From NCBI GenBank assembly GCA_017525225.1, contig JAFXTB010000021.1:1-33090 (forward strand): a stretch of 33,090 bases of DNA, given 5' to 3'. The translations under genes and the position numbers were made by a program. The stretch is from Kiritimatiellia bacterium. GTDB lineage: Bacteria; Verrucomicrobiota; Kiritimatiellia; RFP12; UBA1067. Positions 1 through 33,090 of the stretch are shown one piece after another. The first letter of the stretch is position 1. The number at the start of each line of letters is the position of its first letter. The notes beneath the pieces are model-generated. The model saw only the letters and a list, made by a program, of their open reading frames with translations. It had not been told where the DNA came from and did not search any database.

Positions 1-1
1 A

Positions 2-103
2 ATCCTCGTGGCGCGGAGGTGCAAGCAGGCGGGGATGCACTGGCGTCACCACAACGCCGCGTGCGTCTGCGCCATCATCGCACAGCTCAGGAGCGCGGCG
101 TAA
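2..103 (+). CDS. C-terminal fragment of an unidentified CDS, possibly a transposase
   Basis: An open frame enters from the left window edge and stops at TAA 101-103, giving 33 visible residues. They are basic and contain ARRCKQAGMHW followed by an NAACVCAIIAQLRSA tail. A Gly-Met-x-Trp followed by an Asn-Ala stretch near the C-terminus resembles the ends of several IS transposase families. That resemblance is from memory and rests on very few residues. The following gene is on the opposite strand, so this unit is separate from it. A hairpin-like inverted repeat lies just downstream at 140-171. It could equally be the tail of an ordinary gene. Confidence 0.35.
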   Translation: MLVARRCKQAGMHWRHHNAACVCAIIAQLRSAA

Positions 104-139
104 TATGGCTCAGATTTTCAACGAATTAAAATCACACCC

Positions 140-171
140 CCCAGGGAATCAACCAGCACGGTGTCCCTGGG
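140..171. repeat. Inverted repeat, possible bidirectional terminator between convergent genes
   Basis: CCCAGGGA (140-147) and TCCCTGGG (164-171) form a perfect 8-bp stem around a 16-nt loop. It lies between the 3' ends of the fragment stopping at 103 and the reverse-strand gene ending at 196. That is where a terminator shared by convergent genes would sit. No T-run follows on either strand, so a mobile-element end is an alternative. Confidence 0.35.
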
Positions 172-195
172 ATGATATCAATGTGGACTATGATG

Positions 196-750
196 TCATA
201 GCTTCTGTTCCATCTCCTTGAAGTTCAAGCCTTCGAGCGAAACATACAGCTTTCGCATCGCGGGATATGGAGTGTATTCTTCACCACCGTAGTCGGCTGC
301 CAGTTCTTCCGGACATTGCGCCTCTAATCCCCATAGAAGATTCACGCTTGACCATTCAGACGCCTTGAGGCAGCCAAGGTTGGCGCGGATGCGTTCCGCC
401 AGCCGCTTGTAGCGCATTAGCGTGGCATAGCGCGAACGCAGATAGCCGTCCTGTTCCAAAAACTTGCGGATGCCGTTCGTTCGTCCGCGGAACGGTGTCG
501 ATTCGTCTATCCCAAAGCCATCACATTCGAATCGCGGCGCATGGGACGCCGCAAGATTGTCCATCAGCGCCGCCATCCGAAGGATGCCCTCGGATGATCC
601 TCTTGCTTCGCGCAAGGCTTCCTTGAGTTCTGCGAGAGTTGGACATTCCTTGAACAAGGTGACCTTGTCAAAATCGTAAATGCCTTCCGGTCGACGGTTC
701 CGGCGGCGCCTCCAGTTTGATTTTTCCCTGTCCATTTTTGATGTCGGCAT
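196..750 (-). CDS. Hypothetical protein, 184 aa
   Basis: I do not recognise this family. The protein is soluble, has no signal peptide or membrane segment, and begins with a strongly basic stretch (MDREKSNWRRRRNRR). It contains helical segments such as LAELKEALREARGSSEG and a central RGRTNGIRKFLEQDGYLR. An ATG at 748-750 opens the frame and no Shine-Dalgarno sequence precedes it. A strong extended -10 (757-762) puts the predicted transcript start at or next to this ATG, so the message may be leaderless; an internal ATG (MDREK, codon 6) is the alternative. It is divergent from the operon that starts at 877. A 12-bp direct repeat (122-133 and 787-798) brackets the gene, which might mean it arrived as a small insert. 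Confidence 0.65.
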   Translation of the reverse strand: MPTSKMDREKSNWRRRRNRRPEGIYDFDKVTLFKECPTLAELKEALREARGSSEGILRMAALMDNLAASHAPRFECDGFGIDESTPFRGRTNGIRKFLEQDGYLRSRYATLMRYKRLAERIRANLGCLKASEWSSVNLLWGLEAQCPEELAADYGGEEYTPYPAMRKLYVSLEGLNFKEMEQKL

Positions 751-756
751 GGGATT

Positions 757-765
757 ATTATATCA
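757..765 (-). promoter_or_regulatory. Extended -10 promoter of the 184-aa gene
   Basis: On the reverse strand the sequence reads TGATATAAT, with -10 TATAAT at 757-762 and TGn at 763-765. No convincing -35 is visible. The -10 ends 7 bp before the ATG at 750, so transcription would start about at the start codon. Confidence 0.5.
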
Positions 766-824
766 TATTTACTGGTGTTTTTGGGGCGAATTAAAATCGG
801 CGGAAGGTAGGGTAAAATCCAATA

Positions 825-830
825 TATAAT
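825..830 (+). promoter_or_regulatory. Candidate -10 for the nuclease-like/phosphatase/dnaE operon
   Basis: TATAAT at 825-830 lies about 47 bp before the preferred ATG at 877. It overlaps an alternative upstream ATG at 829, which argues against that start. There is no clear -35 or TGn element, so the call is weak. Confidence 0.35.
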
Positions 831-876
831 GTTCGCCAAAAAGCAAACATCAGATAAAAACAAAGGAAAAACAATA

Positions 877-1761
877 ATGAACAACAATGACAACACAAGA
901 AAGCAGATGATAGACGATGAAATTGGCTACTTCTTCGGGTTCTCCCGCGGAAGCTATGGCGAGGTGCTGGGCGACATGAGCCGTACCAGGGTAAATTCGT
1001 GCCTGACGAGCTCGGTACCGCTTGCGGAATTCTGGCAGCCCGCGAACCTGGACAAGATCGGCAAGATGTTTTCGGAGCATCTTCCGAACTTCAATCCGGT
1101 CTGCGCGCTCAAGTTCTTCGAGTTCCCCACAGACGCGCTTTTTGACGGCGAGCGCGTCGGACGTCCGTCAATGACGGACATCATGGTGCTCGATGCCGGC
1201 GTAAAGGTTGCCATCGAAGGCAAGATGACGGAATATGTCCGTTTCGCGGACAAGACCATCCGCGAATGGCTTGAGGAAATGCCCAGCAGCACGGACATCA
1301 TGCTCCGCCGCCGTGTCCTGAGGGCGTGGATAAGCTATATCCACAATGCCGGCTGCAGCGGCCTTGCCGATTACGCCGAGTTCATGAAGAGCTGCATGGA
1401 CGTCTCGTACCAGTTCCTGCACCGTACGGCTTCCGCCTGCAACAAGGCCGGAAAGGGCACCGATTCGACGCCGGTGCTCGTGTACCAGCTATTCTTCGAT
1501 GCCGCCGATGCCGTACACATCGAGAAGCTGCAGGCATTCAAGGCCGATCTCCGCAGGTGGGCTGTCGCGCTCAAGCTTCAGAACATGAAGTTCCTGGTCG
1601 TCTCCGTGCCCGTCGTGAACATGGATGAGGTCAAGCGTCGCTTCAACGGCTGGCATGGCGAAATCTTCGACGCAATGCGCAATCAGACCATCTACATGTT
1701 CGACTTCGACGCCATTACCGTCGAGACCGTCGTAAGCGACAAGGCGACAGGCAATGCATGA
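877..1761 (+). CDS. PD-(D/E)XK-like hypothetical protein heading the dnaE operon
   Basis: The 294-aa product is probably a restriction-endonuclease-fold protein. The sequence SMTDIMVL...VAIEGKMTE supplies Asp101, Glu114 and Lys116 in the D-(X)n-E-X-K order expected of that fold, with hydrophobic strands on either side. The rest is mainly alpha-helical and has no signal peptide. No methyltransferase or specificity subunit lies beside it. I chose ATG 877 because AAAGGAAAA precedes it at a usual distance and because the upstream ATG at 829 falls inside a TATAAT box. The stop overlaps the start of the histidine phosphatase by 8 bp, so the two are probably translationally coupled. The biological role is unknown, and the nuclease assignment is an inference from one motif. 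Confidence 0.75.
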   Translation: MNNNDNTRKQMIDDEIGYFFGFSRGSYGEVLGDMSRTRVNSCLTSSVPLAEFWQPANLDKIGKMFSEHLPNFNPVCALKFFEFPTDALFDGERVGRPSMTDIMVLDAGVKVAIEGKMTEYVRFADKTIREWLEEMPSSTDIMLRRRVLRAWISYIHNAGCSGLADYAEFMKSCMDVSYQFLHRTASACNKAGKGTDSTPVLVYQLFFDAADAVHIEKLQAFKADLRRWAVALKLQNMKFLVVSVPVVNMDEVKRRFNGWHGEIFDAMRNQTIYMFDFDAITVETVVSDKATGNA

Positions 1762-2455
1762 ACCTGCGGAAATCACGCTTAAGGATGTCGCCGACGGATT
1801 GCAGAGCGGAAACCGCGTCGCAATTCTCGTGCGACATGCCGAGCGACCACCGCTTCCCACGAACGACCCGACATTCGGACGCGACCTGCCGTTGACCGAA
1901 CAAGGTGTTGCGGACGCGACGCGCTATGGGCGCGAATTAGGGCAGTTGACATGCCGAGATCAGATGGTGGTGTCCGCAGGCGGCAACCGCCGCTGCATGG
2001 AGACTGCCTTCCACATGCTTGCGGGCATGGGGCTGGACATGGAAGACGAGCGTTATGTCGTCATTGACGATCCATACCTTGGTGGTCGTACCTACTATTT
2101 TGGGGATGTTGCCGAACGCATGGCGCTCGCAAATGCCGAGAACTATCTGGGAAGTCTAAATACATATTTTCGTGACGGACGGCAAAAAGGCTTCAACGAA
2201 CTCCATGTTTCCACCTCGCTTCTCGCCGGACACCTTCTCTACCATTATGACGCACCGCTTTTCATCGGCATCACCCATGATCTGAACATCGCCTGCTTCC
2301 TCGCGGGCAATGGCGCCGTCGCATCGTTTACAGAGGAATCGTGGCCCAGCTTCCTCGATGCCGCCGTGCTTTTCATCCAACCCGACTACACCACGACATG
2401 CCGCCTGCTGCGGTCACCAACGACAAATTGCCAACCCTGCATTTCCAAGCCATGA
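1754..2455 (+). CDS. Histidine phosphatase superfamily protein
   Basis: This 233-aa protein belongs to the phosphoglycerate-mutase-like (branch 1/2) histidine phosphatases. ILVRHAERPP supplies the phospho-accepting His28 with Arg27, SAGGNRRCMETA is the second Arg-containing motif, and GITHDLN provides the second catalytic His (His175). These enzymes form a phosphohistidine intermediate and hydrolyse phosphate esters; the substrate cannot be predicted here. There is no signal peptide, so it is probably cytoplasmic. It overlaps the upstream nuclease-like gene by 8 bp and the dnaE start by 4 bp (ATGA at 2452-2455), so it is the middle gene of a tightly coupled operon. The C-terminal 25 or so residues (TTTCRLLRSPTTNCQPC) look unstructured and may exist mainly to reach the overlap. 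Confidence 0.85.
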   Translation: MHEPAEITLKDVADGLQSGNRVAILVRHAERPPLPTNDPTFGRDLPLTEQGVADATRYGRELGQLTCRDQMVVSAGGNRRCMETAFHMLAGMGLDMEDERYVVIDDPYLGGRTYYFGDVAERMALANAENYLGSLNTYFRDGRQKGFNELHVSTSLLAGHLLYHYDAPLFIGITHDLNIACFLAGNGAVASFTEESWPSFLDAAVLFIQPDYTTTCRLLRSPTTNCQPCISKP

Positions 2456-5400
2456 AACACGCTACCGATTTCGTTCACTTGCATCTGCACACCAGCTATT
2501 CGCTCCTTGACGGACAATGCCGCATCCGACCGCTCGTCAGGCGCGCCCGCGAACTTGGCATGCGCGCGCTTGCCGTCACGGACCACGGCAACCTCTTTGC
2601 GCTCAAGGAATTCTTCAACGAATGTCACTCCAAGGACGAAGACGCCTACGGCAAGGAGCTGGCGTCAAAGACTATCAAGCCCATACTCGGATGCGAAGCC
2701 TACATCACGGACGGTTCGTACCTAGAGCGCGATGCGAAGGAAACGCGCTCACATCTCTGCCTTCACGCATTGTCGCCTGTTGGATACCACAATCTCGTGA
2801 AGCTCATCTCCGAAGCGCACATGCACGGGAAATACTATGGCCGGCCGCGAATCGACCGCGATCTGCTCGTGCGCTACCATGAGGGACTTCATTGCTCGTC
2901 TGCTTGTCTCGCAGGAGAAATCGCACGCGCCATCGTTGCGGGACGCATGGACGTGGCCCGGCGGACGGCAAAATGGTACAAGGAGCTGTTTGGCGACAAC
3001 TATTCGCTTGAATTGATGGAACACGACAGCACGGCACATCCTGAAATGAATGCGAATGTCCTCGCGCGCCAGCAGCTGGTCACGCGCGGCGTGCTGACGC
3101 TCGCCAAGGAACTCGGCATCCGCGTCATTGCGACAAACGATGTGCACTTCATCAACGCGGAGGACAACGATTCGCACGATGTGCTCTTGTGCATCTCGAC
3201 GGGCAAGAAGCTTTCCGACCCGATGAAGTTCACCGAAGACGACAAAAACGGACGCATGGTCTATACCGGCGAAGAGTGGTTCAAGTCCGGCGACGACATG
3301 CTGAAGATATTCGGCGAGCATCCTGAAGTGCTGAAAAACACCATGGAAGTCGCCGAACGCGTCGAGGCGATCGAACTGGACGTCAAGCCGCCCAAGATGC
3401 CAATCTTCCCTCTTCCGCCAGGATTCGCTTCAGAGGACGAATATCTAGACCATCTTACCTTCAAGGGTGCGGTCGAGCGTTGGGGCGACCCGTTGCCTGA
3501 AAATGTGCGCGCGCGCCTTGACGAAGAACTTGCGATCATCCACGGAATGAAGTTCCCCGGCTATTTCCTCATCGTCCAAGACTACATCCATGCCGCCCGT
3601 GAAAAGCTGGGCGTGTGGGTTGGACCGGGACGCGGCTCGGCGGCGGGGTCGGCAGTCGCGTACGCGCTTGGCATCACAAATGTCGATCCGATCAAGTACG
3701 GACTCCTCTTCGAACGGTTTCTCAATCCTGAACGCGTCTCCATGCCGGATATCGATGTCGATTTCGATGACGCCGGCCGCGCGAAAGTGTTGCAATACGT
3801 GGTGGACACCTACGGACAGGACCGCGTGGCCCATATCGTGACCTTTGCCCAAATGGCGCCCAAGAGCGCGATCCGGGATGTCGGACGCGTGATGGGCTTT
3901 CCTCCGGCGGAGACGACGAAACTGGCCGCGCTCATCCCCAAGACGCCTAAGACAACTTTTGAATCCGCACTGGAAGAATCGCAGGAACTCAGGCATGTCT
4001 GCGATGACAAGTCCAACGCCGCCGTCTATCAGCTCATGCAGCGTGCGCGTCACCTTGACGGAAGCCTGCGCCAGCCTGGCGTGCACGCATGCGGTGTAAT
4101 CATTGCGCGCGATCCGCTGACGGAAACGCTGCCTGTCATGCCGACGCCCGACGAGCCGCTTCTCACGACGCAGTACGACTGCCACTATGTCGAATCCGTA
4201 GGACTCCTCAAGATGGACTTTCTCGGACTCAAGACCCTCACCGTAGAAAAGGAATGTGTCGCGCTTCTCAAGGAGCGCCGGGGCATTGATCTCGACATCG
4301 AACGCATCCCGATCGACGACAAGGCCACATACGAACTGTTCGGCAGGGGTGAAACAACAGGTCTTTTCCAGTTCGAATCGAACGGCATGAAGAATTACCT
4401 TCAGCAGCTCAAGCCCAGCCGATTCGAGGAACTTGTCGCGATGAATGCGCTCTATCGTCCGGGACCGCTCGAGAAGATTCCTTCTTTCATCGCGCGAAAG
4501 CAGGGCCGTGAACCTGTCGCCTACGACCACCCGCTCATGGAGGACATATTGAAGGAAACATACGGCGTTACCGTCTATCAGGAACAGGTCATGCTGCTTT
4601 CACGTAGGCTCGGCGGCTTCACGCGTGCCGATTCCGACAACCTTCGCAAGGCGATGGGAAAGAAAGATCCGGAAACCATGCGAAAAATCTTCTCGAAGTT
4701 CGAAAACGGCTGCCTTGCGAATCCTCAATTCAGGGAAGCGCCGTGCGCCGTCTCGGATGCCAAGGCCCGCGCACTCGTCGCAAAGATATGGAAGGACTGG
4801 TCGGAGTTCGCCAAGTATGCGTTCAACAAGTCGCACGCCGTGTGCTACGCGTGGGTCGCGTACCAGACGGGCTATCTCAAGGCGCATTATCCAATAGAGT
4901 TCATGTGTGCGCAGATATCGTCGGAACTGGGCGGCGACCCGAAGAAGTATGCCGCGATGCTTGCTGAGGCGCGGAGCATGAAGATAGCCATCCTTCCGCC
5001 GGATGTGAATGATTCCATCGCGCACTTCTCGCCGTCAAAGGACGGCGGGCGAATACGTTATGGATTCTCCGGCATCAAGGATGTGGGCGAGGCGGCGGCT
5101 GAGGCGATCGTGTCGGAGCGCAAACGGAACGGACCGTATGCAGGCATTTCCGACTTTGCCACGCGCCTTGCGGGAAGCGGTGTCCTGACCAAAAGGCTGC
5201 TCGAAAATCTCATCTGCGCAGGCGCGTTCGATTCGTTTTGTGCGAAAGGTTCCCGCCTCCATCGCGCGATGTTGTTCTGCAATGTAGACACTGTCATTGC
5301 GCGAGCAAACGCCGAACACAAGCGCCGTCTTTCGGGACAGACGGATTTCTTTGCGGCGATGGAGGGCGAGGCGGCAACAGGCGATGAAACGCTGGAGGAC

Positions 5401-6108
5401 TCGCCGCGCTGGTCGAGATCAAAGATGCTCAAAGATGAATTCAGGCTTACCGGCATGTATCTTACCGGACATCCGTTGGCACGGTGGCGGCAGTTGTTCG
5501 CGTCGCGCGTTTACATGACCGTGCAAGATGTCGCCACTCTCGCAAAGAAACTGGAACCGGACGAGCGCCGTCCCGTAAAGATGCTCGGGATGGTTTCTTC
5601 AGTCAGGGTGATGCCTGGAGGAGGCAATACGAAGAACGGGAAGCGCTCAAGGGATTGGTCGGTCGTCAAGTTTACCGATGAAACGGGCGAGATGGAGGCG
5701 TGCGCATTCAGCAAATGCCATGCGTCTGTCTCGGAATGGATTGGCAATGCGGCAGGAGTGCCTGTATTGATGGAGGGAACCGTGTCCTGCAACCGTGTGG
5801 AAGGCGAAGAGACTATGCGCATCCGCTTCGCGCTAGATGCGATTATGCCATTAGACGGCAGTGCGCCGATCGCCGGCAAGCTTGCGGTTGAAATGGCTTA
5901 CGAAGACGAACAGCTTGTAGAGCGAACCATTAAACTATGCAAAGTCCTCAAGAGGCACCCAGGCCGAACACCGGTCTGCATAAACCTGAAATACTCAACC
6001 GGCACAGTCGTCACCATCGCCCTGTGCGAGCATGTATCCCTCACCAGTGAACTTCTTGAAGCAATCGACTCTATCGTCTGTAAAAACGGATATTCAATGC
6101 AAGGTTAA
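2452..6108 (+). CDS. dnaE: DNA polymerase III subunit alpha
   Basis: This is the replicative polymerase catalytic subunit, 1218 aa, of the DnaE1 type. An N-terminal PHP domain (about 5-275) starts with VHLHLHTSYSLLDG and keeps AVTDHGNLF, GCEAYI and NDVHFI, so its metal-binding set looks largely intact and proofreading by this domain is possible. The polymerase core has GPGRGSAAGS (about 391-400) and PDIDVDF (432-438) with catalytic aspartates. The third Asp is at 589 in LLKMDFLGLKTL. Helix-hairpin-helix (about 898-930) and OB-fold (about 1040-1120) regions follow. The start ATG 2452 overlaps the phosphatase stop as ATGA and is followed directly by the conserved PHP beginning; the longer open frame to 2341 adds nothing conserved. 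Sharing an operon with a nuclease-like gene and a phosphatase is unusual. Confidence 0.97.
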   Translation: MKHATDFVHLHLHTSYSLLDGQCRIRPLVRRARELGMRALAVTDHGNLFALKEFFNECHSKDEDAYGKELASKTIKPILGCEAYITDGSYLERDAKETRSHLCLHALSPVGYHNLVKLISEAHMHGKYYGRPRIDRDLLVRYHEGLHCSSACLAGEIARAIVAGRMDVARRTAKWYKELFGDNYSLELMEHDSTAHPEMNANVLARQQLVTRGVLTLAKELGIRVIATNDVHFINAEDNDSHDVLLCISTGKKLSDPMKFTEDDKNGRMVYTGEEWFKSGDDMLKIFGEHPEVLKNTMEVAERVEAIELDVKPPKMPIFPLPPGFASEDEYLDHLTFKGAVERWGDPLPENVRARLDEELAIIHGMKFPGYFLIVQDYIHAAREKLGVWVGPGRGSAAGSAVAYALGITNVDPIKYGLLFERFLNPERVSMPDIDVDFDDAGRAKVLQYVVDTYGQDRVAHIVTFAQMAPKSAIRDVGRVMGFPPAETTKLAALIPKTPKTTFESALEESQELRHVCDDKSNAAVYQLMQRARHLDGSLRQPGVHACGVIIARDPLTETLPVMPTPDEPLLTTQYDCHYVESVGLLKMDFLGLKTLTVEKECVALLKERRGIDLDIERIPIDDKATYELFGRGETTGLFQFESNGMKNYLQQLKPSRFEELVAMNALYRPGPLEKIPSFIARKQGREPVAYDHPLMEDILKETYGVTVYQEQVMLLSRRLGGFTRADSDNLRKAMGKKDPETMRKIFSKFENGCLANPQFREAPCAVSDAKARALVAKIWKDWSEFAKYAFNKSHAVCYAWVAYQTGYLKAHYPIEFMCAQISSELGGDPKKYAAMLAEARSMKIAILPPDVNDSIAHFSPSKDGGRIRYGFSGIKDVGEAAAEAIVSERKRNGPYAGISDFATRLAGSGVLTKRLLENLICAGAFDSFCAKGSRLHRAMLFCNVDTVIARANAEHKRRLSGQTDFFAAMEGEAATGDETLEDSPRWSRSKMLKDEFRLTGMYLTGHPLARWRQLFASRVYMTVQDVATLAKKLEPDERRPVKMLGMVSSVRVMPGGGNTKNGKRSRDWSVVKFTDETGEMEACAFSKCHASVSEWIGNAAGVPVLMEGTVSCNRVEGEETMRIRFALDAIMPLDGSAPIAGKLAVEMAYEDEQLVERTIKLCKVLKRHPGRTPVCINLKYSTGTVVTIALCEHVSLTSELLEAIDSIVCKNGYSMQG

Positions 6109-6145
6109 CCGTGTAGAACATGTAGATCAACTGGCTCCAGAGATA

Positions 6146-6154
6146 TGGTATAAT
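6146..6154 (+). promoter_or_regulatory. Extended -10 promoter of the 283-aa nuclease-like gene
   Basis: TGGTATAAT, with -10 at 6149-6154, lies 37 bp before the ATG at 6191. No good -35 hexamer is seen at the expected distance, as is common for extended -10 promoters. Confidence 0.6.
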
Positions 6155-6190
6155 AAATCCGGTTTCACGACAAAAAGGAGGGATGTTCAT

Positions 6191-7042
6191 ATGAACAACA
6201 CAACTTCAAATGGCATGATAAATGTACCAATCGAAGCACGCTCGATATTTCGGGTATTGGCTATTCGTAAAGTTGTTGAAAACCCAAGTCTGGTCGCAGA
6301 ATTATCAGAACGAATTGAAGAAATCATTAAGGCAATTCCGCCTGCAAGCCGATTTGACAGGATAAAAAATGGCAAAGACTTTCTCGCTTACCGAACGCGT
6401 CATGAAGGTTCAGCAGAATTAAAAGATAAGATTACGAACATGCGTGAAGAAGATCTATGCCGATCAACCTCTGCCTTTTTTGGGGAATGTGGAGGCCTTG
6501 GAACGGTATTTGACTACCAGATACCTCTTGCGGAATCACGCGATAAGGGAGACGGCGTAATTGACATGCTCTCTTTGAGTACCGATCGTAAGACAATTTA
6601 CGTTATCGAAGCTAAAAAATGGAATTCAACAGAACATCCCCTAAGAGCAATTTTTGAGGCCATCACATTTTGGCGGATGATTACGGATCATAATGAAAAC
6701 GAATCGGATAAGTTTGCTAAGTCTGGAGAAGGATTCATTGAAACGTACAACCAATCACGCTTGAAAATGAAAACGCGATCTAAATCACCAATACGCCTCC
6801 CAGAAAACATACCTAATGGCAAAATACCGAGTGGCGCAGACTTTATTCCTGCCATACTTATTAGCAAAAACCGCAAAGTAGGTACTACATACAATAAGCT
6901 CACACAGGCAAGCGATCTTTATAAATCTCTGTATCATACTATCCACACACTGACGAAGCTAAAGTGCTTCACCTATGGTGTCAATGGAAGTGATGAAAAT
7001 GGGATAGAAATAGAAGATGAGACTAATTTGCTGTCACCTTAA
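6191..7042 (+). CDS. PD-(D/E)XK-like hypothetical protein, AT-rich, likely acquired
   Basis: The 283-aa product has an N-terminal helical region and a restriction-endonuclease-like core. GDGVIDMLSLS...TIYVIEAKKW gives Asp125, Glu140 and Lys142, the canonical D-(X)n-E-A-K arrangement. A helix rich in aromatic residues (AIFEAITFWRMITDH) follows, as in many nucleases of this fold. I chose ATG 6191 because AAGGAGGG precedes it at 6 to 7 nt and an extended -10 lies upstream; the in-frame open stretch back to 6032 runs into dnaE. Codon use is much AT-richer than in the surrounding genes, which suggests recent transfer. There is no partner methyltransferase. The DNA-cleaving role is an inference; an RNA-acting or inactive protein is possible. 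Confidence 0.8.
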   Translation: MNNTTSNGMINVPIEARSIFRVLAIRKVVENPSLVAELSERIEEIIKAIPPASRFDRIKNGKDFLAYRTRHEGSAELKDKITNMREEDLCRSTSAFFGECGGLGTVFDYQIPLAESRDKGDGVIDMLSLSTDRKTIYVIEAKKWNSTEHPLRAIFEAITFWRMITDHNENESDKFAKSGEGFIETYNQSRLKMKTRSKSPIRLPENIPNGKIPSGADFIPAILISKNRKVGTTYNKLTQASDLYKSLYHTIHTLTKLKCFTYGVNGSDENGIEIEDETNLLSP

Positions 7043-7082
7043 GCCTAAGTAAATCGTCGAATCTGATGACAGCGTCAAAGTA

Positions 7083-7100
7083 TCCGTTGGCTTCAACGGA
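7083..7100. terminator. Hairpin after the 283-aa gene, weak terminator candidate
   Basis: TCCGTTG and CAACGGA pair perfectly over 7 bp around a GCTT loop. The sequence after it (GGGAGCC) has no T-run, so intrinsic termination is uncertain. Confidence 0.3.
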
Positions 7101-7229
7101 GGGAGCCATATAAATCTTTTGGACATCCTAAGATTTGATTAAGAACGATATGCGTAACCCCCGCATGTCTGTATTACAGTTTGTCTCACACCTTAACCAA
7201 CTATCAATATAAAGTACCTACCAGCAGAT

Positions 7230-7302
7230 AAGAATTATTACGCATAAGATTCTCATTTAGTTCCACCGAACATTAAGATTTATTACGCGTAGAATTCTCA
7301 TT
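7230..7302. repeat. Pair of 28-bp direct repeats, period 45
   Basis: The units at 7230-7257 and 7275-7302 agree at 24 of 28 positions. Both share the core TTATTACGC and end in TTCTCATT. The spacing between unit starts is 45 bp. A degenerate third copy may begin near 7303 (TCACGTATAGTTCTGTT). Too few units exist for a CRISPR array. Confidence 0.7.
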
Positions 7303-7438
7303 GTCACGTATAGTTCTGTTTTGCGTCTTTTTTGGAGGAATTATTTGCACATATTGGCAGAGAAGTGTTGTGCTGAGATTACGGTGCGTATGAAATTTTG
7401 AACTCTCTCTGCGGCTCTGCGGGAAAAATAAATCCCTG

Positions 7439-8662
7439 CTATTCAACGCCTCCAGGCATCACCGCCCGGCGCGTCATGCCATCAACGTCAACCGGCGTTC
7501 GGCCCTTGTAGTCGATATCGGCGGCACCGTCGCGGGCGATGGCCTGTGCGATGTGGTTGAGCACACAGGCGTCATCGCGGGTCATTTGCTTTTTGCCTGG
7601 CGTGTAGGGCCATGCGACCGGGGCGAGTATGAGAAGCCGGCCTTCCGCGCATCGGTCAAATAGCGTGCCCTCCGGCTTGTAGAGTGACGAAAAACCCTTG
7701 TTGCGCAAAATGATCATCGCCGAGCCGGCGGCAAATGCTCGGCGGGCAATTTCGCGCTCGCCATGCGAAATGCAGGGATTCACCAGCACCACGCCCGCCT
7801 TGGCCATTGTGCTTGCGAGCTCGCTCGCAAGGCGAAATTCCGCCGTTTCGATTTCCGGCGGCTCATCCTTGATTGGATTGCCGTATTTATCGCGGCGGTA
7901 GGCGAAATACCGCCGCGAACATTGCACTTGGTGGAAATCTAGGCGGCGCAACAATTCGTGGTTGCCGATGGCGTTGAAATGCGCGGTTATTTCACCCCCA
8001 TTTGCGCCAAGTGGCAAAGGAATCGCCAAATCGCGGCATACCGTAAAAAGCGCAGGATTGGCACGCTTTGCGGCCAGGCGGCGCGGGTTGTCGGCGATGT
8101 AGGCAATTGCCCGCTGGCGGCGCTCTTCGCTGTAAAGGATGCTATCGGTGAGGCCGGGGGACCAGAGGGAGGAACCGGCGAGCAAGCTCGCCGGCACTAT
8201 CGCCGCATTGCGGCGGCTCGGCGCGATCGCCGCTTGCCCAGTGCCACCTTGCTCTTGCGCAAGGCGGCGGGCGGCTGACGTAGAACGGGCCTTGAATGAG
8301 CCTACGATTTGCCCAAGCGGGTGGCGTTGGCGGCGGGTAATGTGCAATATGCCATGCAGGTGATCGGGCATCACCACAAATTCCTCAATCTCCACCCCTG
8401 GCCAATTTATCGCAATCTCCCGCCACAGTTCAACAACAAGCCGCCCAAGCTCCGTAAGGCTTATCGTACCCGCAAGTTCACCTAACCACGGTCGGCTCCG
8501 ATCCGCAAGCGAAAGCGTGATCATATAGCGGCCAGGCGCGCAATAATCCCAGCCGTTACGCCGGCGCGTCATTCGGTGAATCGTCTTACGCGCAATCAGG
8601 CCGGCAGTCTCCTGCAGCTCGTTGATTATGCCCTTGGATTCAGACTTCGAAGCACCAGCCAT
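7439..8662 (-). CDS. RAYT-type (Y1/IS200-like) transposase with extra C-terminal domain
   Basis: The 407-aa protein starts with a Y1-transposase-like region. PGRYMITLSLADRSRPWLG, ELGRLVVELW and the hallmark EEFVVMPDHLHGILHI (HxH metal-binding motif) match REP-associated tyrosine transposases, and YIADNPRRL follows at about residue 190. RAYTs are usually single-copy, domesticated single-strand DNA nucleases of 150 to 250 aa that act on palindromic REP sequences. This protein is far longer. Residues from about 205 onward contain VVLVNPCISHGEREIARRAF...AMIILRNKGF and LFDRCAEGRLLILAP, which resemble a DprA/Rossmann-like fold. Several palindromes lie inside the reading frame. The ATG at 8662 overlaps the end of ilvE by 23 bp; ATG 8572 (MTRRRNGWDY) is a shorter alternative start. 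Confidence 0.85.
   Translation of the reverse strand: MAGASKSESKGIINELQETAGLIARKTIHRMTRRRNGWDYCAPGRYMITLSLADRSRPWLGELAGTISLTELGRLVVELWREIAINWPGVEIEEFVVMPDHLHGILHITRRQRHPLGQIVGSFKARSTSAARRLAQEQGGTGQAAIAPSRRNAAIVPASLLAGSSLWSPGLTDSILYSEERRQRAIAYIADNPRRLAAKRANPALFTVCRDLAIPLPLGANGGEITAHFNAIGNHELLRRLDFHQVQCSRRYFAYRRDKYGNPIKDEPPEIETAEFRLASELASTMAKAGVVLVNPCISHGEREIARRAFAAGSAMIILRNKGFSSLYKPEGTLFDRCAEGRLLILAPVAWPYTPGKKQMTRDDACVLNHIAQAIARDGAADIDYKGRTPVDVDGMTRRAVMPGGVE
7812..7831. repeat. Palindrome inside the RAYT gene
   Basis: CTTGCGAG and CTCGCAAG form a perfect 8-bp stem around CTCG. The adjacent sequence GGCGAAATTCCGCCG (7831-7845) recurs, with one change, at 7901-7915. Confidence 0.6.
7891..7917. 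repeat. 10-bp-stem palindrome inside the RAYT gene
   Basis: CGCGGCGGTA (7891-7900) pairs perfectly with TACCGCCGCG (7908-7917) around a 7-nt loop GGCGAAA. It encodes the SRRYFAYRR segment on the reverse strand. Confidence 0.65.
8175..8215. repeat. Two adjacent palindromes inside the RAYT gene
   Basis: CCGGCGAG (8175-8182) pairs with CTCGCCGG (8187-8194) around CAAG. Directly after, CGCCGC (8201-8206) pairs with GCGGCG (8210-8215) around ATT. Two neighbouring short GC-rich hairpins are the usual shape of a REP doublet (BIME-like). Confidence 0.6.
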
Positions 8663-9653
8663 GCGTGTCGGGTATGCGCCCGTACTGTATGCCCTGCACC
8701 TGGTCGTAGAGCTTCTGCAGATGCTCGCCCACCTCGTCCGGCGAGGAGATGGCTATCACCTCGCCGCCGCGCGTGATCTCGTAGACGGGTGTCACCACCA
8801 CCGCCGTGCCGCATGCCGCAACCTCCGCGAAGGTCTTGATCTCCTCGTAGGGGATCTTGCGGCACTCCACCTTCCAGCCAAGATCCTCCGCACACTGTCT
8901 GAGCGACATGTTGGTCACGGACGGCAGCACGGAGTGGCTGTCGGGGGTGACGTACGTGCCGTCAGACTTAATGCCGAGGAAGTTCGAAGTGGAGAACTCC
9001 TCAACGTACTTGTGCTCCTTGGCGTCGAGATACAGCTCCACCGGCCAGCCCTCGCTCTTGGCCTTTTCATGCGCGAAGAGCGAAGCGGCGTAGTTGCCGC
9101 CCACCTTCACGTCGCCCATGCCGTGCGGCGCGGCGCGGTCCCAGTCGTCCAGGATCACGGCCCGCACCGGCTTGAGTCCACCCTTGTAGTACGCACCCAC
9201 GGGCATGCACATCATGAGGAACGTGTATTCCTTCGCCGGCGCCACGCCGATCTGCGGGCCAGTGCCGATCAGAAGAGGCCGCAGGTACATCGACCCGCCC
9301 GTGCCATACGGCGGCAGGTACTCGATGTTGGCCTTCACGAGACGTCTTGCCGCATCGAGGAACATCTCCACCGGCACCGGCGGCATCACGCAGCGCTGCG
9401 CCGTGCGGAACATGCGCTTACCGTTCTCGTCCGGACGGAATATCACGACCTTGCCGTCCTTCTGCCGGAACGCCTTCATGCCTTCAAAGCACTCCTGCCC
9501 GTAATGCAGGCAGCTCGCGCCGATGTGCATTGTTATGCTGGGATCCTTGACGAACTCGCCCTCGCTCCAGGCGCCGTCCTTCCACACGTAGCGGATGTGG
9601 CAGTTCACGTCCGAGAAACCGAAACCTAGCTTTGACCAGTCGATGTTTGGCAT
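8640..9653 (-). CDS. ilvE: Branched-chain amino acid aminotransferase
   Basis: This 337-aa class IV PLP aminotransferase catalyses the last step of valine, leucine and isoleucine synthesis (2-oxoacid plus glutamate). HYGQECFEGMKAFR near residue 50, YLRPLLIGTG, and GDVKVGGNYAAS carrying the PLP lysine (Lys183) are typical of the BCAT2-like subgroup. The length and the EEFSTSNFLGI and ALPSVTN-like motifs (here SVLPSVTNMS) match the family. The ATG at 9653 is preceded by AAGGAG at about 8 to 11 nt. The frame happens to stay open far upstream through the transporter gene, but that part is antisense-like shadow sequence. It has its own promoter (9686-9714), so it need not depend on the upstream symporter. 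The RAYT gene begins inside its last 23 bp. Confidence 0.95.
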   Translation of the reverse strand: MPNIDWSKLGFGFSDVNCHIRYVWKDGAWSEGEFVKDPSITMHIGASCLHYGQECFEGMKAFRQKDGKVVIFRPDENGKRMFRTAQRCVMPPVPVEMFLDAARRLVKANIEYLPPYGTGGSMYLRPLLIGTGPQIGVAPAKEYTFLMMCMPVGAYYKGGLKPVRAVILDDWDRAAPHGMGDVKVGGNYAASLFAHEKAKSEGWPVELYLDAKEHKYVEEFSTSNFLGIKSDGTYVTPDSHSVLPSVTNMSLRQCAEDLGWKVECRKIPYEEIKTFAEVAACGTAVVVTPVYEITRGGEVIAISSPDEVGEHLQKLYDQVQGIQYGRIPDTHGWCFEV

Positions 9654-9685
9654 TTTCTTTGCTCCTTTTGCTTCGAAGAGTTCAT

Positions 9686-9714
9686 ATTCTATTCCTTTTT
9701 CCCCGGTTCGGCAA
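9686..9714 (-). promoter_or_regulatory. ilvE promoter
   Basis: On the reverse strand TTGCCG (9709-9714), a 17-bp spacer and TAGAAT (9686-9691) precede ilvE. The TAG of the -10 box is also the stop codon of the symporter gene. Confidence 0.5.
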
Positions 9715-11188
9715 GAGGAACCTTGGAGAAAAGCGCGGGCAGCGTGAAGCCCACCACGACTATGGCGAGCGTTGCGAACACGATGGAGAGGTTCACGTGG
9801 AGCGGCCAGGGCAGGGGTAGCAACCGCTGTCCAAACGTGGTCCAGACTATAGCCATGAAACCGCACGCCGTGGCGATGAGCGCATGCACGGGCCTGGTGC
9901 GCCGGGAGAACGCACCTATGAGGAAGAGCCCCAGCATGCCGCCGGAGAGCACACCCTGCAGCACATACCACATGCTTAGCACGGTGTTGTTGTCCTTGCC
10001 CCATATCCACACCACCGCAAGCGCGATGCCGATCGACACCGCCGCGAGCAGGACCGTCATGGCACGCAGGAAGACGATGTTCGCCTTCTCGCCGGCGTGC
10101 GATGGGAAGAAGCGCTTCCAGTAGTCCTCCAGCAGGACGGTCGACCCCGAGTTGAGCGTTGCCGCGACGGTGGACATTGCCGCCGCGATGATGGCGGCCA
10201 CCAGCAGCCCCGACACGCCGGTGGGCAGCTTGTGCATTATGAACCAGGGGAACACCTCGGCCGCCTTCATGCCCGCAGGCACCGCGCCCGTGGCGTGGTT
10301 GTACATCCACAGCAGCGTGCCGATGATCGTGAAAAGAAGCGTAACCGGCACATAGAGGCAGGCCGAGCCCCAGATCGAACGCGCCGCCGCCTTCGCGTCC
10401 TTCGCGGCCACGTATCGCTGGGTGTAGCACTGGTCCACGCCGAAATTCTGCAGGTTGATGCAGATGGCGTAGAAGAGCAGCACCCAGAAGGTGTTGGAGC
10501 CCCAGTCCGATAGGGAGAGCGACCCCAGCGACATCTTGCCGGCCTCCCATGCGGCCTGCGCGTTCACCACGAGATCGGGCGTGTAGACGAGCAGGCACAC
10601 CACGCACACGACGGTGCCTCCGATCAGGATCAGCGACTGTATCGCATCGGCCCAGACCACGGCGGCAAAGCCGCCCAGCATGGAATATACGAGCGTGGCG
10701 ATGCCGGTGACGAGGATCGTGGCCTCGTACGAGAAGCCCAGCAGCTGGTTCACGAGGATCGCCAGCAGCAGCAGGATTATGCCAGAGCGCGCGCTCTGCA
10801 TCACGAGGAAGCAGGAGCTTGCGTATATCCGCGCCCACGCGCCGAACCTGCTTTCAAGGAACGAATATGCGGACACGCTCGTGGCCCGCCGGTAGAACGG
10901 CACGAACCACATGGCCGCTATCAGCGTTGCAATCGGAACCGTGATGGAGTTGACCCATCCCCACCAGTTCTTGTCGTACGCGCCTTCCGGCAGGGCCAGG
11001 AACGATATGGAGGATACATGCGTCGCAAATACGGAAAGCGCGATCGCCCATGTGGGCAGGTGTCCGCCGCCCGTCATGAACGTACGCGCGCCGTCGCCCT
11101 TGCCCTTGCGGAAGAAGAAGCTGCATCCAAAGAGCGTCGTGCCCACCAGGTATGCCGCTATGATCGCAAGGTCTATCCAGCTTCTCAC
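9689..11188 (-). CDS. Sodium:solute symporter, SSS family
   Basis: The 499-aa membrane protein of the SLC5/SSS (PutP/SGLT/Nan-type) family imports a solute with Na+. It begins with a hydrophobic segment (IDLAIIAAYLVGTTLFG), then RKGKGDGARTFMTGGG and about 13 predicted membrane segments. ALSVFATHVSSISFLALP and AAIIAAAMSTVAATLNSGSTV contain the small-residue/Ser stretches that line the sodium site in this family. GTG 11188 is chosen because GGGGGAGG lies about 7 nt upstream and the first segment follows at once. It starts 30 bp after the stop of the secreted FG-GAP protein, so both are probably one transcript; uptake of a product released by that surface protein is a reasonable inference. The transported solute (sugar, sialic acid or amino acid) cannot be told from sequence. 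Confidence 0.92.
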   Translation of the reverse strand: MRSWIDLAIIAAYLVGTTLFGCSFFFRKGKGDGARTFMTGGGHLPTWAIALSVFATHVSSISFLALPEGAYDKNWWGWVNSITVPIATLIAAMWFVPFYRRATSVSAYSFLESRFGAWARIYASSCFLVMQSARSGIILLLLAILVNQLLGFSYEATILVTGIATLVYSMLGGFAAVVWADAIQSLILIGGTVVCVVCLLVYTPDLVVNAQAAWEAGKMSLGSLSLSDWGSNTFWVLLFYAICINLQNFGVDQCYTQRYVAAKDAKAAARSIWGSACLYVPVTLLFTIIGTLLWMYNHATGAVPAGMKAAEVFPWFIMHKLPTGVSGLLVAAIIAAAMSTVAATLNSGSTVLLEDYWKRFFPSHAGEKANIVFLRAMTVLLAAVSIGIALAVVWIWGKDNNTVLSMWYVLQGVLSGGMLGLFLIGAFSRRTRPVHALIATACGFMAIVWTTFGQRLLPLPWPLHVNLSIVFATLAIVVVGFTLPALFSKVPLAEPGKKE

Positions 11189-11218
11189 TCTCTTGCCTCC
11201 CCCTTCAATCAGACACCG

Positions 11219-13939
11219 CTATCGTCCCGAGCGCGGATTGCGCAGGTGGTAAAGGAACCCATCCTCCGCGCCGAGAAGCACGTCCGCCACGCCGTCGCCG
11301 TCAAAATCGCAGGCGCATGGCGAGGTGGAATGCCATTCGAGCCTGGACCCCGAGATGTCGCCCATCTTGCGGAAACTCCAGGTGCCGCCGGCGGATGCGG
11401 TCTGCCGCCAGAGCACGGCGTTACCGCCCACGCGGGCGCTGTTCATCACGAGGTCGAGCCTGCCGTCGCCGTCCCAGTCTAGGAGGCAGATTTTTCGCCT
11501 TCCGGCGTTGCCCGCCGTGGCACGGCCGTTTCCGCTCCATCCCGATACACCCATCGGCTTGCCGGTGTCGGCATTCAGGAACGGACGGCTCGGCGACTTG
11601 AGCGCAAGCGTCCCATCCGCGCGGCGGAACCGCTCGAAGAAGGCGAGATAGCCTTCCGTGTCCACCATGATGAGATCCATCAACCCATCGCCGTTCATGT
11701 CGTGCATCACGGGCGTCGTACGCCACTGTGTCACGATCTCCTTCGCGTTGGGCGTCTTCGAAGCCTGGAACCAGCCCCATCCGAGCTCCGGCTGCGCGCC
11801 TTCCCATTCGACCTCCACGCCTTCAGGTGCGCCGAGCTTCGGCTGCCTGCGCGTGCCGATGTTACGGATGAGCAGCGGCTTGCCCCAGATGGAATTCATC
11901 ATGATGTCGGGCAGGCCGTCGCCGTCCCAGTCGGCCACGGAGAGGCACGTGTACCCCCAGCAGGACTCGCACGGCCCCTGGATGGAGCCGTTGTGGCCGG
12001 CCTGGATGCGCATCGGCCTGTTCTGGAATATCGGCCAGTGGCCCGGCGGCTGCGGCAGGGGCAGCACTGCCGGCATTTCGCAGTCGAGCAGCTTCGGCTC
12101 CTCCCACTTGGGCTCGGCCACGCCAGGACCGGAGAGGTTCTCCACGAAGGCGATGTATCCGGCGGAGTTGCCGACGATTATGTCCTGGTCGCCGTCACCG
12201 TCCCAATCCACCACCCACGGCGTGGCGAGCACGCCGAAATGCACGAAATCGCGTTCACATCTGAGGTAGGTGGGCTGGTCGAACACCGGCATGCCGCCGG
12301 ACATTTTCCCCGTGTTGCGGTAGAAGCCGATGCGGCCATCCTCCTCGCCAGCAAGGAAGTCGAGCCGTCCGTCGCGGTCCCAGTCTATCGCGAACGGGGA
12401 GGTGATGCAGAGATCCGCGTGGAGGCGCACCCCGTCCGATCCCCGCAGGATTCTGCCCGAAGTGTACACGGGGCTGGTACGCGTGCCGATGTTCTCGAAG
12501 TAGGTGTAGTCATCCATGAAGTCGCCGGTGATGATGTCGAGGTCGCCGTCGCCGTCCCAGTCCTCAAGCATAGGGGCGGCGTTGCCGAACACCTCCACAG
12601 GCTGACCGTTCTCCATCCTGAGGCGGAGGGGCTCATCCCACTTCTCGGAGCCACGCTCCCCGCCGGCGTTGCGCACCACGTACACGAGGCCGTGGATCGG
12701 GCCGTTGGTCCAGTCGCCGGCGGGCGTGAAGGCGTTATGCCAGCCATACTGCCGCCAGTCGCCCACACCGATTATGATGTCGTCGCGACCGTCGCCATCG
12801 AAATCCTTGAGCCGCCAGCGGTTGGCCCGTATCTTGCAGTCGTGCACATTCACCGGCAGCCCCTCGAAATTCCTGAAGAGCGAGGGGTTGTTCACGTAGT
12901 CGTAGTTGACGGAGTTACGCGCGACGACCGCCGTGGAACCGTCCGCCAGGAAACTCAGCACGCCGCCATGTAGATGACCGTTGCGGATGCCCGTCGCGAA
13001 ATGCGTGGGGGCGCCGGGCGTGCCCGGCGGCGTATCGTTCCTGAAGTACCACGTGCCGCCTCGCGGCGTGGGCGAGCCAGCCGCAAGGTAGATGTCAAGA
13101 TCGCCGTCGCGATCCATGTCGGCGGGGGTGGCGTTGGAGCAGAGCCCGCCTTTCATGAACGCCGTGCCGGGCGTGTTGTACCGGAGCAGGTTGAAGCGGG
13201 GCTTTTCCTCCGGCAGCTGCGGAAGGCCTGCCGGCAAGCCGCCGCCGCAAAGGAACTCCACGGGGGCGAGCGCACGGTCGCTCACGCGCAGCGACGCGGC
13301 CGTGAACCTCATGTCCTGGCTGCGAGTGCGGCCGCCGAAGAGGAGCCGTGAACGGCACACCGGCGCGGACGAGCCGTGCGCGTCCTGGTTCGTTATGGCA
13401 GACACCATCTGCCCGTCGAGGTAGAACCGCCACAGGCCGCGCCCCTTCTCGCCGCCGCCGTTACGGTCGTACACGAGCGCATAGTGGTGCCAGTGCCGCG
13501 CCACGGCACGGCCGTCAAACCTGTCGGCGAACATCGTCTTGTCCGGCACGCAGCGGCTTGCGAACAACTCGAAGTCCGTCTCGCCGGCCTTGCGGCTGCG
13601 CCATGTGAAGAGCCAGCCGCCGCCGTCGTCCTGGTCCTTGGTGCCGAAGAGGATGAACCACTGCCCGGGTTCAGGCGCCTCGGCAGGGGCGAACACGCCT
13701 TCGACGGTCCACGCCGAATTGGTTATATCCACATGACCGCGCAGGGTGTCGCAGGAATACGATCCGTTCTTGTTGCGCACAAGCCGATGGCTGCCCGCAA
13801 GGCGCTTCGGTTTCCCATCCACGTCGAACGTCCATTCCGCCACCGTGCCCGCGCACAGCGTGGCTGCGGCCATTGAGACGCCTGCGGCCAGGGCGATACG
13901 CCTCAGAACGCTCTTTGATCTGTCGATGTCTCTGTACAT
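11219..13939 (-). CDS. Secreted LamG/FG-GAP (VCBS) repeat protein
   Basis: The 906-aa exported protein has a signal peptide (basic start, RRIALAAGVSMAAATLCAG, cleavage near residue 30). A concanavalin-A/LamG-like domain follows (about 35-245; WTVEGVFAP, HHYALVYDRNG, WRFYLDGQMV). The rest is a beta-propeller built from FG-GAP/VCBS units. Nine Asp-rich calcium-binding loops are visible, among them DMDRDGDLD, DFDGDGRDD, DWDGDGDLD and DWDGDGLPD. Such proteins bind carbohydrates or other ligands at the cell surface; no catalytic motif is recognised. ATG 13939 is chosen because the signal peptide follows and AAGGACAAGGA lies upstream; the longer open frame to 14158 crosses the promoter. It is the first gene of a unit with the SSS symporter. 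Confidence 0.88.
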   Translation of the reverse strand: MYRDIDRSKSVLRRIALAAGVSMAAATLCAGTVAEWTFDVDGKPKRLAGSHRLVRNKNGSYSCDTLRGHVDITNSAWTVEGVFAPAEAPEPGQWFILFGTKDQDDGGGWLFTWRSRKAGETDFELFASRCVPDKTMFADRFDGRAVARHWHHYALVYDRNGGGEKGRGLWRFYLDGQMVSAITNQDAHGSSAPVCRSRLLFGGRTRSQDMRFTAASLRVSDRALAPVEFLCGGGLPAGLPQLPEEKPRFNLLRYNTPGTAFMKGGLCSNATPADMDRDGDLDIYLAAGSPTPRGGTWYFRNDTPPGTPGAPTHFATGIRNGHLHGGVLSFLADGSTAVVARNSVNYDYVNNPSLFRNFEGLPVNVHDCKIRANRWRLKDFDGDGRDDIIIGVGDWRQYGWHNAFTPAGDWTNGPIHGLVYVVRNAGGERGSEKWDEPLRLRMENGQPVEVFGNAAPMLEDWDGDGDLDIITGDFMDDYTYFENIGTRTSPVYTSGRILRGSDGVRLHADLCITSPFAIDWDRDGRLDFLAGEEDGRIGFYRNTGKMSGGMPVFDQPTYLRCERDFVHFGVLATPWVVDWDGDGDQDIIVGNSAGYIAFVENLSGPGVAEPKWEEPKLLDCEMPAVLPLPQPPGHWPIFQNRPMRIQAGHNGSIQGPCESCWGYTCLSVADWDGDGLPDIMMNSIWGKPLLIRNIGTRRQPKLGAPEGVEVEWEGAQPELGWGWFQASKTPNAKEIVTQWRTTPVMHDMNGDGLMDLIMVDTEGYLAFFERFRRADGTLALKSPSRPFLNADTGKPMGVSGWSGNGRATAGNAGRRKICLLDWDGDGRLDLVMNSARVGGNAVLWRQTASAGGTWSFRKMGDISGSRLEWHSTSPCACDFDGDGVADVLLGAEDGFLYHLRNPRSGR

Positions 13940-13988
13940 GCTGGGTCCATCCTTGTCCTTGAGACTGCTTATTTCAAGAACTGCATGG

Positions 13989-13997
13989 ATTATACCA
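13989..13997 (-). promoter_or_regulatory. Extended -10 promoter of the FG-GAP/symporter unit
   Basis: On the reverse strand the sequence is TGGTATAAT with -10 at 13989-13994. A weak -35 (TTACAA) lies 17 bp upstream. The predicted start lies about 45 bp before the ATG. Confidence 0.6.
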
Positions 13998-14175
13998 AAG
14001 TCCCCCCTGTCTTGTAAAAGGAAATTGGCGAGAGAATGGGGTGCCGTTTGCAAGAGTGAACGCAAGTGTCCAAGGTGTACGTGTCCCTCCCGGCGGACAT
14101 GGGGCGGACGCCCCTCCAAAACACCGCATCTAGGGGCATGGCGGCGGAAGGCATACAATATTTTGATTTTTCCCG

Positions 14176-14205
14176 TTGCACACCCCCATGCGTTTATGCT
14201 ATACT
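14176..14205 (+). promoter_or_regulatory. nrdD promoter
   Basis: TTGCAC (14176-14181), an 18-bp spacer and TATACT (14200-14205), with TGC directly before the -10, lie about 57 bp before the nrdD ATG. Confidence 0.6.
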
Positions 14206-14261
14206 TGCCCGCGTCACCAAAAACAGCTTAACCTCCAAAAAGAGAAAAGGACCTCAAGGCA

Positions 14262-16538
14262 ATGAACATCATCAAGCGCGACGGCTCGCAGGCCGTGTTC
14301 GATTCAGGGAAAATCGCAAACGCCATCCGCAAGGCCAACGCCACGGTGGACGATGCGGACAAGCTTACAGAGGCGCGCATCCTGCGCATCGCTTCCCAGA
14401 TCGAACAGTTCGCCGCCGCGCATGACCGTGCGCTCAACGTCGAAGAAGTGCAGGATCTTGTCGAGACGAAGATACAGGAGGCCGGCGCCCATGCGGTCGC
14501 GAAGAAGTACATCACATATCGCTTCATACAGTCCCTCAAGCGCCAGAACAACACCACGGACGGCGAGATCCTCACGCTCATCAACTGCACGAACGAGGAG
14601 GCCCAGCAGGAGAACGCCAACAAGAACCCTCGCATCAACTCGGTTCAGCGCGACTACATGGCCGGGGCCGTGTCGAAGGACGTCACGAAGCGCCTGCTGC
14701 TGCCGGCGGACATCGTGGCGGCGCACGAGGCGGGCCTGATCCATTTCCATGACATGGACTATTACGCCCAGCGCATGCACAACTGCGATCTCGTGAACCT
14801 CGAGGACATGCTGCAGAACGGAACTGTCATCAGCGGCACGACGATCGACCGGCCGCATTCCTTCTCCACCGCATGCAACATCGCCACGCAGATCATCGCG
14901 CAGGTGGCGTCCAACCAGTATGGCGGGCAGTCGATCTCGCTGACGCACCTCGCGCCGTTCGTACAGGTGAGCCGCGAGAAGATCACGAAGGAGGTGGACG
15001 AGGAGCTGGGGCTCGTGGGCGCCAGCATCTCCGCCGAGAAGAAATCGGAAATCATCGAGAAGCGCGTCAGGGACGAGATCGTTCGCGGCGTGCAGACGAT
15101 CCAGTACCAGGTGGTGACGCTCATGACCACCAACGGCCAGGCGCCATTCATCACGGTTTACATGTACCTCAACGAGGCGCGCGACGAGCAGGAGAAGAAG
15201 GATCTCGCCGTCATCATCGAGGAGATGCTGAAGCAGCGCATCCTGGGCGTGAAGAACGAGGTCGGCGTGTACGTGACGCCCGCGTTTCCCAAGCTCATCT
15301 ACGTGCTGGAGGAGGACAACGTCAAGGAAGGTATGCCCTACTTCTACCTCACGGAGCTCGCGGCCAGGTGCACCGCCAAGCGCATGGTGCCGGACTACAT
15401 CAGCGAGAAGATGATGCTCGAGCTCAAGGGCGACGTCTACACCTGCATGGGCTGCCGCAGCTTCCTGACGCCCGACCGCTTCACCGACGCCGGAATCGGC
15501 AACATCTCCAACGCCGGGAACTACGTGCCCGGCAAGCACCGCTACTACGGCCGCTTCAACCAGGGCGTAGTGACCGTGAACCTGGTCGACATCGCGCTCT
15601 CGGCCGTCCGTGCTGCCGGCGACGGTTCGTCCGAGGACATGCGCATGGCGAAGTTCTGGGAGATCTTCGACGAGCGCATGCAGCTCTGCCACCGTGCGCT
15701 CTGCTGCCGCCACGAGCGCCTCAAGGGAACCCTCTCCGACGCCGCACCCATCCTCTGGCAGTACGGCGCGCTGGCGCGCCTCCAGAAGGGCGAGAAGATC
15801 GACCGCCTGCTCTACGACGGCTACTCCACCATTTCGCTCGGCTACGCCGGGCTCTGGGAGTGCGTCTACGCGCTCACAGGCAAGAAGCTCACAGAGTTCG
15901 AGGGCGAGACGCTCGGCCTCGACATCATGAAGAAGCTCAACGAGTACACCGGCAAGTGGAAGAAGGAGTCCAACATCGACTTCTCGCTCTACGGCACTCC
16001 GCTGGAGTCCACCACCTACCGCTTTGCGCAGTGCCTGCAGCGGCGCTTCGGCATCGTCAAGGGCGTCACCGACCGCAGCTACATCACGAACTCATACCAT
16101 GTGCACGTGACCGAGTCGATAGACGCGTTCGCGAAGCTCGCCCTGGAGGCGAAGTTCCAGCAGCTCTCCCCCGGCGGCGCCATCTCCTACGTGGAGGTGC
16201 CGAACATGCAGGACAACATCCCGGCGGTGATCTCCATAATGCAGTTCATCTACGACCACATCATGTACGCCGAGCTGAACACCAAGAGCGACTACTGCCA
16301 GGTGTGCGGCTTCGACGGCGAGATCGAGATCGTCAAGGACGAGAACGGCAAGCTCATCTGGAAGTGCCCCAACTGCGGCAATACGGATCAGAACAAGATG
16401 AACGTGGCGCGCCGTACCTGCGGCTACATCGGCTCCCAGTACTGGAACCAGGGCCGTACGCAGGAGATCAAGGAGCGCGTGCTGCACGTTTCGGAACACC
16501 TGCACGAAAGCTGCGGCTGCGGCCGTGACTGCGCCTGA
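14262..16538 (+). CDS. nrdD: Anaerobic ribonucleoside-triphosphate reductase (class III)
   Basis: This 758-aa glycyl-radical enzyme reduces NTPs to dNTPs under anoxia, using formate as reductant in the family. An N-terminal ATP-cone (about 1-95; IIKRDGSQAVFDSGKIANAI) gives allosteric control. The barrel carries LVNLEDMLQNG, the ITHL-like SISLTHLAPF region and YTCMGCRSFLTP. The C-terminal zinc site is complete (Cys679, Cys682, Cys702, Cys705), and the radical glycine is Gly721 in RRTCGYIGSQYW. The C-terminal CGCGRDC tail is Cys-rich. The ATG is followed by the conserved ATP-cone start and preceded by AAAGGA about 12 nt away. Its TGA overlaps the nrdG ATG by one base (TGATG), so enzyme and activase are coupled. 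It indicates an anaerobic lifestyle. Confidence 0.97.
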   Translation: MNIIKRDGSQAVFDSGKIANAIRKANATVDDADKLTEARILRIASQIEQFAAAHDRALNVEEVQDLVETKIQEAGAHAVAKKYITYRFIQSLKRQNNTTDGEILTLINCTNEEAQQENANKNPRINSVQRDYMAGAVSKDVTKRLLLPADIVAAHEAGLIHFHDMDYYAQRMHNCDLVNLEDMLQNGTVISGTTIDRPHSFSTACNIATQIIAQVASNQYGGQSISLTHLAPFVQVSREKITKEVDEELGLVGASISAEKKSEIIEKRVRDEIVRGVQTIQYQVVTLMTTNGQAPFITVYMYLNEARDEQEKKDLAVIIEEMLKQRILGVKNEVGVYVTPAFPKLIYVLEEDNVKEGMPYFYLTELAARCTAKRMVPDYISEKMMLELKGDVYTCMGCRSFLTPDRFTDAGIGNISNAGNYVPGKHRYYGRFNQGVVTVNLVDIALSAVRAAGDGSSEDMRMAKFWEIFDERMQLCHRALCCRHERLKGTLSDAAPILWQYGALARLQKGEKIDRLLYDGYSTISLGYAGLWECVYALTGKKLTEFEGETLGLDIMKKLNEYTGKWKKESNIDFSLYGTPLESTTYRFAQCLQRRFGIVKGVTDRSYITNSYHVHVTESIDAFAKLALEAKFQQLSPGGAISYVEVPNMQDNIPAVISIMQFIYDHIMYAELNTKSDYCQVCGFDGEIEIVKDENGKLIWKCPNCGNTDQNKMNVARRTCGYIGSQYWNQGRTQEIKERVLHVSEHLHESCGCGRDCA

Positions 16539-17041
16539 TGAACTATTCAGGCATAATCGGCAGCGACATCGCGAACGGCGAAGGCGTTCGCGTGTCGCTT
16601 TTCGTTTCGGGCTGCACGCACCGCTGCAAGGGCTGCTTCAATCCCGAGACGTGGAGTTTCGCCGCCGGCGAGCCCTTCACTGAAAACACGCAGGACTTCA
16701 TCATCGAGCAGCTTTCGCACGACTGGGTACAGGGACTCTCGCTCCTCGGCGGCGAACCGATGGAGCCCGAGAACCAGCGCGCGCTCGTGCCGTTTCTCAG
16801 GCGCGTGCGCGCCGAACTCCCGGGCAAGGACGTCTGGTGCTACACGGGATGCGTGCTGGAGGACGAACTCCTCGCGGAAAGCCACTGGCGCACGGAGGTG
16901 ACCGACGAGATGCTGTCCATGATAGACGTCCTAGTGGACGGTCCCTTCATAGAGGAGCTGAAGAACGTGTCGCTCAAGTTCCGGGGATCGTCCAACCAGC
17001 GCATCCTGCGCCTTGTAGCAGGCCGCCCGGTGGCGGGTTGA
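16538..17041 (+). CDS. nrdG: Anaerobic ribonucleotide reductase activating protein
   Basis: This 167-aa radical SAM activase installs the glycyl radical on NrdD. The CTHRCKGC motif (Cys26, Cys30, Cys33) binds the [4Fe-4S] cluster with CxxxCxxC spacing, and SLLGGEPMEPEN is the GGE SAM-binding motif. DVWCYTGCVLEDEL and DVLVDGPFIEEL match NrdG. The length is normal for the family, which is near 155 to 200 aa. The start overlaps the nrdD stop by one base. Its 3' end lies 9 bp from that of the convergent proB, so the two messages must overlap at their ends or be ended inside coding sequence. Confidence 0.96.
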   Translation: MNYSGIIGSDIANGEGVRVSLFVSGCTHRCKGCFNPETWSFAAGEPFTENTQDFIIEQLSHDWVQGLSLLGGEPMEPENQRALVPFLRRVRAELPGKDVWCYTGCVLEDELLAESHWRTEVTDEMLSMIDVLVDGPFIEELKNVSLKFRGSSNQRILRLVAGRPVAG

Positions 17042-17050
17042 AGCCGCCCG

Positions 17051-17881
17051 TCAGAGCGCGCGGCCAGGCACGTAGGTGCCGACATCGCGGCCGGCGAAGA
17101 CGCCTTCCAGCACGTGCGGACGCGTCCCGTTGGCTATCACCGTGTTGATGCCGGCCTCCACCGCATTCCTCACGGCGCGCAGCTTTGAATCCATGCCGCC
17201 CTTCGAGAGCGCGCCCTTCTGCCCGGCGCGGACCAGCTTTAGCGCATCGCGGATGCGGCCGATCTCCGGCACGCGACGGCCGCTCTCATCCAGCAGACCG
17301 TCCACCGTTGTAAGCAGTACGAGCGCATCGGAGCGCACCAGCTTGGCGATGAGCGACGACAGCCAGTCGTTGTCGCCGAAAGCCAGGCCCTTTATCTCCT
17401 CGTCGGCCACCACGTCGTTCTCGTTGATGACGGGCACAATGCCGGCGCGGAGCAGATGGTCCAGCACACGCCGCACGTTCGCGGCGCGGCGGCGGTCCGT
17501 AAGATCCGAATGCGTGAGCAGCACCTGGCCGATCTGCACGCCCTCGCGTCCGAAAAGATCCTCGTATCCGGCGATGAACCGCGCCTGGCCCACGGCCGCG
17601 CACATCTGCACGTCCGATATCTCCGCCGGTCGCGTCTTGAGCCCAAGCGCCTCGATCCCGGCCGCCACGGCGCCCGAGGACACGAACACCACCTCGACCC
17701 CGGCCTTCCGCAGGGCGCAGAGCTGCGCCACGATGCGACGGAGCGCCCGGTAGTCCGGACGCCCCGTCTTCTTCGCTATGGCATGCGTGCCCACCTTGAC
17801 GACCACCCGGCGCGCATCCTTGAGGACGGCACGCTCCTTGGCGATCAGCTGGCGCGACGATGCCACCTTCGCGCGCTCCAT
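17051..17881 (-). CDS. proB: Glutamate 5-kinase
   Basis: This 276-aa amino-acid-kinase-family enzyme phosphorylates glutamate in the first step of proline synthesis. VVVKVGTHAI, VVFVSSGAVAAGIEALGL, VGQARFIAGYEDLF, PVINENDVVADEEI and LTTVDGLLD are ProB signatures, and GGMDSKLRAVRNAVEAGI lies near the C-terminus. It lacks the C-terminal PUA domain of the E. coli enzyme; the shorter form is known in other bacteria. ATG 17881 follows the tsf stop after a single base and has no clear Shine-Dalgarno sequence, so translational coupling is likely; GTG/ATG 9 bp further upstream would overlap tsf. It is the third gene of the rpsB-tsf unit, a position often held by pyrH. No proA is seen in the window. 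Confidence 0.94.
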   Translation of the reverse strand: MERAKVASSRQLIAKERAVLKDARRVVVKVGTHAIAKKTGRPDYRALRRIVAQLCALRKAGVEVVFVSSGAVAAGIEALGLKTRPAEISDVQMCAAVGQARFIAGYEDLFGREGVQIGQVLLTHSDLTDRRRAANVRRVLDHLLRAGIVPVINENDVVADEEIKGLAFGDNDWLSSLIAKLVRSDALVLLTTVDGLLDESGRRVPEIGRIRDALKLVRAGQKGALSKGGMDSKLRAVRNAVEAGINTVIANGTRPHVLEGVFAGRDVGTYVPGRAL

Positions 17882-17882
17882 G

Positions 17883-18728
17883 CTACGCACCGAGCTGGAG
17901 ACGCACGAAGCGCTTGACCGTCAGCGTGTCGTCAAGCTGCTTTGCGACCCCGTCGAGATACTTCTCGACCGTAAGTTCGCCATCGGCCACGTAGTCCTGC
18001 TTCATCAGGCACACCTGCGTGCAGTACTTGGCCGCCATGCCCTTCTTGATGCCTACGAGCGCCTGCTCCGGCGGAAGCTTGCCCTTCTGCTCCTTGAGTG
18101 CGTTGAGCTTGATCTCGAGCTCCGCGTCGATCTCGGCCTGGGGCACATCCTCGGGCACGATGTACTTCGGAGAGTTGGCGGCGATCTGCAGGCAGAGGTA
18201 GTGCGCCGCGTCGGCCAGCTCCTTGGAAGCGGCGGACTCGCCCTTCGTGCAGGCGACCTCCACCATGACGCCGATCTTGCCGCCCATGTGGATGTAGCCG
18301 GAAAGCACGCCCGTCCCATCGAGCTGGTAGCGCTCGCTGCGACGGATCTTCACGTTCTCGCCGGTCTTGGTGAGAAGCATCTTGTAGTCGTCGTTGAGCG
18401 TCTGCTCGATGTCCTTGCCGTCGAGGGCGACCTTCGCCGCATCGTCGACGAACTTGATGAACGCATCGGTCTTGGCGACGAAATCCGTCTCGCAGTTGAC
18501 CTCCGCAAGGGCCATGGACTTGCCGTCCGCCGCCTGTGCGAACGCGATGATGCCCTGCTTCGACTCCTTGTCGACCCGCTTGGCGGCGACGGCGAGCCCC
18601 TTCTCGCGAAGGTACTTGACGGCCTCCTGCATGTCGCCGTTGGTGACGGTGAGCGCCTCCTTGCAGGCGCCCATGCCAGCGGCGGTCGCCTCGCGGAGTT
18701 CCTTGATCTGTGCAATGGTGATAGCCAT
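17883..18728 (-). CDS. tsf: Elongation factor Ts
   Basis: The 281-aa nucleotide exchange factor for EF-Tu begins with ITIAQIKELREATAAGMGACKEAL, the conserved N-terminal UBA-like domain. It continues with the AEVNCETDFVAK core motif and the GYIHMGGKIGVMVEV dimer/exchange region. The length fits the family. Between the core halves it carries a C-terminal subdomain with KYCTQVCLMKQDYV that is somewhat Cys-rich. ATG 18728 is preceded by GAGGA 7 nt upstream. It lies 34 bp after rpsB in the classical rpsB-tsf arrangement, with proB one base downstream, so all three are one transcript. Confidence 0.97.
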   Translation of the reverse strand: MAITIAQIKELREATAAGMGACKEALTVTNGDMQEAVKYLREKGLAVAAKRVDKESKQGIIAFAQAADGKSMALAEVNCETDFVAKTDAFIKFVDDAAKVALDGKDIEQTLNDDYKMLLTKTGENVKIRRSERYQLDGTGVLSGYIHMGGKIGVMVEVACTKGESAASKELADAAHYLCLQIAANSPKYIVPEDVPQAEIDAELEIKLNALKEQKGKLPPEQALVGIKKGMAAKYCTQVCLMKQDYVADGELTVEKYLDGVAKQLDDTLTVKRFVRLQLGA

Positions 18729-18762
18729 GTCTACTTCCTCTCTTGCCTTTTACTCCATCCAA

Positions 18763-19824
18763 CTACTCGGCCTTCGGCGCATCCGCCGCAGGCTGCTCCG
18801 CCGCGGACTGCTCCGCCGCCGCGACCGCCTGCTCGGCTGCCGCCACGTCGGCCTGGCGCTTTGCGGCCAGCGCGGCCTTGGCCTTCTTCTCGGCGGCCTC
18901 CTTGGCCTCGCGCGCGGCCTTCTTGATATCAGACCCGACCGAACCGGACTTGCGCGAACGGGCCGCCTTGAGCGCCGTTGCGTCCTTGGCGTCCGCCGCG
19001 GCCTTCTTGTCGGCGGCGGCCTTCTCGCGGCGCGCCGTGCGCTCCGCCTTCTCGGCCTCTTCGCGCGCCTTGCGCTCGGCATCGCGCTTCGCGGCCGCCT
19101 CGGCGGCGATGCGCGAATACTCCTCGTTGGCGGCCTTGACCACCTTGACCATGCCGCCCACGATCAGCTCGATGCCGCGCACGGAATCGTCGTTGCCGGG
19201 GATCACGTAGTCGATGGGATCCGGGTCGGCGTTCGTGTCGGTGAGGGCTACGATGGGTATGTGCAGGCGAGCAGCCTCCTTCACGGCGTTGGCCTCGCGG
19301 CACACGTCGATGATAAAGATCGCGCCGGGCTTCTCCGCCATGTCGGCGATGCCGGTGAGGTTCCTCTCAAGCTTCACGAGCTCGCGGCGGAGCATCGAAG
19401 CCTCCTGCTTGTGCCTGGAAAGCTCGCCGTTGTTGGCCTTGGCGATCGCCTGGATCTGGCGCATGCGCTTGACGCTGCCGCGCAGGGTCGCCGCGTTAGT
19501 GAGCGTGCCGCCAAGCCAGCGCTCGGTCATGTAGGGCTGGCCACATTCCTCCGCCGCATCCTTCACGATCTCCTGCGCCTGCTTCTTGGTCGCCACGAAA
19601 AGCACCTTCTTGCCATCGAGGATCGTCTTCTTCAGAAACTCGGCCGCCTCGTCAAGCAGCGTGACCGTCTGCGTGAGGTCGATGATGTGGATGCCGTTGC
19701 GCTTGTCGAAGATATACGGCTTCATCTTCGGGTTCCAGCGCTTCGTCTGGTGGCCGAAATGCAATCCGGCATCGAAGAGATCCTTGAGCGTCAGGCCCGT
19801 CTGGGCCGAAGTGGGCATATCCAT
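18763..19824 (-). CDS. rpsB: 30S ribosomal protein S2 with long Ala/Lys/Glu-rich tail
   Basis: The 353-aa S2 protein has an ordinary core (about 1-236). LKDLFDAGLHFGHQTKRWNP, MKPYIFDKRNGIHIIDL, ERWLGGTLTN and PGNDDSVRGIELIV are all family signatures. Residues 237-353 form an added tail dominated by Ala, Lys, Glu and Arg, likely a charged helix or coiled coil ending in AEQPAADAPKAE. E. coli S2 is about 241 aa, so the tail adds about half again. ATG 19824 starts the conserved MDMPTSAQTGLTLKDL region and has AAAGG about 11 nt upstream; the open frame upstream of it is not conserved sequence. It heads the rpsB-tsf-proB operon from its own promoter. Confidence 0.96.
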   Translation of the reverse strand: MDMPTSAQTGLTLKDLFDAGLHFGHQTKRWNPKMKPYIFDKRNGIHIIDLTQTVTLLDEAAEFLKKTILDGKKVLFVATKKQAQEIVKDAAEECGQPYMTERWLGGTLTNAATLRGSVKRMRQIQAIAKANNGELSRHKQEASMLRRELVKLERNLTGIADMAEKPGAIFIIDVCREANAVKEAARLHIPIVALTDTNADPDPIDYVIPGNDDSVRGIELIVGGMVKVVKAANEEYSRIAAEAAAKRDAERKAREEAEKAERTARREKAAADKKAAADAKDATALKAARSRKSGSVGSDIKKAAREAKEAAEKKAKAALAAKRQADVAAAEQAVAAAEQSAAEQPAADAPKAE

Positions 19825-19985
19825 TTCTACTTGAACCTTTCTTTTCTCTTGCGGACGGCGCCCGCCACCTGGCAGCCGCCGCCCTTGGTTAATCCGCTTT
19901 GACGCGCGGCAGGACGAGCCGCAGCGCCTTCGCTTCCGCCTGGGGGAGGCCACGCGACCATCCCAGACTGGTGAAACAGGCGCAT

Positions 19986-20014
19986 ATTATACCATTCCTT
20001 CCCACGCCGCACAA
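19986..20014 (-). promoter_or_regulatory. Promoter of the rpsB-tsf-proB operon
   Basis: On the reverse strand TTGTGC (20009-20014), a 17-bp spacer and an extended -10 TGGTATAAT (19986-19994; -10 at 19986-19991) precede rpsB. The leader to the ATG is about 155 nt, long enough for a structured S2-responsive leader. I cannot fold it here. Confidence 0.7.
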
Positions 20015-20061
20015 GGTGGAAAAGAAAGAAATCGCAAGGCCGGCGGTACGGCGCGGAATCG

Positions 20062-23000
20062 TCAGCGGTAGTCGATGGCCACCACGAAATCGTCGAGGGT
20101 GTAGTCGCCGCCCTTGTCCGGGAACGCCACCTCGAAGTTGTTGGACCCCTTCACGAGCAGCCCGGCCGGCAGCTCGTACACATTGAGGCCCTTGTCTGAC
20201 GATGAGCACTTCACGGGCCTTCCGTTCACCTTGAGTCCCAGCGAATCGCCGGCGGAGATGGTCGCAAGCGCCTTTACCGTGATCTTCGGCGGCGTCTTGG
20301 CACGGGCGAAATCGTCGCCCACCGTGATCGTGAAGGCGCACGTCTCGCCCGAGGCATACCTGCGCTTCAGCTTGTCCGGCGTACCGGGGTCGATCTGCGG
20401 CAGGTTGTCGAAGCGGTCGCCGTCCTTGAGCCAGTGATCCGGCCGGTAGCCGCCCATGCCGCGCTGGCGCGCGAAGTACAGCTTGTTCTCGCCCTCGCTT
20501 CTCGCGCCGTCTATCTGGGCGATGTCGTGGAGCGCGTTGCCCTCCAGGTTGAACACATACACGCCATCCGCACCGGCCGCCATCGCCTCGGCGAAGCGCG
20601 CCGCGTAGGCGGCCTTCGTCTCGCGGCCAGGGATGTACGGCTGCTTCCTCGACCTGGCGACACGCTCGATGCGCGATTCGTCGATCGAGGCGTAGAAGCG
20701 GATGCCGTTACGGTGCGCCAGGGCGACCGATTCCTCCCAGGGGTTGAGGTGGAAGTATCCCGCGCCAATCCACACGTCCACCAACCGTTCCGCGAACCAG
20801 CGCTCGAGATCGATGCCGCAGGCGCGGTCGTATCCGACCGAATCCGGGGCGCGCATGCACACGACCACGGGCCGTCCACGGCGGCGGCCGATCTCCTCGG
20901 ATATGGCGCGCAGGTCGCGCATGAGGCCTGTCATCATCTCAAGCTCCTCCGTGGACGCCATGCCGCCCTCGGCCACGCTCTTGAAGAGGATGAAATGGCG
21001 GTTGAAGTCGTACTCTATCCCGTCCACATCGTAGTTCTCGAGGAACTGCCGCACGAACATGCGCATGCGCTCGCGCACCTCAGGATGCGTGAAGTCCACG
21101 CAGCTCCAGCTCACGCCGGCGCAGAAGAGATGGCCATTCTTCTTGCGGTCGATGCTGCCCATGAGATATTCCGGATGCGCCTTCTTGAACGGCGGAAAGA
21201 GCGCGCTGTAGCCCTTCTCGATTGTCGATGCGGCGTCATGCTGGTCGTTGACGCGGATCGAGACGAACGCGCCAAGCCCGTTGCGGTGGCAGTAATCCAC
21301 CGCCATCTCGAGCGCATCCGTGCCGAGCGCAAAGAAGTCCGCCGCCGCGTTGCGGGCGTCGTCACGGCCGTGGAAGGTGGAGGTGACGGTGTTTGTGAGC
21401 GGTTCGCCGGCCCTGTTGCAGATGAAGTGCCCGAAACCCGCGCTCTGCGGACAGTACGACACCGTCGCGATGCGCGTTCCAAGCGCGTACCTGAGCCGCT
21501 GATCCTCGAATGCCTTCACGCTCACCGGCAGGTTCGTGGGCCAGTAGAGTATGTCGCAGCCGTCGGTGTTGTAGACGAACGTGCGCATCTTGTCCAGCGC
21601 GGCCGTGCGCTTGGCCTCCCAGGCCTCGTCCCTGGCGGGACCGTACGCCGGCTTGGCGCGATAGAGCGCGCGTACAGCATCCACCGCGAGCTTTGGACGA
21701 CGGTAGAGGTCGTAGAGACCGCCAGTGTTGACGCCGTAGGAACGCGCGCGGTGCGAACCGGTGCGCGTGTAGGTCTTGCAGTCGGTGAACTGCCAGATGG
21801 CAACGCCGGCTATGTCGAGGTTGGCGAACAACTCCTCGAGCATCGTCCGCGTGTACTCGGCCTGGAAGTCCTCGGAATACTGCGCCCGGCCGCGTGGATC
21901 GTGCACGCCCCAGTCCGCCTTTACGCCAGTCTCGCTCACGATTATCGGGCGGTCATCCCTGTGCATGTCGCGGAAGTACTTCACGATGCGGCGGTGGCAG
22001 CGGCGGATGTTCTCGCGCATCTCCTCCGGCGAGCCGTTCTGCATCGTGTCGTTGTACCAGCAGGGATAGGTGTTGTAGGCTATGACGTCCGTCTTGTAGT
22101 GCGAGGCGTCGTGCGCCGTGTCGTTGCACGCGAACGTCACCAGATGGCCGGTATCTTCGGCGTGCACGGCATCCACGAGCCTATCCACCAGCTTCCGGCA
22201 TGCCGGCTGCGCCGAGCGCGGCTCGTTGAGGAAGCCCGTTATTATGATGCACGGATGGTTGATCGACCTGCGCGCCATCATGCGCGTCTGCCGTTCCTGC
22301 AGATCGCAGAACTCGGGGTCGTTCAGCTGCTTCGGACCGTTGCCCCAGCCAAGCGACTCCTCCCACACCATCACACCAAGCTCGTCGCAGAGGTCAAGGA
22401 ACGCCGCGCACTGCGGATAGTGACTGCCACGGATGAAGTTGCCGCCCATGTCCTTGAGGTTCTTGATGTCCTCGAGCATTATCGCCGCAGGCACGGACAC
22501 GCCGAATTCATAGTGCGATTCGTGCCTGTTGACGCCCTTGAGGTACACGGGGCGCCCGTTCAGCGTGATGCGACCCTTTTCCGTTCCCACCTGCCGCACG
22601 CCGAAGCGCGTCGTGACCGTCTTGGCGCGCGAGCCGGGCGAGGAAGGCGCCGTCACGGAGACATTGTGGAGATTCGGCTCCTCGGGCGTCCACAACCTGA
22701 AGCCTGGCACCTCGATCTTTGCGCGCCGGCCCTTGAACGCCACCTTCTTCGCCGCCGCGCCGTCGAACGAGACATCCGCCTCGAAATCCGCCGCCGCGCC
22801 GGCACCGGCGAACTCCGCCTCCAGCTCGACGAGACCAATACGATAGTCGCGCGTGCGCACGACCACGCGCCTAAGCTCGTTTTTGTCCGACACCGTCTCG
22901 AGGGCGATGCCGTGGTGGAAGCCGCCGTACGGGTAGAAGTCGTAGAAGTCCCAGAAGAGCTTCACCTTCGAGTTGTCCACGATGGAGTCCACGGCCGCCT

Positions 23001-23427
23001 CGATGGTATGGCGGCCGGCCTTGAGCGGACCGGCACGGAACTCCACGCAGCTCCAAGGGAGCACGCTCGTGCCGAGGTCGCGTCCGTCAAGCCAGAACCT
23101 CGCCCTGAGGCCGAAGCCATCCACCACGAGGAACGCATCGGCCGCGTTCTCGTCAAGCTCGAACGTGCGCCTGTACAGGCCCGTGCCGTGCTGGTTGAAG
23201 TAGCGCGACATCGCGTTCCAGCATCCAGGAACAGTCATCTTGTCGTTGGTCTTGAAGCCGCCCTTGCCGACTTCCTCCAGCGACCTCCCCTTCTCGAAAC
23301 GGAAATCCCAGAGACCGTCCAGCGATATCCTCTCCGAACCTGTCGCCGCCAATGACACCATGGCTGCAAGCGCCACCAACGTCGACTTGGGAAACATTCT
23401 TTTCGATATGATCATCATAGCATCCAC
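20062..23427 (-). CDS. GH2 glycosidase fused to a second TIM-barrel-like module, secreted
   Basis: The 1121-aa exported enzyme has a signal peptide (FPKSTLVALAAMVSLAATG). The GH2 part (about 30-600) has a jelly-roll (LWDFRF, GTGLYRRTFEL), an Ig-like domain and a barrel. GVNRHESHYEFG, the acid/base Glu402 in FLNEPRS and the nucleophile Glu499 in IVSETGVKADWG fit beta-galactosidase/beta-glucuronidase-type enzymes. A second module (about 612-980) has DILYWPTNLPVSV, VDFTHPEVRERMRMF and DVDGIEYDFNRH, like GHL-type (family 10-like) putative glycosidases of the PVC group. A beta-sandwich-like end (LGLKVNGRPVK, PAGLLVKGSNNFEVAF) follows. GTG 23427 has AAGGAAA directly upstream; ATG 23418 is also possible. 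It is the last gene of the glycan operon, 11 bp after the GH123-like gene. Confidence 0.9.
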   Translation of the reverse strand: MDAMMIISKRMFPKSTLVALAAMVSLAATGSERISLDGLWDFRFEKGRSLEEVGKGGFKTNDKMTVPGCWNAMSRYFNQHGTGLYRRTFELDENAADAFLVVDGFGLRARFWLDGRDLGTSVLPWSCVEFRAGPLKAGRHTIEAAVDSIVDNSKVKLFWDFYDFYPYGGFHHGIALETVSDKNELRRVVVRTRDYRIGLVELEAEFAGAGAAADFEADVSFDGAAAKKVAFKGRRAKIEVPGFRLWTPEEPNLHNVSVTAPSSPGSRAKTVTTRFGVRQVGTEKGRITLNGRPVYLKGVNRHESHYEFGVSVPAAIMLEDIKNLKDMGGNFIRGSHYPQCAAFLDLCDELGVMVWEESLGWGNGPKQLNDPEFCDLQERQTRMMARRSINHPCIIITGFLNEPRSAQPACRKLVDRLVDAVHAEDTGHLVTFACNDTAHDASHYKTDVIAYNTYPCWYNDTMQNGSPEEMRENIRRCHRRIVKYFRDMHRDDRPIIVSETGVKADWGVHDPRGRAQYSEDFQAEYTRTMLEELFANLDIAGVAIWQFTDCKTYTRTGSHRARSYGVNTGGLYDLYRRPKLAVDAVRALYRAKPAYGPARDEAWEAKRTAALDKMRTFVYNTDGCDILYWPTNLPVSVKAFEDQRLRYALGTRIATVSYCPQSAGFGHFICNRAGEPLTNTVTSTFHGRDDARNAAADFFALGTDALEMAVDYCHRNGLGAFVSIRVNDQHDAASTIEKGYSALFPPFKKAHPEYLMGSIDRKKNGHLFCAGVSWSCVDFTHPEVRERMRMFVRQFLENYDVDGIEYDFNRHFILFKSVAEGGMASTEELEMMTGLMRDLRAISEEIGRRRGRPVVVCMRAPDSVGYDRACGIDLERWFAERLVDVWIGAGYFHLNPWEESVALAHRNGIRFYASIDESRIERVARSRKQPYIPGRETKAAYAARFAEAMAAGADGVYVFNLEGNALHDIAQIDGARSEGENKLYFARQRGMGGYRPDHWLKDGDRFDNLPQIDPGTPDKLKRRYASGETCAFTITVGDDFARAKTPPKITVKALATISAGDSLGLKVNGRPVKCSSSDKGLNVYELPAGLLVKGSNNFEVAFPDKGGDYTLDDFVVAIDYR

Positions 23428-23438
23428 TTTCCTTTTTT

Positions 23439-25895
23439 TTACAGAAGTTCAAGCAGCTTCTCTAGCGCCGCGTCCATCGCCGGCATGGTGCCGGCATCGG
23501 CTGCCGTCTTGACTATCTCGTCAATCTGCGCAAGTTTTGCCGCATCGCCTGCGAGCTTGCGCCTGAGGTAGACGACAAGCCGCCCCTCTTGATAGGCCAT
23601 GTCCGCTCCCAGCTGGCGCCGGCTCAAGGCGATAAGGTCGTAGTCCCAGTCAACGATGCAGCTACCGTAGCTGTAGTCCAGTCCGGCGAAGTAGCCGCTT
23701 TCATCGATGTGCCAGTAGGAATCGACGGGGTCGAACCCGTCCCTGAGATTCTGCCATACGCCCCGGCGATAGGCGGCGGCTGGCGACTCGTATGTCGTGA
23801 TATGGTATGTGCCCACATGCCGCGTCCCTGAAGCGCGGAGGATCGCAATCGCCCGATGTGTCAGTTTGGGACGATAGGGCACCACAAGGTCGAACATCTT
23901 CGCAAACTCCGGGGCCGCCTTGGCGAATTCATCCGTGGCCAGGAAATCAGGCAGCGGATTCCACATGGTCAGATTCGCCGGGTTCTCGGCCTTGATGAGC
24001 CGTCCCATCCAGCGGCATCTCGACAGCGACGACTTGTACTCGGCGTCCTCCAGCTTGCCGTTAGCCTCGTCCACGGGATACCAGATGATGCGTTCACGCC
24101 GGATGCCGTATTTCTCCATGACATGGCGCGTGAACGACGCGACGAGAAGGCGCATGCCCTTTTCGTATTCGGGCGAGGCGAAGGGAACGCGCCGTCCTGC
24201 GGCATCGCGCAGCCCGCGCCAAAGGTAATGTTCGCGCTCCACGGCGATGAACGGACGAATGTACATCTTTTCCACGGGCAGTCCGCCCGCGATCCAGAGA
24301 TCGATCCACCGGTCGATATCCACATAGTCCGGCGCCACCCATTCGCCACGACCGTTCATGTGCGGATACAGGTCGTCGAATCGCGAGATGAACACATCGT
24401 TGTAGCCTCGCTGCACCAGCGTGCGGATGCAGTTGGCAAGCGGCCGATGCCCGTTTCTGCACGAGGCGTGCAGATGCGTGTAGGCGGGTCTGAGGACCTC
24501 GACGGTGTCGAGGTCGTCATCGGTGATAGTAACGTCGATAGGGATGCGCAGACCGGGAAATCCGCTCGTGACGCTTTCAAACCCCAGCCAGAGCCGATGC
24601 GTTCCGGCCGCAAGGCCGTGGGTGTCGAGCTCCAGATAGACCGGCATCACCTTCCCGGAGCCAATTTCGACAAGCGACTTCATCGGTAGCTCCACGGTCG
24701 CATCCGCGTTGGGCCTGCCGTTCTTCAGCTGCCCCCACACGGCCCGCCGCAGCGTGAAGGCGTCGGCGATGGTCGGCTTCGGCCTCTCCTCGCCGCGGGT
24801 GCGCGAATAGAAGCGTTTTGGATCGGCAAGGACCTTGAGATTTCCGACATAGTCCGCATCTGTGAGGTTCGCGATCGTGAACGCCTTGATTCGCAGGCTG
24901 TTGCGCGGCACCTTCAGAACGATCTGCTCCATCGGCTTTGTGCCGATCTGCGGATATGGCCCATTTCCCCACACGTCGCCGGAATCGTACACGAGAAGCG
25001 GTCTGCCCTCGAGCGAAATCGCTACAAGCGCGCGATCAAGCTCACCGAACATCGCGTCGAGCGCGGCGTAGGCGCCAGGCTCGGCGGCATGCGCCTCGAT
25101 GGCCTTCTTCACGGCCCCCGCCACCTTGCGGACCTCGGCGGCGGCCGACGGCGACACCGCCGCCACATCGCGGCAACGGCCCGCATAGCCTGAAAAACGT
25201 CTGCGCAGATAATCGTCCGCCTTGCCGATGATCAGGGTGCCGAATACCCACCTGGACGTATCAAACGCGCCGCCGTTCTTCGCCCATGCGCTGTGGCGTC
25301 CGCACGTCTGACCCATCCTCTGGAAGTTCACGCCAAACGCATCACCAGGCTCGGGAATCTTGTTGAATGCGTCCTTGAGCGGTATTTCCATGTGTACCCT
25401 GAAGCCGGTTGGAGTGTTCGTCGTTGTGATCTTCGAAGCCGACGACCAGCCCATGTTTCTAACCCCGGCGCGGAATCCGTGAGCCGAATAGGGCCCCCCG
25501 CAATTGGCGGCGAACACCGACACCTCGTCGGCATCGAGGCGCGGACGCACCAGCATCTCGACACGATCTCCGTTCCAGGGATCGCTTGATTTCCGGGGCG
25601 TCATTCCAGGGGGCACGGGACAGTCGAAGTCCACGATCAGCTTTTCACCGCAGATCTGCACTTCCGCCGAGGCGGCATTCTGCACGAACTTGTCGTCGGC
25701 CTTGTCCATCTGGCCAAAGACCCTCGAGTTCATCACTTCCGAGACCTTGAACCGACCGGTGGACGCGCGGCCGTCCGTACCCAGCACCATGGTTTCGGAG
25801 GCTCGGTCCGGCTCGATGAAGCGATATTCCGGAACCTTGACCGCACCGATTGCCATGCCGGCAATCGCAACCATCGACATGAATGTCAGTCTCAT
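23439..25895 (-). CDS. Secreted CBM9-like/GH123-like protein (818 aa)
   Basis: A signal peptide (MRLTFMSMVAIAGMAIGA) is followed by a CBM9-like beta-sandwich (about 45-225; GDRVEMLVRPRLDADEV, GDAFGVNFQRMG). A linker helix region leads to a C-terminal barrel with ERIIWYPVDEANGKLED. Asp609-Glu610 matches the Asp-Glu pair of GH123 beta-N-acetylgalactosaminidases, where the Asp orients the N-acetyl group and the Glu is the acid/base. The family label (GH123 or related DUF4091) is from memory of motifs. ATG 25895 has a GAGGGTGG-like site just upstream. It lies between the SGNH esterase (23 bp) and the GH2 gene (11 bp), and is a clear paralogue of the 1066-aa gene two positions earlier in the operon. 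Confidence 0.85.
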   Translation of the reverse strand: MRLTFMSMVAIAGMAIGAVKVPEYRFIEPDRASETMVLGTDGRASTGRFKVSEVMNSRVFGQMDKADDKFVQNAASAEVQICGEKLIVDFDCPVPPGMTPRKSSDPWNGDRVEMLVRPRLDADEVSVFAANCGGPYSAHGFRAGVRNMGWSSASKITTTNTPTGFRVHMEIPLKDAFNKIPEPGDAFGVNFQRMGQTCGRHSAWAKNGGAFDTSRWVFGTLIIGKADDYLRRRFSGYAGRCRDVAAVSPSAAAEVRKVAGAVKKAIEAHAAEPGAYAALDAMFGELDRALVAISLEGRPLLVYDSGDVWGNGPYPQIGTKPMEQIVLKVPRNSLRIKAFTIANLTDADYVGNLKVLADPKRFYSRTRGEERPKPTIADAFTLRRAVWGQLKNGRPNADATVELPMKSLVEIGSGKVMPVYLELDTHGLAAGTHRLWLGFESVTSGFPGLRIPIDVTITDDDLDTVEVLRPAYTHLHASCRNGHRPLANCIRTLVQRGYNDVFISRFDDLYPHMNGRGEWVAPDYVDIDRWIDLWIAGGLPVEKMYIRPFIAVEREHYLWRGLRDAAGRRVPFASPEYEKGMRLLVASFTRHVMEKYGIRRERIIWYPVDEANGKLEDAEYKSSLSRCRWMGRLIKAENPANLTMWNPLPDFLATDEFAKAAPEFAKMFDLVVPYRPKLTHRAIAILRASGTRHVGTYHITTYESPAAAYRRGVWQNLRDGFDPVDSYWHIDESGYFAGLDYSYGSCIVDWDYDLIALSRRQLGADMAYQEGRLVVYLRRKLAGDAAKLAQIDEIVKTAADAGTMPAMDAALEKLLELL

Positions 25896-25918
25896 TCCAC
25901 CCTCTTGTCCTTATGAGT

Positions 25919-27052
25919 TCATTCCTTGACGGATTCGTCTTTCGCATCGAGCGCAAGAGCCTTCGCAATGATCGGGGCGAGCGCACGGGCGATGTTCGCC
26001 ATGCCCTTGTCGCTTGCATGCACTCCGTCAACCGTATCCTCGCCGTCAGGATCGTACACCTTGTCCCAATCCAGCCAGTAAAGCCGATCATATCCTTCGG
26101 CGGAAAGCTTCTCGTAGGCCGTGCGCGCTAGACGCGCCCTTTCGTTGGGCGCGCGACCGCGCGCATCGTACTTGTCGGTTACGACGATAGGCACGCCCGG
26201 ACGTTTCGCACGAAGGATGCGGATGAATGCCTCGTGCCGTTGTCCGCCGGTGTTCCACAGCGTGTCGATCACATAGCAGCTGGCGTCGATGGCCGCCAGA
26301 TGATCGGCCATCTCCAGTTCCATGTTGCCGGAGCCGGAGAAGCCGAGGTTCACGACAGGCACGTCAAGGTCCCGTCCGATGATGTTGACGAAGCCCATGC
26401 CTGGCCGCGAAGCGCATCCTCCCTGCGTAATGGAAGTTCCGTAGAAGACAACAGGCTTGACCACGCCGCTTTTCCTCGGTGGCAGGGGTTTTACCTCCGC
26501 ACCTTCATCGACGCCCAGCAGGAAATCCTTGATGCCATTGTAGTTCGGCAGATTGACGATGCACGCTTCGCCGGGTTTCCAGTCGACCTCGAACGCGCAA
26601 CCATCCTGCATGTTCTTCGGGCATCCGGTCGCCACGTACCGCCAGCGGCGTGTCTTCGCGTCAAACCTGTATACATCGATGCCGCTCTGTCCCTGACGGG
26701 ACAGGTTTGAGCTTTCCAGCAGATGGCAGATCGGGTGCCAGAGGAAGCGCAGTTTGGTGGAATCCGTGGAAAACCTGAACTGCATACCGGCCGAGAATCG
26801 TTTCAGCCAGTGTACACCCCGGTTGACATTGGTGGTGACGCTGTCGGTCAACCGGTCGTAATAGCGGGAAACATCCGCGTAGGCCTTTCCCTCGAGCGGA
26901 AGAGCCCGGCCGTCGATCCACTTCACGCCGTTGCTGACGACCATAAATTCGGTCGCCATGCGCCGGTCGATATCCTCGAGCCGTTCGGCGGCAGCCGCAT
27001 CCGCCGGCATCAGTACTGCAACGAAACCGAGAACAATGCCTAGTCTTTTCAT
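25919..27052 (-). CDS. Secreted SGNH/GDSL hydrolase
   Basis: The 377-aa exported esterase begins with MKRLGIVLGFVAVLMPADAAAA as signal peptide. A beta-sandwich N-terminal domain (about 40-195; WIDGRALPLEGKAY, FRFSTDSTKLRF) is typical of SGNH hydrolases with a jelly-roll front. The SGNH blocks are present: Ser207 in FYGTSITQGG, GFSGSGNME (Gly and Asn of the oxyanion hole), and Asp342-x-x-His345 in VDGVHASDKG. Deacetylation or other de-esterification of a glycan fits the neighbours but is inferred. The start lacks a good Shine-Dalgarno sequence and lies 10 bp after the upstream stop, which suggests coupling; the near-repeat CCATGAAAAG occurs twice around it. It is placed between two GH123-like paralogues. 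Confidence 0.9.
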   Translation of the reverse strand: MKRLGIVLGFVAVLMPADAAAAERLEDIDRRMATEFMVVSNGVKWIDGRALPLEGKAYADVSRYYDRLTDSVTTNVNRGVHWLKRFSAGMQFRFSTDSTKLRFLWHPICHLLESSNLSRQGQSGIDVYRFDAKTRRWRYVATGCPKNMQDGCAFEVDWKPGEACIVNLPNYNGIKDFLLGVDEGAEVKPLPPRKSGVVKPVVFYGTSITQGGCASRPGMGFVNIIGRDLDVPVVNLGFSGSGNMELEMADHLAAIDASCYVIDTLWNTGGQRHEAFIRILRAKRPGVPIVVTDKYDARGRAPNERARLARTAYEKLSAEGYDRLYWLDWDKVYDPDGEDTVDGVHASDKGMANIARALAPIIAKALALDAKDESVKE

Positions 27053-27062
27053 GGTTGACTTT

Positions 27063-30000
27063 TCATGGTTTGAGGGAAAGAAGCTTCTCGCGGGCGATAT
27101 CCATCGCCTCCATGGAGCCCGTGTCGGCGGCTTCCTTGACGATCGCCTCGACCTTGCCGAGCGTTGCTGGGTCGTCCTTGTATTTGCGACGCATGAAGAG
27201 AATCACCTTCGCGTCCTCCGTGGCCATGTCCGCCGCAAGCTGGCGGCGCGAGGCGAGCAGCGAATCGAGATCCCAGTCGACATAGAGCGTGCAGTAGTCC
27301 GCATAGCGGCCGGGCGCGCTGCAGTCGGACGAATCGAACGGGTTTCCTGCGGATTCCGTCATGTGCCAGTAGGTGTTGATCTCGCGGAATCCGTCACGCA
27401 GGTTCTTCCATACGGCACCGCGGTGTACGGTGGGAGGCGTCTCCTTGTCGATGATGTGGTAAGTCCACACCTCCTTCAGGTTCACGGATCTCACAAGCTG
27501 CTTCTTCGCCTCCGTGACCGAGGGGCGGTAGAGCTCTATCACATCGTATACCTCCGCGAGCTTCGGCATCGCCTTGTTGATCTTGTCGGACTCCAGAAAG
27601 TTCGGCAGCGGGTCGGTCATCGTGAGATTTGCCGGATCCTCGGCCTTTATCTCCTTGGCGGCGCGGTATGCGCGCGCAACCGTATCCTTGTATGACGCAT
27701 CGTCGATGTCGCCGTTCGGCTCGTCGACCGGATACCAGTAGATGCGGCTCTTGTCTACGCCGTACTTCCCCTTCAGGTGAGCCGCAACGTCGCGTACCAT
27801 GAAGCGTATGGCCTCGCCCCATTTCTCGGTCGCGAAGGGAACGATCTTCCCGTCCTTGTCGGTGGGCGCGTGGGTCCATTCGCGATGGAGCTTCTTGTCG
27901 GCCTCCATGCCCAGGTATATCCAGAGCTTCATCTTCTCCTTCGGCAGCCCCGCCGCGAGAAAGGCATCTATGTGGCGGTCAAGGACGTCGTACTCCGTGA
28001 CGCGCCACGCCCCCGATTTGTCCATCTTCGGATAGAGGTTTGCCTCCAGGTCGGACACATATATGACGTTGTATCCTCTCTCCACCAGAAAGCGCACCAT
28101 CCCCGGACAAGCGCTCTGCCCCTTGCGGAACGAGTCACCGATGGCGTCGTATCCCGCCTTGTCCACGGCAATCGTCGAAAGGTCGTCGTCCGTCACCGTC
28201 ACCTCAACCGAGACCTTGACATCCGGATAGCCGGGCGTCGCATTCCGCATCCAGAGCTGCGCGTAATGCCTTCCGGCGGGAAGGCCGTGCGTGTCGAGCT
28301 CGAGATAGACAGGCACCACCTCCCCCGGCCCCAGCCTCAGCAGATTCTTCATCTGAAGCTCCATCACGGGATCGTAGAGCTTTCGTCCGTCGCGGCTCGC
28401 GATATGGAAGCCCTGGCGCAGCGTGAAGTGCCGCCCCAGACCGTTCATCACAGCCGGACGCTGCTTCGAGAACCCACCGCGGCAGCGGTCGATGATCTTC
28501 ATCTGCCCCGTCAAATACTCGTCGCACAGATTCGCCGCCGCGAACGCGTACACCGCGCGCGAATTGCGCGCCGCAAGGATGCGGATCGTCTCAAGCGGCT
28601 TCGAGTTTTCGTCTGGATCGAGCAGATTGCTCCATGCGTTCGCCGGACGAAACAGCAGCAGCGGACGTCCGCCTAGCGCGATGTTAAGGAGCGAACGGTC
28701 GAGGCGGGCGAACATCGCCTCCAACGAAGCGAACGACGCGGTGTCTGCGCCATGCGCCCGGACGGCTTCCCTGACGGGCGCGAACACCCGCCCGACAGCG
28801 GCAAGCGCGTCGGCACGGTCGACGGCGACCTTCCTCCCACGCGCCTCGGCAGTCTCGAGCTTGCGCGCGAAATACGCCGCCGCACCGCCATAGACCGCCG
28901 TACCGAAAGCGAATTCGTTGTTGAACTCGCCGCCGGCGACGCTCCACACGGAACCCCCGCTGCACGTGGCGCCGTGTCGTCTGAAGTTTATTCCGAAAGT
29001 GTCGCCCGGCTTGAGCGCGGAGGCAAACACCTCGTCGAAAGGAATGTCGAGCGAGACGGCGAAACCGCCGGGGATGTCGTCTACCGCGATTTTCACCTTC
29101 GACTTCCATCCCTGCACCTTCGTCCCTGCCGCCCAGAACTTCTCGCCCGTTCCGATTCCGCCGGAGTTGATTGCGTATACGTAGAACGCAGGATGCTTCG
29201 CATCGGGACGAAGGAAAAGTTCCACGAAGTCACCGCTCCATATCTGCGACTTCGACCGTACGGGCGCCATGCCGTCGGGTACGGGGCAGAGAATCTTCAC
29301 CTTGATGCTCTCCGTGCCGAGCGAGACGGACGCCGTCGAGGATGCGTCCAGGAACTTCTGGTCGGCGCTCTTCATCGCACCGAACGCCCCTTCCTCGTGG
29401 TCAAGCACGCGGAAGCGCCCCGTCGCCGCCTTGCCATCCGCATCGAGAACGAGCACGTCCGCCCCGCCCGCGACCGACTTGAACTCCGGCAGGACCAGCT
29501 TGGAATAGTCCGCCGCCGGACGCACGGCCTCCGGTGCGCCAAGGGCCACATCGTAGACGGCCACATCGTCGATCGCGCCATCGAGATAGTTGCTTCGCAC
29601 TCCCTCATCGGCACGGCCTACGTACATGACAGGGAACCAACCTTTTGCGGGCGGATCTGTCGACAGTTCCTTGAGCGACGGCGTACCGTCCTTCTGCAGT
29701 ACGGCAGCACCGTCCAGCCATGCCGTCAGCCGCCCTCCCCTTGCAACCGCGATGCGCAGGGAGTGGTAGGCACCCTCCTTTATCTTGAGCGGCTCTGACG
29801 CCGTCTTGAAATCAACTGCCGGACGCCTGCCACCCTTGCCCGCCGGACGTTCCACCGCCACACGAAGCCGTCCGTCGCCAGTGAGATCCACATTGCATAT
29901 TCCACGCCCCTCGCCATTCCAGGAATAGAGCCAGAGCCCGCGGACCGTCTTGCCATCAAGAGGCGACGCGAGCTTGAACTTCATGTCGAGCGTGAACTCC

Positions 30001-30263
30001 TCGTACGGCAGAGGTAGCGCGGTCACGGAACCTATGCGCCCGCTGTTCGCGACCAGCCCGGCGGAAGCGTCCACGCCCTGCCCAGCGGCAAGCCATCCTC
30101 CCATGCCGCGCTTCTTCTCGGCAGTACCGAAATCGGCCGCGACATTCGGGTGCCACCATTCAGTACGGTCGAAATTCCACTGGTGCCGCGGCTTGACATT
30201 CGCGCCTGCTGCTCCAAGCGCGATTGACACCACCGCCAGCGCAATCATCATTCTTGATGTCAT
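27063..30263 (-). CDS. Secreted LamG-CBM9-GH123-like protein (1066 aa)
   Basis: After a signal peptide (MTSRMMIALAVVSIALGAAGA) come a LamG/concanavalin-A-like domain (about 25-250; FTLDMKFKLASPLDG, YHSLRIAVARGG, LDGAIDDVAVYDVAL) and a CBM9-like domain (SGDFVELFLRPDAKHP, GDTFGINFRRHG). A C-terminal barrel carries SRIYWYPVDEPNG (Asp847-Glu848), the GH123-type catalytic pair. Long stretches match the 818-aa paralogue, for example AEDPANLTM, TYHI and VWKNLRDGF. ATG 30263 has AAGGA about 8 nt upstream. The frame continues to 30452, but that part overlaps the previous gene. It lies 13 bp after the beta-helix gene and is second in the operon. The true substrate is unknown. Confidence 0.88.
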   Translation of the reverse strand: MTSRMMIALAVVSIALGAAGANVKPRHQWNFDRTEWWHPNVAADFGTAEKKRGMGGWLAAGQGVDASAGLVANSGRIGSVTALPLPYEEFTLDMKFKLASPLDGKTVRGLWLYSWNGEGRGICNVDLTGDGRLRVAVERPAGKGGRRPAVDFKTASEPLKIKEGAYHSLRIAVARGGRLTAWLDGAAVLQKDGTPSLKELSTDPPAKGWFPVMYVGRADEGVRSNYLDGAIDDVAVYDVALGAPEAVRPAADYSKLVLPEFKSVAGGADVLVLDADGKAATGRFRVLDHEEGAFGAMKSADQKFLDASSTASVSLGTESIKVKILCPVPDGMAPVRSKSQIWSGDFVELFLRPDAKHPAFYVYAINSGGIGTGEKFWAAGTKVQGWKSKVKIAVDDIPGGFAVSLDIPFDEVFASALKPGDTFGINFRRHGATCSGGSVWSVAGGEFNNEFAFGTAVYGGAAAYFARKLETAEARGRKVAVDRADALAAVGRVFAPVREAVRAHGADTASFASLEAMFARLDRSLLNIALGGRPLLLFRPANAWSNLLDPDENSKPLETIRILAARNSRAVYAFAAANLCDEYLTGQMKIIDRCRGGFSKQRPAVMNGLGRHFTLRQGFHIASRDGRKLYDPVMELQMKNLLRLGPGEVVPVYLELDTHGLPAGRHYAQLWMRNATPGYPDVKVSVEVTVTDDDLSTIAVDKAGYDAIGDSFRKGQSACPGMVRFLVERGYNVIYVSDLEANLYPKMDKSGAWRVTEYDVLDRHIDAFLAAGLPKEKMKLWIYLGMEADKKLHREWTHAPTDKDGKIVPFATEKWGEAIRFMVRDVAAHLKGKYGVDKSRIYWYPVDEPNGDIDDASYKDTVARAYRAAKEIKAEDPANLTMTDPLPNFLESDKINKAMPKLAEVYDVIELYRPSVTEAKKQLVRSVNLKEVWTYHIIDKETPPTVHRGAVWKNLRDGFREINTYWHMTESAGNPFDSSDCSAPGRYADYCTLYVDWDLDSLLASRRQLAADMATEDAKVILFMRRKYKDDPATLGKVEAIVKEAADTGSMEAMDIAREKLLSLKP

Positions 30264-30276
30264 AGCACAATCCTTG

Positions 30277-32049
30277 TCATTTGAACGTAAGCATGGTACC
30301 GGGCGTGCCGAGCGTAAGATGTTGCTTGTACATGCGGATCTCCGGGACGGCCGCGCCGACAGCCCCCTGCAGGACGCCTGCGTAGTAGAGCGACCAGGAA
30401 GAGAGATTCGGCGGGGTCGTGGTTGACTGCGCCGTGAACGGCAACAGCGCAAGTCCGGTTGTTGGAGTGAAGGAAAGAAGATCGAGCGAACCGTTCGCCG
30501 CCGGAGCGAAATTGTCTACGGCCACGGTTGCGGACGAATCGAGCGTCAGGCTGTCGACGGTGAACGGTCTGTCTCCACCAAGCGCGAAGGACGTATTTTT
30601 GCCCATCTCGAGGGAGCGGATATGGACCGGTCCGGAGGCGTTCTCCGCGAATGTGACCGCACCGGTGGTGACGGTGAGCCCGGCCATGTCGGTGGCGTTC
30701 GACATGACGAGCGAACCAGTACCGTACTTGATGCAGACGACGTTCGTTCCGATGTCGTGGACTTTGCAATCGGAGCCGTCCAGACCAACATACAGCTTCC
30801 CGAGGTGTTCCGTATTTGTACTACTGTAGATCACCCCGTCTATCACGGCCTTCTTCGCCTTAAGCGTATTGCCGCAGATGTCCAGAGTGATTCCCGGTCC
30901 TACATACAGATCGTGATTACCTTTAAAGAGGTTGTTGGCAATCAACCCATCACGCAAACCAGGAGCTTTATAGGTTCCTGAACCTATCAGCCCGCCAACC
31001 AGCCAAAAACGGTACGATCCTTCGATGCGAATAGCCCCAGTGTTGTTAAATTTAATGGAATTGTCTCCAACGTTGTATGATACGATCAAGGAAGATATGA
31101 TGCCGGGCGATCCTTGTGGGCACCAGTTTCCGCTACCTTTGACGATGAAATCGCCATCTCCCTCTATGTAGATGCTTGCGCCACCATTGGGCGTGTTGAA
31201 TACGCCATTCGACCAGGATCGCTTGTCGATAACGACAGGATTCCCGTTTGTGGCAGTGAGATAGAAGATGGAGCCGGCCGTCGAATTCCAATGGGGCACA
31301 GTGTTTCTGACAGACGCGCCCGCGCCGGAATTCCACAATCCCTGGCGTATGCTGCCGCCATTGAAGAGAATCCGAGTATCGGGGCGTCCCACATGACTCA
31401 CAGATGCGAAATTCATATACGAATCCTCGTCCAGAAGAACGGTATTGCCGATAAAACGGGCACAGCCACTATAGAGAAGGGAGTTGCGATCAAAATTGAA
31501 AATAGAATCGGTTGAACCTGTAGAGGATGTTACCGAAGCCCCCTTCTTGAGATGCATGAACATCTTGGCGGTGGCGGGGAACGGATTTTCAGCGGTGAAA
31601 TTGGAACGATCAGGATCTTCCAATATCTGCATGCCCATGTTCTGCGTGCAACGCAATACGGCATTCGTGCCAAGAATGAGACTGCCAGCACCGCCGTTCA
31701 TGCCGATGGCACATTCCTTATAGTCCGTCTTCCCGCTCGCCCCGTTCACCACCAGCTGCGCATCGTTGCCGATGGAGACCTTCACGTTCTGCACTATGCC
31801 AGATGCCATCACGAATGTTGTGCACGTCACAAGCGCTTCATCCGCGATCTCAAGCTCGCCGTTGCAGAATATCCTGCCGTATGTCTTCTCGCCCTCGATA
31901 CGCTTCGACTCGCCAACTTCTACGATGAAATCTTCGGCAAGCGCCATGGACGCCATCATCATCGCCGCAAACGCAAGAAACGCACGTAGCCTACACCTTC
32001 CATTTGCCGCATTGTTTTGCACTTTTGACGCGTTCTTCAGTATTGACAT
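30277..32049 (-). CDS. Secreted beta-helix/autotransporter-passenger-like protein
   Basis: The 590-aa protein has a long signal peptide (basic n-region, FLAFAAMMMASMALA, cleavage before EDF). The body consists of short beta-strand repeats rich in Gly, Asn, Ser and Thr with aliphatic residues (for example GSLILGTNAVLRC, KLYVGLDGSDCKVHDIGTN, TGSLVMSNATDMAGLTV). This is the pattern of right-handed beta-helix or passenger-type surface proteins. No C-terminal beta-barrel, PEP-CTERM or LPXTG-like signal is seen; it ends in TPGTMLTFK. ATG 32049 has AAGGAG 8 nt upstream. It is first in the glycan operon directly after a palindrome-bearing promoter and may be a surface glycan-binding component, which is an inference. 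No catalytic residues are recognised. Confidence 0.85.
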   Translation of the reverse strand: MSILKNASKVQNNAANGRCRLRAFLAFAAMMMASMALAEDFIVEVGESKRIEGEKTYGRIFCNGELEIADEALVTCTTFVMASGIVQNVKVSIGNDAQLVVNGASGKTDYKECAIGMNGGAGSLILGTNAVLRCTQNMGMQILEDPDRSNFTAENPFPATAKMFMHLKKGASVTSSTGSTDSIFNFDRNSLLYSGCARFIGNTVLLDEDSYMNFASVSHVGRPDTRILFNGGSIRQGLWNSGAGASVRNTVPHWNSTAGSIFYLTATNGNPVVIDKRSWSNGVFNTPNGGASIYIEGDGDFIVKGSGNWCPQGSPGIISSLIVSYNVGDNSIKFNNTGAIRIEGSYRFWLVGGLIGSGTYKAPGLRDGLIANNLFKGNHDLYVGPGITLDICGNTLKAKKAVIDGVIYSSTNTEHLGKLYVGLDGSDCKVHDIGTNVVCIKYGTGSLVMSNATDMAGLTVTTGAVTFAENASGPVHIRSLEMGKNTSFALGGDRPFTVDSLTLDSSATVAVDNFAPAANGSLDLLSFTPTTGLALLPFTAQSTTTPPNLSSWSLYYAGVLQGAVGAAVPEIRMYKQHLTLGTPGTMLTFK

Positions 32050-32080
32050 GATGATGCTCCTTTTTCGTTTGCGATGCCGC

Positions 32081-32127
32081 TAGAATTTGCTGGTGGAAAT
32101 TCTACCACATTCCTCCGTCCGTCGCAA
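32081..32127 (-). promoter_or_regulatory. Promoter with overlapping palindromes for the glycan operon
   Basis: On the reverse strand TTGCGA (32122-32127), a 17-bp spacer and an extended -10 TGGTAGAAT (-10 at 32099-32104) precede the beta-helix gene. TAGAATTT (32081-32088) and AAATTCTA (32097-32104) form a perfect inverted repeat. TGGTGGAA/TTCTACCA (32091-32107) is a second one with a single mismatch. Both cover the -10 box, as a repressor operator would. Confidence 0.6.
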
Positions 32128-32166
32128 GAAGGAGTGTTGTATCTTTCGATAAGATTATGTTGTCTT

Positions 32167-32194
32167 TAACGACTAACGACTAACGACTAGCGAC
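32167..32194. repeat. Heptanucleotide tandem repeat, four units
   Basis: TAACGAC occurs three times in a row, followed by TAGCGAC (32167-32194). The stop codon of the AAA-ATPase-like gene (32187-32189) lies within the last unit boundary, so the array is mostly its 3' untranslated end and lies about 40 bp upstream of the glycan operon -35 box. Confidence 0.85.
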
Positions 32195-33090
32195 TACCCG
32201 CCGGATCGAATCTTTCCGCAGCGTAGTCGACGAGGTGGCGCGTCCGGGAATCGAACGACAGCCCGACGAGCCAGACCGGACGGCCGTCCGCGAGATACGG
32301 CGCGGCGTAGCCCTTCTTGCGGATCTGCGCAAATGCGCGGTCGACGGCTTCGTCCACCTTCAGCTCGAAAATGCAGACACACGCCGGATGCTTCGCCACA
32401 ATGTCGGCGCGTCCGTTCGACTGTACGTCCTCCATCCTGAAGTCGAAGCCGCAACTCGCAAGGAGGAACGAGAGGCAGCGTCCGTACGAGTTTTCGTGGA
32501 CGCGCCGCTCCGTCGATCCGTACGCCATTCCGGCGTAGAGCGCCTTCAGGCCGTCGAACACGACATCCCACTTTCCGTTGATCAGCTTCTTGCCGAGCGA
32601 TCCCGCCCACGCGACAGTCTCGTTTGCCGCCACCCCGGTCATTAGCGAGCAGAGGTCGCGACGGACTTCTTCATCAGGAACGCCCAGCGCATACGCCTCG
32701 GTTACGGGGTTGTAGTCTTTGATCGTCAGATATCCCGACTGGTACAGCATGGCGACGGGCTTCAGATGCCTAAGCTCGGCAACATCGAACTCCGCCTCAT
32801 CAACATCTTCGATCAGATCCGGGGTTACAGCCAGCACCTCCTCGCGCTTGAGGTAGTTCATCAGCATCGAGGGACGCCCCGTCGTCGCCCAGGTCGCCGT
32901 GAAGCCGATTTCCTTCTTGAACAGCGTCAGCGCGACCGACACCGGGTTATAGACCGTCGTAGGATCGTTCTTCGCGAACCGGAATCCGTTGTACCACCTC
33001 TTCATCTCGGCCCGGTAGTCTTCATACGGCTTGCCCATCTTCGCGGCATGTTCGCGTAGATGTTCCTCGAAGTTCGCGGACAGTTCGTCT
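32187..33090 (-). CDS. AAA-ATPase-like/PD-(D/E)XK nuclease protein, 5' end outside the window
   Basis: The frame runs open to the right edge, so the N-terminus is missing; 300 residues are visible. An AAA-ATPase-like C-terminal segment (EMKRWYNGFRFAKNDPTTVYNPVSVALTLF) is followed by linker helices. The PD-(D/E)XK nuclease domain (PDDEXK_9-like) carries GRADIVAKHPACVCIFELKVDEA, the D-(X)n-E-L-K motif. This two-domain architecture (PF09820 plus PF08011) occurs in many copies in gut Bacteroidetes, PVC and Fusobacteria genomes; its role is not established, and defence or mobile-element association has been suggested. The P-loop should lie in the missing part. It ends at TAG 32187-32189, inside a heptamer repeat, and is on the same strand as the glycan operon but has separate function. 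Confidence 0.9.
   Translation of the reverse strand, partial: DELSANFEEHLREHAAKMGKPYEDYRAEMKRWYNGFRFAKNDPTTVYNPVSVALTLFKKEIGFTATWATTGRPSMLMNYLKREEVLAVTPDLIEDVDEAEFDVAELRHLKPVAMLYQSGYLTIKDYNPVTEAYALGVPDEEVRRDLCSLMTGVAANETVAWAGSLGKKLINGKWDVVFDGLKALYAGMAYGSTERRVHENSYGRCLSFLLASCGFDFRMEDVQSNGRADIVAKHPACVCIFELKVDEAVDRAFAQIRKKGYAAPYLADGRPVWLVGLSFDSRTRHLVDYAAERFDPAGSR

Follow-up and report, generated by a model that had tools for sequence, protein, structure and literature searches.

A gene in the window (the whole stretch of 33,090 nucleotides from a Kiritimatiellia bacterium analysed here) encodes a secreted chain in which a GH2 glycosidase is followed by another glycosidase module, which is of a different kind and apparently complete. 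This pairing had been proposed in a preliminary description of the DNA, and both the fold and the residues now agree with it. The second half is almost certainly a member of a sister group within the GH156 superfamily, with its catalytic machinery intact.

The fused gene and its surroundings

The gene, its parts and its neighbours are laid out as follows.

20062..23427, minus strand: fused GH2/GH156-like gene (P0001), 1121 aa counted from GTG
23341..23418, minus strand: N-terminal signal peptide MMIISKRMFPKSTLVALAAMVSLAATGS, assigned by eye from the sequence
21652..23340, minus strand: GH2 exo-glycosidase part, residues 30-592 (Pfam GH2; best solved relative 6ncw)
21631..21651, minus strand: junction PAYGPAR, residues 593-599, where the GH2 stop and the module signal peptide known from relatives are both absent
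20065..21630, minus strand: GH156-like module, residues 600-1121, barrel plus C-terminal beta domain
20071..20343, minus strand: C-terminal beta domain, residues 1029-1119, from model strands and aligned to EnvSia156
23439..25895, minus strand: gene for an 818-aa orphan protein, 11 bases upstream of the fused gene
25919..27052, minus strand: GxDLY/SGNH esterase of the same gene row (Pfam PF14606/PF14607)
27063..30452, minus strand: longer paralogue of the 818-aa orphan, with a LamG-like N-terminus

The coordinates first given for the fused gene are correct, and the strand, which had been left unstated, is minus. An ATG at 23418, three codons past the GTG, is the likelier start, and the signal peptide that follows is the only one seen by eye in the whole chain. 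The gene is the last of four tightly packed minus-strand genes, with upstream gaps of 11, 23 and 10 bases. The two orphan proteins of this row are 39% identical across about 800 aa, and both carry the motif WYPVDEANG/WYPVDEPNG; their shared part has no significant match in Pfam or the PDB and no relative at E 1e-20 among 40 related genomes, and the pair could represent an unknown glycosidase family. The closest named relatives are Kiritimatiellae and Lentisphaerae assemblies from the rumen and other herbivore guts.

The second half is related to GH156 sialidases

No Pfam model matches the second half above threshold, and candidate assignments to GHL10, GH31 or GH18 were rejected as weak Pfam/NCBIfam echoes, all under cut-off. 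A single-sequence search of the PDB matched EnvSia156, an inverting exosialidase of family GH156 (E 7.6e-8), and with a profile built from 14 relatives this match strengthened to E 7.4e-26, the next being alpha-amylases at 7.6e-4. An AlphaFold model of the module based on 78 sequences (pLDDT 94.7, pTM 0.93) gave the same answer in Foldseek, where three EnvSia156 structures rank first (E 3.2e-30, TM 0.73-0.76) and the next match stands at 1.5e-12. VIA-align superposes the model on EnvSia156 with Z 32.6 and rmsd 3.0 over 454 residues spanning barrel and beta domain. EnvSia156 is the sole clear solved relative of the module.

The preliminary description had seen an independent TIM-barrel unit of about 370 residues (612-980). 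The separate barrel is borne out by the confident model, its extent is not: model residues 15-520 align with residues 7-502 of EnvSia156, the beta domain being part of the same fold, and the unit runs from 600 to 1121. That the second half might instead be a non-catalytic accessory domain common in GH2 enzymes, or lack an acidic pocket, was checked by profile, model and residues and did not hold; an accessory domain is ruled out by the fold and the residues.

In an unrooted tree of the superfamily, EnvSia156 stands with six canonical sequences, of which this genome supplies four, and a branch with an SH-aLRT support of 98 separates them from 84 others that include the module. As the module lies on the other side of this branch from EnvSia156, it belongs to a sister group and is not a plain GH156 member. 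This group is large, comprises sequences from PVC bacteria, Armatimonadota and Acidobacteriota, and is separate from EnvSia156. The same genome carries about nine other copies of the module along with several canonical GH156-like domains.

Predicted catalytic residues and pocket of the module

In EnvSia156 the catalytic base is Asp14 and the acid His134, and Arg129, Arg202 and Asn346 bind the carboxylate of the sialic acid (PMC6811678). The corresponding positions in the window are these.

21562..21564, minus strand: Asp622, predicted catalytic base (EnvSia156 Asp14)
21238..21255, minus strand: R725-V-N-D-Q-H730, with a clamp Arg (Arg129), the Asp132 equivalent and the predicted acid His730 (His134)
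20998..21030, minus strand: DVDGIEYDFNR, residues 800-810, an acidic motif followed by clamp Arg810 (Arg202)
20851..20853, minus strand: Arg859 (EnvSia156 Arg246)
20548..20550, minus strand: Asn960, third residue of the carboxylate clamp (Asn346)

The equivalent of Trp164 is also present. Among 103 relatives, with gaps excluded, the base Asp is conserved in 87/88 and the acid His in 95/100, and the clamp residues in 98/100 (first Arg), 101/103 (second Arg) and 101/101 (Asn). The motif DVDGIEYDF (800-808), singled out earlier as the module's own acidic motif, is indeed conserved; its Asp807 is invariant, aligns with EnvSia156 Asp199 and lies beside the clamp Arg202/R810. The catalytic pair is to be sought elsewhere, however, namely by homology in D622 and H730.

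The surroundings of this machinery differ. In most or all of the group, Gly, Asp, His, Tyr and Phe, respectively, stand where EnvSia156 has Asn15, Tyr135, Phe203, Phe278 and Trp279 in or near its pocket; these changes are read from a sequence alignment of low identity, at positions that adjoin invariant anchors. Neu5Ac itself may therefore not fit. Since the changed positions vary partly among canonical members too, they would bear on specificity. Judged by sequence, the module keeps its catalytic machinery in an altered pocket, and it is probably an active relative of the GH156 sialidase.

That it might be a catalytically dead, glycan-binding partner of the GH2 half seems hardly probable at all. 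Degenerate copies do occur in the family, such as one in the same genome (L010, contig C71, 3994-5763), a divergent module without the Asp, the His and two conserved Arg, which is probably dead or has taken on a new role. The window copy, however, has all the residues that this one has lost, as do nearly all relatives, and the confidence of its model is very high. In a small subgroup from Planctomycetota and Hydrogenedentota (L116, L117 and L120), Asp132 is changed to Asn together with a change of the catalytic His134 to Glu, a possible natural switch of the catalytic acid.

The GH2 half

The N-terminal half contains the barrel and sandwich domains of GH2 in Pfam (Glyco_hydro_2_C at residues 283-589, E 1.4e-32), and among solved structures it matches best the beta-galacturonidase 6ncw of Eisenbergiella tayi (E 1.9e-59). 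Three positions matter most.

22222..22224, minus strand: Glu402, GH2 acid/base (NE motif), 34/34 relatives
21931..21933, minus strand: Glu499, GH2 nucleophile, 34/34 relatives
21727..21729 (N567), minus strand: NxK position N567-T-G569, with Asn kept and Lys changed to Gly

Both catalytic glutamates are thus kept, as had been noted at the outset, and R333, H302, H336 and W545 are invariant in the alignment with 34 relatives, with Y458 also kept. A GH2 subfamily analysis of 2025 takes the NxK motif of loop 8 to distinguish beta-hexuronidases, allowing for some exceptions (PMC12243196). By this rule the absent Lys points away from a typical hexuronidase, and a typical beta-glucuronidase or beta-galacturonidase is ruled out as far as a rule with exceptions allows; a Gly takes the place of the Lys in close GH2 orthologues too. 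With Gly in place of the hexuronidase Lys, a first guess at the substrate would be a neutral hexose, most likely beta-galactose. One close orthologue (L138, 5914-8724, 66% identical) is extended at its C-terminus by a domain other than the module, about 330 aa long and with no Pfam match.

The fusion and its distribution

At the junction (...LYRAKPAYGPARDEAWEAKR...) the end of the GH2 part meets the start of the mature module in frame and with no stop between them. The two parts occur as separate genes in relatives: in a genome of the same genus (G001) the GH2 orthologue (65%) ends at LYTSKPE followed by a stop, and in a different genome (G027) the module (75%) is a gene of its own with a lipoprotein-like signal. 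Among 162 genomes of the order, this one alone has GH2 and the module in one frame. Long frames at L024, L036 and G154 were considered as further fusions and rejected, since the additional stretches look like non-coding frames. The idea that the fusion arose from a conserved operon was rejected as well: at 14 loci of GH2 orthologues in relatives, neither the module nor the esterase nor the 818-aa protein is a neighbour. The fusion is accordingly recent, and no second instance has come up so far.

Its absence from all other genomes of the order, together with the two-gene arrangement in relatives, would also be expected if an assembly error in this metagenome-assembled genome had joined two separate genes. 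We regard this as very improbable, because the join is in frame, free of stops and placed exactly between the GH2 end and the start of the mature module, whose own signal peptide is absent, and GC3 is similar on both sides (0.84 and 0.88). In a model of the whole chain both halves are confident (pLDDT 93.4), with a pTM of 0.65 and the mutual placement of the two sites not fixed.

Other members of the superfamily are also joined to further domains. In the same genome, one protein (L011, contig C27, 6190-10194) combines a NAGLU/GH89-like barrel with a canonical GH156-like domain that matches EnvSia156 at E 8e-54 over nearly its full length, and another (L012, contig C79, 2906-10540; 2545 aa) has a LamG-like domain beside a pair of canonical GH156-like ones, with a BNR_2 (sialidase-like) gene a few genes away at 13369-14562. 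A module in a metagenome-assembled bacterium (L054, 4894-7587) is fused to a propeller weakly similar to GH33 sialidases, a Lentisphaeria protein of 1487 aa (L063, 3691-8151) contains a tandem pair of GH156-like modules, and the remaining partners include a PD40 propeller (L014) and an SGNH esterase (L006).

Proposed activity and substrate

The explanation that we prefer, and consider moderately likely, is that the secreted chain joins a GH156-related inverting ulosonidase to an exo-beta-glycosidase and makes sequential cuts at one acidic glycan end. Asp622 would activate a water molecule and His730 would protonate the leaving group, with Arg725, Arg810 and Asn960 gripping a 2-keto sugar acid at the glycan end (sialic acid, Kdn, Kdo, Dha or the like) by its carboxylate. 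The module would cut first, removing the acidic cap as an inverting exo-glycosidase, and the GH2 half, as a retaining exo-beta-glycosidase, would then remove the uncovered sugar, most likely a neutral hexose such as beta-galactose. We infer this order, the substrate classes and catalysis itself; that both modules act in sequence on one glycan is plausible. A more specific form of this explanation takes the module as part of a large sister family of GH156 whose changed pocket accepts a 2-keto acid other than Neu5Ac (e.g. Kdo, Dha, Kdn), the window chain removing this cap and the sugar beneath; to this we give somewhat less than an even chance. Several points speak against the preferred explanation: among solved structures the GH2 half is closest to a beta-galacturonidase, the pocket is changed, a minority of expressed gut GH156 enzymes showed sialidase activity, lyase models in the genome score below cut-off, lyases show no clear enrichment near the module, no NanE was found, the fusion occurs in one genome only, and the whole-chain model does not fix how its two sites are placed.

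The genome offers some context. Directly downstream of a stand-alone paralogue of the module (L015, contig C147) lies a lyase gene that scores best, though below cut-off, with the NCBIfam model for N-acetylneuraminate lyase; the lyase superfamily has eleven matches in the genome, with lyase model scores under their cut-offs, and there is one GlcNAc 2-epimerase. The NanE epimerase family was not found in the genome. Around the module at 79 loci of other genomes, 4 lyases were seen against about 2 expected from the density in this genome, which is not a clear enrichment. The GH33-like fusion, the lyase neighbour of the paralogue and the lyases and epimerase of the genome are hints that favour 2-keto sugar acids; they do not tell sialic acids of a host from the Kdo or Dha of plants.

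One alternative is a plant substrate. The module would by the same mechanism release a plant keto acid, such as the Kdo or Dha of rhamnogalacturonan II, and the GH2 half would take off a neighbouring pectin sugar. The herbivore-gut samples from which the closest named relatives come would fit this, as would the proximity of the GH2 half to beta-galacturonidase and the fixed change, with the clamp kept, of the positions that touch the glycerol side chain of sialic acid in EnvSia156; environmental Planctomycetota GH156 proteins are cited in one paper as likely plant-glycan enzymes (PMC11929135). The GH33-like propeller fusion and the N-acetylneuraminate-lyase-like genes, however, indicate sialic acids at least as well, and we consider action on plant pectin rather unlikely. 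It is improbable that the substrate is instead a terminal uronic acid, bound and cut by the module with its clamp on a C6 carboxylate. A carboxylate clamp alone cannot separate C1 from C6 carboxylates, and the pocket is unlike that of EnvSia156; yet clamp, Asp and His are placed as in EnvSia156, where this arrangement serves a carboxylate (C1) on the anomeric carbon, which speaks against a uronic acid.

Comparison with known enzymes

Very few enzymes of GH156 have been studied well, and sialidase activity was lacking in most of its expressed gut members, 5/19 having shown it (Mann et al. 2022, as cited in PMC10298468). The module represents a separate, widespread group in which the chemistry is kept and the pocket rebuilt, and it allows a direct test of what else the His/Asp machinery cuts, with the exo-beta-glycosidase, GH89-like, GH33-like and esterase partners of the superfamily as clues to the substrate. 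The natural fusion with GH2 could serve as a ready-made two-step tool in glycan analysis. The statement that no standard named enzyme has this pairing stands, in that no GH156-GH2 fusion, nor any GH156 in connection with Kiritimatiellota, is described in the literature searched (the sequences of Mann et al. 2022 were not compared); it needs amending in that the second half falls in a known superfamily.

The module has its entire fold in common with EnvSia156 (PDB 6rzd, 6s00, 6s04), and the catalytic Asp and His, the Arg/Arg/Asn clamp, Asp132, Arg246 and Trp164 are all matched. It differs in its low identity (about 17-19%), in five positions in or near the pocket that are changed in a fixed way, and in being fused to GH2. 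The canonical GH156-like proteins of the same genome (L011, L012, L013) belong to the same superfamily but group with EnvSia156; L011 is a two-enzyme chain like that of the window, but with a NAGLU/GH89-like partner. Stand-alone modules in relatives (L019, 75% identical; L020, 66%) are the same enzyme by sequence and differ in being separate secreted proteins or lipoproteins with no GH2. The GH2 half shares its domains and all catalytic residues with the Eisenbergiella tayi enzyme 6ncw and with GH2 beta-glucuronidases, from which it is set apart, as not a typical hexuronidase, by the Gly in place of the NxK Lys. Both superfamilies, GH2 and GH156, are known, and their pairing in one chain is a new combination of known kinds.
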